NCBI GenBank assembly: GCA_036940085.1 | Contig: JALLBK010000059.1 | Coordinates: 41,004-105,003, forward strand | Direction: 5' to 3' | DNA: 64,000 nt | Source: Discostella pseudostelligera | Taxonomy: Eukaryota; Bacillariophyta; Thalassiosirophyceae; Thalassiosirales; Thalassiosiraceae | Shown: positions 1 through 64,000 of the stretch, piece after piece | How positions within the stretch are numbered: position 1 is the stretch's first letter | How the letters are laid out: every line of letters begins with the position of its first letter | Translations under genes and position numbers: made by a program | The notes under the pieces: generated by a model | Databases searched by the model: none | Told to the model about the DNA's origin: nothing | Seen by the model: the letters and a program-made list of their open reading frames with translations, nothing else

Positions 1-959
1 ATCCCTACAAATTAGATGGCATGTTCTTTATTACTAAAATAATCTCACCTGGGGCACCAAAAGCAGTCGGAGCGGGTGCTGGAGCCCCGAAGAGGGAAGG
101 AGCAGGAGCAGGGCTGCCAAAGGGTAGTGGGCTGGGTGCTGAAGGATACGAGAGTGAAATGATATTATTCATGAGCACCCATGGAAATTTTACCTCGACG
201 ACGAACTATATATTCTACTCACCAGCTCCAAACAAGCCTCTGGATGCAGGGGCGGGTGCGCTACCAAATAGACCCACCGATGGAGCTGAATATCACGACA
301 AATGAACCCATCATCAGAAATCACATCTACCACAAAAACAGATGAAACAAACCATCTCAACACAATCACAATTCTCACCAGGAGCACTTCCAAATAAACC
401 ACCTCCGGCAGGTTTTGCTCCAAATGCAGGTGCAGCTGCGGCACTCCCAAAAAGTGAAGGAGCTGGTGCTGGAGAAATTGTGATTGTGATGGCACAACAT
501 GTTGTCAGCATCAGCAATAATATTAGAAGACTATCCACCACTCGATTGAACAATCAATTAAATACACAACGACACACACTCACCAGCACTACCAAATAAT
601 CCCCCCGTAGCAGGGGCAGGAGCACCAAACACACTACTGGTAGGAGCCGCGGCACCAAATCCCCCCGCTGCCGCGTGTGGTGACCCAAACGCTGGAGTTG
701 CAGTGGCTGGCTGACCAAACGCCCCAGTAGTCGCAGTTGCTGCTCCAAACAGTGATGGTGCCGCTGCCGCCGCAGGTTGACCAAAAGCACTGGTTGTTCC
801 AAATCCCCCCACCGCGGCGGGGGCAGCACCAAATCCTCCTGGTGCAGCGGCGGCCGGGGGTTGTCCAAATCCGCCAAATGCCGCGGGAGCGGGAGCACCG
901 AATGGTGCGGCGGGGGCGGGGGCTCCAAAGGGGGAGGTGGAGGGTGCCTGCCCGAACAT
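1..959 (-). CDS. FG-repeat nucleoporin, 5' part (runs off window)
   Basis: The protein begins MFGQAPSTSPFG and consists of FG, GLFG-like and SLFG/PFG repeats separated by Ala/Pro-rich linkers. This is the permeability-barrier type of nuclear pore protein (Nup98/Nup62/Nup54 style). Exons read as 959-584, 468-379, 285-223 and 138-49, each with GTGAG donors and CAG acceptors; the next intron runs past base 1. Every intron interrupts the frame after the first base of a codon, so the small exons (90, 63 and 90 nt) are interchangeable FG modules. No globular domain is visible in this part, so the exact nucleoporin cannot be named. It is divergent from COPA. The FG-Nup family call is firm; the exon borders rest on frame continuity and repeat pattern. 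Confidence 0.8.
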
Positions 960-1364
960 GTTTATTTAGCCTACTTTCTCTCTCTCTTGTTGAATTCAAA
1001 TAAATTGGCAGGCACAGAGATCACACCCGATCGGCCGCCATGGTGCCGCCGCATTTGCTTGTATTTTTTGTGGCCCTCGGTGTGTGTGGCTGGGGAAGAG
1101 GATGGAGGGGTTGCGGGGCAAAACGGGGGGAAAGCGCGGGAAAGGGGGGAAAGCAGCGGATCTTTTGGATCCAGACGGCCTCCCCGACAATGGTAGCCCC
1201 CGAAAAGCAACCAAGCCCCCCCCGCGCGCGCACCAACACCAACAGCAACAAACAAAAACAAAAAAAATAGAAAATACAGCCCAACAAAGATTGCCGCCGC
1301 CGACGACCCCTACTACAGACTACTACCTACTAGTGCCGCAAAACCGCCGCCAACGCCCGCCTCA
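960..1364. promoter_or_regulatory. Divergent promoter, FG-nucleoporin / COPA
   Basis: A 405-bp gap between two start codons. It is rich in G runs and contains an E2F-like box, AAAGCGCGGGAAAGG, at 1131-1145 (complement TTTCCCGCGC). Purine-rich stretches follow up to the COPA start. No gene is seen. Confidence 0.45.
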
Positions 1365-4300
1365 ATGCTCACCAAGTTCGAGAGCAAATCCGCCCGGGTG
1401 AAGGGCCTTGCCTTCCACCCGGTTCGGCCATGGATATGCGCTACATTGCACAATGGTGTCATTCAATTGTAAGTATGGTCATTCATTTTTGTGTAGGTAC
1501 GGCGGGGGGTGCATTGCCAATTGCCATTGCGTCTGCCGATAGTTGCTACCTGTCTGGCGGTGACGCAGTTACTTGCCAGTCTGTCCTTGATATTTCCATT
1601 CTCTCGAGTGTCGTCGAAGGGCACTGTATTATTAGGTGCATATCATTTTTCTTCTCTCTGGCGGTGGATTGCCGATCTATGCTTGTGTCGTCGAAGGGCA
1701 CTGTATTTGATGCTGATAATTATTTTCTCCTTGCCGACACCCTACACTCTACCCCCGCCCTCCCATTTCTCACTGCTGCTGTTGCAACCCTCATCATCAT
1801 AATATCAGGTGGGATTATCGAGTTGGTACCGTCATTGATCGCTTCGAGGAACACGATGGTCCCGTCCGCGGTGTCGACTTTCACCTCCACGAACCCCTCA
1901 TCGTCACTGGTGGAGATGACTACAAAATTAAGGTAAGTTCAATCTTAGGTAGTAGCAACTCATCGCCCTCACCCTCACGGGCCCACAAGATGCACTCTAA
2001 AATTTCTGTTATCTCTCTGCTTACAAAATTAAGGTTTGGGACTATAAACTCCGTCGGTGTCTCTTTACATTGCTCGGGCATTTGGATTACATCCGTACTG
2101 TGGAATTCCATCCCAATGCTACTCAATTTCCATGGATTTTATCTGCCAGTGATGATCAGACATTGCGGATTTGGCACTTGCACAAGAGGAGTTGTTTGAG
2201 TGTCTTGACGGGACATAATCATTATGTCATGTGTGCAGCCTTCCATCCTTCCGAGGATCTTATTGTTAGCGCGAGTCTAGATCAAACTGTAAGAGTGTGG
2301 GATATGTCAGGACTTCGGAAGAAGCAATTGGGTGGAGGTGGGTTTGATGCTGGTTTCCCCAGTATGATGGATACTCATAATGGAAATCGCGGGTCGACGG
2401 CTTCGTCCACGGCCATGAATGTGCAGGCTGAGTTGTTTGGTACCAACGATGTTGTTGTAAAGTATGTGTTGGAAGGACACGAGCGTGGAGTGAACTGGGC
2501 GGCATTTCATCCCACCTTGCCCTTGCTGGCTAGTGCCGCCGATGATCGTCAAGTGAAGCTTTGGAGGATGAGCGAGACCAAGGCCTGGGAGGTCGACACC
2601 CTCCGTGGCCATGCCAACAATGTCTCCTGCTGTCTATTCCACCCAAAGCAAGAACTCATCATCTCCAACTCGGAAGACAGAAGCATTCGCGTCTGGGATG
2701 TATCGAAACGTGTGGGTGTGCAGACATTCCGTAGGGAGGGGGATCGATTCTGGATTATGGCCGCGCACCGATCACAAAATCTCTTGGCGGCTGGTCATGA
2801 TTCTGGTATGATTGTGTTCAAACTTGAAAGGGAACGTCCCGCATCGGCGAATGGTCCGGGGGATAAGTTGTACTACGTTCGTGGACGCGAGTTGTTCTGT
2901 CATGACTATGCACGTGCGACGGGTGGAAGCTCGGGGGTGGATGTACCCATTGCCTCTCTTCGTAGGGTGGGACAGCAGGCTCAGACGGATGGAATTGGTT
3001 CTGGTCCTCGCTTCCTTACTTACAATATGCACAACCCCACTGAGGGGAATATCCTCGTCTGCTCTGAGGTTGATGGTGGATGCTACGAGCTCATCACGTT
3101 CTCTCTCACCAATAGCGGGGGTTCTGTTGCGGATGGCAAGCGAGGTGCATGCGTTGGGCCTGGAGTCTTCCTTGGGCGCAATCGTTTTGCTGTACTGGAT
3201 CGCCAGAAACGTGAAATCATTGTTAAGAACCTCAACAACGAAACCACCAAGCGTGTTGCCACCCCCTTGCCCAACATCGATTGTCTCTATGACGGTGGTG
3301 CTTCCGGACGTATTATTTTACGCGCTGACGATCGCGCTGTTCTTTTTGAGGTTCAGAGTCGTCGCGTCATTGGGGAACTCACAGCGCCCAAGATTAAGAA
3401 CGTTGTCTGGTCGCCCGATGGATCCAAGGTTGCCCTCCTTTGCAAATATGGAGTAGTCATTGCCAACCGTCAGCTAGAGCAGCTGTGCTCCATCAGCGAT
3501 ACTGTCCGCGTCAAGTCTGGTGCTTGGGATGTAAGCCCCACCGGTGGCACCAGCTCCAACCTATTTGTTTATACCACACTTCACCACGTCAAGTATTGTC
3601 TTCCCACGGGCGATATTGGGACTATCCGCACATTGGACAATCCCATCTATGCAACGCGAGTTGTTAAAGACCAGCTGTTCTGTCTTGATAGGGAGGCCAG
3701 GTCTAGGGTCATCAGTATTGATACAACCGAAGCTCGTTTCAAGTTGGCACTTGCGAACAAAAAGGTTAGTGCATTAGAATATACTGTTACTTGGCTTTTC
3801 GAATTGCTTCTTTTCTAACTCATCTTCCTTATTATACCTCACCCCTCTCAATAGTACGGACAAGTCATGCACATGGTTAAGCACTCTCGGCTCTGCGGAC
3901 GTGCGATTGTCGCATACCTCCAAACAAAAGGCTTTCCCGAAGTGGCGCTCCACTTTGTTCGCGATCCTCAAACTCGTTTCCGCCTTGCTCTTGCTTGTGG
4001 TAACATTGAGGCTGCCATGGAAAGTGCGTTCTCTCTTGAGCAGCAGGAGGGCTCTGGGAACAAGGCTCGTGATGTCTGGGGGGAACTTGGTAGTGAAGCT
4101 CTTCGCCAGGGTAACCACCAGGTAAGTTCGTTGGGTTTAGTTGTTCTTCTCAATCGTCACTCGTTAACTCATTTAACATCACCGCCTTGATTATGTATAC
4201 TCGCAGGTTGTTGAGATGAGTTACCAACGCAAAAAGGATTTCGATCGGTTATCCTTCTTGTACATGCTCACTGGAGACTCAGAGAAGTTGCGTAAGATGC

Positions 4301-6078
4301 TCAAAATTTCGAACATGCGCAATGATATCATGGGTCGCTATCACAACGCTCTCCTTCTCGGCGATGCTGCCGAGCGTGTTGCTGTTTTGGAATCTAGTGG
4401 GAACTTGCCCCTTGCTTACATCAGTGCCAAGCTCCACGGCTTAGAGGAAGTTGCGGACCGGATTAAGGTTGCCATTGAAACTCAGGACGGTTCAGTGGAA
4501 GGATTGAGTAAGTTTGTCTGTTTGCACGAGGCTCTATTGCATTGCACATTGTTGCTGACATTATTCTTTCACCAGTGGACAAGATCCCGGTTGGTACAAA
4601 GAAGGCTGGTCGTCTCCTTCAACCGCCAACGCCTATTGTCAGGGCTGGAAATTGGCCAACTCTTGAGATCAAGAAGACAACTCTCGAGGACTTGTCAGCT
4701 GCAGATGCCGGTGACGAGTATGAAGAAGAAGAAGCTGCTCCGGTTCGCTCTGAAATGATGGCTGAAACAGCTTGGGATGACGACTTCGGGGCAGAAGGGG
4801 GCGATGCGGGCTTGGGGGGTGCGGACGATGACTACGATGTGGGAGACGACACGGGATGGGGTGACGACGAAGGCCTGGACGACTTGGGTGACTTTGGAGA
4901 AGATACCAAGGCAGCTCCAGTGGACGAAATGGCGGGTCTCAATGACATTTCAGATGATACAGGATTTCAAATGCCAGCATCAGGTCGCCCTGCCGCTGGT
5001 TGTTGGGTGGCCAACAGCTCACATGCTGCTGATCACATGGCGGCTGGTGCAGCATCTTCAGCTATGCAACTGCTTCACAGGCAAATTGCTGCAAGCGACT
5101 TCTCGGCGCTGAAAGAACCTATGATTAGCTGCTACTTAGGCTCCACTGTCAGCTTACCAGGTTAGTTCTTCACGACGTCATGTTCCTTGACTGTTTCATA
5201 CTACTCCTCTCACTATTCACCTGTTTTTCATCTCAGGAATCCCCGGCAGTGGAAGTATGAGTTTGCCTCTCATGAGGAATGACGCATCGGGGCATCCAGG
5301 AAATGAAAGCTTACCCCGTATCTCATCCAACATGAGAAGCCTTGTTGCCGGAGTTCGTCAGGGCTACAAACATTTCCAAACTGGAAAGTTCAACGATGCC
5401 ATGAAGTCGTTCTCCGATGTTATGGCCCAGATTCCTCTCACTGTTACTGACAACCGTAATGAAGTCAATGAAATAAAAGAGGTGCTGGAGATTTGCCGCG
5501 AGTACATTACTGCGATCCGTATCAAGGGAGCTATGACTGCGGCAGGCGACGATCCTGTACGAGCAACTGAACTCTCAGCCTACTTCACTCATTGTAATTT
5601 GCAGCCCGTCCATCTATTGCTTGCTCTTCGATCTGCTATGGGAACTGCTTTCAAGCACAAGAATTATATTGTTGCAGCAAGTATGGCCAGGCGACTTTTG
5701 GAGCTTCCTGACATGAAGAGCGAAAGGAATGCTGACCTACGCATGAAGGTATGTTCGTAATGTATTTACCCCAATTATTTTTGTCCGATGTGTTCAATTC
5801 TCAATCCCCCCTTTCTCTCTACCAACCAACAGGCCACCAAAGTGCTTCAAAAGAGCGAACAGATGGCTCGAAACGAGCACACTCTCAACTACAATGAGAA
5901 TGCAGCTTTTACCATCGATTGCAAAGACTTTGTTCCCATTTACACCGGAGAGGATTGTGTCAAATCATCGTACAGCGGATCCGCGTACAAGGGATCTGAA
6001 ATGAAGGGGAAAGTTTGCTTAACTGACGGCTTCTCCACTGTTGGAGTTGAAACTATTGGGCTTGTGACAGGAAAGTAA
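1365..6078 (+). CDS. COPA: Coatomer subunit alpha (alpha-COP)
   Basis: This is the large scaffold subunit of the COPI coat that drives retrograde Golgi-to-ER vesicle traffic. The protein starts [19 protein letters not shown], the family's near-invariant N-terminus. An N-terminal WD40 propeller follows ([33 protein letters not shown]), then a second propeller, an alpha-solenoid and the C-terminal epsilon-COP-binding domain ending at 6078. Exons: 1365-1468, 1809-1932, 2034-3764, 3855-4121, 4207-4507, 4576-5160, 5237-5748, 5833-6078. All introns are GT-AG and the frame is continuous, giving 1289 residues (human about 1224). The acidic linker encoded around 4690-4960 is typical. Intron 1 (340 bp) carries an internal direct repeat, and intron 2 is bounded by 14-bp direct repeats. 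Very secure. Confidence 0.96.
1608..1707 (+). repeat. 23-bp direct repeat inside COPA intron 1
   Basis: An exact 23-bp sequence containing GTCGTCGAAGGGCACTG occurs at 1608-1630 and again at 1685-1707, 77 bp apart. Both copies lie within the longest COPA intron. It may be a tandem duplication remnant or a repeated regulatory site; only the duplication is directly seen. Confidence 0.85.
1921..2035 (+). repeat. 14-bp direct repeats at both ends of COPA intron 2
   Basis: TACAAAATTAAGGT occurs at 1921-1934 (exon end plus donor GT) and at 2022-2035 (intron end plus next exon). The intron at 1933-2033 (101 bp) plus one repeat copy is therefore flanked like an insertion with a target duplication. 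Both copies contain the AG|GT junction used for splicing. Confidence 0.9.
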
Positions 6079-6175
6079 TCTGACCATCTTCTGCAGCGTA
6101 ACAAATCGACATAGGACATACTACTTACTGCAACAATTTTATTATGCTATTTTCTACAGCTCCTCTCCCTTCACA

Positions 6176-7501
6176 TCACAACACATCATCCACGCTTCTA
6201 TGCCGTGAGTAAAAGTAGGCAAATAATGCAATAACCAACGTCGCCGCGATAAACAGTAGACGAGGATTGTCAATACAATTTCGTAACAACACTGTTACCC
6301 ATGAAGCGGAATGTTTCATTCGTATCCGTTCCAATTCTGCCGTGTCTTGCGCACCAAGAAATGCTGTCGATGTTGAGACGATAATTTCATCATCTTGACA
6401 ATCATTATTTCTGTTGTGCGGGGTAGTGTGTCGTGGCCCAATCATTGGTTTCCTTCCATTGATCGATTTGTTGTTGCCTACTACCCCATCGGGCTCAGAA
6501 ATTTTCGACATTATTTGTTTCGAAAATGATTCCAGTTGAGGAGATGCTATATTCCGTATCCAAGATAAGCCCGCTCGCAGTGCTCGATTGGTATCATCTC
6601 CTGCAGTAGTACTACCGTTCATGATATCTATTCTATCGGGGTTGGTTGTTTGTGTACCAGTATCGGATCGCGAATGCAGAGATTGAATGAGCACTTCTCG
6701 TTCACTTTCTAGTTGAGACGTCATCTTCATGAATCGATGCACATCCTTTTCTACTACATGATTGGATGTTCGTCCACTCTCAAGCTCATCAAGAATCGCA
6801 TCACTAATACTATTTGGTCTAGTCATTTCGATATCATCACTTAGGGGTTTCTTTGGTTGTTCATCATCACTACTATCCGTATCAGATTCATACTCTAGCT
6901 CCTGTAGAAAATGAGAGTTGGGGGCTTTATTGGCACTGCTATTTTGGACTTTTGGAGCTGAATGTGATGGAACAGGGCCGCGAGGAATTGCACTTGAGCT
7001 CGACGCTGAGATTGTGTCCTCCTTTTTTGGGAATTGTTTGGAAGAATTCGCCTCATTTGTTGTTTCGTCATACAAAGCCGCGACAGATTTCATTAGCTGC
7101 ATATTATTTGGTGTCGCCGACTTTTTCTTCTTCGTGTGTGCTATCTGAGTTGCAGATGACGTCTTGGACATGCCACTATCGGTTAAAGTATATGTAGTTT
7201 CTGCCCGCGATGGACGGGTCGGTGATCGATGCTGCTTTCGAGCCGCTAATGATAAAGCAACCACAAATCTCCCCGATAGATCCTCCACGACCGAGGGCAG
7301 ATCTGAAGAATTGTCAGAGACGGACGATGACGATGAAGCCGACGACGAAATCGTTTTTGTCGAGCTCAGCCGCAGCCCTTCGGAATGGACATAGTCATCA
7401 TTTTGTGCCATATCATCGAGCGACGAGAGTTGCCTTGCGGCACCAGCCGCCGCTTTGGCTGATTGGGCTATGCGAGATTGGAGGATATCAAATGTGCTCA
7501 T
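6176..7501 (-). CDS. Tail-anchored membrane protein of unknown function
   Basis: A single-exon, 441-residue protein starting MSTFDILQSRIAQSAKAAAG. I do not recognise the family. The body is Ser/Asp-rich and looks disordered, with an acidic patch (YESDTDSSDDEQ). A more ordered, possibly helical stretch runs from LRAGLSWIRNIASPQLESF. One hydrophobic segment (LLFIAATLVIALFAYFYS) ends 9 residues before the stop, the layout of a C-tail-anchored protein with its N-terminus in the cytosol. The organelle cannot be told from sequence. It is convergent with COPA (97-bp gap) and divergent from NDUFB7. The frame is real given its length and Ser codon use, but function is open. Confidence 0.8.
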   Translation of the reverse strand: MSTFDILQSRIAQSAKAAAGAARQLSSLDDMAQNDDYVHSEGLRLSSTKTISSSASSSSSVSDNSSDLPSVVEDLSGRFVVALSLAARKQHRSPTRPSRAETTYTLTDSGMSKTSSATQIAHTKKKKSATPNNMQLMKSVAALYDETTNEANSSKQFPKKEDTISASSSSAIPRGPVPSHSAPKVQNSSANKAPNSHFLQELEYESDTDSSDDEQPKKPLSDDIEMTRPNSISDAILDELESGRTSNHVVEKDVHRFMKMTSQLESEREVLIQSLHSRSDTGTQTTNPDRIDIMNGSTTAGDDTNRALRAGLSWIRNIASPQLESFSKQIMSKISEPDGVVGNNKSINGRKPMIGPRHTTPHNRNNDCQDDEIIVSTSTAFLGAQDTAELERIRMKHSASWVTVLLRNCIDNPRLLFIAATLVIALFAYFYSRHRSVDDVL

Positions 7502-7808
7502 ACTGTTATTTGCTCATGGTGGCAGTGGATATCTCACCCTATCTCCATCTCACCCCTATCTAGATACGATACCTGGAACCACCGCTTCTGCATTCATCTG
7601 GCGGAGCGACGTCGAAGACCATGACCATGACCACACCCCTCTAGAACATGCTTTTTGACGGACAGACTCTTATAAATAATAAGAGATTGACCTGACGCGC
7701 CTGTCCGTCGGATGCTCTCCGTTCTACTGGTGACTCAGCCCATCGCCCGTCGCTTATCGTACCCGTCGCCGCCGCCAAATTATTCACCCAACAAAAGCAG
7801 CAAGCACC
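7502..7808. promoter_or_regulatory. Divergent promoter with TATA-containing hairpin
   Basis: The 307-bp gap holds CTCTTATAAATAATAAGAG at 7667-7685. This is a perfect 7-bp inverted repeat around AAATA that overlaps a TATAAATA box, about 125 bp upstream of the NDUFB7 start. Nothing else is recognised here. Confidence 0.5.
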
Positions 7809-8081
7809 ATGGGAGGCGGACACCACCATCACGTTACCCCCGGCTCCGAGCCCAAAAAAGATCAAGATCTTCAATCCATCAAGGATGCACGTATCCCCTT
7901 GGCATGGCGTGACACTTGCTCCCACATCCTGGTCGATTTGAACAAATGCCGTCGTGACACATGGTGGAATCCCAATAAGTGCAGCCATGAACGTCACATT
8001 TATGAAGAGTGTGAATATAATTCGTATTTACAGAGGGTAGAGGCAAAAGTGCAGGAGGATAAAATTATGAAGAGTAATTGA
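7809..8081 (+). CDS. NDUFB7: NADH dehydrogenase (complex I) B18 subunit
   Basis: An accessory subunit of mitochondrial complex I facing the intermembrane space. The 90-residue protein has the twin CX9C CHCH fold: C-SHILVDLNK-C and C-SHERHIYEE-C, with the family signature I-P-L-x-x-R-D-x-C before it. It starts MGGGHHHH; Gly2 fits the known N-myristoylation of this subunit, although the His run is unusual. It is shorter than the human protein (137 residues), lacking most of the N-terminal extension and the basic C-terminal tail. A single exon; CACC precedes the ATG. Confidence 0.9.
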   Translation: MGGGHHHHVTPGSEPKKDQDLQSIKDARIPLAWRDTCSHILVDLNKCRRDTWWNPNKCSHERHIYEECEYNSYLQRVEAKVQEDKIMKSN

Positions 8082-8523
8082 ATTGAATTCATTGAGGGGG
8101 GGGGGTTATTTTAGTACGAGGTCGGAAGTGGGAGTGTCGAGATAATGATGTGGCGCAGTGTCGATGGGGGGGGGGAGGATGCGATATTGACCGGTGGGGG
8201 TTTCGACTTTCTTTCGATTTTCAGGGAGGAGAGATGACGCAAATATAGAGTCTATCAATTTGAATGATAGACAGATGTAACAAATAAGCTTTGGCAGTCA
8301 ACGAGTACTTCGCAGCAAAGAATTCCTCTCAATACGTCGATCGGTTGCATGTTGATTTGTTGGCATACCATGAGATGATAATATTTGACAGTACTTTGGG
8401 GTAGTAAGTATGTGTTGCCATTATTTTAGTTAGGTGTTTCGGTCACTGGGGGGGATGAAAAGGTTTGGGATGGCGGATGGCGGCTAATAATTAGATCATT
8501 CGGACAGTATTTGCCGCAGACGA
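8082..8523. other. Convergent intergenic region with G10 runs
   Basis: 442 bp between the NDUFB7 and RRP46 stop codons, unusually long for a convergent gap in this window. It contains two runs of ten G (8096-8105, 8166-8175) and shorter G runs. No ORF, RNA gene or repeat family is recognised. Confidence 0.6.
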
Positions 8524-9513
8524 TCATGACCAAAGAGTTTGAGACTCCCTCTGCACCTTCTGCTCGATGGCCAACCTCATGAATGCCACCATGGCCGCAC
8601 TCGATTGCTTTGCACCCTCCGCACTTGCCAATAATCCCTTGATAGATAACGGCGCACCAAAGGTCATACTTGTAATGATCCCTCCAGCATCATCATCCTC
8701 ATCGTCCTCTCTGGGTATTGATGAATTTTGAGAAGAAGCCGCCATATCCGTCACGAGCACTACAGTGGCATGTCCTACTCCCGACTCTTCCTCCGCAGTA
8801 GGATCCAACCATACCGTCGGCTTACTATCCTTTCGACCATGCAAATCACTTTCGTCTTCTTCTTCGACTACTTCCCTATACCTAGCATCAATAACAACAC
8901 ACGTCGACGCAATCGGCAACCCTCTCATGGCCACACCAGCATCCATCAATGCCAATACTGCACAATTCACAGCACTCCCCAACACACTCCCATCGGCCTG
9001 AACAATCTGCAATACCACCTGTATAACACATCGGGGATATCGTTCAAGGAGAATGCAAGAGGATAATGCATCACGGAGGAAATATTCTAATTCACGTTCT
9101 GTGGCACCAAGTCCTGGTGGAAGTGGTAGTGGTAATGATCTCATTGACTTGGATGATGATGTTGGTGTTGCATTATTAGTAGATGGGGTGGGAGCATCGA
9201 TGGCTCCCATGGCGTCATTCTCATCAGCACCAGCATTGCCATCGCCGCCGCCACTAGCAGCACCAGCACTGCCACTACTACTCGATATCAATCCACGTGA
9301 AAATGCCACACTGACGACACCACCCTCATATCGTTCCCAACGTGTACTCCTCGGTGCTACCGGTCCATGGACTGCACATAGTACGTGGGTGTTACCCACG
9401 TGGAGGGAGGCAGAGCCATCAGGCCGGGAAAGTGGAGATATCTCAGCAGTGAGAGGACGGAGAGTGGTGGGACTTCGCTGTGTGTTGGGACGAGGATAGC
9501 ATGTCATGGTCAT
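8524..9513 (-). CDS. RRP46: Exosome complex RNase PH-like subunit RRP46
   Basis: A structural subunit of the six-membered RNase PH ring of the RNA exosome, which degrades and trims RNA in nucleus and cytoplasm. The signature L-S-R-P-D-G-S-A-S near residue 30 matches the EXOSC5/RRP46 start. HPRT-like helices follow (LERYPRCVIQVVLQIVQADG), then N-x-A-V-LALMDAGVAMRGLP and a VWLDPTAEEE segment. At 329 residues it is longer than human EXOSC5 (235), because of a low-complexity insertion near residues 80-120 and a small insertion with acidic runs near 215-230. Single exon; ATG at 9513. It is probably inactive as a nuclease, as known for eukaryotic ring subunits. Confidence 0.88.
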   Translation of the reverse strand: MTMTCYPRPNTQRSPTTLRPLTAEISPLSRPDGSASLHVGNTHVLCAVHGPVAPRSTRWERYEGGVVSVAFSRGLISSSSGSAGAASGGGDGNAGADENDAMGAIDAPTPSTNNATPTSSSKSMRSLPLPLPPGLGATERELEYFLRDALSSCILLERYPRCVIQVVLQIVQADGSVLGSAVNCAVLALMDAGVAMRGLPIASTCVVIDARYREVVEEEDESDLHGRKDSKPTVWLDPTAEEESGVGHATVVLVTDMAASSQNSSIPREDDEDDDAGGIITSMTFGAPLSIKGLLASAEGAKQSSAAMVAFMRLAIEQKVQRESQTLWS

Positions 9514-9805
9514 GGTGAAGATGTGGGTAGAGGAAGGCGCTTGCTACTATCTTATCGGCGCAGTAGAGATACCATCGGCACGGTTCATGGTTGGAGTGTT
9601 TGGATGTGGATTGTGGATTGTGGCATTCAATTCCGGTCAGTGCACTGCTAAGTAGTAAAGATAATCAATTCAATTCAAAAGATACACTTATCGATTCAAG
9701 GCAACAAAAGACTCATTAGAGTGAGATTAGACTACATTATCGATGAGCTCTGCTGTGTGTGAGGCAGGGCTGCATGTGTGCGTACTTCTTTCTCGTTCTC
9801 GGAAG
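9514..9805. promoter_or_regulatory. RRP46 upstream region, left half of a split promoter
   Basis: 292 bp between the RRP46 start and the retrotransposon edge. No TTTTGGCGGGAA boxes are seen here, whereas the right flank of the element has four. Presumably half of an older divergent promoter. Confidence 0.4.
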
Positions 9806-9860
9806 TTTGCCTAATGGAGCTGGGAATTTACTCCCTCTCTTCTGTCATAAGTCAAACGGT
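9806..9860 (-). repeat. 3' LTR (short, 55 bp)
   Basis: Identical over 55 bp to 15798-15852. Within it, a 47-bp core begins TG and ends CA on both strands, as expected for LTR termini. On the element's strand it is preceded by a weak purine tract (GCGGGGA). The length is far below the 100 bp or more usual for copia LTRs. Confidence 0.75.
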
Positions 9861-9900
9861 CCCCGCGATTTGCAAGGGGAGTCCCGGACGTTTCAAATCG

Positions 9901-12900
9901 TTATCGCTCCCAGAGGAATCCATGGAGTAATTTAAACTTCCGTGAAAATTCCATCAACTTAGTGAACGCGTCGGCGATGTTGGTCTCAGTGTCCTCCTTA
10001 CCAATGCGGAGGATCCCAGCAGCTACCGCCTCGCGGATGATATGATAATTGACCGCATTATGCTTTTTCTGTAGTACGGACTCTGGGATACTCGTGTTCT
10101 TGACGACAGCATTGTTATCGCAAAACACATTACAGGGCCCATTGATGGGCACGCCAAAACATTTAAGTTTGATCCTCATAGCCGAAATCAGATCGCGTGC
10201 AATGCGCATGGCGACCAGTTCGGATCCGTAGCTACTCGACTCACATGTGTTCTGTCGTTTACTAAATACTTGCACCGGCGCCTGTTGCAAGAATATAATA
10301 ATCCCTGTGTGTGATCGACGGGTTACTTTGTTACCTGCGTGATCGGCGTCGACAAAACAAGACATGGTGACTGGATTGCCGAGCGGTACGGGCATATTAG
10401 GTGGATCTTCTTCCACCACGTCGCCATAGAAGTCGCGCCAGTCCCCGGAAGTGAATACCGTCTCATCGATATCCGCAGGGATTGGGTTAAATACCAAGCG
10501 CCGTAATGGGAAACGGACCAAATAGTTCGCAATGAGGTACAACGCTTCCAAATGTCCTACACGCGGACTAGCCTGGTATTGGGATAATATCGAGACTTCA
10601 GTGAGAATGTCAAATCTCCCGAGTTCAACCGCCCAGCGGTATATCCCGATTATTTGTCGATATCTGGATGCATGGTCCTCGTCGCACATTGGTGTTTGAT
10701 CTAACTCAGGCCTATAACTTGGTGGCAGTGGCCCAGTCTGTCGACCGCCGGTACCAGACTTGAGCTCACGTCCGTCCTCCAATAGGAGGTTGCGAATTGT
10801 CTCAATCGCAGCCTTCACATATTTCTTACTATCCATGCTCCAGCATTCCGTGCCACCGCTAAGTTGCACTTTGGATATGCCTGCACCGAGGTACGTGGTT
10901 GGTGGCCCGTATTCATCGTTCTTAATTTCAAACTCAGCGCCAATATCCTTCATCACCTCACCAGGTGCAGCGCTGATGACTAATACATCATCGACGTATA
11001 CCAAGAGGTATTCATAGTAGAGTCGCCCACCATCTCGGTAGTTCTTTCGGATGTACACATCGGGATCGGCTCGTGTGGGTGAGAACTTGAGGCCATTTAC
11101 AATGAATGCGGAGAACATCGCCCTCCATGCCGCGCCCGAGGATTTCAAACCGTACAACGCTCTGACCAATTTGCACACCATTCCTTGTACGTCTGGGCCA
11201 CATTCTGGCCCGGCGACAAACCATATCTTCTCTCGACAAGGTGCATTCAGGTAAGCGTTGCCGATGTCACATGCCATTATGTCTAATTCGTTCAGCGCGG
11301 CGATTAGGAATGCGATCTTCACACTTTCCCGTGACACGACGCTCGAGTACGTGAGACTATTGGGCGCTTCGGTGGTATGCCCGCCTGCCACAAATCGCGC
11401 CTTCCTGGTGAAGTCCATCTTCACGTCGAATACGATGTGGCATTTGATCTCTTGGAATCCACGCAATTCGTCGACTTTGTTGGCTCGCACCTGCTCTGGT
11501 GTGCAGCCGTCCATAGGGTTGAAGGATACCTTGGCCTTCCCCATCTCTTTCGAGATAGCATCGGCCCAATACGTATTTCCATTCTCCTTGTCAAAGCGAA
11601 GTGCTTCAGCTACCGTCTTCGGGAGTCTTATCCCGAACTTGTGCGTGGTCCGCCAATATTTCTTCTTGATTTTGTTGACCATTCGATTTCGCTTCCGTAT
11701 TACTAGTGGGACCCACCATAGAAATGCAGGTTCCTGGTCGATGCCACTCGCTATGGCATATTCGGCCAGCTCGATCGGGTTGCTCTCCTTCACATCCCGA
11801 AGTGGTAGCCAGTCGGAAGTACCGTCGGAGAATTCAACTTCTAGTTTCCATCCGGCGGTGGTTTTCTTGGCACGCCTCTGGCCGCCTACCATGTAGTAGC
11901 CATCTTCCTTTTTCACTGCATGCCCATCTGATTTGTGTCCGATAATGCCACGGATGACATTGAATTGTCGTCCTTCGGCGTCACATTGAGTCCACAAGTT
12001 CTCTGCGATGGTGTTGGCAAAGTAGGAATCGTATGTTCCATCCTCCAGTTCGACCTCGTACTCTCTTGTGTCGAGCAACGGGTTCGTATGCGCTTTGCCG
12101 ATCGGATTGCCTAGGTGGTCAGTCTTCCGTTTGATGACTGTGGCTCTCGTTGCGATATTATTCGGAGACTTAAGTGGGTCGAGCAGGAAAGTAGCCCCAA
12201 TGAGATTATCGTATGAGTCGACATCGTCGGCCTCAGGCCTCTGCTCGATGTCCCCGTTCTCGTCGACTCTGTCCCCGTTCTCGGCATCCTGCGTGATCGG
12301 TATTTCATATACATCGTTGGGGTAGTTGAAGTCAAGATCATTCCCTGGCAGGACGAACTCGGTGTCATCCAGTCTCGCGTGCAGTTTGTCGTTAAAGTCG
12401 TCGATACGGGACTTAATCTGGGGATTCTGATAATCTTCTGATGTAACATGTTGGACGGTTGTGTTGACGACAGGCTTCCCGGAGACAGGCATAAGCCAAT
12501 AGCACATATCCGATCCAACTCGGTGGGCGACGCCCATCCATCTGGCTAATTCCCGGTCATGTTCCGATAAGGACGGGTGAGCCGTGCGCCAGTACCACAC
12601 AAGGTCGTAGAAATCAAAGTCGCAAAATTCGGAGATGTCGGGTGTACGTCCAGTAAGCATTTCGTATCCCGATCTCTCATTACGTCCCCGCGGGATAAAT
12701 TGCATTAACTGGGCTTGGTGTTCGACACCGAAGCACCACAGCCGGCGAGGTGCATTCTTCGAAGACATTTTGTGACGCCAACGGCGTTTCAAATCTCGGA
12801 TAGCCACGTCAACCTGCTGGAGCTGGTTATGCCGATAAGGCTCGCTCCATGTCATATTGATTCCGTGTTTCCGTACCATCTGCGTAAAGTTAGTGTTTCG

Positions 12901-13170
12901 TCCGGTGAAGGTGGATGCCATATCGGACTTAAGGTTGACCGGCACCCCAACGTCGGTGCAAAACCGCCGCAGTGATTCCGTCGCGTCGGCGTCGTTCTTC
13001 GAGGCAGTGGGGTATACAGCCACATAGTTCCCGTTGGAGATGACAAATGCACCGGTGTGCTGACGGATTGATTTGTATTTGGACTCGATGTGGTCGATCG
13101 TCCATTTTCCAGCCAAGTAATTATGGTGCAGGTTGAGGTGATCAATTCGATATCGCCTATTCAGAGGTCG
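9901..13170 (-). CDS. Retrotransposon integrase, reverse transcriptase and RNase H
   Basis: A long open frame. Homology starts near 13170 (RPLNRRYRIDHL), with no ATG at the junction. The integrase core has LKSDMAS for the second catalytic Asp, but the expected N-x-A-E Glu is replaced (HNQLQQVDVAI), so the integrase may be dead. The reverse transcriptase is well kept, including the catalytic YVDD. RNase H has FVDADHAG, SSSYGSELVA and FCDNNAV. The frame change relative to the protease ORF looks like a 5-base duplication-type insertion around GTACTGTAC. Confidence 0.85.
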   Translation of the reverse strand, partial: RPLNRRYRIDHLNLHHNYLAGKWTIDHIESKYKSIRQHTGAFVISNGNYVAVYPTASKNDADATESLRRFCTDVGVPVNLKSDMASTFTGRNTNFTQMVRKHGINMTWSEPYRHNQLQQVDVAIRDLKRRWRHKMSSKNAPRRLWCFGVEHQAQLMQFIPRGRNERSGYEMLTGRTPDISEFCDFDFYDLVWYWRTAHPSLSEHDRELARWMGVAHRVGSDMCYWLMPVSGKPVVNTTVQHVTSEDYQNPQIKSRIDDFNDKLHARLDDTEFVLPGNDLDFNYPNDVYEIPITQDAENGDRVDENGDIEQRPEADDVDSYDNLIGATFLLDPLKSPNNIATRATVIKRKTDHLGNPIGKAHTNPLLDTREYEVELEDGTYDSYFANTIAENLWTQCDAEGRQFNVIRGIIGHKSDGHAVKKEDGYYMVGGQRRAKKTTAGWKLEVEFSDGTSDWLPLRDVKESNPIELAEYAIASGIDQEPAFLWWVPLVIRKRNRMVNKIKKKYWRTTHKFGIRLPKTVAEALRFDKENGNTYWADAISKEMGKAKVSFNPMDGCTPEQVRANKVDELRGFQEIKCHIVFDVKMDFTRKARFVAGGHTTEAPNSLTYSSVVSRESVKIAFLIAALNELDIMACDIGNAYLNAPCREKIWFVAGPECGPDVQGMVCKLVRALYGLKSSGAAWRAMFSAFIVNGLKFSPTRADPDVYIRKNYRDGGRLYYEYLLVYVDDVLVISAAPGEVMKDIGAEFEIKNDEYGPPTTYLGAGISKVQLSGGTECWSMDSKKYVKAAIETIRNLLLEDGRELKSGTGGRQTGPLPPSYRPELDQTPMCDEDHASRYRQIIGIYRWAVELGRFDILTEVSILSQYQASPRVGHLEALYLIANYLVRFPLRRLVFNPIPADIDETVFTSGDWRDFYGDVVEEDPPNMPVPLGNPVTMSCFVDADHAGNKVTRRSHTGIIIFLQQAPVQVFSKRQNTCESSSYGSELVAMRIARDLISAMRIKLKCFGVPINGPCNVFCDNNAVVKNTSIPESVLQKKHNAVNYHIIREAVAAGILRIGKEDTETNIADAFTKLMEFSRKFKLLHGFLWER

Positions 13171-14087
13171 TACAGTACGGCATGCCGCACGCCCTCTTGG
13201 GTTGTGGTGCGCAAGATATCTTTGGCCATTCCAAGGCCAACATTGAAGATTCGTGCGATATGTTCCGGCGAGAAGACCGAGTGACGCGTTTTGCTGTGAA
13301 GCTCAGCAATCACGGCGCTGGTAGGTGCAGTGGAGTGGATGCTATTAATGATACGTTCAATATTCACCTGCTCGGTGTCGCCACATAAGGAGTGGGAGAT
13401 GAAGTCCGTCTCATACATGTGATGGTGACGATTGAAGTCATGAGACACGTCGGACTCAACTCGTTGTATGAAACGGTCGATCTCATTAGTTGGATGAGTC
13501 GGCCGACCTCCTGGCATGACTAATTGTTTCGGATCCCACGGTTGCTCACATGTAAGGACAACGTGGGGGTACAACTCCAATTCCTCGTCGGTAGGATATC
13601 TCGTGTTAAAATAGACTGTTGACCCCTCAGATGTAAATGGTAGCCGCTCGCGGTCGTCAAGAATGATTCCCATGGCCCGATCTGGGTCAGTTTCGTAGGG
13701 GTTGTCGTAGACCGGAAGGCCAAAGTGCCGAATCTGGTTTGGGTTGATCAGGCTATGGTCGAGGCTATCGCCGAAGTAGAGTGCTTCATTGATAATAAGA
13801 ATATAGGTAGTGCCTGCAAAAGGGTCACTCCAAGCGGTAGCAACGGTCGCGATGGGGACGTCGGTGATTGGTTCAAGCTTGTTGTGGAAGCCATTGACTT
13901 CACATTGCTGACCGGTGAAATGGATCGGTCGGCAATTGATGCCAGCACACGAAGTATCCGCGCGACTGTCCAACTCGCATTTGGCCTCGATGCCAAAATC
14001 GGCGGAAGGGCGGATGTACTCGACCTTGGTGCGTTTTACCGCCCGTCCAAATACTCGAGGTCCACTCTGGATCGCGTTGATATACAC
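13161..14087 (-). CDS. Retrotransposon protease and pre-integrase part
   Basis: An open frame of about 308 codons without a clear ATG (the first codon used here is GTG). The aspartic protease motif is present as L-D-S-R-A-D-T near residue 40; related elements usually have G or H where R stands, so activity is uncertain. The C-terminal part, TRHSVFSPEHIARIFNVGLG, is the pre-integrase region. It stops at 13161, ten bases after homology to the integrase continues in another frame. It lies in the same frame as gag but is separated by stops. Either an unusual recoding system or a decayed copy. Confidence 0.7.
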   Translation of the reverse strand: MYINAIQSGPRVFGRAVKRTKVEYIRPSADFGIEAKCELDSRADTSCAGINCRPIHFTGQQCEVNGFHNKLEPITDVPIATVATAWSDPFAGTTYILIINEALYFGDSLDHSLINPNQIRHFGLPVYDNPYETDPDRAMGIILDDRERLPFTSEGSTVYFNTRYPTDEELELYPHVVLTCEQPWDPKQLVMPGGRPTHPTNEIDRFIQRVESDVSHDFNRHHHMYETDFISHSLCGDTEQVNIERIINSIHSTAPTSAVIAELHSKTRHSVFSPEHIARIFNVGLGMAKDILRTTTQEGVRHAVLYDL

Positions 14088-14177
14088 ATGGAGCGGAAGC
14101 TCTCGGATCGTCTATGAGTGAGGGTGGGAAACATAAATTTATTACATTAGTGTGGCTGGGCAATAAGGATACGACGA

Positions 14178-15683
14178 TTAGGCACGAGTGCCGCCAAAGC
14201 GCGATCCATTCTGAGCTCCTCGTTCGGTAGAGGTACTTGCCTGACTTTGAGTCACTGAGCTTACGCTGCTCGAGGAGGACGTCCCAGGCGCTTGCCCTGC
14301 ACGACCACCAGTGTTCGATTCATTCACATTACGGTTACCGTCGGTACCACCGCTGTTATTAGTATTATTCGAGTTGCCATGGTTGCGGCGGTTCCATTGG
14401 AATCGTCCGCCTCTGCCACGACCCCCATTTCGTCCGCGTCCGCCTCCACGTCCGCGTCCACGACCACCATTGCGTTCTCGGGACAAGGCTTTTAGGTCCT
14501 CAACCAATTGTAGCCCCCTTGTTCCAAGACGTTCCTTTTCAAGGTCGGTAAAGTTGCGGAAAGGGTTTCTGATATCGACCCCATTCCATTCAGTACGTTG
14601 CTGCTGCGTCGCATTATTCTCGCTCACACGACGCCTGCCTGTAGGGACATTGGCTGAGCTAAGCTGCGCCATGCGGGGGCTTATATGCTGGACCGCTCCC
14701 ACATAATTGTCTTTGAATAGGGTGCGCATTTGCTCGACAGCGACGGAGATAGCGACATTCCCGGTGGGATTCTTGATGCGTTGGGCGAGTGCTTCCACCT
14801 TCGACCTGTCGGTGTACTCTTGGCCCTGCTTTTTCAATACATTGTAGGCTTTGTTAAGCCGCGTGATCATGGTTTCGAAAGTCATGGTCCGCTCGTCAGA
14901 GTAAGCAAGGTCTCTCAACTCACGCCGTGCATGGTCAGCACGAACATCTAGTTCGGCTTCACCTTCATAATGGGCTCGTAGGGCTCTCATTGCTTGACGC
15001 CCATCACGTCCTGCTACCGCGTCGAAGATCCAGGTCTCGGCTGCCGTTTGAACCACTGCCAATTGGATCAATGAAAATACTAATTCGTTGTCCTGTTCGA
15101 AGGCTGGTCCGGCAAGTTCTAGCTGGTACATGAGACGCTCATAATCGGTAGTAGCGTCGACCAAAGGATCCCATCCTGCAGGCTTGTCAGGCCTGATAAC
15201 ATACGCGATGGGGCAGTAGTAACGCCCGTAGATGAGGGATAGGGTCTCGGTGACCTTTCGATCCCATTCGTCGAAATCGACTCGATCGCTCCACTTTTCT
15301 AGGGATTTGATATTGTCCCCTTTGTCGCGATTGGAAGTATAGGCTTCATAAGCCAAATGGCCATGTTTGAGGTCATTGATGTTCAACGCGAGTGGATCGA
15401 TTGGTAGGTTCCTACGGACTTTGTCCTTAACGTACCAAATTAACCCCGTGAGGTTATTCATCACTAGGATTCCCATACTGATGTTGGGGTTCCTCGAATT
15501 AAAAGTCTTGACCAAATCTTTTGCCTGATGAGGCTCGAGAAGGTCGAATTCGTCGATCGTATGGATCTGGTGTAGCGCAATAAATAATGTGGTTTGCCTG
15601 ACGGCCATTGCTCCAACGTTGGATATTCCGCATAGAGGAAGGACTACGTCCCTCAGGTTAACTTGCGCTGCGTTTGCTGCCAT
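14178..15683 (-). CDS. Retrotransposon Gag-like protein
   Basis: 501 residues, ATG at 15683. The N-terminal and central parts are helical and look like the copia Gag (UBN2-type) domain. The C-terminal third holds a Gly/Arg-rich RGG region (around residues 395-430) followed by an Asn/Ser tail. No CCHC zinc knuckle is visible, so RNA binding may depend on the RGG box; most copia Gags carry the knuckle. A TAA stop ends it at 14178, and at least three more in-frame stops occur before the protease ORF. Confidence 0.8.
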   Translation of the reverse strand: MAANAAQVNLRDVVLPLCGISNVGAMAVRQTTLFIALHQIHTIDEFDLLEPHQAKDLVKTFNSRNPNISMGILVMNNLTGLIWYVKDKVRRNLPIDPLALNINDLKHGHLAYEAYTSNRDKGDNIKSLEKWSDRVDFDEWDRKVTETLSLIYGRYYCPIAYVIRPDKPAGWDPLVDATTDYERLMYQLELAGPAFEQDNELVFSLIQLAVVQTAAETWIFDAVAGRDGRQAMRALRAHYEGEAELDVRADHARRELRDLAYSDERTMTFETMITRLNKAYNVLKKQGQEYTDRSKVEALAQRIKNPTGNVAISVAVEQMRTLFKDNYVGAVQHISPRMAQLSSANVPTGRRRVSENNATQQQRTEWNGVDIRNPFRNFTDLEKERLGTRGLQLVEDLKALSRERNGGRGRGRGGGRGRNGGRGRGGRFQWNRRNHGNSNNTNNSGGTDGNRNVNESNTGGRAGQAPGTSSSSSVSSVTQSQASTSTERGAQNGSRFGGTRA

Positions 15684-15781
15684 GTTGTCTTTAGCCTATC
15701 TCGGTGATCCGTAGTCGGATTTGGAAGTTTCAAGTATCGGTGGATTCGTTGTTACGATCGCTCAGTAGGTATATGCGATTT

Positions 15782-15796
15782 GGGTCTGATAAACCA
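15782..15796 (-). other. Primer-binding-site-like sequence
   Basis: Reads TGGTTTATCAGACCC on the element strand, directly after the 5' LTR. It resembles the common copia site TGGTATCAGAGC (initiator Met tRNA 3' end) with two extra T. The match is imperfect, so the tRNA is not certain. Confidence 0.5.
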
Positions 15797-15797
15797 A

Positions 15798-15852
15798 TTT
15801 GCCTAATGGAGCTGGGAATTTACTCCCTCTCTTCTGTCATAAGTCAAACGGT
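15798..15852 (-). repeat. 5' LTR (short, 55 bp)
   Basis: Second copy of the 55-bp terminal repeat, with no mismatch to 9806-9860. It ends one base before a primer-binding-like site, which fixes its inner border. Perfect identity suggests a recent insertion, though 55 bp is too short for dating. Confidence 0.75.
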
Positions 15853-16252
15853 GGTTGTGGTCTGTGGCTAGCTGGTGGCAGAGAGTTTTGGCGGGAAGCG
15901 ACAGACAGCCGGAACACGGAAACCACCTAGAGGCGAATTTTTGGCGGGAAGACATCTGTTTTTGGATCACAAGAGAGCGAGATTTTGGCGGGAGGAGAGG
16001 TGTACAGAATTTGGCGGGAAGAAGACTCAACGCACCCTCCACAAAAATTCATCATAGGCTTTTGACCATGAAGATGAAGACGACTCCTTCATCGTTATGA
16101 TAAGTAGCGCCGGTGCCGAAACCGATGACGATGCAATGACACTGAAAGTATAACAGAGCTGGTCCACTACGACATCGATTGCTGATATCCGATGTGTCTG
16201 TGAGTGAGCACTTTTAGAATCCATCAATCTCTGCGCATCAATCAACTCAACC
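15853..16252. promoter_or_regulatory. Upstream region with four E2F-like boxes
   Basis: TTTTGGCGGGAA-type boxes lie at 15886-15897, 15938-15950, 15983-15993 and 16009-16020. All are in the same orientation, 230-370 bp upstream of the methyltransferase ATG. The first is only 34 bp from the retrotransposon edge. The motif matches the E2F/DP consensus TTTSGCGS; binding itself is inferred. Confidence 0.6.
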
Positions 16253-18070
16253 ATGACGAGGAAAAATTGGACTTGGGCTTGGGCCAGTGCCGTCACGGTC
16301 GTATTTTTATCAACAATATTTACACTTGGTGCATTGCCCGCATCCGTAGCTACTGCCTCTGGTAACGAAGGGGAAATCAGCCATCATCTCCAAAAAGGTA
16401 ACAATGCACTTGCAACTGGCGATATCTCCACAGCCATACAGAGCTATGAGGCATGTTTATCATTGGATTCCAATCATCGATATTGCAACATCAACTTGGC
16501 CAGTGCGTTAGTTGATGCAAATGAATCAGACGATGATGAAAGCATCAAAAAGGAGCGAACGTCGAAGGCGATATCTCTATTGCGACATGTACTTACATTG
16601 TACCCCAAAGATGGTGATGCAGCATTCAATCTAGCATTGTTGTTGCAGGACACTTCCAACTCAGAGGAGACTACGCGAGAGAGTGCCAATTTGTATCAAA
16701 TTTCCGTCGAAGCTATGGATATGAATCCGGAGGAGGAAGATAAATGGGACGCTCTTGCAAACATGGCCGCAGCAAAGCAGGAATTGCGTGAGTTTTTCGG
16801 ACCCTATGGTGCCAGAAGGAGTTATGAACGTGCCATTGTTTTGTTGGAAGGGACGGTGCAGGAATACAACACATATATTGATCAGATGATTAATCAATAC
16901 GACTCGGAGAAGGTAGAATATGATCATGAGGGATATCAGCATGCACAAAACCAAGTCAACTCCATCAACGCATACCTATCCAAATTGTATTACGGATACG
17001 GCACAATACTTTCCGAGCTTTCACCATCCGAATGTCTTGATCTAATGACAGAAGAATCATTATTGATGGATACGAAGGATGGGATTGATGAGAATTCAGC
17101 CAAGACTGTGTGTGAAACCAACGCTGTAAATGCCATGCGCATGGCTGTAGTTTTAGACTTGAATAATGTTGTCGCCGAGCATATGCTAGCAGCAATGACT
17201 GGTGGAGAAGATGCCGAACATGATGGATACAGCGGTAAAGAGAGAGCGTCGAATGAATTTGTTTCTGCACTGTTTGATGACTTTGCAGATTCATTTGATG
17301 AGAAGCTGGGTGCGTTGGGTTACCAAGTCCCAAAGTTGATAGGTGAGGCGGCATATGACTTGTTGGGCATGTCGGGGGGAGAACCATTTCAATCCGTTTT
17401 AGATGCGGGATGTGGTACTGGCCTTGCGGGTCGATTTTTGCGCCCACTCGTTATAGGTCCGTTGGTAGGTGTTGATTTGTCCAGAAAGATGCTAGAGCTA
17501 GCCGCGGAGTGTACAATGACAAAGGGATGCGGGCTGAAGGTGGAAGATACTACAGACAGGGATGACTCGGAGGAAGAGGAGGATGAACGATCAAAGAAGC
17601 CCTTGTACGACAAACTACTGTCCTCGGATTTAGAGACTGTCACTCTGACTGAATTGGTTTCAGGACTATCTGAAGACACAATAGCTGGATTCGACCTTAT
17701 TGTCGCCGCTGATGTCTTCGTATACATCGGAAATCTCCAAGAGATATTGCTCAATTTTGCAAAGCTCTCGAGTGGAAGTGACTCGAAGACATCGTTTTTG
17801 ATCTTCTCATGTGAACGGATAGATGATACGCAAGCGGCACCAACGGGCTGGAAGCTTCAGAGCTCAGGTCGGTATGCACACTCCAAATCGTACGTGACAA
17901 GCGTAGCAGAACAGGCAGGCTTTGATCTCATACGGTATGATGAAATCGTTCCGAGGATGGAAAAGGGGGAAGAGGTACAAGGCCATTTGTTTGTTTTTGT
18001 AATTGGCGGGGCTATCGACGAAGACAATGTTCATTATGAAGTAACAATGACCACTGCAGATGAGCTGTGA
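16253..18070 (+). CDS. TPR-containing SAM-dependent methyltransferase, secretory signal
   Basis: 605 residues in a single exon. An N-terminal hydrophobic segment (VTVVFLSTIFTLGALPASVATA) reads as a signal peptide or signal anchor. TPR-like helices follow from about residue 45 to 170 (GNNALATGDISTAIQSYEACL). The class I methyltransferase fold has motif I VLDAGCGTGLAGRFL near residue 380, GVDLSRKMLELA, then FDLIVAADVFVYIGNL. This arrangement is found in predicted TPR-methyltransferases of COG4976 type, whose substrate is unknown. A small acidic insertion (DSEEEEDERSK) lies inside the methyltransferase domain. Convergent with FtsH; the stops are 57 bp apart. Confidence 0.82.
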   Translation: MTRKNWTWAWASAVTVVFLSTIFTLGALPASVATASGNEGEISHHLQKGNNALATGDISTAIQSYEACLSLDSNHRYCNINLASALVDANESDDDESIKKERTSKAISLLRHVLTLYPKDGDAAFNLALLLQDTSNSEETTRESANLYQISVEAMDMNPEEEDKWDALANMAAAKQELREFFGPYGARRSYERAIVLLEGTVQEYNTYIDQMINQYDSEKVEYDHEGYQHAQNQVNSINAYLSKLYYGYGTILSELSPSECLDLMTEESLLMDTKDGIDENSAKTVCETNAVNAMRMAVVLDLNNVVAEHMLAAMTGGEDAEHDGYSGKERASNEFVSALFDDFADSFDEKLGALGYQVPKLIGEAAYDLLGMSGGEPFQSVLDAGCGTGLAGRFLRPLVIGPLVGVDLSRKMLELAAECTMTKGCGLKVEDTTDRDDSEEEEDERSKKPLYDKLLSSDLETVTLTELVSGLSEDTIAGFDLIVAADVFVYIGNLQEILLNFAKLSSGSDSKTSFLIFSCERIDDTQAAPTGWKLQSSGRYAHSKSYVTSVAEQAGFDLIRYDEIVPRMEKGEEVQGHLFVFVIGGAIDEDNVHYEVTMTTADEL

Positions 18071-18127
18071 AATATCACTTGATGAATCAAATGAGACGAG
18101 ACTACAAATAATATCTTTATCTCCATT

Positions 18128-20509
18128 TTACAAACTTTTCGGGAATTCTTTGAATGGGAGAAACTCTCTATATCTATCATCTCCCATAACCTTATATTCA
18201 CACACTTTGGCATCAAACATCAGGAGAATCATTTGGAATTCCGCAGCAGAGACCACTTCATTTTCGGCCAACGTGCTAGCCAAATGGTGGAGGAGGTCCA
18301 TGTTATCTGTTAAGATATGCTTCGCTTTCACATATGCATTATTCACCAGACGCTCAACCTCTGAATCAACCAATCCCATCAATTTCGAACCCCATTGGTT
18401 GCGTTGGCGCAGTCCCAACTCACGTCCCATGAACGGACGTCCTCCATCGGGAGATGTTAGTGAAATGGGACCAACGGCATTGCTCATTCCATACTCCTTC
18501 ACCATCATCTTGGCGATTTCAGCCACGTGATTCAAATCATTGGAGGCGCCGGTAGTCACCAATTCTTCTCCGAAAATAATTTCCTCTGCGACACGTCCAC
18601 CCAGTGCGACAACTAGTTGACTCTCCAAATATTGTTTCGAATACATTCTATTCTCCTGTGGAGAGAAGAATGTCAATCCTCCAGCACCATTGGTACGCGG
18701 TAGGATAGAAATCTTCTGTACTTGATCATAGTCGGGAAGGAGAGCGCCGCATATGGCATGCCCCGCCTCATGGTAGCTAACAATCTCCACTTGTTTCCGT
18801 GATAGCATCGATGTACCACCCCGTTTTTCCATCCCTACTAACAGACGGTCTAGTGCTCCGTCAACCTCCTCCCATCCAATGGTAGATTTACCGCTCCGTG
18901 CCGCAGAGAGTGCGGCCTCATTCATAAGGTTCTCAAGCTCGGCACCCGAGAATCCAGGTGTGCGTCGCGCAATAGCCTCCAAATCGACATCTGGCTCCAG
19001 TGGCTTGCCACGAGAATGTACCGATAGGATACGAGTCCGACCCTGCACCTCTGGTAATTCCACAGCCACCTTCCGATCAAATCTACCCGGTCGAAGTAAT
19101 GCCTCATCCAATATATCCAATCGATTCGTCGCTGCCAATGTAATCACACCAGAATTCTTCTCAAATCCATCCATCTCTACCAATATTTGATTCACCGTCT
19201 GCTCTCGCTCATCATTCCCCCCGGCGTAGCCCGCACCACGCTGTCTTCCTACGGAATCAATCTCATCTAAAAATACAATACATGGTGATTTCTTCTTAGC
19301 TTGAAAGAATAGTTCACGAACACGGGAGGCGCCCACTCCAACATATAATTCCACAAATTCCGACCCGGAGATGGAAACGAATGGCACACCTGCTTCTCCG
19401 GCCACGGCCTTGGCAAGAAGTGTTTTACCAGTACCAGGAGGTCCGTGCAATAGTACACCTCGGGGAATGACACATCCATTATCAGTATAACTTTGGGGAT
19501 GTTTAAGAAAATCAACAATTTCAGTTAATTCCAATTTGGCACCATCGCACCCAGCAACATCGTCAAAGGTAACATTGGTATTGGGATGAAAGTTGAACGA
19601 TGGTTTCATTCGTGATAATGCTAGTGGAGAAGAAAAGGAGGATGATCCATCAGAGTTGTTGTTTGTAGTGCTTCTTCGATAGAGGAGGAATAGACCAATG
19701 AAGATGGATAGGGGTGACAGTAATTTGCGGAGTATGGATGAAATTATGGATTGAGGCCCAGAGGAGAAGGATAAGTTGGATGAGACGGAAATGTCAATAT
19801 TGTATTTGGTAAGTGTAGATAGAAGTGCAGGATCGTTGGGAAGATGAGGCACCCGTACTGATTGTGACTGTAGGTGCTGCAGCTGTTGTTGCCGGCGCAG
19901 GAAGGGTTGTTGTCGACTTGTTTCCTTTCTTTTTGCCTTGTTGAAAAACGAAAACATCCACCACCCACCACTCTTACTACGCTGTCTAGTCACTGCTGAT
20001 GTTCGTAAATGTCCAACTAATTGCGTCCCATCAGAATTGAAGGTAACCTTCTCCACCTTCTTCTCGCAAATGAGTTGTAAAAATTGTGAATATCGAATGT
20101 CGTGAATGGGTCGAGTGGAGGAATTACTAGGTGTGCTTCTACTTCTAGTTCTGCTGCTCGTCATCGATTGCATCATAGATTGTTCATGTTGTGATGAAGG
20201 ATATTGTGAGGGCAGAGCAGCATGTAGAATTACACCATTATTGCTTTTACATGATTTTGCGGTTGCTGATGTAGCGCTGCTCCATTTCCTGGATCTGGAT
20301 GTAGTGACGAGACGAGGTTCAGGTAGGCACTGATGGTGCCAGCAGCAGCACGTCGTGGCTGCGGTGGGTCGGCGCCGCTGTCGAAGGAGAGATGAAGTTC
20401 CGATTGTTGCCAAGGTCGGATACACCACGTCCGATGCCAATGCTGCTCCTACTGCTGCCAATTGTCGATATTGGAAGGCTAGTAGCAACAGCAAGGATGC
20501 GGACGTCAT
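18128..20509 (-). CDS. FTSH: FtsH-type ATP-dependent zinc metalloprotease
   Basis: A membrane-bound AAA protease of an organelle (mitochondrion or plastid) that removes misfolded membrane proteins. About 793 residues from ATG 20509. The N-terminus ([24 protein letters not shown]) is hydrophobic, and a membrane segment [11 protein letters not shown] precedes the AAA domain. Walker A GPPGTGKT lies near residue 356, Walker [10 protein letters not shown], then the SRH ([10 protein letters not shown]) and zinc ligands HEAGH near residue 580. The frame stays open another 282 bases upstream, but that part is encoded by the E2F-like promoter boxes shared with REV7, so the internal ATG is preferred. 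The organelle is uncertain because the presequence is not a clear A-x-A-F type. Confidence 0.9.
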
Positions 20510-20681
20510 GGTTCGGTGGCAAAAAATGAGAATGAGGCCATCTGCCCACTTCCCGCCATTTTGGCCGCGATCTTCTTCGCCAAATTCCCGCCATTTCGCA
20601 ACAACTTCAAGTTCGCCAAATCCACTTCCCGCCATATCTTTGGAAGGCCCATCCACCGACCACAACAACAACTTTGTGACC
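20510..20681. promoter_or_regulatory. 172-bp bidirectional promoter, FtsH / REV7, with E2F-like boxes
   Basis: TTCCCGCCAT occurs three times, at 20550-20559, 20585-20594 and 20626-20635, plus TTCGCCAAAT at 20612-20621. The spacing is 26-41 bp. Cell-cycle control of REV7 would fit, but this is inference. Confidence 0.6.
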
Positions 20682-21614
20682 ATGACGACGATGGCGGCAG
20701 TAGTAGCACCCTCCTCCTCCTCTTCCACCTTCACCGCCCTACTAGGCTCCACCCTCGAATCTCTAATCCACGAACTCCTCCATTCTCGCAATATCTATCC
20801 TCCCGATTCCTTCCTTCTATTCCGTCACCTCGGTGTGCGCTGCCATGCCAGCCGAGTACCCCAAGTTGGCGCATACATTGCTGATTTTTTACAAGTGGCA
20901 TTGCCCTGCATTGTAAATGGCATTGGGGATTGTATTACATTGGTGATATTGGAAGAAGAGACTGTGGCAGTTGTTAGTGGTGAATCGACGAGTGCGGGTG
21001 AAAGGACTGGTAGGACAAAAACTGTGGAACGATTTGTCTTTCATTTTGATATTGATGGTGTCATTGGAAATAACAGTAGTGGCTGTAGCAACATCATTGG
21101 GAGCAGCGGCAGCACTGAAGGAGAAAGGAAGATGCAGTCTTCCAACATAATTGACATTGAAGATATGAAACCACAAAAAATAGCCATCGAAATCGATGCC
21201 GATTTGGCAACGGAGGCACGATCACAAATGGAACGATCAATGCGGGACGTACTATTGCGCACTGTGGCATTGCGGAAACGAAGGCGACGACCTGGTGAAA
21301 AGGCTGAGAATATGTCATTCAAGCTTTGCTTGCATGTTGTGGGAGAACATGATGAAAATGGCAAGAAGATACGAGATGCAAACTCATGTCCTGATGAATT
21401 AATGAGAGTTTTGAAACAGGGTGAATGGATGGTACCGGAAGAATCATCATGCTACTTTCCTTCCTCTGCATTTGCTTCGGCTGCGAATGTCAATAGCAGT
21501 GTCGATATTGGGCAGAAATGTAGTAAAGGCATGCTTCGACCAATAAAGGATATAAGCTTGCCAAGCTGCGGTATGAAAATGCAGCTGGGAATGGAGGTGG
21601 ATCCATCGGCATGA
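20682..21614 (+). CDS. MAD2L2: HORMA-domain protein, REV7/MAD2L2-like
   Basis: REV7 is the HORMA adaptor of DNA polymerase zeta in translesion synthesis, and in some lineages acts in shieldin-like repair and checkpoint control. The protein from ATG 20682 (310 residues) has the start of a HORMA fold (TLESLIHELLHSRNIYPPDSF), then VPQVGAYIADFLQVALPCI, VERFVFHFDI, and a C-terminal KMQLGMEVD strand matching the family's K-M-Q-L end. It is longer than human REV7 (211) owing to Ser/Gly-rich inserts near residues 100-150. An open frame further upstream from 20355 overlaps the FtsH 5' end and is rejected as coding. MAD2 proper is less likely, given the ERFVF and C-terminal pattern. Confidence 0.72.
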   Translation: MTTMAAVVAPSSSSSTFTALLGSTLESLIHELLHSRNIYPPDSFLLFRHLGVRCHASRVPQVGAYIADFLQVALPCIVNGIGDCITLVILEEETVAVVSGESTSAGERTGRTKTVERFVFHFDIDGVIGNNSSGCSNIIGSSGSTEGERKMQSSNIIDIEDMKPQKIAIEIDADLATEARSQMERSMRDVLLRTVALRKRRRRPGEKAENMSFKLCLHVVGEHDENGKKIRDANSCPDELMRVLKQGEWMVPEESSCYFPSSAFASAANVNSSVDIGQKCSKGMLRPIKDISLPSCGMKMQLGMEVDPSA

Positions 21615-21735
21615 AGACTGGGAGTTGAGTTACCGAACAACGACATCTTTGCGTAGCAATCAAACAATGTTATGTAAATTTGGCCAACATTCTACAATTC
21701 TATCCTTTCTTTCAATACATATGTATAGAGACTTA

Positions 21736-24700
21736 TCAAGCCTCATGATGTTCTTCAATACTCGGGCGTCTCGAACCGGACGTCGTCACACTTCCTCCTC
21801 CGTTGCCTTGACTCTGCACTACGGAAACTGCAACAGCAGCACCACGGGATTTCCTCATTTCCACTCGAATCAGTCCATCCAAGGTGATAATTTGATCGGC
21901 AAAGCTATTAACATATCCCTCGAGAACGATCCTGTCCTCATCTCCCACCTTGGATTCCATGAGCAATGTTTCTGCTAGTAAGCCTGCCGAACGAAAGCAG
22001 GACCGCGCTTCATCGTAATGACCGAGAATTTGTTTGACTGCCCCCTCGCGACCGCATTTAAGAGAATGATTGTATATTAGTTCTTCGACGCAAACTTGAC
22101 CCTCCTCGTCTCCATCTATCCGAGTAGAATTGGCCTTCTGTAACTTTGATATTTGATCGCTGGCTGCATCCGCTCGTTCTAACACGGCTGAAAATTGACC
22201 ACTGAGCCACTCGAGACTAGCGGCACAACGATTCTTCAAGGGAGTGTATGGATTTTTGTCAGCGGCAGAGATATTTCCCGAAAGTGATTGCTGTAATATC
22301 TCGTCAACTTCCTTTGTAACCTTTTGAGCCGCAGAGATTGAAACTTTCATCATTGTTAGCGCCTTAAAGTAGCACATGAGTGCTTCGCGAAAGTGCAAGT
22401 GAATCATTGGTAATGATGTCGACTCTCCTCTTGCCTTGACGTTTTCCGTGCTCTTCACAATGTTAACGTTTTGTGTGGTAGGATCTGATACGTTCTCACC
22501 CGATCCGCCATCGGAGGATGTTGTCATGGCAAATGGCAGCTCCTCTTCCTCCTCGACGTCACCTTCTTCGGGAACAGACTTCCCTAATGGTAGCTTTTTG
22601 GCATTGCAAATGTCAGTAATTCTTTCTTCAGAAACACCCTCCATGGATGTGCCTGTAGACATAGATGATAGCTGACTTTCTTCCTTAAGAGTGACTAATA
22701 GTCCCATTCCGAGGTAGGCGCGCATATCACCTAGATGAGCAACAGTGATAGCCCTACGACCGATATCTTCCGAGGCCGAGAGCATACGAACAAGAACGTC
22801 TATATGAGCCAAACATCCACCAGTCGAGAGAGCAGCCCGAGGTGATAAGTCATATCGTCCTCCATCGGATGTTGTGGGTGGAGGTACCAATGTCGACTGC
22901 GCCGGAGAACCCGTCATCATCTTTCCAAAAAGCGCCCGTCCCGTTCCTGGACTAGTGCCAAGCATACCCATATTGTTTCTCGCATCGAGGATGGTGACCC
23001 TGCCAGAGGAGTTGTGCGGGGAGGAAGAAACCGTGTGTGTAAAACCGCCAGTCGAAGTTGACGGAGAGTTCCGTCCACTACCTGGTTTGCTCCGGCAACT
23101 GCTGTGTTCGACCATGACAAACTCTGAATCAGAAGACTCGTGGGTGGAAACCTTGGGACTTGAGTTCCTTCTATCTGCATTGTTTATATACGTTTGATGA
23201 CCGATCATTCGTTGCTGCTGAGTTATTGTTGCACAGGTACCGTCTCTCTGGTGTGGCACAGGTTTGGGTTGGGAGAGCGAGATTGGGCGTAGAAAAGCAT
23301 CGGTAGATGTTCCGCCAAGCAAGAATACTGGAGGACAAGGAACAGCGGTTGGAATGGTGTAGGGAGATATATTTGGGCTCCCTTGAAGCGGAGCAAAAAT
23401 CGATGGTCGGGCACCATGTTGCCTGCTAGCTCCTGGAAGACCATATATGAGCGCGGGAGGTGGCTGTGTTGCAGATACTGGGTTAAACGGAGGCGTGACC
23501 ACCCCAGGTTTGTTCATGTGATCTGGTCTAACGTGTACCATAACATTCATTGCATTCGACTGTGAGGTAGCCATGCTCGAAACATTGTTTCCACTGGGCT
23601 GCGGCTGATGAACTTGATGGTTGTTGTCTGTTTCCGTTGTTGCGACTGTGGACAAACTTGCGTTCCCCTGATGATAGGATTCACCGGTACCTTCATTCTC
23701 TGATATTGCACATAAGTTCATTTGGGCACGTACATCTCTTTCCACAATTCTCTGTCCAGAGCCCGATAAAAATGATGATGCTCTCTGAATGTTTGTACTT
23801 TTCTCGGGAGGAACAGCTGGAGTGCCATTGCAACCAAGTGCCACGAGTGCTTCACTGGCTTCAAAGAATTTATTGAAATCTGCCCGATTGTGCGGCTTAC
23901 GATCGAGCAGGAGCTTCAACAAATTCACGAATTCACTCGATATGCGGACATTGGCAGGCAATCGAACAGCTTTCGTCTTAATATTTCTCAGCAAGTCCAA
24001 GTGATTCTCGCCATGGAATGGTGTCACACCGGCAACCATTTCAAACAGTACTGATCCGACGCTCCAAAGATCTGCCTTTGCATCATACTTTTCCCCCGAC
24101 TTTGGACGATGAAATGGAAAATAGAGGAAAACCGCATGAATGAGAATGCATACAAACACATTCCATGCAGTTAGAACACACCAGGTGCAACACTCACCAA
24201 TATTTCCGGCGCCATGTACAGTGGGCTCCCACACATAGTCTCTGCTAAATCAACTCCAGTTAAATGTCGTGCAAAACCAAAGTCAGCAATTTTCAGCATA
24301 AATCTCTCCCCAGAAAATCCCCGCAGAGCACTTTTCGCATCCTCTCTCGGTGGGTTATCCCCTTCCTCCTCGGGAGGCAACGGACCCGTCAACAACAAAT
24401 TCTGTGGCTTGATGTCTCGATGAACCAACTCCTTCCCCCACAAGAATCCCAACCCAGCAGACAAATCCCTGACCAATCGTCGACACAATCGTTCCGACAG
24501 TCGTCCAGTTTTCCGGGTACGGATTAAACGTTGCAGATCTCCACCCCCACAGTATTCAAGTACTAGATAAAAATGCCGATCTGTCTTTTGTACTTCATGC
24601 AAACAAACGATGTTGGGATGTCGATAGGTTCGCAATATGGCAATTTCCATATCCAGATTTTCAAGAACTTTCTTGGTCAGCTTTTTTGATGCGCGTGAGA

Positions 24701-24923
24701 TGACCTTGATGGCTGCGGTAGCATTGGAGGGGAGAGGTGCTGACGATTCATTGCTGGTGAGTGCCTGCTCATATTCTGCTAATCGAATGCCTTTGTATAC
24801 AGTTGCAAATGATCCGGATCCCAATCGTTCTCCCAACACATATCCTGCAGCAACTTTGACGTTATTGTTGTTTGCAGGTCCAGCCGTGGACATGGAAACA
24901 GATTGATCTATCATGTGGCTCAT
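21736..24923 (-). CDS. ATG1: ATG1/ULK-family autophagy-initiating protein kinase
   Basis: A Ser/Thr kinase at the head of autophagy induction. Exons 24923-24198 and 24099-21736, with a 98-bp GT-AG intron; about 1029 residues. The N-terminal kinase domain has GERLGSGSFATVYKG, HRDIKPQNLLL, IADFGFARHL, MCGSPLYMAPEIL and, after the intron, YDAKADLWSVG, the ATG1/ULK signature. The long Ser/Pro-rich middle is probably regulatory. The last about 250 residues contain helical repeats (HYDEARSCFRSAGLLAETLL) resembling the tandem MIT domains that bind ATG13. The first codon of the longest frame is GTG; the first ATG (24923) is used here. Convergent with REV7 (121-bp gap). Confidence 0.88.
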
Positions 24924-25767
24924 GATTGGTATTGGTGCCACTCCGTCGATAATAATTCAGATGGTGATGGGTGATGCTCATAAATTTGTGGTGCAATCTT
25001 CTAGCGACATCACTTGAAATGACAAAGTAAGCAAAGCGGAATGGTCTCTCTGATTCAAGAATGTATGAATGAATTCATGCGTGCACGAGCGAAGTGATTA
25101 TTGGAATTGGATGGTGACTCTCATGTGTAGGGAATGCTCGTCGGGAACTTCCCAAACTGCACCGGAGCAAACAAAGTATGCACCGACTTGATCAGTAGAG
25201 AATCACTTTGCCGGCTTCACTGCCTTCACCGCAAGATCGATCGGGTAGTAATAGTACTATTGAATGAAGGCCATCGCCATCGTTCATCGTTCTGTTCTGC
25301 TCTTCTCCTTGAATTCTTCGTTCACACAGACACACACAACATTCCACTCTGACGCAATTCAAAAAAGGTTAAGAGCGAGAACTGACACCACTTCCCGCGC
25401 CTTTTTGAAGTGGATATAGTATACGTAAATGTAAGATTATATTCAATAATCTTATTTTTCCTATGGTTTTAATTTTGTAATTTTAATTATAAATAAAGTC
25501 AGTTTAGATTTACATACCACTTATTTTGAGACTGTTCCGAGAACCTCCAGCGCACACATCGACACCGGACATCCGGGCCACTCTCCGTAACAGTCTTCGT
25601 TCTCTCACCCTTTTGGCGAATATTTCCACATACCTGTAGTTCATTTTATCGCCGATTTGGATTTTTCCTTCCAACTTGGAACAGCCTGGAACTTCATCGC
25701 TACAGCAGCAGCAAGGATCCTAAATCCAAATCAACATCTCGACGTCAAAAATCTTTTGCCCAACACC
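24924..25767. promoter_or_regulatory. Long divergent region, ATG1 / thiolase, with an AT-rich island
   Basis: 844 bp without a gene. CTTCCCGCGCC at 25391-25401 is E2F-like. A strongly AT-rich island at 25420-25515 holds a perfect 9-bp inverted repeat, TAAGATTAT / ATAATCTTA, at 25432-25454 with a 5-base loop. The last 130 bp before the thiolase ATG stay open from a TTG codon and are probably 5' UTR. Confidence 0.45.
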
Positions 25768-27083
25768 ATGAGCAAAGCCGTCATCGTCAGCTACGCCCGA
25801 ACTCCCCTCGGGAAGTTCCGCGGCAGTCTCTCCCATTTCACCGCTCCACAATTAGGTGCGGCAGCTATTCGCGGTGCGCTATCGCGGCTGGGTGATGACA
25901 ATGTTCCACGAATTGTGGAGGCCTACATGGGCCATGTTCTCTCGGCCGGGGTGGGACAAGCGCCCTGTCGTCAAGCCGTATTGGGGGCTGGCTTGCTGGA
26001 ATCGACCATCTGCACTACCGTCAATAAAGTGTGTGCATCGGGGATGAAGTCGATTATGCTTGCTGCTCAAACAATTGAGCACAATACTCACGGTCATGGT
26101 GGTAGTGGAGGTGGAGGATCAATGGCAATGCTTGCGGGAGGGATGGAGTCCATGTCTCATGCACCCCATTATCTGCCAACATCACGTTCGGGTATTGCTC
26201 TTGGTCATGCACAGCTTCTGGATGGTATCATTCATGATGGTCTATGGGATCCGTATGAAAATGGTAAGTAGATCATTCATATCGTAACCGCAGCAAATGC
26301 TTTCTAATCTCACATTCGTCTTCATTGATTGGTCTGCAAGTTCACATGGGATCATGCGCTGAGAAATGTGCTACCGAATATCAAATTTCAAGAGAAGATC
26401 AGGATAGATATGCCAAGGAAAGTTACAAGCGTGCACGTGATGCAATAGAACTCGGAGTATTCAATGATGAAATTGTTCCTCTGAAAATGCCAGAAAAGCG
26501 TGGTGGCAAATCTTCGAATGAATCCAACGATACTAGCATGATTAGCATTGACGAACAACCTCTGTCTGTGAATCTTGATAAACTTCCGTCTTTACGACCT
26601 GCATTTGAAAAGGATGGTACAGTTACTGCCGGGAATGCCTCCTCAATCAATGATGGTGCAGCTGCATTAATTATGATGAATGAAGACCATGCTCTATCCA
26701 TGGGTCTTCAACCACTGGCGCGAATTTGTGGCTATGCCGATGCCGAGGGACCACCAGTACAATTTACCACAGCTCCATCTATGGCTATTCCAATTGCTGT
26801 ACAACGGGCAGGATTGACAATGTTGGATGTGGAGTATCATGAAATCAATGAAGCCTTTAGCGTCGTGGCATTGGCGAATATGATGATACTGAATTTGGAT
26901 ATGGCTCGAGTCAACATCTTTGGTGGTGCAGTTTCCTTAGGTCATCCGATAGGCATGTCGGGAGCACGAATAGTTGGGAGTTTGTATCATGTGTTGAAAA
27001 GAAGTGATGCCACCATCGGATGTGCAAGTATATGTAATGGCGGTGGTGGAGCATCGGCAATTGTGATTGAGAGACTGAACTAA
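25768..27083 (+). CDS. ACAT: Acetyl-CoA C-acetyltransferase (thiolase II)
   Basis: Condenses two acetyl-CoA to acetoacetyl-CoA, or cleaves it, feeding mevalonate synthesis or ketone/amino acid breakdown. Exons 25768-26263 and 26341-27083 joined by a 77-bp intron; 412 residues. The nucleophilic Cys is in [10 protein letters not shown], His in [10 protein letters not shown] / [12 protein letters not shown], and the second Cys in [12 protein letters not shown], so all catalytic elements are present. A short Gly/His-rich insert ([11 protein letters not shown]) is unusual. No obvious targeting sequence follows the chosen ATG; a frame open upstream from TTG at 25657 contains no earlier ATG. Convergent with the next gene (67-bp gap). 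Confidence 0.9.
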
Positions 27084-27150
27084 GAGGATGATGGTGCATA
27101 AGTCTGTAGTTAATGCCAAATCTATATTTGATAGAAACTCGAGCTACTCT

Positions 27151-29592
27151 CTATGGGAGAATAGTGAAATCAACTGCACCACCGCCTTCGGCATTTACTG
27201 TGTAAGAACCTCGGTTCTGGCCATCATAACCATACGCGACGAAACTGTCGCCTGTATTCGCGATAACAAGTACAGAGTCGCCGCTCTTCACAGTCCAACC
27301 AAGTTCCTGATGAGTGGGCAGTTCCTCAGTATTACCATCACGAGTCATGAGCACCTCTTCAGCCATTTGATTATGAAAGGCAACTGCAACCTTATTCTCG
27401 TCTTCAATTCCAAGTCCATGATCCTCGTGTAAGTCATTTCCTGAGACCAATGCTGATAAAGCTGCACCGATTTCTGCTACCCGTCGATTCGACAGAAATT
27501 TGGCCAAACCACCCACCGATTCCGGGGCATCATCGGCCAAATGCTCCGCTTTGTATGCATGGGGAAGGACGCATATTCCTTGGCGTACAAGATAGGAAAG
27601 TACCAGCCGTAGAACTGTGTAGTATTGTTCGTCACCATCATGATGCCGTCTGATACCTTGCGAGTCGTTTTGTTCACTCTCAAGATGAGCACGATACATT
27701 ACCCCTCCCAAGTTTTGCAGGAGGGCATATGCATTTGGGGCCATGGTGCTCCTTTCCAGTATGTGCCCCGCGACATTGCTTGCGAGGAATGTGATACCAT
27801 GTTCCTTCATTATTGTGTCAATATTCTCTTCTGCATTTGCTTGATGTATCCCTCGGTGGCAACTACTGAAACAACCTAATGCCTGTGATACATCTCCTCT
27901 AAATAATTGCGGTTTGATTTTGCTGTTCTTCAGCAGAAATGCGATGTCATTCGGATGTATGCCGTCGAGACCAATTCCGTGGATAATATTTGCAGTGTAC
28001 AAATTTTCGAGCAGCGCGTAGGATTCTATGAATTTGTCAAGTAATTCTTTGTTCGTATCTTCGTCAGAGGAGCAGGGAGTTCTATTGCGCTGCCGATCCT
28101 GGCATCCTTTCAGACTTATCAGCACATGCAAGCGCACGTCTGCACGATGATCGGCTGTGATTGGGGATGATGGCGTCTGCCACTCTGCGGGATCTATTTG
28201 AAGATCGGTCGGGAGCGGAGGAACAATGCCATCCAACTCAGCCACAAAATGCCGTAGTGTAACAATTGTATTGTCTATTCCAAGGTCAGGATCAGATAAC
28301 CCTACGAGCAGGTGCACTTCTAATCGGTTGTCGTAGTCGTATGGATCATCGGTTGATATTGCACTTGCAGTTGAATAGATGACGTGTGATTTGATTCTCT
28401 CTTTTCCAAAATACATTATTGACCGGCCAACAATGGTCACGACAGTATTGGCTAATGACGATTCTAATGCCGCTTCCTCCTCGTCGTACCGCTGAGTATC
28501 TTGATTCGAATCGCTGTTACTGCTTTCATCCATTACAGTATCAATCATCGCAATGCCTCCACCACCCTCAGTCTCTGATGATGCATAATTCAACAAAGTA
28601 GACACAATACTCGGTATCTGCTTGTGTTCCACACTGCGCGACGATACACCAAAACCAACGCATGGAAGAAATCGATTATTGTTGAGTGTGACGACCGGAA
28701 ATGTAGAGAACAGGTCATGCACACTGTTTGCTTCTTCAATCTGTTGCTCCAATTGTCTATAACTACTTTTCGTCTTCGTGGAAGATACTTCCTTTGCAAA
28801 TCCCAATGGACTTTCTACTATTCCCAACATTGGATGGAAATGTTGATTGCGGTGATCGTGATGATGGTAATTTTTGAAGTGTCGTTTGGTAGCCGCAAAG
28901 TCATGCGATATTGATTTCTGCAATCCCTTGTAGACGAGAATGGAAATGGAAATAGCAATCACAGCACAGATGATCTTCTTTGCTAGTTGTTGCTTTCGTT
29001 GGGAATTCCGAGCTTGTTCATACCATGAACTCGGTTGGTAAGGATGTGCGATCTGTGCATTGTTTGAGTAGGACTGATATCGTAATGCTTGATGCGAATT
29101 GCTGTAACTATCATTAGCATAAGATTTGGTGGTAGCAGTGGCGTGATGATTTCCAGAAGAGGTGATTGTATTTGTAGCTACAGTATCTGGATCTCCATCT
29201 CCCCTATCATGCAGTTTTCGATTCACTCTCTGGTACGCCACCGATGTAGAGGTTGGAGGGAGGGGAATTGGAAGTGCTGGGATGGTTGTAGCTGTAACAC
29301 CATTTGTTAGCGCGTCATTCTTATCATGTTCATATGACTGAACCTCGCCAATGGCAGGATCATCGATACGTTTATCAGTAGACTGGAAGTCATGCTTCGC
29401 TGCGACTTTTCCCATGAGCGATGTTGCCATTTCGGGAGGTGGAGGAAGGAGCGTAAATGTCCTCGGAGGACGCTTGAATTTTTGCCCACTCTTTTCATCG
29501 CATGATGTGGCTCTTTCTTGCTTAATGTGTGCTGCTCCATCGTTACTGGAGCCATCCATGCGACGGGATGGAGCATTGGGACGGGCTCTCAT
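27151..29592 (-). CDS. Membrane protein with a divergent aldo-keto reductase-like domain
   Basis: 813 residues, single exon. A disordered, Ser/Thr/Pro-rich N-terminal tail of about 200 residues is followed by one membrane segment (IICAVIAISISILVYKGL, near residue 208), suggesting a type II membrane protein. After it comes an AKR-like beginning, VVTLNNNRFLPCVGFGVSS, a beta/alpha series (NIIHGIGLDGIHPNDI, ITFLASNVAGH) and GICVLPHAYKAEHL. The usual active-site D-T-A-x-x-Y and the following Lys are disturbed: I-D-T is followed by a Ser/Asp insert, and V-I-Y-S-T-A stands where T-K is expected. It may therefore not be an oxidoreductase. The C-terminal about 50 residues form a separate beta-rich module. 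Function unknown. Confidence 0.65.
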   Translation of the reverse strand: MRARPNAPSRRMDGSSNDGAAHIKQERATSCDEKSGQKFKRPPRTFTLLPPPPEMATSLMGKVAAKHDFQSTDKRIDDPAIGEVQSYEHDKNDALTNGVTATTIPALPIPLPPTSTSVAYQRVNRKLHDRGDGDPDTVATNTITSSGNHHATATTKSYANDSYSNSHQALRYQSYSNNAQIAHPYQPSSWYEQARNSQRKQQLAKKIICAVIAISISILVYKGLQKSISHDFAATKRHFKNYHHHDHRNQHFHPMLGIVESPLGFAKEVSSTKTKSSYRQLEQQIEEANSVHDLFSTFPVVTLNNNRFLPCVGFGVSSRSVEHKQIPSIVSTLLNYASSETEGGGGIAMIDTVMDESSNSDSNQDTQRYDEEEAALESSLANTVVTIVGRSIMYFGKERIKSHVIYSTASAISTDDPYDYDNRLEVHLLVGLSDPDLGIDNTIVTLRHFVAELDGIVPPLPTDLQIDPAEWQTPSSPITADHRADVRLHVLISLKGCQDRQRNRTPCSSDEDTNKELLDKFIESYALLENLYTANIIHGIGLDGIHPNDIAFLLKNSKIKPQLFRGDVSQALGCFSSCHRGIHQANAEENIDTIMKEHGITFLASNVAGHILERSTMAPNAYALLQNLGGVMYRAHLESEQNDSQGIRRHHDGDEQYYTVLRLVLSYLVRQGICVLPHAYKAEHLADDAPESVGGLAKFLSNRRVAEIGAALSALVSGNDLHEDHGLGIEDENKVAVAFHNQMAEEVLMTRDGNTEELPTHQELGWTVKSGDSVLVIANTGDSFVAYGYDGQNRGSYTVNAEGGGAVDFTILP

Positions 29593-29812
29593 ATCATGGT
29601 GTGGGGGCTACGGAAGCTGGCTGTGAGGGCGGGGTGGCGTAGTAGACGGTGCACCATCGGCATCATCGGCGGCCATGGTCCATGTTGTGGTGGTGGTTGT
29701 GGTGGTGAGTGGTGAGTGGTGGTGGCGGGCGCGAGAGAGCGATACGATGAGCGATAAGGAGTGGCAAAATTGGCGGGAAGAATGTGTTTTAGATACGCGA
29801 AAAGATACGGCG

Positions 29813-29965
29813 TGGCCGGCAAGAAAGATATGGCGGGAAAAGATTTGGCATGGCCGGCGCGAAAGATATGGCAGGAAAAAATAACGGCTTGGCCGGCGCA
29901 AAAGATATTGCGGGAATAAAGACAGCTTGGCCGGCGCGAAAGATATGGCGGGAAAAAGAAAATGG
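29813..29965 (+). repeat. Tandem repeat, four units of 38-39 bp
   Basis: Units start at 29813, 29851, 29890 and 29928. Each begins TGGCCGGC(GC), continues with RAAAGATATGGCGGGAA-like sequence, and ends in a variable A-rich spacer. Each unit therefore joins a palindromic GGCCGGC with an E2F-like half. Units differ at several positions. Confidence 0.85.
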
Positions 29966-30031
29966 CGGAAAGGAAAGTTGGCGAAAATGGCGGGAAGATA
30001 AGTTGGCGATTCTGCATTTATTCAAGTGCAC

Positions 30032-30063
30032 AGCAAGCAGCAAGCAGCAAGCAGCAAGCAGCA
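30032..30063 (+). repeat. AGCAAGC 7-bp microsatellite
   Basis: About four and a half copies of the heptamer AGCAAGC, 65 bp before the start of the thioredoxin-like gene; probably 5' UTR. Confidence 0.8.
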
Positions 30064-30128
30064 CCACGCTACCCACCACCACCACCAACCACCATGAACC
30101 ATAACCAAGCAATGCTTGGTACGCAACC

Positions 30129-30740
30129 ATGAGCGCCTCCTCACCCAAATTTCCAAACTTTCCTCTTACTAATCTCGGCAACGCCGAGTTCACTGCTACC
30201 AAAGCAGCATTTTCTGGCCAAAATACAGTTATAGGTGAGTTGAAACCATCGACATGACGTTTGGTGCGATATGCGAGGCGTGGCGTCATTGTGTCACCTC
30301 CCTCCTCTCTCACCCACATATTATTTATTGCAAACAATGCAGACTTTTGGACCACCAAATGCACCAACTGTCCCGATGCACTCGACAAACTTAATGACCT
30401 CGCAGGAGAAGAACGGTACAAAAATGTCAAATTTGCGTCCATATGCTGTGACTCCTGCGATGGTGCACGCAATATCATCGAGAAGGAGGACAGCCCGCGA
30501 TGGGATAAGGTGTCTCACTTCTTTATGGACCATGAGCATAAGGAGGAGGCGAAGAAAATATTGGGGTTTAAGCAAGTTCCTTTCTATGTGGTTTTGAATG
30601 GGGAGGGTGACATTGTCCAAATGGGAACAAAGAAGTACATTGATTTTGAACACCTACCTGGTATGATCGAACCAAAAGAAGAAATGGGTGCATCTGAGAA
30701 GAAGGACGATGGCTTCCAGATATTAGACCTGGACTTTTAA
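30129..30740 (+). CDS. Thioredoxin-like protein with a CTNC active site
   Basis: Exons 30129-30234 and 30343-30740, 167 residues. The fold starts after about 35 residues (TVIDFWTTKCTNCPDAL), with redox motif C42-T-N-C45 in place of the classical CGPC. KVKFASICCDSCDGARNI-type sequence follows, then the conserved cis-Pro in KQVPFYVVLNGEGDIV. No signal peptide, so probably cytosolic or nuclear. The CxNC motif and the additional CCDSC cluster suggest a specialised disulfide oxidoreductase or a metal-binding thioredoxin relative. Substrates unknown. The splice sites fit the frame exactly. Confidence 0.82.
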
Positions 30741-30948
30741 CCTGGATTTGGGTTATGATATTATTTGGGCAGAATCCAATTCATAGTTGCGCTCGGTCTT
30801 CCTGACAATCTGTGCTGGTGTACACACACAAAATGCTGTTTGTCTGCAGAGTAATCTTGTCACGTGTCTGATTCATTAGGAGATATTGTTTTCACCGCGA
30901 GCAAAGTAAGTTATTGCATTTACATCCAGATTAACCATATATTATGAG

Positions 30949-33900
30949 TTATAGGTATAGTGAACTGCAGAACACAATGTCCCGCTTGAGCAAATCGCTT
31001 CCCTTCTCGAATTTTGCCTGAAGCTCGAGGTTGCCAATTGCCTTTGATGCACTTGCGAGTTGTCTCAACAGTTCTTCCAGCCTTCGTAATGCACGAATTG
31101 TTGAACCTTCGAAGAAACCCGTAAGTTTCTGCACCTCGACAAACTTTGCGCCTTTCACCCAGGCATAAACAGCCTCCATCCTAAGTCGATGATATGCGCA
31201 GAGTGGAACAACGAATGAGATTGGCGAAGTAGAATCGAGCGTCGGAAGCAACAAAAAATACAACTTACAATCCAGGGTTGAATTTTTCGACAAATTCATC
31301 CTCGTTCAATTCGATTTTGCACGATATTGCCACTTTTGCAACAGTCCGAGCAAGTTCGATCAATTTGTAGTACGGGGCAGAGAGGTATGATTTCAAGCCC
31401 TTTGCTGGATCATCTTCATCTTTGCTCCTCTCGTCGAAGATAAGGCACGACAATAAGGATACACTTTGTTCCACTGTCAAGTCGTTGAACATTCCTGCAA
31501 ACAGCAACTCAACTACCACCAACTCATTCGCGGTGTTAACCTCGCAAGCCGCTCTACCTTTCGTTTGGATGACACCAGCTCCATCGACATGTCCTAGCTC
31601 CTTCAAGACTCGCTTCATCTTACGCAGGTCGTCCTTCATAACCAACGTTTGACATGCTCTGGCTTCCCTTCGTAATAACCGCGCACTTTCCAGTTTATCG
31701 CTCTTCAGTTCGTAAGCACTCACACGCCTGATACGTTCATTTTCATCGATTTCGGTCGAGAGCTTATGCAATGCCAAACGCCCTTTGAGCTCGGATGCTC
31801 GTTCTAGGAGTTTGTTGAACTCGCCAACATTGATTTTTAGATCTTTGACCGGATCGAGTAGAGGCAAACCCTCCGGGAAGCGACGCCGAACTTCATTCAA
31901 TGACTTCATAATGTTCTTCCTCGCTTCTTGAGGCTTTGTGTCTTGTGGAACAAATAGACGAACGGCTGAAATCCTATCAATGTTGTCCAACCCAACGGTA
32001 CATTCTCTCATGGTCACCATTTCAGGTTTGTCCTTTGATGATGCTGGTCGACAGTGGCGGGCCGTGCCTCTCCATAATAATCCGAGATTGGCCAAATCTT
32101 CTTCTCGCCTTGCTTCTGCGATCGGCGAAGTATCATCAAAGTGTCGATCGACACAACTCAGGAGAACATCAATATTGTGCAAGGGACCTTCTGCATTCAG
32201 TGCCGCCTGACCTGCCGACCCTGCTGTTCCCGTCCCGGCCTTTCTCTTGTACCGCACAATGATACCCCAACCACAGTTTTCCCCGTCGATAGTTACATCA
32301 ATAAGCCTTCCACTGGATTGAACAAACGGCAAAATGTGCTCTGGCCTGCGTTGGATTTTCATCATCTTTCGTTGAGTCAATAAGAGCTGTTTGTCCATTC
32401 CGAAGTATTCTCCAACTAGCGCCACATCCTCTGGTAAATTTCCTGGCGTTACTTCAATCGCATTTGCTTCTTCCTCGGCTTGATCCGCCTGTGCCTCCAA
32501 GGCCGGTGCCTCACTCTCCTGCTGATATTGATGGAATGACGCACGTAATAGATACTCTGGATCGACATCCTCCACGCGAAGCATATTGAGCAGCATATTG
32601 TATGAAATTCGGTACGATGAATTTAGTGGATCGGGGTCACCGTACAAGATTCCCTTGCAGACAGTGGGTTCCATCTTCTCATCCATCATTTGGATGACCA
32701 CTCCACGATCGTCCTTGCCACGACGTCCAGCCCGTCCACTCATTTGAATGTACTCGCCACTAGTCACCCATCGCATTTCTTTCCCATCCCATTTACGAGT
32801 GTTGGTGAACACGACTGTTTTGGCAGGCATGTTAATACCAATAGCGAATGTCTCGGTAGCAAAAAGGCACTTGATCAACCCCTCCGAGAAAAGAATCTCG
32901 ACAATTTCTTTCAGAATAGGCAACAGTCCACCATGATGGATTCCAATACCGCGTTTCAATAATGGCAACAACGCTTCCACTTGTGGTAATTTACGATCAT
33001 CTTCCGATAGGCTCTCAATCGCATTCGAAAACACTTGCGAGATCAAATCCTTCTCGACCTCATCCGTGTAATCTTCACGCTTCAATTCCAAAGCATACTT
33101 TTCACAATCCTTTTTGGAGAAGGAGAATACAATCACGGGGTTGAGATTGCGCGTCATTACCAACTTGACTATGCGATGCAGGTCATTGTTTGGTCCTTTC
33201 CCTCCACCGGCACCAAATTTGCGTTTCTGTCCCCGACCACCCTTGCCATTTCCAGAGTCCATAATGGCCTCGGCAATTGCTCCCTCGACACCTCCCCCTC
33301 CTTGAAGTGCTGACATGGCTTTTTGAAAGTTCGATTCGCGAAATTTGCCCTTCTCATCTACCACCAAATGCAACCCATCCCCTCCCTGGGGAAAGATGTA
33401 ATGCTGCAAAGGCGTAGGACGATAATTCGTGTATACCACATGACAAGGCTGATGATGTATCTTGGCAATCCAACTAACAAACTGGCGTGCATTGGGAATT
33501 GTCGCTGACAGGAACACAAAGCGCACTTTGTGTGGTAGCAAGATAATACTCTCCTCCCAAACCACACCACGTTCCTTATCACGCATGTAATGGACTTCAT
33601 CGTAGATCACCCAGGCCACCTCTCGCATCACTTCAGATCCTCGATACAACATGGAGCGTAAAATTTCAGTGGTCATTACAAGACAGGTAGCGGTAGGATT
33701 GATGGTAATATCGCCCGTCATTAATCCAACATCATCAAACTCCTCTTGCAAATCACGATACTTTTGATTCGATAATGCTTTAATTGGCGATGTGTAAACG
33801 ACACGCTGTCCATCACGGAGAGATTTGGCAATGGCGTATTCGGCCACGACGGTCTTACCCGCGGATGTATGTGCTGCTACGAGGACACTCTCATTCTTTT

Positions 33901-34498
33901 CTACATAATTGATTGCCGTCTGTTGAAAGGGGTCGAGGGTGAATGGGTAGACTTTGGCAGGTGGGCGATTCTTGTTGATGGTGGCTTCATCGTCAGTTGT
34001 TGGGATGAGTGGACCATCGGGCATTGCTGAGTAGGATCTAATTGACTTATCGTGAGATGTCCCCGTAGCGACCTCCCTATTTTCATCGATGACAACAGTT
34101 GAGGTAGCTCCGGCATCGCCACTGGTGGAGGAGCGCTCCTGGTCATTATTCGGTGCATCATCGGTGAATTTCTTTTGAGTGTGACCCACAGCATGATGCA
34201 TCGATGAGAATACATCGGCGTACATTGTAGAAACAGCCTTGGCCTTTCCTGATTGTTGCGAGTCGGTAAGATCAGTGTTGGTATCAGCTGCCTTATTGAT
34301 GTCATCGTCATCGCCGCCGCGATCGTCGTTCATGTTGTCATCATCATCGTCCGCCGGTATTATTTTGTTGTTTGATACATATCCTGTTGTTTCATCAGAA
34401 GTTTCTTTAGAATCCTTACTAAATGATGCGTCGGCAGTAGCTTGATCGTTGTCATCTTCGCCGTCGAAGGCCCCAAATAGGGCATCAAGGTCCGCCAT
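30949..34498 (-). CDS. MTR4: Nuclear exosome RNA helicase MTR4 (SKIV2L2)
   Basis: A DExH helicase that unwinds and feeds RNA to the nuclear exosome and is part of TRAMP. Exons 34498-31269 and 31180-30949; 1153 residues (human 1042). The acidic N-terminal tail is about 180 residues. Walker A AHTSAGKT lies near residue 209, DEVHYMRD near 298, then SATIPN and QMSGRAGRRGKD. The arch/KOW insert is followed by a C-terminal DSHCT domain, completed by exon 2 (EAVYAWVKGAKF ... KRDIVFCSSLYL). The intron joins G-L-M-E-A-V-Y in phase. The longest frame begins at TTG; ATG 34498 is chosen. The MTR4 rather than SKI2 assignment follows from the C-terminus and arch features. Confidence 0.93.
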
Positions 34499-35005
34499 GG
34501 TCAATGGAGGTCAATGGCAATGGCAACGGCAATGGGCAGATTGACGATTGCGATTGAGATTGAGGCAGTGAGGGGTGTCCTTGGTGAATGAGGGGGGCGG
34601 TGCATCGGTGAGCGAGAGATGGATGGTGCTCGCGCGCTCGACGTCCGATAGGAGACTATGTAGCGGCGGGGCGGGCGGCGGCGGACAGACATCGGTCTCC
34701 CGCCAAAAAAGGAAATCCACGTGGAGTATGGATGAATTCCACGTGGAGTCTTTTCAACTCCACGTGGAGTCTTGATCGACGTGGAACAGGCATTCGGTCG
34801 AGACAGTATGCATGCATGGCATCGTACTTCATCGTTCCGCGTATGCTCGTCAATGTATTGTATGGGATTAATCAATGAAGGGACGAAGAGGGTGGCAGTC
34901 GGTGTGGATTGCAGTTTCTAGCATACGGACCTCCACGTAGCATAAGTGATCAAGACGTCGTTTCTGAGGAATGCTGCGTGCTGCCACTGGCGTAATAAAG
35001 CATTA
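34499..35005. promoter_or_regulatory. MTR4 upstream region with phased CACGTG palindromes and an E2F-like box
   Basis: 507 bp. TCTCCCGCCAAAAAA lies at 34696-34710. TCCACGTGGAGT follows at 34716, 34738 and 34759, with a degenerate TCGACGTGGAAC whose ACGT core is at 34779; the first three ACGT cores are 22 and 21 bp apart, about two helical turns. CTCCACGTAG at 34931 is a further variant. This is a G-box type, a bZIP/bHLH target in other eukaryotes. Confidence 0.6.
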
Positions 35006-38000
35006 TCATGTGATTATCTTATCCGCCAAAAGAACTCTCTGAAGCCTCACCATTATCACAAGACGACCTGATGCATCAGCCATCCCAGTCCTATTGACTG
35101 ACAGCTCGTTCAGAACAACATGAGACACGAGTTTTGCGTCGTCATTCACTGTCACTGCATGTAACAAGGCCGATTCTAGTGACCTGGAGCTGATTATTGA
35201 TCCTTCTAGGAGTACACACAAAAAGTTACCGATGGATTCACAACTGATTGGATTTGGTTCTCCACTCATCCCAGGATTCATTGCACCAATCAATGTTAGC
35301 ATATTGTCGACATCACATAGCAAGGACTCTAACTCCTGCTTCGATGTGTCTGCGTACCCTAGCTTGCCGAGAACACTTAATACATCCGTGACCTCGATGA
35401 CAGCGCCGAGCAAATGTCGATGTAATGGATTAGTGAAGAACCTCTTCAAAGCCGAGAGTATATGCATTTCAAAGTCTAAAACTGTCGGAGGAATACCAGC
35501 TCCAATGAAGTATCGTTGTAAGTATTCAATTGCTTTTTTCGCTCCTCCTTTCAAGCTTGTGAAGGCTATGTCGATACCAGCCGAGTCGTCCACTTCCATT
35601 GTCTGAAGCCGACTTAATGATGCGGTCAAAACAGCAAGATTGTGGAATGAATTGCCCGACTGTATACTCTCTCCTTCTACTGAACGGTCTCTCTTCAATG
35701 CATTGAGTGGTACCCCTGCCAAAAATTTCTTTTCCTTCCTGATGAATTCCTCCACGAGTTTCTTTTTATCTTGGTGAATAACTGAATGAATGATATTTCG
35801 TCCCTGATGAAATGCATGGGATATCGCCAGTGAAGATGCAACTTCGACGACTTTGGTCTGAGTCTCGGGTGGCGCTAGCAAATGCAAGGTTCCCGTGATT
35901 GTACGATCAAAGTGATCTTTCATTAGAGTTGTGGCCGCTTCCTCTGCTTTCGAGTCCAGCAAATTGAGTAGTTTTGTGTATTCCTCCACGGTCATTCTAG
36001 GATATTTGTTGAAATATTCTTCAAATGACGCAGCTTCGTGCTTAAATATTGGAATGATGCATGCATGAGAAGCTGTGTGAGCAAAATTTTTGATGGCACG
36101 ATCGACCACAATCTCACACAGCTGTTGCAAATCCTTGTGTTGGTGAAAGAATGAGTCGACCAGTCTCTCTCTGATGCCAACGTTTTTGTTCGGTGTTCTA
36201 GAGCGCTTGATTGACCAAGGGCTCATCTGACCGATGAGAACAATTTGGGAGATAAGGTTGGGTTCCATTCCTCCCAAATTAGTAATGGTGTCCGGTCGTA
36301 CTTTCTTTGGTGCGGTGGTTGCAACTTTATCGTTGTTTTGCGCCAAATCCTTTAGAAGATCGTGCAGATCCTTCAGGTGTGGTATCAACGACGTTGAAGT
36401 ATGCTGACTAAACCACAGTGGGAGGACGTCGAGAGAGATCAGACCTGCAGATTCTGGTGTAGCAGACTCACGGGTCGGAATGTTCAGTATGTCTAAATGT
36501 TGGGATGGAGCGAGCCCAACAACGTCACGAAACAGAGCTTCCAACTGCAATGATACTTGCATCATGTTTGTTTGATGAAAACTGTGACTGCTTAATTGAT
36601 ATGGAAAGCAGCGGTGCTTGATACTCAATAGCAGAGCAAATGTGTCGATGTAGTACGGAAATCTCCTCGAAACTGCATCCCTGTGTAGAGTGTTCAATCG
36701 AAAATGTGAGTGTAGTACCAGTACTGATAGTACCAATGCAGGAGACCAAAATAATTCAACTGCGTACCATTTCATCATTCCAAGATATTGTGTCACCCAC
36801 GGAATAACAACTACCAAGCGATTGTGTATCCATGCTTCTTCGATGCACTTCCTTATGTTGATCGATGATGTGTTGAGGTCGTAATCTCTGTCAGGGATTG
36901 AATCGGCAGCAAGTTCCCAATTCGGACTGAAGTCAAGCATACCGAGAAATTTCGCCAGCATCTGAGTTTTTGCGATGTAATCGTATAAATCCTTCGTTTC
37001 GTTGACAGCCGTCATCTCATTTATTTGTTGAGCCAATCTACTCTTCAAATGCATGTTGAATGTGTACGAGTCGCCAGCTCTAATGAATATAGAGAAAAAT
37101 TCCTGATGGCCAGTAAAACTCTGATCTGGTGTCGACGCTGTGCTAGTAGATGATCCTCGCTGATCGATGCGCAGCGTTTTACTACTTCTATTCGCTTGAG
37201 CGCTTGTTGAGGTGAATCTCATGTGAAGTTTCTTTCGTAAAGGCAATATGCAACGGGTTAGAAAGTCTGGAGTATTTGATATCGGGTACAGCCAACAAAC
37301 TTACTTGCAATCGCTTTTTGTCCCCGATTTGCCTTAGGACTTCAGAATCGGTCTCACTGATAGGGGCAAGCCCCGTCTGAAGGAGCAAGTCGCAAACGAA
37401 GTTGACAAACCAAAACGTATTTCCAGGAGAAACATTGCTCAATATCTCTCTAGATGCATGCTGTAGAGAAACAATGCTTTTCTCGACCTGCTCCTGTTCC
37501 ATCAGCCTACCACGGATATCTTGAAATCCACGAAGCTGGAAGAGGAAAGAATCACGCAACTCCTCTCGTTCTTTGTAAATCATGTTCAATTGGGCCGAAC
37601 GATAATTGTGTCGAGAATCGCGTGCGTGATCAAAGGGCAAAGTGAGATGCGGAGTATTCGTGATGTGCCCCAGCGCTTTTCGGTCGGCATCAAATATTAG
37701 TTCTGACTTTCCTGCATAGATAATATCCTGCATTGCCGTGCACAATCCTCGGCAGTGTATTTGCAGGGCTGGAAAAACGACAAACAATTTGAGCGTTTCA
37801 TGTCCCAAATTTACAATGACAGACTCCAAGTTCGTTAACGTTTTGGCGGCGAAGTCTCGACACGATTGTTCACAGTTGAAAATCACATCATATGGCTGAG
37901 TTCCATTTGTATCCGTCTTTTTCCGTGTAAGATTCTTATTTGACAGAGACAATAGCCTTAGAAGAAGGTGAAATTCCAGCAAAAGCGAGGGTGCCAAGTG

Positions 38001-38852
38001 CGACCTTAAAATGGCAACATAAATCAACACAAGTCTTTCCGACTTTTGTTGAATGTACTCATCGATGCCTGTGTTAGTAACCCTGACAATTCCGACCTTT
38101 TCTGCATCATCCGTGCAAATTTCATTGTCTGTGGAGAACTGTATTCCCGTCTTCGGAGATGGTGCCGGCACTGAATCAGAATCAAATGTAAATGAATTGA
38201 ATGTTTGTCGAAGTGGATAAGTTGATGCTGCAGGTGATACTGAGGTTGCATTTCCGCTCGCAGTCATTTGACAACCATTCGACTGTATTGTTGCATTGAT
38301 GGCATTCTGCGATTGAATATTGGTGGTGATGATATTATTTGTTGCATTCCAGCTATTCGATTTATTACCGCCACCATTTGTATCAGAAGTAATCTTTGGA
38401 CCTTTGTTTTTCTTTCTTCCCACAAGTAACGTCGGTGGTGAGGCGGAAGATATTGACGGAAGAGTCGGAAATGAGTCCTCATAAGATTTGTCATTCAAAT
38501 TTGGATGATTATTATTGTCGTCCTTGAGGAAAGGAGATGTGCTGACACTTGGTGATGCCTCTAGAAATTGTCGGCATGCGTCTCGTATTGCATTTAAGAT
38601 TGCAATAGACGCATGCAATCGATTGGGGCAGTGGTTTGGCTGCGTCTTCACTCTCTCATCGTCTATCGTTGGCAATGAGGCACCCGATAACCAACGTATC
38701 AGCGATGATGTCTGCTGGTCTGAATCGACTGCCGATGTAGCGGTATCGGGCTGGAAATCATGGCAAGCGCAGAGCTCGACGCGACAAGAATTACGTCTTG
38801 GTTCTCTCTTGGTTGGCGTCGCCACCAACAGAATCCGTCCCTTTGTGGACAT
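35006..38852 (-). CDS. CDAN1: Codanin-1 homologue
   Basis: Codanin-1 in animals binds and sequesters the histone chaperone ASF1, and partners CDIN1. Exons 38852-37305 and 37231-35006 with a 73-bp intron; 1257 residues (human 1227). Matching blocks in order: an acidic F-P-x-L motif (EDSFPTLPSI), then a basic K-K-N-K-G-P-K-I-T stretch like the ASF1-binding motif. Next come SERLVLIYVAILRSHLAPSL, HETLKLFVVFPALQ, DSRHNYRSAQLN, MLAKFLGMLDFSP, RLVVVIPWVTQYLGM and ERLVDSFFHQHKDLQQLCEIV. The middle third and C-terminus are helical and divergent. The family call is from memory of the human protein and needs profile confirmation; no other family fitted as well. Confidence 0.72.
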
Positions 38853-39285
38853 TATCCTGCGGAGTCTGTACGATGTCTACCAGTATCGATAGAGATAAGG
38901 CATGCTCGCCGGTCTCCGGCAAAGCAATAGCGTCGACGGAGGCGATGGTGGATTAGGATGAGGTGGATCGATGGGGCAGCGGGGCGGCGGGCGCGGTGGA
39001 GGAGCGTTCCCGCCAAAAGAATGTTGGGCCAAAGAGTTTTGGCGCGAACAGTGAATTGTCGACGTGTGGGGGGAAATGGCGGGAGACACCGCCACCTCAT
39101 CACTTCGACGAGAGAGAAAGAAACGAAGAACGATGAGCCACCATGCACCATGGCCGATCGATGGTATTCGTAGATATGGTACCACGTACCATGTTGTTGT
39201 CCGGTTCATCTCCTAGATATAAATATTATCTCATCATAACCAGCACCTTCACGAGTCCTCTCATATATCAAGTCTCAAAGTCGCC
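38853..39285. promoter_or_regulatory. Divergent promoter, codanin-like / plastid protein
   Basis: 433 bp. E2F-like boxes: GTTCCCGCCAAAA (39006-39018), GTTTTGGCGCGAAC (39036-39049) and AAATGGCGGGAGA (39074-39086). A 17-bp near-palindrome ATGGTACCACGTACCAT lies at 39176-39192. A TATA-like TATAAATA lies at 39218-39225, 61 bp before the plus-strand ATG. Confidence 0.55.
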
Positions 39286-39883
39286 ATGTCAAAGGAAATA
39301 GCAATCGTATCATTACTGATTATTGCCGCATCAACTCGCGGCGCTGCAGCTTTTTCGAGCGCAGCCAACCAAATAACGTCACTTCGTGCTGCTGCTGGTA
39401 GTGGAAGATTTATTATCGACTCATCGTCCGTATTATGTGAGTCATTCAACGACGACGACGACGACGAATACGAACCACAGGAGAAGAAAAAGGGTTTCTT
39501 CGCGAACTTCTTTGAAGAGTTGGATGCCTTCGTGGACGATGCTACCTCTCGTCGACTCGGAAATGGTGCTCAGTACTATGGAAAGAGAAAGAGCAGTTTT
39601 TACGGGAAGGATGATGCAAATAGGAAGAAGGATAAGGTGAGCCCATCGTCATGATAATATGTGACAACCATATTTGTGTATTAACATTCCGTTCTGAGCT
39701 GAATCTAATCATTTTGCTCTCCAATGGTACAACGCTGGCCAGGCTGTGTCAGATCCTCTCGAGGATTATCGTGGACCCAGTAATGCAGGTTATTTTAAGT
39801 GGATGCCAGATGCAGAGACCGGAGAACTGAAACCTGTGACAAGGCTGCGAGAAGTTAATATTGAGAAGAAGTCTCGGTTTTGA
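39286..39883 (+). CDS. Small predicted plastid protein, unknown function
   Basis: Exons 39286-39636 and 39743-39883; 163 residues. The N-terminus is a signal peptide followed by A-A-A-F (cleavage before F23), the diatom complex-plastid presequence pattern. The mature part has an acidic run, then GFFANFFEELDAFVDDATSRRLGNG, a Tyr/Lys-rich stretch (YYGKRKSSFYGK), and after the intron GYFKWMPDAETGELKPVTRLRE. I do not recognise the family; the DAETGEL hairpin-like end suggests a small beta domain. Convergent with LON. Confidence 0.7.
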
Positions 39884-40004
39884 GTACGTGAATTAATACC
39901 TGCGGTTAGTTGTAGTGTTGTATTGAAGCCTCTGGAAAAGGCTGAGAGTATTGCTCCAACGAAGGCTAGAAGGTATCTTCCCGGAGTGCTCATGGTTTTG
40001 TTCG

Positions 40005-43000
40005 TCAACTGCCAAACGCAACATCATACACGCTAGAGTACTCGGTAGCATAATTAATATCAAGCCCTTCCTTCAAATAATCTGGGAGCTCTTCAAAATC
40101 GCGCCGACAATCCTCAGGAAGAATAATTGTTTTGATACATGCTCTCCTAGCAGCCATGATTTTTTCTTTAATTCCTCCGACAGCTAGCACTTTACCTGTA
40201 AGGCTGTAGTTGCGGAGATAGGAATGGCGTCAGAAATCTTGAGGATGATTATTTCCAACGATAAAAGATCTAAATGAGCATACTACTACTACTCACCTCA
40301 CTTCACCCGTCATCGCAAGATCACTCTTGATGGGTCTGTCGAGTGCCAGTGACAGCATTGCAGTTACCATCGTAATTCCAGCAGATGGTCCGTCTTTCGG
40401 TGTCGCCCCTTCAGGAACATGCATGTGAACATCTGTGACGTCGAAGAAATCATTATCAGGTGCAATATCTGCTAGCCTGGCGCGAGCAACAGTGTATGCA
40501 ATTTGAGTGCTCTCCTTCATTACATCCCCCAGTTGACCAGTGACTTTGATGGTTCCACCTCCTCGAGTTTTTCCTTCAGGGTCAAGTCCACGCTTGATAC
40601 CTTGTGTTTCGACATAAAGTGCAGCTCCTCCCATGCTTGTCCAAGCAAGCCCCATCACAACACCGTGAGGTAGAGGATCAATCTCGTAGAGCCTGTCAGA
40701 TGTAAAAATGGGCTTCCCGACGTATTCATGCAAGTTGTCAGAAGTTACTTCCCATGTGTTCGACTTTCTGGAGCTCTTCACTGTGAGGTTTGTCCCTTCT
40801 TCTTCCGCAACCACCTGCAAACTGAGTAGTCGAGTGATTTTGTCAATCTTCTTTGCAAGATTACGGACACCTGCTTCACGACAATACCATCGAACAAGGC
40901 TTTCGAGCGCACTTCTATGGATGGCGAGAGATTCTGGAACCTTTTCTGTCAGTCGATACACTATTTCGGTATGGTCTGATTGCTCCCCCTCATTCTCCTT
41001 CCGTTCTGCATCATTTTCGTTGACGTCAGTCTTCTCTTCCGTGGGCAATTCTTTCACCATCAATCCACTGTTCACCATTGATTTCGGAACAAGATACTTT
41101 TCTGCAATCTCCAACTTCTCTGGTACGTCGTAGCCCGATAAACGAATCACCTCCATTCTGTCCAGCAATGGGCCTGGGATTCGATCGAGTTCATTCGCAG
41201 TGCACATGAAAAGGACCTTGCTAATATCTACTGGGGCATCGATGAAGTGATCTCGAAACGAATTGTTCTGGCTTGGGTCTAACACCTCAAGAAGTGCACT
41301 CGCAGGATCTCCTCGGTAATCTCTCCCGAGCTTGTCAATTTCATCGATCAACACGAGTGGATTGGTAGACTCCGTGCTTTTCAGGCACTGAATGATTTTC
41401 CCCGGCATGGCGCCCACGTAGGTTCGTCGATGCCCTTTGATCTCACTGACATCTGACATACCACCTACGCTGAATCGGAAGAACTTTCGCCCTAACGCCG
41501 CAGCTACACTCTCAGCGATGCTAGTCTTACCAGTGCCCGGAGGGCCCACCAGGCACAGAATCTTTCCCTGAACAGTTCCCTTGAGCTTCCCCACTGCAAT
41601 GAATTGCAAAATTGTTTCCTTCACTTCATCTAAACCGTAGTGGTCGCGGTCAAGCACTCGTCGTGCATCAGAAATCCCAAAGTTTTCCTCCGTTGTGACG
41701 CCCCATGGGATGTTAGTAAGCCAGTCTAAGTAGCTCCGTGTGACATTGAATTCAGATGAATTCTTCTCCAGTGTGGAAAGCTTATCCAATTCAGACTCAA
41801 TTATCTCATCAATCTCCTGTGGAATCGACGGATGCTCTGCTAGCTTCTTACGATACTTTTCAATCAGTGTTTCCTTATCGTCCTTCTCCATTCCTAATTC
41901 TTTTTTGATTGACTTAAGTTGCTCTGTCAAGAAGTACTTTCGTTGTGCCTCGCTCATCTTCTCTTCTACTTTGGCACTAATTTCTTTCTGCAACTTGCTA
42001 ACCTCTCTTTCTTTCGACAGTAGAACAAGTGCTTTGTGAAGCCTCAACTCAGGATCTTTCTCTTCTAACACTGACTGAAGATCAGCTGCATCTCCTCCAC
42101 TACTCAGGGACGCTGCAAAGTCGGCTAATCGATATGGATCATTCATGTCGAACATGTGTGCTGATGGTACCATATTGACCACTTGCTCTCTAAATAGAGC
42201 ATTCATCTGTGCAACTTCACGAATGGCGCTCAAAACTTCTTGACAAAGAGCGCGAATAGTGTCATCGCGTGACGAGTCCTCACCACGAACATACTGAAGT
42301 CGATCCCAATGTGATACCGTAACATCGATTGGAGGTCCAATGTCGTCGATAGACAATAAATCGATGCGACGATGAGGCATGATAAGAAGATTGGCGTGAT
42401 CATGGTTCGATCTATGCGTGTCATCCTCATCGTTCTCATCTTTCGGCTCGCTGGTTGTGAATGGGTGAGCATGGTCATCGTCGTCCGCGTTTTGCTCGGG
42501 CTTCGTCATTCTCTGAATCTGAGCAAATGTCCCTACCGAATACAGATCCGATTCGCTAGTCATTACCTCTGGCTTAACAAAACCTTTTGATAGGTCTGGG
42601 ATATCTTTTCGTAGGAAAATACCAATGTATCCACCCGACCCACCAGTCATGATCTTTTCCACTGCACTGATTGTTTTCTATGAAATTCCGAGTAAATCAT
42701 TGAGAAAGTGTCAGCATGATTGGTACTACAACCGAGGAACGAAGCATTTATTAATCTAACAATATGCGTACCTGATCTGTAATAGTAATGGGGGTCTGAT
42801 ATTGGACAAATATAAATATGAGTTGATGTGTGCAAGAGATGATGCAATAATGCCATCGAAAATTATTGACGTACCAACACACCAGGAAATACTGGACCTC
42901 GAACCACAGGCAACGCCAGCAAGTGCGGATATCTTGGAGCTTGATCACCAAATCCGAGTCTATGCGCTGGAAGCAACACGTTGCTAGGTGTCGAGCTTCC

Positions 43001-43489
43001 AAGCGAGATTGTTGAGCGTGAAGATCTTTTGTACTTTGAGGAATTGTCCAGTGATGGAGACGGTTCAGTGTCTGCGTCAACAGAATTGGTGCCTTCCTCA
43101 TCTTTGTTGTCGTTTTTGCTGCTGCCGTCTTCCTTTTCACTTTTTTCGCCCTCTCCATTCTTCTCCTCTCCTTTATCACCATCTTTGTCCTCCGATTTCT
43201 TATCCTTATCACCCTTTCCCTTGGCATCATCGTTATTGTCATTATTGTCGCTGCCGCTTCCAAAAAAGAAACACCGATTTTGTGTGCATTGGAAACCATT
43301 GTTATAAGTATTGCTATTATTTAAGCATGCCAGTGTCGGTGACGCATGCTTATGCAGGAGCAAATGACGTTCCAATGGAGTTCTCGAGCTGGAAAGTCGA
43401 AGGCGGCCAAGATTCGTTTCAGCAGTGTAGACAGTGCATGAGGAATAAGATCTGCCTACGGACCGGGCAAGAAGCGTCCGCCTGAGCAT
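40005..43489 (-). CDS. LONP1: Mitochondrial LON protease
   Basis: An ATP-dependent Ser/Lys protease of the mitochondrial matrix that degrades oxidised proteins and helps maintain mtDNA. Exons 43489-42875, 42677-40297 and 40203-40005; 1064 residues. The presequence MLRRTLLARSVGRSYSS is Arg/Ser-rich and amphipathic. An unusual Lys/Asp/Glu/Gly-rich linker (residues about 85-140) follows, then the LON N-domain (LALPVVRGPVFPGVL). Walker A GPPGTGKT lies near residue 580, and catalytic Ser in DGPSAGITM near 967. The catalytic Lys is in exon 3 (TGKVLAVGGIKEK). All catalytic residues are present. The 5' intron is 197 bp, longer than usual here. Confidence 0.94.
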
Positions 43490-43977
43490 GGTGATGCCGA
43501 AACCGAAACGAGATGCTTGGACGATATGATGCTTGATGAGTGGTAGAAGAGACTACCTATTGCCTCTCGAGACCTCGGTTGCTAAGGGTGGTAGAGCACT
43601 CGTGGGCCATTCCAATTCCATGGCCATCTCGCCATGGTCGAGATGAGAAGTGGACGACGACGAGGACGATGCCGAAGTCGAAGCCGATGAAGGACGTGTG
43701 TCAGAAATTTTGGCGCCAAAGGGGACGCTGTGTCCTCCGCGTGGAGTCTTCAAAGGCGTGAACACGGCCGGGGTGGCAGCTGCAGCGGCAGGTGTGCGAA
43801 GCCACGTGGAGGAGACAATCTTAATCTTCGCTCAGGGTGCCGATACTTATCATCTTAGCGTGATTCTTTAGTAGTACTTTCAACATCCTTATGTGGCGAA
43901 GAGATCAGTATCCCTCTCCTAAGATTTTGAAAACGAAAGGGGCGCCATGCGTCATTTGCTACGATACAATTGTTGCA
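43490..43977. promoter_or_regulatory. LON upstream region with palindromic E2F-like site and CACGTGG
   Basis: 488 bp. TTTTGGCGCCAAA at 43708-43720 is a nearly perfect palindrome of the E2F type. GCGTGGAGTCTT near 43741 shares CGTGGAGTCTT with the MTR4 promoter boxes, and CCACGTGGAGG occurs near 43803. Open frames here have no recognisable product. Confidence 0.5.
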
Positions 43978-45250
43978 TTAACATTTGTATCGTTCTTCTT
44001 CCTTAGCATACTTCCCAAATCCAACTACATTCTTTGTCTCCGCGAACGATAATATCTTGTCAAATGTTGGCTTTCCCTCCTTAATCAAGTCTAAAGATTC
44101 TTGCATAGATTTGATTGATGCACTTAACAATGTCAATGGATATGCCGCCATTGTGTATCCCATTTGTTGTAATTCCGCAGGTGGTAGAATTGGAGTCGAA
44201 CCGTACTCAAGCATGTTTGCTAATTTTGGACCGGATACTCGCCGACAGTACTCTTCCATTTGTTCGACGGATTGTGGTGCCTCCAGGAAAGTCATATCAC
44301 ACCCAATTTCTCGGAATTTAATGCATCGTTGGATAGCATCCTCTTTGAAATCCGATGCATGAATAATTGATGACATAAGATTGTTCTGCATTCATTGTAC
44401 GTGCAAATAATGAACGAAGAGTTAAGCGATGCTCACCAAACCCATCAGTAACAAGTGAATCGGTTCTCGCTAATATCAATGGCCCTGTTCCTTTTCCAAA
44501 CAATGCCTCATACTCATCCCTGTACGTTTCAAGCGCATGACGAGTTTACACCCACAATAATATGGATTCTTGAGCATAGAAACAATGCAAAATTGGTTTG
44601 CAAAACAATGTGCTTCCTTACCTTGCATCGCATGCAGCTTGAACTCGTTTCATAGCCTCATCAAACGGTACAACGGATTTGCCGGCAACATGTCCACATC
44701 GCTTGGGAGCTAACTGATCTTCAATCATCATCCCCGCCATTCCGGCCCTGGCGTAGCCAAACACTGTCCGTTTCACATTAATTGCATTCCCATATCCCGT
44801 GTCTCCGTCAGCAATGCATGGAATAGCAACGGGTGGACCGCTTTGATCTGGTTCGCCGTAGTTGACCAATTCCAGAGCTGCACTCGACAGTCCTTCGGCA
44901 ACAGAGTTGGCGGCGGATAACATCTCATTAAATGATACAAGCTGAGTATCCGGATAACCGTTGGCGCCACTGACGCCAAATCCTGTCATGAAAGTAGCAT
45001 TGAAGCCCGCCAGTCCGACAAGTCTGGCAGTCAATCCGTCGTAGCAGCAAGGCAGGAGTATGATGGGTGCCTCGCCGCTGTCAGTGGCGTGTAAGAGTCG
45101 TCGAAGTCTCTCTGGCGGTGGACATCCGAATGCTGAGGCAAACAATATTGGCGTATGCAGTAGAAGTTTTACAATTATCATACATATTGCGTAGTACGCG
45201 TGTGTGAAACGGACCGATGGTATCGTCGTCTTCGTGGATTTGTCAACCAT
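43978..45250 (-). CDS. PEP mutase / isocitrate lyase family enzyme, predicted plastid
   Basis: Exons 45250-44622, 44519-44437 and 44342-43978; 358 residues. The N-terminus has a hydrophobic signal ending F-A-S-A then F41-G-C, the classic diatom plastid ASAF motif; M24 (45181) would give a more compact signal peptide. The catalytic barrel shows FMTGFGVSGANGYPD, the metal-binding IADGDTGYGN, IEDQLAPKRCGH (the KxCGH loop of the superfamily) and LILARTDSLVTDGF. The family includes 2-methylisocitrate lyase, PEP mutase and oxaloacetate decarboxylases; the plant plastid relative is annotated as carboxyvinyl-carboxyphosphonate phosphorylmutase-like. The precise reaction cannot be set from sequence. 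Confidence 0.85.
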
Positions 45251-45839
45251 GGCACCAATCTTCTCGATGGAATTGAGAGAGTTTGATGTGATGTTGATTG
45301 TTGAGGCCCATCCTCAACATCAACAGTTGATCAACAGTTGATGTGGATTTGGATTTTGGATTTGTTGTGGCGCGGAAGCTCGCGGGAGATCTTGTCTCCC
45401 GCCAAATTCATCGTGTGTCCGAAGTGGAAACATTTTCGTGTCCAACCCACTTACCGCGCTCACTAAACTTTTGTACGTGGGAATTCATTGCTCCTACGTG
45501 GAAGGACCATCGTCTTGCTGTCGCCACCATTGCCCGCAACAACAACACTACACCGACGACGACGAGGGGAACAATATCATGCTCATGCTGTAAATTTCGT
45601 TTGGCATTTGGTAGTACTACGAAGAGGTGGGTTAGGCAAAGACGGTAGCAGTAATAGGGTATCAGCTGGTGCCCAAACATCGATAATCTATGGCTTATCC
45701 TGCATGGCTATCGGTTGTGGCGGCTCAGTAGGGACCTATGGATGTTTCGGCGCCGTTGCCATCACTGTTCAGACCCAAGTCTCACATTTATTTTTCTCTT
45801 CCCCTCCCTTCTCCATTGCAGTCGATTAATTAAATCATC
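45251..45839. promoter_or_regulatory. Divergent region, PEP-mutase-like / eS26
   Basis: 589 bp. TCTCCCGCCAAATT at 45395-45408 is E2F-like. Two ATCAACAGTTGAT-like units overlap near 45320-45342 (MYB-type core). The polypyrimidine stretch and CCATTGCAG just before the eS26 ATG suggest a 5' UTR intron with its acceptor near 45821. No coding gene is seen. Confidence 0.45.
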
Positions 45840-46302
45840 ATGCCTGTTAAGAGACGCAACCACGGAAGGAATAAGCACGGACGTGGACACGTCAACCGTG
45901 TCAGGTGAGCACTTAATAATGGAGTGGTCTTGGAACGACGCGAGATGTAATCTGGTGGACCGTTCGGCGGTTATCACATGTCATCGACTCACAAATCTTT
46001 GCTCTTCAATCTCTATCTATTCATAATAATTTATGATATCCAGATGTGCATCAACTGGAAAGGCCATCCCCAAGGACAAGGCCATCAAGCGCTTTATTGT
46101 CCGCAATATCGTTGATGCCTCATCACTTCGAGACATTAAGGATGCCTCTGCTTACCCGGAATATCAGCTTCCCAAACTATACCTTAAGATGTACTACTGC
46201 GTTGAGGCCGCTGTGCATCAGCGTATTGTGCGTGGTCGTTCCAAGGAGGCTCGTAGGATCCGTACACCTCCGGAGAGGAAGAGCTTTGCTAGCAAGAAGT
46301 AA
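45840..46302 (+). CDS. RPS26: 40S ribosomal protein eS26
   Basis: Small-subunit protein at the mRNA exit channel. Exons 45840-45904 and 46044-46302; 107 residues. The N-terminus MPVKRRNHGRNKHGRGHV, then PKDKAIKRFIVRNIV and LPKLYLKMYYC are diagnostic. In human eS26 the zinc site is C23, C26, C74 and C77. Here C23 and C74 remain, but position 26 is Thr and 77 is Ala, so the zinc site is half lost. The protein is slightly shorter than human (115), lacking the Pro-rich tail. The phase-2 intron after the first 21 codons fits the frame. Confidence 0.93.
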
Positions 46303-46529
46303 ATGTGTACTGAAATAAGTGGAAGAACTAACAACATTGTTTCATGAGATATTTCTATGAATCGTTGATTGAATTTCTGCCCCTGTCCTCGAATGTCAAT
46401 TGAATCACCCTTATACGCATAGTCACCAACAATAGATAACTTTTTGCGTCGAGGTAATTTAGGACAGCTACAACCCCTTATTGGTTGCGGTTGCCGGTAT
46501 GACCACAATCAAGACTCAAGACCACATCA

Positions 46530-48029
46530 TTAAAATGTTGCAGAGTAATAAACTCCTTTCTTTTTGACATTGGCAGAGGTGCCGGCAACTTCATCTCCAT
46601 CCAGCCAACCATCAGGAATCAAGTCTCTATCAACTTTTGCCTTAAAAACACCACCCTGTCCAGAAACTTTAACACCGCGTATCAGGTACTCCACTCGTTT
46701 GATTTCAGTCACTCGCATTCCACTATCTTCTCCAAAGGCAGCCACTGCTCTTTGAAAGTCTGGATTACATCGTTCTTCTAAAGTTGTTTCATATGTCTTA
46801 CCCAACTCGACTATGGCAACGGCCATGCCTTTGGTGTAACCCGGTGGTAACGATTTGAGCGCTTGTATCTCATTATCATCAAGTCCTCCACTCCTCATAA
46901 CATCAATGTGTCGATCACCGTCGGGATATATTCGTTGACCTACATGGAGGAGCATTTTGGTGCCCTCTGGATAGGGTGTGAACATGGTACCATTCCTTGT
47001 CTCGAGAGTTTTGTATCCATTGCTAAGGAGTGCCGCGAAGGGTAAATTCATGCTAAACACTCTCAGTTCCACATTGTTATTTCCTTCCTCGATATTATCC
47101 TTGTTCACAAACTCAATGTTCGCTGCAGCATCCTTTCCATTTCTCGAGTCGGAAGAGATTGTAAATGACAACTCATCGCCTTCTTCTACATCTTCGCCAA
47201 TTGGCAGTGCACTAAAATGAAAGAATACATCCTTCGTACTACGGTCTCCATACCGTATGAACCCAAAACGCTTTTCCCTACTGATGAATTTGACTTGACC
47301 CACGTGTCGTTGGTTGCGATCAGCCTTCGTTTTCAGTATGGTAACTGAACTATCCCACTCAATAATAGTACCAGGAGTTTTGTGTGCTGACCAATCCTTG
47401 TAATGCTGCAATGCATTCTTCCATATCGAAAGTTCATACAACCCATTCGGACAATGCACAGATAGTACACCCAACTGCGCAGATACCAGTTCACAATTCC
47501 CATACCGTCCATCGCGGGCATCATCAAAGAATATCATGTCGCTGTAGGCAATGCCCGAATTGCGTTGTAAATTTGTAAAATGTTGTATTTTATCACCAGG
47601 GAATATTTCAATGTAGTCAAAAAAGTCACGTAGGTCGAATTGATCTAATAGATGATGTGCCCACTCTACCGATTTGGTTCGTGAGGCTACTGCAAATTTC
47701 GTCTTTGCAAAATGACCGTCACCACCACCGTTGCGATCATTCTTTACTTGTTGAATAATCTCCTTGGCAGCCGGGAAGAGCTTTACATCCTTGTGTGCCA
47801 CGGGAAATTGATTTGCTCGTTCAAGAGTACGCAATTGATACAATTCAGGTGTCCACAGGGTATTGTCCAAGTCGAATACCACAAGAGATGGCAGCAGGTT
47901 GGTGGTGGTGCCGCGGTGACTTCCTAATCTTGAGTACGATGATGTCATTTTGGACATGGTAAAAGCAGAGACCATGGACAGAATGCTCGCCAGGAGTAGA
48001 GACGACCTAACGATGCTAGAGGGAATCAT
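46530..48029 (-). CDS. HAD phosphatase (MDP-1 type) - cold shock - ASCH domain fusion, predicted plastid
   Basis: 499 residues, single exon. Residues 1-22 form a signal peptide ending V-S-A before F23, the diatom plastid pattern. Domain 1 (about 48-225) is a magnesium-dependent phosphatase-1 HAD fold: nucleophile motif VVFDLDNTLW, ASRT, then GDKIQHFTNLQ and FFDDARDGRYGN. Domain 2 (about 250-310) is a cold shock domain: GQVKFISREKRFGFI ... DVFFHFSAL. Domain 3 (about 325-480) resembles ASCH/PUA-like RNA-binding domains: FSMNLPFAALLSNGYKTLETRNG, MLLHVGQR and AVAIVELGKTYETT. A phosphatase coupled to two nucleic-acid-binding modules suggests action on RNA ends or a repair/editing role. The substrate is unknown, and I know of no described protein with this order. 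Confidence 0.8.
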   Translation of the reverse strand: MIPSSIVRSSLLLASILSMVSAFTMSKMTSSYSRLGSHRGTTTNLLPSLVVFDLDNTLWTPELYQLRTLERANQFPVAHKDVKLFPAAKEIIQQVKNDRNGGGDGHFAKTKFAVASRTKSVEWAHHLLDQFDLRDFFDYIEIFPGDKIQHFTNLQRNSGIAYSDMIFFDDARDGRYGNCELVSAQLGVLSVHCPNGLYELSIWKNALQHYKDWSAHKTPGTIIEWDSSVTILKTKADRNQRHVGQVKFISREKRFGFIRYGDRSTKDVFFHFSALPIGEDVEEGDELSFTISSDSRNGKDAAANIEFVNKDNIEEGNNNVELRVFSMNLPFAALLSNGYKTLETRNGTMFTPYPEGTKMLLHVGQRIYPDGDRHIDVMRSGGLDDNEIQALKSLPPGYTKGMAVAIVELGKTYETTLEERCNPDFQRAVAAFGEDSGMRVTEIKRVEYLIRGVKVSGQGGVFKAKVDRDLIPDGWLDGDEVAGTSANVKKKGVYYSATF

Positions 48030-48378
48030 TGTATCTCTCTAGAAAAGGATGTTAGTATGGATGTAGTGTTGATCTCCCTCCGTCGTCGATCGGCATGCAG
48101 CAGTATCCTAGCAGGATCGTAGATAATTGATGTGAGATGCATTAGGACTCGCTGACTGCTTAATCAGAATGCAGCATTTTGGCGATTTCATCTACGGTAG
48201 ACTCTTGCTACAATTGCCATTATCACACAATGATGTTACTGATGGATTTTACTTCCCTAAGTAGAGTGCGTAGCAATCGCCAAATGCACTCCTACGTAAT
48301 CTTTGCCAAGGCCCCGCCGCCAAATCAGCCGCCGACCGCCGACTGTGTCAAAATCAACCGTATCCGACACTCATCAAC
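48030..48378. promoter_or_regulatory. Divergent region, HAD-CSD-ASCH / TAF12
   Basis: 349 bp. TTTTGGCGATTT at 48177-48188 is a weak E2F-like box. A CCGCC-rich stretch at 48313-48340 may be UTR. No gene is seen. Confidence 0.4.
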
Positions 48379-49629
48379 ATGGTGCCACCACCAAAAGGCA
48401 AGGACTTGAGCCGCATGTCGGCCCCTCCCCCGGTATCGACGACCGCTGAGCCGTCCCCGGTAGGCTCGCCGGCGCAGGTTGCAGCTGCAACAGCGGCAGT
48501 AGCGTCGCCCAGTGGCGTAGGCGGAGCGCCCTCGCCATCGCCACGAACGGGCAAGCCCAAGGGCAAGGACTTCAGTCGAATGGCGGGTCCACCTACGTCC
48601 ACCACCCCCACAGCCGAGATATCCCAACCTCCGCCAACCGTGCCCGTCTCCCAGCCTCCCATGCAACTCCAAAACAATAACATCATGCAGATGGCTCTTC
48701 CAACTCCAACCAACATGGGCAATAATCTTGCCACCAACTTTTCGCGGCAAAATTCGCTATCATCCACAATCTATGCACAGCCACCTCCGTTGGTTCATAC
48801 TCAGCCTCCACAGTATCAGCCACTCGCGTCCAGTGCGCCCATGAATCCCACCCAGCAGCCGCAGCAGCAAATGCAGATGCAACAACAGCTACAACTACAA
48901 CAAATGCTGCAACAGCGACAATTGCAGATGCAACAACAACAACAACAAATGCAGCAACAGCAACAAATGCAACAGCCCACGATCGTATCCTCGTTAAGCA
49001 CGCATCTCAATCCATTAGTAGTGGCGCCTCAGCTACCAACGCAACGTCCTTCGTGGTCGGATGCTCGTTTATCTACTATGGTGGAGGATAGAGGACAAGC
49101 AGTCACTGCTACCCAACGGATGATGATGATGCCACCTTTCAACAGCAACAACAATAAGAAGACCAACAGCAATAACAACAATAATGACGGGTATGGCAAA
49201 CCAACTCTAGCACCCATACTTGGCGAGAAGCTTCAAAAGTTATGTAATTCCATTGACCCATCCTACTCCCTCGACTCGGAGGTACAAGAACGTCTCGTAG
49301 AAATGGCCGATTCCTTTGTTGAGAAGGTAACAAAGGATGCTATAAAATTGGCCAAACATCGTGGATCATCGTACATGGATGTTGTCGATGTGGCATTGGT
49401 ATTGAAGAAGGGGTATAATTTGGAGGTGCCGGGATTGGGTCCACCGAGTGTCGCTTCCACGAATGGTGAAGTAGGTGTCGGAGGTAGTATGGGAGGTCGG
49501 GGGAGTGGTACACTCATGGGAGGGTGGATTTTTGCAGACAAGGTGAACCCTGGTGAGATACGTGGCAGAGTAGGGGACGGAGATGAGCAGCAACCATCAC
49601 CAAAGAAAAAGAAGCGGGGGACAATGTGA
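48379..49629 (+). CDS. TAF12: Transcription initiation factor TFIID subunit 12 (also SAGA)
   Basis: 416 residues, single exon. The N-terminal about 200 residues are Pro/Ser-rich, then a Gln/Met-rich tract encoded by CAA/CAG repeats (48855-48975). The histone fold (about 275-345) reads KLQKLCNSIDPSYSLDSEVQERLVEMADSF... with the TAF12 pattern A-K-H-R-G-S-S-Y-M-D-V-V-D-V and ending in V-P-G-L-G. It pairs with TAF4 in TFIID and with ADA1 in SAGA. The C-terminal Gly-rich tail ends in a basic P-K-K-K-K-R, a nuclear localisation-like sequence. Kozak-like AACATGG at the start. Confidence 0.87.
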   Translation: MVPPPKGKDLSRMSAPPPVSTTAEPSPVGSPAQVAAATAAVASPSGVGGAPSPSPRTGKPKGKDFSRMAGPPTSTTPTAEISQPPPTVPVSQPPMQLQNNNIMQMALPTPTNMGNNLATNFSRQNSLSSTIYAQPPPLVHTQPPQYQPLASSAPMNPTQQPQQQMQMQQQLQLQQMLQQRQLQMQQQQQQMQQQQQMQQPTIVSSLSTHLNPLVVAPQLPTQRPSWSDARLSTMVEDRGQAVTATQRMMMMPPFNSNNNKKTNSNNNNNDGYGKPTLAPILGEKLQKLCNSIDPSYSLDSEVQERLVEMADSFVEKVTKDAIKLAKHRGSSYMDVVDVALVLKKGYNLEVPGLGPPSVASTNGEVGVGGSMGGRGSGTLMGGWIFADKVNPGEIRGRVGDGDEQQPSPKKKKRGTM

Positions 49630-49723
49630 CTGTTCTGACGAACACAAGTAATAGTGTACAATAGTTCATATTACATATCTGCGTTAGGCGTGTGAACTGT
49701 GTTATCTACAGAATATAGCCTTT

Positions 49724-51421
49724 CTATTGTGCTTTACCAAACAGTAACGAAACATTGGTCCCGCCAAATCCAAAGCTATTGCTTATTGCAGCATCGATAG
49801 TTTGTGATAACGGTTCATGCTGGACAAGATGAATCGAACGGTGGGTAGTCGTCGTCGTCGTTGCATCATCATCATCGGTGAATCGTTCAAGGGCTTGCTT
49901 TACATCGTCCGATATTTCCTCCAGATTTCGAGTATGAGGTGCAGTATCTTTGGAAACGGCCATTACAGTAAGAGCTGCTTCGATTGCACCCGCTGCACCG
50001 AGTAAATGTCCTGTAGCTCCCTTGGTGCTACTAACGAGCAATGGCGATGATGATGCATTTCCCTCCTCGTCGATGTGTGTCCTATCGAGAGCCAATCGGA
50101 TTGCATTGATTTCAGCAACATCACCCATCGGCGTCGATGTTGCATGAGTATTTATGTAATCCACGCAATTCATGCTAAGACCAGCATCTTCAACTGCCTG
50201 GAGCATTGCCCGTGCGGCACCCTTCCCCGTCGGTTCTGGTGCTGTGATGTGGAATGCATCTCCGCTGTATCCCACCCCAAGGACTTCGGCTAGGATTGGT
50301 GCTCCACGTGCAACGGCGTGGTCGTATTCTTCTAAGACAAGCATGGCAGCTCCCTCGGCGAGGACAAATCCATTGCGTTTGGAATCAAATGGGCATGATG
50401 ATGTTTGAGCTATGATGTCATTCTCGTGATTGTGTTCCTCTCGTTGGCCATCATTACTACCAGGCCGACGACTACTATTAGCATTGTCACTTCCACTACT
50501 TGTGCTCAATGCTCGTAATCTGCTAAACCCTGCCAACCCCAAAGCTTCTACGGCACTCTCACATCCTCCCGCAACCATTCCCTTCACTCTACCCCATTGA
50601 ATCATCTCCACTGCCTGAGCAATGGCCGCGGCACCGGCAGCACATGCCTCCGAATGACTTATATTTGGTCCATGTAACTTATGATGGATGGCAATCCGTG
50701 CCGCGGGTGAATTGGGTAGTATTTGTGGTACAAAGTGAGGAGAAATCTTATGGATGTTTTTGAAGGATGTCATGGATATGTCTCGTGTTGAGGACATGCC
50801 ATTGCCAATGGATACACCGTAGGATTCTCTCATAGTTTCGTGTAAGTGCGATGACATAATTTGTTGTTGCTGACCATGAGAATTCAACCAATCATGCAAG
50901 GCAGAATTATGAATTGCCTCCTGTGCTGCAATCAATGCTAACTGGACAAATCGAGCAGTCCTCCCATCCAACCACGGAGGAGAAGGTTGCATTTCTCCCG
51001 ATAGATGCGCAAGTGGATGATTCTTTATCCATTCATACGGAACCGATGCGGCAACTTGACAGGATAATGGTTGAAGTATTTCCCACTCTTTTTCGAATTG
51101 ATCCACCGATAGATTCTGATGTCGGAGTGCAGAATGTAAACTTGTAATTCCATGATAATTGTGAGGTTCAATGTTGTTTTTGATGCTATCCTGCGTGCGA
51201 AGCACACCCTGCCACGTAGACTGTAAATCATGACCCAGAGGAGAGATAACTCCTAGCCCTGTTATGGCCACGCGGCGCTTCGATCGATGACGATGCTCGA
51301 CGCCACCTGTGGAATGATGGCGGCACGATGATGATAATGATGGCGATGATGACAGGAGCTGCCCCCGCTTGATTGAGTGGCCCACTCGATAACTATTCCC
51401 TCTAGCGGCGATCCTTCTCAT
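49724..51421 (-). CDS. OXSM: Mitochondrial 3-oxoacyl-[acyl-carrier-protein] synthase (KAS II type)
   Basis: The condensing enzyme of type II fatty acid synthesis, which in mitochondria supplies the lipoate precursor. 565 residues from ATG 51421; the longest frame starts at TTG 51457. The N-terminus MRRIAARGNSYRVGHSIKRGQLL is Arg-rich and fits a mitochondrial presequence. The fold begins KRRVAITGLGVISPLG. Active-site Cys lies in SEACAAGAAAIAQ, the two His in NTHATSTPMGD and TGHLLGAAGAIEA, and NSFGFGGTN closes the domain. Extra Ser/Asn-rich loops enlarge it. Plastid KAS would need an A-x-A-F signal, which is absent. Confidence 0.88.
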   Translation of the reverse strand: MRRIAARGNSYRVGHSIKRGQLLSSSPSLSSSCRHHSTGGVEHRHRSKRRVAITGLGVISPLGHDLQSTWQGVLRTQDSIKNNIEPHNYHGITSLHSALRHQNLSVDQFEKEWEILQPLSCQVAASVPYEWIKNHPLAHLSGEMQPSPPWLDGRTARFVQLALIAAQEAIHNSALHDWLNSHGQQQQIMSSHLHETMRESYGVSIGNGMSSTRDISMTSFKNIHKISPHFVPQILPNSPAARIAIHHKLHGPNISHSEACAAGAAAIAQAVEMIQWGRVKGMVAGGCESAVEALGLAGFSRLRALSTSSGSDNANSSRRPGSNDGQREEHNHENDIIAQTSSCPFDSKRNGFVLAEGAAMLVLEEYDHAVARGAPILAEVLGVGYSGDAFHITAPEPTGKGAARAMLQAVEDAGLSMNCVDYINTHATSTPMGDVAEINAIRLALDRTHIDEEGNASSSPLLVSSTKGATGHLLGAAGAIEAALTVMAVSKDTAPHTRNLEEISDDVKQALERFTDDDDATTTTTTHRSIHLVQHEPLSQTIDAAISNSFGFGGTNVSLLFGKAQ

Positions 51422-52111
51422 GATCGGAGTATGCAGGTCTTCCGATGCCCTGGACAATATTTGGTAGTAATAGATCCGAATACCTCTTTCCCTGAATTGC
51501 TCAGTACTGTAATGGTACTGGTACTGGTACTGGTACTGGTACTGGCGGTGATGTACGGGTATCTACGATACCAAGATAGAGTCGATGGTCAATGTCAATG
51601 GTCAATCAAACGCTGATGATAGGTAGGCAAAGTACCAGAGGCATTAGCTGGCAAAAGTTTTGTTGAGGTGAAGTACTAGTATTGGTTGTGGCGGAATCGA
51701 CGAGGGGGCACGGTTGAAGGGTTGACTGTTGACGGTGTTGTTGTTGTTGGACGTCGATCACTTTCACGAGGCAGTGGCTCAGAAAGATACTTAGGAAAAT
51801 TTGAAATTGAAAAGGTACTTAACGATTTTGAAATTAAAATTAAATTTTGAAAAAAAACTTATCTAAAATCCAGTTTTGGCGGGAAAGAGTTCATTTTTTG
51901 GCGGGAAAAGGTATCCGCAGCATGCAGCCTGCCGCTGCTCCAACCTCGCTCTTGCTCAGCCAAGACATTAATGTCGAGCTATTTACGCGATCTTTTCTAC
52001 AGCATCATTGTACATATAATCGCTAGATGATCTCAATTTTCGTGTCTTCCCTGCGCATTCAATATTTGGATTTTTTGGTGAATAGGAATACGGCTTGCTC
52101 GATCATGGCTC
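51422..52111. promoter_or_regulatory. Divergent region, KAS / DNMT3-like, with two E2F-like boxes
   Basis: 690 bp. It holds a TGGTAC microsatellite (51513-51545), an AT-rich stretch (about 51795-51870) with several AAATT/AATTT elements, and TTTTGGCGGGAAA at 51874-51886 and 51895-51907. The boxes lie 205-240 bp upstream of the plus-strand gene. Confidence 0.55.
51513..51545 (+). repeat. TGGTAC hexanucleotide microsatellite
   Basis: Five perfect copies of TGGTAC-type hexamers. The same region encodes nothing. Confidence 0.85.
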
Positions 52112-55100
52112 ATGGCACGGTCGCCGGAGAAGCCACATCGGCTCAGCGGTCGAGGGTCTGATAGAATGGCTCAAAGAAGTACTCCTAGTGGAGGATCATC
52201 CGAAATGAAGGCTGTGTCGGAAGCTAGTAGCCGTTCGTCGGCGCTATCGTCGGCGCAAGTAGTGGTAGGGCCAACACGAGCAGCTGCACCTGCCCCTACA
52301 TCGGCGAGCCTTCCCGCTGGACTCCCCTTTGGACAGAGTGTCGCGATTGGTAGCCACGCAAGATCATTTGCATTGCTGTCTTCTGCTGCTGCTTCAGCTT
52401 CGCAAACTGACAGCAAATCAGGCAAGCCCCATCACTATTATCAATCGCAAAATCCTCCACCATCCAGGGCCAGGGGGCGTGGTGGAAGACGTCATTTTCA
52501 TCAAGGGCATAATGATCAACCTCGCCCTAGACATGATCAGAAATTACAATGGAATGGTCGTGAAAATAATTATCGTGGCCGAGACGAGAGATCTAGGAAT
52601 ATGGATGATTCACAAAGCTGGGAAAGACACCGTCAATACCAAAACAGTTCGTCATACCGTGAATATCATCGAGACCATTCTGATCATTCACGTGGACGTA
52701 ATCACGACTACTATACGGCTGGCCAAAATCATTACTTCCCGGAATACACGAACTATCCGAATAATAATGACTACTATAGATCTCGCAATTATGGCTCCCT
52801 TCAACACTACACACCAAGGGAAATTACCGATTCAGCTGGACAGAGACAGAGTATTTCTAGCTTTGATTACGCGAGGGGACAAAACCAACGTTGTGAACCG
52901 TATTACAGCGACTATCGCTTTCAAAGTGGCCAAGATTCACATCGTGAGGAGTGCAAGGGAGATTACCATGCCAAGGCTGATTCTCATTCGAAGTCGGATA
53001 ATGAGATGCTCAAGCATACTCTTGAAAAGATTGAATTGGAGACAAAAATCCAGGCAGCGCTGTTGGAGAAGAAGAAGGTTGAACAACTTGTTCAAATGCA
53101 AGAGAATCAAAGCACTCCGCAAGACAACGCTGCATCTACTGGACCTCTTGCTCGGCCTAATCCTGCTGGAGTCGCAGCTCTACCTTTTGCTGCAATAGAC
53201 ACTACTCTCACCACTTCTCAGCAGCCTGTTGTCCGCCCTTTGGCTACAATAGAAACTGCCGCTCCAACTGCTCATAATACGGCTACTGCTCAGTCTCTTG
53301 CTGTGAGAAGAACTGCTGTAAGCGCTGCTCGAACGGACGACGGCGACGATGACATCGTTGATTTTTCCACAACAATGCACACAGCTGACGATTCTTCCGA
53401 TGATTCTTATGTAGCGACAGCAAACACAGCTAGAATGTCTTATCCGTCAACTGCTCGACCTCTTGCTGTGAGAGAATCTACTGCCAGCACTGCTCCATCG
53501 CCAATGGACAACGACGTCGTTGATGTCTCTGCAACAGTTGAATCATTAGATGAAGATGAGCAAGTGCCTCCAAGACGAGCAAAAGACGCCCCAAAGAGAA
53601 AGAAGCCCGTGGCTCGTAATTCAAGACGAGCAAAGCTCACAAGAAATCTAGAAAGGAAGCGTGAGGCAAAAGTTGCTGATGATGAACCGAGGAAACATAA
53701 ATTGTTACAAGCACGGGATGTAGATATGGCTCTCCTGTCCGAAGGCAAGAGCGATATGCATCAACACTCGGAATTGGATCTCATGTCCACATTCACTCCC
53801 GAGATAGTTGATCATTATTTGCCGGCGAAAGGGGGTGTTGCAAAGTACCTTGTTGGGTGGAAATGTTCTGGGCGTGTGGGGCAGTTGAGTGGTCAGAGTT
53901 GTCTCACATGGGTGAGCCATGAAGATTTTCTCTTCCCAGCTCTAGCTGGCAAATATCTTGACGACAAGAAATTGGGCGCCGTTTGGATCAAACAATGCGT
54001 GGAACGGGAGCAGTGCTTGAAGTTGCTCAATTCTGCGACCCTTGACAACGATGAGTATGAATCACAAGTTGAAATCGACTTCTGCTGCTACCTGTGCAAG
54101 TGCCCCTGGGATCATCCAATGAAGAATACGACTCGAAACTGTGAGTATGGTCTAAAATTTCATCGTGGGTGTTGCCATGGTCTAGACAAGGATACACTAG
54201 AATCGTTCGTGTCACCAGTGGGGCAGCAGGTCCTTGAGCAATTTTCTGGTAGTGGTATAGACGAGGGAACAACCGGGGCGGATGAATCCCACACTCTAGT
54301 CAAAGTTGAGGAGCGATCTGACGCTGTATTGGAGGTAGTTGGCGGTGACAGTTCCATGTATTCCCGGTCACTTCGGGACCGTAAGGCCATGAGGGAAAGG
54401 CAAAGTGCTGTGGTTTTGTGTCTAAATGCTGGTGTAGGAAGCGCCACTGTATCGTTGAAAGCCCTTGGAATGCAGGTTGGCAAGATCATCCATGTAGATC
54501 GTGACCGGTTGGCGCAACATGTTTTTCGCTCAAATCATGACATTCGCTACGGAGACACAGAGGTTGATGATGGAATAGAGCATGTTGTAGGGCTGTACGA
54601 GAGTTTTTACGATGTTGCTGATGATCCAGAGAAAGTCGTGCTGCAATATGGACCTATTGGTGAGTTTGTTCTCTTTCTAGTCATAAATTGAATGTATCTT
54701 GGCTAATGTGAAGTCACCCCGTTCATACTCCTCAGACATTGTCATGTGCTCGACTGTACGCGGGTTATCGAGAGAGGAAAGCGTGCAATTTACCTCCAAC
54801 TTTTTCATGCTTGTGGATGACATCAAGAGGCTCAACATGCAACACTTCCAAGTTGATCACCTTTTTTATCTATTGGAGGTCCCATCCAACATCAAAGATG
54901 AATTGCCTTCCCGTGACTTCACTCGATGCGTTTGTGAATCAAGTGTTTTCCTTTGCAACTGGCCGATCTCGTCCCAGAGCCTCGTTCCGGTGTCAGGATT
55001 GCAGTTTGATGATGTGTTCCATCCAGGTAAACATCCGTCATGTGTGAATTTAGTCCTCCTCGTTTCTGCTCTCACAACCTTGCTTACCGTTTTGACAACA

Positions 55101-55604
55101 GTTACCGACCTCTTTGACTCCTTGAGGGATGCATTGTGTGCCGGCCCTTGGAACAAGTTGTGGAGGGATGAGATCCATCCAAAGTATTGGTCATTTCTCG
55201 GCCTGGGGCCCAACGGCTATGGCTTGAAACTCGAGAAAAGGGAGTTCGACTACACATTTTCGCTTCGTCTTCGAAGTCCAAACAGTGCTGACCTCTTGTC
55301 TGCGTTCGATTATTCAAACTATCTATTGGAAACATCACCATCGGTGCCATTGCTCATCATGATTCTAAGCCCGATGAAAGGGCTATTCGGTGACAAACAA
55401 TACGGGCCGCGATATGACGAGATGATCCCCGAACATGAGAAATGTGAACTCTTACGCGACAAGGAGCCAGGCAGCCCAGTTTCGTCAATTGCTACTGATG
55501 CCGTGGAGAACTTACCTGCTGTGAAATTGGAAGTGAAGGAGGATAGTACAGACGATGAAGCTGCTCTCTTTGATCGGGTGGACGAATCGATTGCTCGTAT
55601 CTAA
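52112..55604 (+). CDS. Chromodomain-like protein with a DNMT3-like, apparently non-catalytic, methyltransferase domain
   Basis: Exons 52112-54659, 54736-55026 and 55102-55604; the last intron (75 bp) is a multiple of three and less certain. About 1113 residues. The N-terminal half is disordered, with RGRGG and Arg/Asn/Tyr-rich RNA-binding-like sequence, then a helical stretch (LKHTLEKIELETKIQAALLEKKK). Near residue 575 is a chromodomain-like KYLVGWK...TWVSHEDFLFPAL. Near 656 is a Cys/His cluster (CCYLCKC ... FHRGCC) where DNMT3 has its ADD finger. From 766 a DNMT3-like fold starts with motif I LCLNAGVGSATVSLKALGMQV. YGPI joins DIVMCSTVRGLS across the intron, where DNMT3 has D-L-V-I-G-G-S-P-C-N-D-L-S, so the catalytic Pro-Cys is missing. 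ENV is L-E-V. The C-terminus LLETSPSVPLLIMILSPMKGLF matches the DNMT3 end. Confidence 0.7.
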
Positions 55605-55681
55605 CCATGAGTTCGGTATTACTGTTACGTCTCAATAGTTGATATGTAATACAGGCGGATTGACTTCATGTGCTATCGTAT

Positions 55682-58600
55682 TCATCTGTTGATAGGATTG
55701 TCCTCAATTGAAAAGAAAACATCTTCGTTTTGAAGTAGGCATTTCAACAATGGATACTCGCCATCGTCGTCGAACTCATTAGTGGAGTTGATGTCCCATT
55801 CCAGCGAGGCCACTAATGCTCGGTGAGCATCGGAGAATGCACGCTGAACTTGGAATATTCGAAATGCGTTTCGACCAACATTGTTTAAGGGGTTCAGAGG
55901 ATCTTCCACCCATATTGGATCAAATTTGCCCGACGGGAATTGCTGCTTATGTGAAATATTGGTGGGTGTGCTTTGGAAGCCAAATTGTCGATGCAGAGGT
56001 TGGAGTCTATTTTGCTTTGAAGCTGAATTGCGCATCATCATGTCGGGGAACTGGCTCTGATGAGGAATGTTCCACCCTTGCACATCGCAATTCTGCAGGG
56101 AATCGTGTGCATCCTGAGAACGAAAAAAGTACTGCCTTGTTCGAACGCTCATGCCAGTGGTGCGAGGGTCGAAACAATTTCCGTAGAAATCAAGAAGACT
56201 GCAAGTATCATAGTAAAATTGGCAAAATCAAGGTCATGAGACTGTATCAGAATTTGCCAGTTTGCACCTAACTGGTCGAATACGTACCCCATAAGGAGAG
56301 AGCCACAGTCGTTCCATATAGGCACTTGCTCTTGGCAATATCTCGCAACCATGAGGAAAAGGCAGTACGACGATAAGCCACCAGTATATGCAGTCAACAA
56401 TCCTCTGTCGAGCAGAAATTGCTTCAGCACCAATACCAGGGGTCGAACCATTGGCATTTCCTGTTCATCGGGTTAAACGAGGAATGAGAGACAGAAAGCA
56501 GCTGTCACTTAAATATCTTCATCATCCACGCACCTCTAAAATGTGCTGGATCATGGCCAATGCCTCCAGTCCATGGTGCTCCTTTGCATCAAAACTCAAA
56601 TCCAATTGCACCACGCGAGAACGAACGTCTTTAGTGGAGACTTTAATTACAGGGACCGCCGTTCGTTCGATGACCTTGATTGACCGTTGATCTGAGTTAT
56701 TAAACCGACAAACGTTAGAGTTCGATATGGAAGGTAACTTGGACCCAGTGTAGTTCTCCATACTTACCTAGCCATGATTCGGTCTTGAGCTTTCTTGCTA
56801 GAACTTTTTGGTTGGTCTCATTGATTGCATTTCGACCTTCCAAATCACCAGGCGCCGTTGCTGGGGCATTTTTGTGAACAGCGGGAAGGCATATAACGAA
56901 GTCCATATCTGACGAAGGTAGACACAGATTCGTGACGTGCGATCCATACATCTTGATTTGTGCTCGTGGCCAGAGCGCCTTCATGGAATAATATCGAGTT
57001 AGATAAGGCTACTTCACATGAAATGTAGATCAAAGATGCGCAATGAATACTACTTGCCTTCACAGTCTTCGTTATCCCTTCGACAGCTCTTATGCGACGG
57101 CCTTCTGCCTTCTTCAATTGCGACTGAAGTGAATTCATGTAGCGAGTAATATCTTCACTCAATCGAGATTTAATACCATGAAGAGGTATCGGACCAAAGA
57201 AAGCATCGTGGTGGTGAACACGGTTGAAAGCAATTGATTCCTGGCCAAGATTCCGCTCGAACGATGTATCGGAATCAGCGTATGTGCCACATCCTGAGGT
57301 GCGATATCCAACGCTATGAACGCTGTCTCCCCTAGCTTGCCATGAACTGGTGTTTTGGTTTTCAACTATTGCAACAACACTCGGATGAATATCTGTGCCA
57401 TCTTCACTCATCGCCGAATAAGCCCTGTGAATACCAGCATCACTCATCGCCACAATTGACTGAGTGGAGAACTGATTTGGAAAGCTATTAGGTGCGGGCC
57501 AATGTTGTTCACTATAGAAGAAAGACGGCACTGCTTCCTGCGCGAATAACGTTGGACGGTAAAGCGGAGTGCACGTTTTTGATGCCAAAAGATTCATGAG
57601 CTTGGCGTTCTCAGCACCGAGGGTAAGGCACATATCTCTGTACAAGTTTCTCTCTTCTTTCAAAGTTGCAAGCTCCTCGGTTGCAGGCGGAGAATGCACT
57701 GATGATATTGTCGTCCCATCTTTTGTCATTGTATCCTCAGTGTGTGCACTCGGCATGACGTTACAATGACTTGCGCCATCATCCCCATCTAGGCCACTTT
57801 CACTTTTTGCGCATGCTACAGCTAAATGAAGCACTCTGTTCAGGATAGGCTCACTGGTTTGCAAAATTGGTTCAGGACCATAGAGAGTAGTATGAATAGA
57901 TCTGGCACCACTTCTTGTTGTTTTGATACTCCTTGTACTCCTCGTTAAAATGGGGTGAGAATCGTCGCGGTGCTTTTGCTTGCCATCAAATGACTTCAGA
58001 CTGGGTGGTTTTCTGTGGGCTGGTTTTGCAACGACATTTCGATAGCTTAAAAGTGCATCAATTTGTCGATGGCCAATGTTGTGATGGTCGTCTCTTTCGC
58101 GGCGCGATGGTTTACGGCATTCATCGATACTGCGGAGATCGTCGCGTGACAAACTGGGTTTCAGCGATTGTGCAGTAAGGTGGCCTTGAACGGATGGCTT
58201 TGGAATTACGCTACTTTGCAGATCAGATTGTTCCAGTAATTCAACCCTCAACTTTCCAAGGTCGGCAAGGGATACAAGAATAGGCGATAGCTGAGGCGGT
58301 GGAGTTGGCGGTGCAAAGGGAGTAGGAGACATTTCCATGTCGCGATTCGACTCGGAAATAACGTTTGTGGAGAGGTAGTCGACTCCGTCCTTCGATAGCG
58401 TATCTCCGTTCATTTCGTCGGTTGAATCAAAGGCTAATTGATTGGGCAAATCCATCGAAAGGTCGCATGTGCCAGTACGCATCTCCATGCTCTTGAAATT
58501 GAAAGACTTGATTGCACCGATAGGGGGTCTGTCTCCGTCACATTCGACAAACTGTGGAGCTAAGAAGTCACCAATACAGTCAAGGCCAGAATCTTCCATA

Positions 58601-61287
58601 TACTCTCTTGATGATGCCATAGATACTGCACTTGATGATGCAATCGATGCAGCAGTTGAAGATGCTATATTCCTTTGTTGACAATCAGGGTTTGTCGTTG
58701 CTTGGTCGTTGTTGAGGAGTTCCGTAAAAATACTTGTTTCGCTTTGTCTTTGACAAGCAACACTGTTCCAACCATCGAGTGCACCTGACAGGCAGAGTGG
58801 GGCGCCATCGAATATTGAAGTCTCAGTACGGCTCGCCTGAGGGATCAACAAAGAGTCTGATGATGGCCAAAGAGCATCGTCGCTAGACATGTTTGTTGGT
58901 TGATTCATTTTGCTCGGATACATAGGCGGTTTCTTGTCCGAGGAGGCGGCACCAATTGACGCACTCCTTCTACGTTGCGGAGACGACCCGGTTTGTCGGG
59001 TAGATCGTGATGCCCACAGCTGTCGTGATCGAATCTGAGACTGGAAATTGTTACTATCACTACTAGCTCTCTGCAAGAAGGTCATCGCGGCATCTACACG
59101 AGCTCCTATTCTGTTGGACACCAAAGCAGTCGTTGCAACTTCAATATCATCGGCGCTACGCGATTTGTCGATTGATGGACAATGAGGTTCTCTCTCTGAA
59201 GTACGATACTTGGCCGGCACTGCATCTTTAAATTCATTGAAATCATCGTCCTCCACGCCAAGCTTTGCAAAAGCATTGTAGATTACGTCATTAAGAATGC
59301 TGAGTACGATCATTTTAGTGTCATTCTTCTCATTTTGCAGTAGGTAGTTCATTCGGTTGCCTTCAGAGGAATCGGAATGAGGTACCGGTGGCATGCTTGT
59401 ATGGAGAATGAGTTCAACGTGTGGCTCATCTTCGTCGTCAGAGATTTCGTCATCGTCACTCTGATCAACTTTATTTGTTCCGCTTTTGGTGGATTGATTC
59501 GCAGTGCTACGCTTCTTCTTTGCCCGCTTCTTCTTCTTGAAGGCCGTTGGCTTCGTATCTACTTCTACACTAGCTAACGATTGAATCAATGACCGCTCAG
59601 CTTCACGTGCAAGTCCCTCTTGCACAAATTCCATCACTAGTGACTTCAATCTAATGCGTGGTGTGTTCCATTCGAGCAAAGGGATGGACGCAAATTCTTT
59701 CGATGCACGGTGCATCTTTGCCAACATGCTACTTTGATCACTCCAGAAAAGCAACTGATATATGAGCGAGGCATGAATTGAATTTGATATTTCGGTCTGA
59801 CTGTTCGAGATGCATGCGTCTTGTTTCATTTCATCCCTCACAACTGCATTAATAGCGTAACATAGTACCCGGCCAATGGCATCTTCGCTCAAAGTTTTCA
59901 TTGACTGCAAAAGGCTCTTGTCCTCCGACCCATCCATCCCACTCGCCATTGTGCCCCGATGCACATCATATGCATCCCAAAGCGAAGCCTCGAATCTGCT
60001 TGACAAGTACATAGGAAGAGTAAACCACTGCTGTGTTGGATCGAACCAAGGAGCAAAAGATTGATTCTTTCGCTCCCCCGACAATGACAGAAATTTGCCA
60101 CGAGATACTATGCGTAGAGTATCAAGTATCATTTTCTTCTTCAGCCGCTCGTGCTTTGTTGAAATATCACCAGTGCAGAGTGTACATCTGAGAGACAATC
60201 CGTCTTCCCCGGTATCGATTGATTTATCCATAATTAAAGCAGTCCAATGAAGAATTGACGTATCTGCTCTTTGTTGATCGATGGTAGTACCCCTACCCAA
60301 ACATGTTCCATCGTCGAATTTTGCCTGATATGCCTCAACGGTGAAACTAGTGAATGTGGGTGGATCTTCCGAAGCATTCATACTTTTGGCCATGTTGTCT
60401 CGACAATCTCCTAATGACTCAAATGCCTTATCAATTTCATCCACTTCATTAAATGTTTGCAATAGGGATGCCGTGGAACGTTTCACCCCCGCCTGAGCAA
60501 GTAAATCCAATAACTCGGCTGGCATGATACTGCTGCTACTACCGGCTCCCACTGACGAAGAAGTTGATGGATTACCGACAGACTTATCCAATGGGTTTGC
60601 TGTTTTTTTGTAAGAGACACTCTCTTCCATCGCCTCTGAATTGACCCATCGAAATAGAGTAGGACATTCCTGACTGGCTTTCGTGTGCCTACGCCACTCA
60701 TACCACCCACTTTCTACTTCATCAATACCATGAAAATTATGTGCATTGCTATCTCTATCTGGATATTGATGCGACACCATTGTCATTAATAGACCAAATT
60801 CATGGGATCCCGAATCCCCAAAATTATGTAGTAGTGAACGATGATTGCCATGGCTGTGACACTGCTGCTCCTGCTGCTTCTCCCGTGGTCGCGGCCGTCG
60901 ACGTCGACGAGGCGGGCAACTATCACATGATGATGCACTACTTGCATCCGATTGGAATGTAAATTCCAAAGCATCCAACAGTGATTGAAATGATAAATTA
61001 TTTATCCATTGCCTCATCCCGTGTAGGTGATCGTTCTGGTTGGCATTGTCATTTTGAATTGTAGGATGATTCATATTGTTGTTGTGATGAACCTGTCGGG
61101 GGCGACGATTTGTGTCAATTCTGGCTTTGTCTTTGTGCTTTATGATGTGCCGTCTCGCTAATACTATCACTCTGGCAACAGATATTTCTGCTAAAAATGA
61201 AGAGTTGAGCGCGCAATCATCATTATTTGATAAATAGTAATGCTGGGTACTACGAGAGCCGATGGAAATACTCACCGCCATCGCCAT
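55682..61287 (-). CDS. Very large non-canonical poly(A) polymerase, TRF4/PAPD5-7 type
   Basis: Adds short A tails to nuclear RNAs for exosome decay (TRAMP) in other eukaryotes. Exons 61287-57058, 56978-56768, 56691-56534, 56460-56288 and 56198-55682; about 1762 residues. The first intron is GC-AG. The catalytic core is confined to the last about 350 residues: ALWPRAQIKMYGS, LCLPSSDMDFV (two metal-binding Asp), VVQLDLSF (third Asp), PMVRPLVLVLKQFLLDRGL, TGGLSSYCLFLMV and the PAP-associated VEDPLNPLNNVGRN. The remaining about 1400 residues are mostly disordered and Ser-rich, with a small helical region near PAELLDLLAQAGVKR. An in-frame ATG also exists at 61452, but an E2F-like box at 61408 and the ACCATGG context favour 61287. 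Yeast Trf4 is 584 residues. Confidence 0.82.
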
Positions 61288-61563
61288 GGTCGCTGCATTA
61301 ATTTTTTTGCTGCAACAGCCTGCAACCTTCGACGTGGTGGGGAGAAAAAGGATGTACATTGGCGACAGTACAAAATTACATAGGAAATCATAAATCATGG
61401 ATCTGCACTTTCGCCAAAATGTCATTACAACAACCCACAAACCATCGACCATCGCCTTATCGCCGACGCCGAAGCGCTGAAACCGTCAGCCGACAGCGAC
61501 AGCCGACGCCACCACCGCTGCCGCTGGCCCCCGTCCCCTAGATATATTCCTATCTCCGTCACC
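61288..61563. promoter_or_regulatory. Compact bidirectional promoter, TRF4-like / PsbP-like
   Basis: 276 bp between the preferred starts. CTTTCGCCAAAAT at 61408-61420 is E2F-like (TTTTGGCGAAA in complement). CCTAGATATATT lies just before the PsbP-like ATG. Confidence 0.45.
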
Positions 61564-62601
61564 ATGGCACGACGATTGCTCATAACAGCGGCGGTTTGCT
61601 CCCTCGCATCTCATTCTGTCGCTGCGTGGTCTTTTGGATTGCCAGATCATGATGTCGTCTCACCGTCGTCGTCGTCTCAATCTCAACGCCGTCGCTTCCT
61701 CCAGTCTGCAGCTGCCATCACCGTAGCATCATGGACCGGCAATGGGTCATCTCCCAACGCATTACCGTGGCGAGTGGCATCGGCATATGCTGTAGAAGAT
61801 GCATTTGCCCCAGTATTAGGGGAGACAGCATCATCAGTACCAGTACCAGCAATGAAGCGCTTTGTAGACAATGCCAACCCATCGTACTTTGTGATTGATG
61901 TACCACAACGATTCTTTACTATTCGACGATCGGCCAAGGGAGATTTACCAGATGCACAAACTGGTCAGGGTAGACGAGGGGGGACAATATTTACTGCTGG
62001 TGATATGTCGAAAGCTGAAGTGGTTGCTGTGGAAAGGTAAGAGGGTTTGTTTTATTTGCATTTGGCATTTGCTTTGTTTCATGTGCCCTAAACTGTGAAT
62101 TGCACTACCGTTACAATCCGTGGACGTTATTCTTAATTTTTGTGTGGTGATATTGTTTGCTGCATTTCTAGATTCCCAGTGCGCAACTTGCTCGAAGAGG
62201 AGGGGTATGCAGCATCGGGAGATTTATCAACATTCTCCTCCATTGGTGATCCCGTCGCCATCGCCACCCTATTACTGCGACGACGTGAGAAAGATAAACC
62301 TGGGACACAAAACACCGCCGTACTCAATCGAGAGAGTGTCCAACTATCACCCGATGGTCGAACATTAACATTTACTCTACGGCAAGAAATCAATGTCCAA
62401 AAGCCAGAACTGTTAATGGAAGAGATGGGTGTGTCGGAATTATTCCGTACGACTTTGGCTAAGGCGACATTGGCATCGGGGGATGGTCAATTGATGGCAG
62501 TGTATGCGAGTGCTTTGGATCAGGACTTGGCAGGACCGGATGGTGTGGCTTTGAGAATGACGGTGGATTCTTTTCTGGCCATGGATCAGTCTGTGAAATG
62601 A
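61564..62601 (+). CDS. PsbP-like thylakoid lumen protein
   Basis: Exons 61564-62036 and 62172-62601; 300 residues. Three targeting layers are visible: a signal peptide ending A-A before W22, an Ser/Gln-rich transit region, and a twin-arginine signal R42-R-R-F-L-Q followed by a hydrophobic stretch, which sends proteins through the TAT pore into the thylakoid lumen. The mature part has the PsbP/Mog1-like fold: SYFVIDVPQRFFTIRRS, then SIGDPVAIATLLLRRR and DGRTLTFTLRQE. PsbP relatives stabilise photosystem II or act in PSI or NDH assembly; the exact member cannot be named. A Kozak-like CACCATGG precedes the start. Confidence 0.83.
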
Positions 62602-63119
62602 GATAAATAAATCATTCAGTTCCGTTGGAGGTATGATGTATGACCCGGATTTGAGTGCTGTGGATAGTAACAGGCCAATTTTGCACCTGTTCTTGGACCG
62701 TGTGAACATGGTCTTCACTTCTAGAGAGAGAGGAAGAAGGTGAAGAAGTGCTTCAGCATCACTCATTCTAATTCTAAAATATGACCTATGATTACTCCTA
62801 CTATGGAAGGGGTGGATACAGTTGCTGATTTTCATATGGTGCCTTGTGTGATATTATGTTGATTGCTTATTATCCAGCAAAAGTTGTTGTGCAGTTGCCT
62901 GAGGCTGAGGGAGAAGGTTGCAAGATGCAAATACTAGTTGTTGTGGTGGTGCCGGTGGGTGGGATTATTGTGCAAACTGCTGTGCTGGGGAGTTATGCAA
63001 ACCAGGCGAGCTGGTGGGAGAAGAAAGAGTGAGAGTGAAATGAATAGTAAGAAGAGTGAGGTTACTAGTAGTGGGGAGAGGTACAACAACAAGTGATGGT
63101 ATTAAGAGGATGAGCACAA
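62602..63119. other. Intergenic, no gene seen
   Basis: About 520 bp after the PsbP-like gene. Purine-rich on the plus strand, with no ORF that looks coding, leading into the satellite. Confidence 0.5.
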
Positions 63120-64000
63120 ACTTTGGAGATCAGGTGCATGTGCAAGTGCATGTGCATGTGCATGTGCATGTGCAAAGGTGTGGAGGTGCGGAGGTGCAGA
63201 TGTGCAGACATGAAGACGTGCAGAGGTATATGTACAGGTGTAAGTGCAAGTGCATCTGCAGATGTTCATAGGTGCAGGTGCAGGTGCAGGTGCAGGTGTA
63301 GAGGTGCAGAGGTGCAGAGGTGCAGAGGTGCAGATGTGCAGATGTGCAGAGGTGAGTGCAGAGGTGCAGAGGTGCAGATGTGCAGATGTGCAGATGTGCA
63401 GATGTGCAGATATGCAGATATGCAGAGGTGAAGAGGTGAAGAGATGCAGAAGCACAGAAGATCAGAGGTGCAGAGGTGCAGAAGTGCAGAGGTGAAGAGG
63501 TTCTGCAAGGTTCTGCAGAGGTTCCACAGCTGCAGAGGTTCAACAGACTGGTGCAGAACAGGTGCAGATGTGCATGCTGAGCAGGGGTGCAAAATTTCAC
63601 AGGTGCAGATGTGCTGATGTGCAGATGTTCTGATATGCAGAGGTGCAGATGTGCAGATGTGCAGATGTGTCGGTGGGCAGCAGGTGTGCAGATGTGCTGA
63701 TGTACAGGTGCAGGTGCAGGTGCGGGAGTGAATACGGGTGCAGGTGCAGGTGCAGGTGCTGAGATGCAGAGGTGCAGAGGTGCAAAGGTGCAGAGGTGCA
63801 GATGTGCTGAGGTGCAGACGATGTGCAGGTGCTGAGGTGCTGAGGTGCTGAGGTGCAGAGGTGCAGAGTTGCAGCAGATGCAGAATTCAAAATGCAGAGG
63901 TGCTGATGTGCTGATGTGCTGATGTGCAAAGGTGCTGAGGTGCAGAGGTGCTGAGGTGCTGAGGTGCTGAGGTGCTGAGGTGCTGAGGTGCTGAGGTGCT
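63120..64000 (+). repeat. GTGCAG-based satellite (octamer and hexamer units)
   Basis: The array starts with GTGCAT and GGTGCA hexamers (63129-63175, 63270-63300), then moves to octamers AGGTGCAG, ATGTGCAG and, at the right end, CTGAGGTG. It is still regular at base 64000, so it continues outside the window. Units share a GTGC core, and variants are grouped in short homogeneous runs, as expected from local unit expansion. The strand is strongly biased: G-rich on plus, with few C. Long open frames on both strands are by-products of the 8-bp period, which reads as an 8-residue repeat in any frame. Confidence 0.92.

Follow-up and report, generated by a model that had tools for sequence, protein, structure and literature searches.

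An apparently plastid-bound diatom protein joining an MDP-1-like HAD phosphatase, a cold shock domain and an EOLA1-type ASCH domain

What might a diatom do with a single protein in which a HAD phosphatase, a cold shock domain (CSD) and an ASCH domain follow one another behind a plastid-type presequence? The question is raised by a gene of Discostella pseudostelligera that lies in the stretch of 64,000 nucleotides analysed here (the window; contig JALLBK010000059.1, positions 41,004 to 105,003), and the features of the gene are collected in Table 1.

Table 1. Features of the fusion gene and its predicted product (coordinates are those of the window).
Feature	Residues	Position	Strand	Basis
Single-exon open reading frame, 499 aa and stop		46530..48029	-	open frame; full-length relatives
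Signal-peptide-like stretch, ending V-S-A	1-22	47964..48029	-	hydrophobic stretch, -3,-1 rule (own script)
Transit-peptide-like stretch, first residue F23	23-46	47892..47963	-	composition script
HAD phosphatase domain (Acid_PPase, HAD-IIIC, nearest MDP-1)	46-211	47397..47894	-	profile searches
Cold shock domain, RNP1 KRFGFI, RNP2 VFFHF	244-305	47115..47300	-	Pfam, E 4e-12
EOLA1-type ASCH domain	320-476	46602..47072	-	sequence and fold
GxKxxExR motif, GYKTLETR	338-345	46995..47018	-	conservation

The reading frame is well delimited. An in-frame TAG (48039-48041, read by eye) lies four codons 5' of the ATG and the whole-genome profile scans gave an open frame of 502 aa around the gene, which confines the start and makes it unnecessary to assume an intron. 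An artefact of assembly or frame was considered and rejected, since several data sources contain fused full-length relatives, among them the entries P0005, P0007, P0030, P0102 and P0111 of the transcriptome project MMETSP, the names of which read 'type:complete', in full or in part. The single 499-codon frame with the order HAD-CSD-ASCH in one protein, as described in the initial annotation, is thus real, and the order is kept in other diatoms.

The gene has close neighbours on both sides. A TAF12-type (TFIID_20kDa) gene is located at 48379-49629 on the plus strand, divergently oriented and with its start 350 bases from the fusion gene, and the two could possibly have a common promoter region. 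On the other side a gene similar to ribosomal protein S26, with one intron (about 45840-46302, plus strand, read by eye), ends about 230 bases from the stop of the fusion gene, tail to tail, and beyond it lies a gene of the PEP mutase/isocitrate lyase family (43978-45250, minus strand), apparently with two exons (profile scan of 44618-45250).

The homologue search returned 370 proteins. Among the 120 best listed, 119 combine Acid_PPase with CSD, and the remaining one, P0090, is a fragment with CSD only. A second search, with the distant member P0118 as query, returned 361 proteins; both domains are present in 120 of the 120 listed, and the pennate diatoms Cylindrotheca closterium and C. fusiformis are among these matches. 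The two listings and the window protein add up to 150 different sequences, the hits being selected by similarity. Among the matches listed the closest is P0002 (98% identity), while Thalassiosira, Cyclostephanos, Stephanocyclus, Conticribra and a CCRYP protein (Cyclotella cryptica) are the named relatives that share 66-73% of residues with the window protein. Together with the K, E and R of the ASCH motif, present in 150/150 sequences, these counts give a positive answer to the check proposed earlier for the same domain order in other diatoms; as far as sequences can tell, the fusion is kept in centric and pennate diatoms alike. The mean majority frequency is highest in ASCH (0.85), followed by HAD (0.75) and CSD (0.67), as calculated for 121 similarity-chosen proteins.

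The phosphatase domain passes the Pfam Acid_PPase model (PF12689) with 117.5 bits, the gathering cut-off being 27, and the same model matches 25 out of 25 members of alignment A1 at E<=0.1 (best 3.7e-36); the HAD-IIIC model (TIGR01681) is barely passed (36.7 bits, cut-off 35.75). The nearest NCBIfam family is MDP-1 in all 25 proteins scanned. The cut-off of the MDP-1 equivalog (TIGR01685, 53.75 bits) is passed by 6 of the 25 A1 members (P0006, P0022 and P0079 with 55.6 each, P0069 with 57.0, P0030 with 60.4 and P0108 with 64.7) and failed by 19, of which P0086 comes nearest with 53.3 bits, so the group stands at the border of MDP-1. The MDP-1 identity that was first proposed therefore holds in the sense of the nearest named family, but the window protein itself, at 43.8 bits, is under the cut-off and its motif-I loop differs. 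In the alignments motif I is followed by TPELYQLR instead of the loop seen in MDP-1, and the residues W59, P61, E62, L63, L66 and R67 are invariant wherever covered (140 or 141 of 150); in addition, the window protein has four extra residues after the motif-IV aspartates, and G174, G177 and N178 are found in 150/150. By analogy with the HAD fold the changed loop and the insertion would be near the substrate entry, so that the substrate known for animal MDP-1 is a possibility here but not one to be taken for granted. There is also a difference in size: the solved MDP-1 chains (1u7o, 2wm8) have 164 and 187 aa, while the fusion protein adds two further domains. Nearly all of the 150 sequences retain the HAD catalytic positions, and the domain is predicted to be catalytically active. 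Its HAD group is not known to carry a large cap domain, and the active site would thus be open.

In the CSD, PF00313 is matched with 46.3 bits (cut-off 27), both RNP motifs are in place, as had been claimed, and the aromatic and histidine positions are conserved, F257 and H271 in 150/150. The CSD fold, RNP1 and RNP2 are common to this domain and the bacterial cold shock proteins of the CspA family. CspA, however, stands by itself with about 70 aa, whereas in the diatom protein the CSD fold is one module within a phosphatase fusion.

The Pfam ASCH model (PF04266, cut-off 21.2 bits) has no match in the window protein; it was seen in 1 of 10 A2 members, with E 0.12, and is absent among the families of the 25 A1 members at E<=0.1. 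As structure matches of the full-length model fall mainly on HAD, the ASCH domain was folded alone, and its predicted structure has the fold of the EOLA1 type. Thus, while the Acid_PPase and CSD profiles were found as anticipated in the initial annotation, the Pfam ASCH profile was not, and the ASCH-like GYKTLETR region is recognized as an EOLA1-type domain by sequence and fold. K340, E343 and R345 of the motif are present in 150/150 sequences, and the first motif residue, G338, in 123/150. The same subtype is found in EOLA1/CXorf40 (6kir, 5y7d, 9kyi), which matches by sequence and fold and in which GxKxxExR is retained. EOLA1 is a standalone protein of 158 aa (PMC6803910, available excerpt), in contrast to the diatom domain, which sits in a larger protein presumed to be plastid-bound.

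The putative binding pocket can be compared residue by residue. According to the accessible part of PMC6803910, the authors propose for EOLA1 an aromatic cage of F8, Y12 and W48 with R9, E24, R26 and K21. By alignment transfer these correspond to M327, F331 and Y368 with N328, E343, R345 and K340, and each of the seven positions is conserved in 148 to 150 of the 150 sequences. Overall, the pocket residues are M, N, F, N, Y in the diatom protein as opposed to F, R, Y, W, W in EOLA1, i.e. the predicted diatom pocket is of the EOLA1 type with its own fixed residue set. This makes a specific ligand likely, possibly not that of EOLA1. The same authors suggest that EOLA1 binds nucleotides without having the nuclease activity of ZmASCH, and their RNA aptamer screen gave zero hits (PMC6803910). 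The residues of the ZmASCH-type ribonucleases are Tyr47, Lys53 and Ser128 (PMC5615036, in part), and the ac4C amidohydrolase YqfB has a Thr-Lys-Glu triad (PMC6972931, in part). The catalytic Thr of YqfB (9kyf, 9kyh), located three residues after the motif Lys, is a Glu in 150/150 diatom-type sequences, so hydrolysis of the YqfB type is not expected. In the open-access papers we found no link between EOLA1 and mitochondrial translation.

Where would such a protein go? Diatom plastid preproteins are described with Phe at +1 and a transit peptide rich in hydroxylated residues, poor in acidic ones and positive in net charge; the prediction tool for diatoms also accepts W, Y and L at +1 (PMC4329603, as far as the excerpt goes). 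The window protein agrees with this description in our own script: residues 23-46 contain 3 K/R, no D/E and 10 S/T out of 24, and in the predicted model the signal-peptide-like stretch includes a helix (10-22, low confidence). In alignment A1 the column of F23 holds F in 23 of 25 members and a gap in two. The N-terminus count included the 126 of the 150 proteins that begin with M and show motif I, from which 36 with fewer than 35 aa before HAD and 12 without a hydrophobic stretch were left out; in five of these 12 (P0055, P0113, P0125, P0128, P0137) motif I is at the very start, without any extension. These 48 of 126 proteins are uninformative and may be cut gene models or true exceptions. In the remaining 78, F occurs at a site obeying the -3,-1 rule in 75 (the exceptions are P0116, P0122 and P0131), the next-best residue being L with 36/78. 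As a control, enrichment over background was 9.2-fold for F and 0.4- to 6.9-fold for other residues, the top value belonging to D and coming from five sequences. Within 20 residues from a usable F, 54 of 76 relatives (a cut slightly different from the set of 78) have zero acidic residues, and the pooled stretches of the 76 contain 188 K/R versus 25 D/E. The V-S-A|F junction and the transit-like composition thus agree with the plastid-type presequence claimed earlier, and the fusion protein is probably located in the plastid, judging from sequence.

The origin of the fusion was approached through the ASCH domain. The ASCH-only search returned 108 proteins, and many of the further hits are short, perhaps because they come from fragmentary contigs. 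A divergent group, far from the diatoms, has VAHG or similar where diatoms have SNG/ANG, and its members are at least P0199, P0219, P0220, P0222, P0226, P0235, P0239, P0246 and P0248. P0246 bears the name Isochrysis galbana, a haptophyte. In P0235 the end of a HAD domain (by match) is followed by CSD and ASCH, with 37% identity to the window protein; a complete sequence of the VAHG group was not found among the 108 proteins. With P0235 as the single fragment in evidence, the fusion may predate the diatoms or may have been passed from one alga to another. In the ASCH tree, built from 97 of 176 usable sequences and with a bootstrap that had not settled, the Heterosigma-labelled P0086 is placed inside the diatom part beside P0159 (90/74); it was thus dropped as a non-diatom carrier, so that Heterosigma does not add a further lineage, and the sequence is probably contamination. 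A prokaryotic or viral source of the ASCH part was also considered and rejected: scanning with two peptide patterns gave 14 pattern matches and zero relatives in viral contigs, and 43 pattern matches with one relative in genome contigs. The latter, L013:2-475, is an EOLA1-type ASCH (50% identity) at a contig edge of a cyanobacterial MAG; an adjacent mnmA-like frame has an odd C-terminal half (by eye), so the contig may be chimeric and we take this match as eukaryotic carry-over.

Within its own genome (23,041,147 bases scanned, 963 contigs) the fusion gene appears to be single-copy. The EOLA1-type domain has one match at E<=1, which is the window gene; the Pfam ASCH model has no match even there and is therefore unfit to count the EOLA1 subtype. 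Acid_PPase is found at three places and CSD at ten, window gene included. The other Acid_PPase genes are distant (L002 with 25% identity over the match, L003 with short matches) and Pfam detected no CSD in their matched exons.

Some other genes of this genome deserve mention. The Acid_PPase paralogue L003:1132-1974 (G000:C159) has an N-terminal hydrophobic stretch and A-S-A-F, and its product is a possible second plastid-targeted phosphatase of the Acid_PPase group. The fructosamine-kinase family is represented by one gene with three exon matches on C125 (L018:774-1481, G000:C125); by eye its first exon is hydrophobic and continues with TESSFAF-TTH, which looks like a plastid presequence with an A-F junction. 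Finally, L019:987-3992 (G000:C555) is a 1001-aa frame with a PNK3P domain in which a P-loop kinase-like part and an aldo-keto reductase-like C-terminal stretch can be seen by eye, perhaps an unusual fusion or two genes merged into one reading.

With roughly even chances, in our estimate, the gene encodes a phosphatase imported into the plastid and held there on RNA or RNPs (or nucleoids), where it dephosphorylates nucleic acid or adjacent molecules. The protein would enter the plastid via its signal peptide and Phe-initial transit peptide; CSD and the EOLA1-type ASCH would hold it on RNA, RNPs or nucleoids, with an ASCH pocket that is probably selective for a single base or ligand, and the tethered HAD with its open site would strip phosphate from the bound nucleic acid or from neighbouring molecules. 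Sequence and structure prediction establish that the frame is uninterrupted, that it encodes three folds with their catalytic and binding residues conserved, that the presequence follows the plastid pattern and that diatoms keep the protein; the location in the plastid, the binding of nucleic acid by the two modules, the catalytic activity and the substrate are what we infer beyond this. Two narrower versions of this statement name the substrate, hence their odds overlap with it; RNA/DNA ends and sugar-phosphate adducts are about equally good candidates.

In the first version, rather unlikely as it stands, the HAD domain would dephosphorylate sugar-phosphate adducts carried by RNA/DNA or by the proteins of ribosomes or nucleoids. 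Release of the adduct by a fructosamine/ribulosamine kinase of the plastid would come next, and CSD and ASCH would bring the enzyme to ribosomes or to nucleic acid, near which amines would be glycated by sugar phosphates from the Calvin cycle; to these steps we give the same low weight. Animal MDP-1 is called protein-fructosamine-6-phosphatase in the title of Fortpied 2006 (reference list of PMC6694639, seen as an excerpt), and MDP-1 is the nearest family throughout A1, of which 6 of 25 members exceed its cut-off; on the other hand, the window protein itself falls short of it and has a different motif-I loop. The single fructosamine-kinase-family gene with its plastid-like first exon (by eye) would provide a partner, yet kinases of this family are common, being present in 5 of 14 control genomes, and a joint action of kinase and fusion protein is conjecture. 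The excerpt of PMC7312737 describes the plant ribulosamine/erythrulosamine 3-kinase as a putative protein-repair enzyme and mentions that chloroplast proteins make up 90% of one Arabidopsis set of glycated proteins. The most specific form, a dedicated plastid repair enzyme carried by RNA or ribosomes that takes the phosphates off sugar-phosphate damage in nucleic acid or RNPs ahead of a plastid fructosamine kinase, is a long shot.

In the second version, to which we ascribe an equally small probability, the protein would trim 3' or 5' phosphates from transcripts or breaks in the plastid, guided by CSD and ASCH, along the lines of the plastid enzyme for RNA ends or modified nucleotides proposed in the initial annotation. 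The joining of HAD to two nucleic-acid-binding folds points this way, and the PNKP 3'-phosphatase is an example of another HAD that has no large cap and works on the ends of nucleic acids. However, the HAD domain matches Acid_PPase and HAD-IIIC, with PNK3P absent from its Pfam matches at E<=1, and a separate PNK3P-family protein exists in the genome, which weakens the idea but does not remove it. An RNA-binding protein that regulates the expression of plastid genes through CSD and ASCH, with HAD as a sensor of small-molecule phosphates or a near-vestigial passenger, would fit the stronger conservation of ASCH compared to HAD but is improbable, as a passenger has no need of near-universal catalytic positions.

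The three domains are known singly, and their combination in this order behind a plastid presequence is new to the open-access literature searched, where we found no paper describing it, in agreement with the initial annotation. Databases have already computed Acid_PPase and CSD for many of the entries, the EOLA1-type domain being unmarked there, and some relatives are named 'magnesium-dependent phosphatase 1' or 'CSD domain-containing protein'. We thus have a conserved and apparently plastid-bound diatom protein for which we found no described function, and in it a very conserved EOLA1-type ASCH, a type for which the accessible part of the EOLA1 paper (PMC6803910) names no ligand either. The fusion partners offer a concrete guess at the role of EOLA1-type ASCH domains, and the gene is open to tagging or removal in a transformable diatom. 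If deglycation is true, the upkeep of organelle RNA and ribosomes would be tied to Calvin-cycle chemistry, and a nucleic-acid-borne enzyme acting ahead of the kinase would be the first example of organellar glycation repair with a step guided by nucleic acid.
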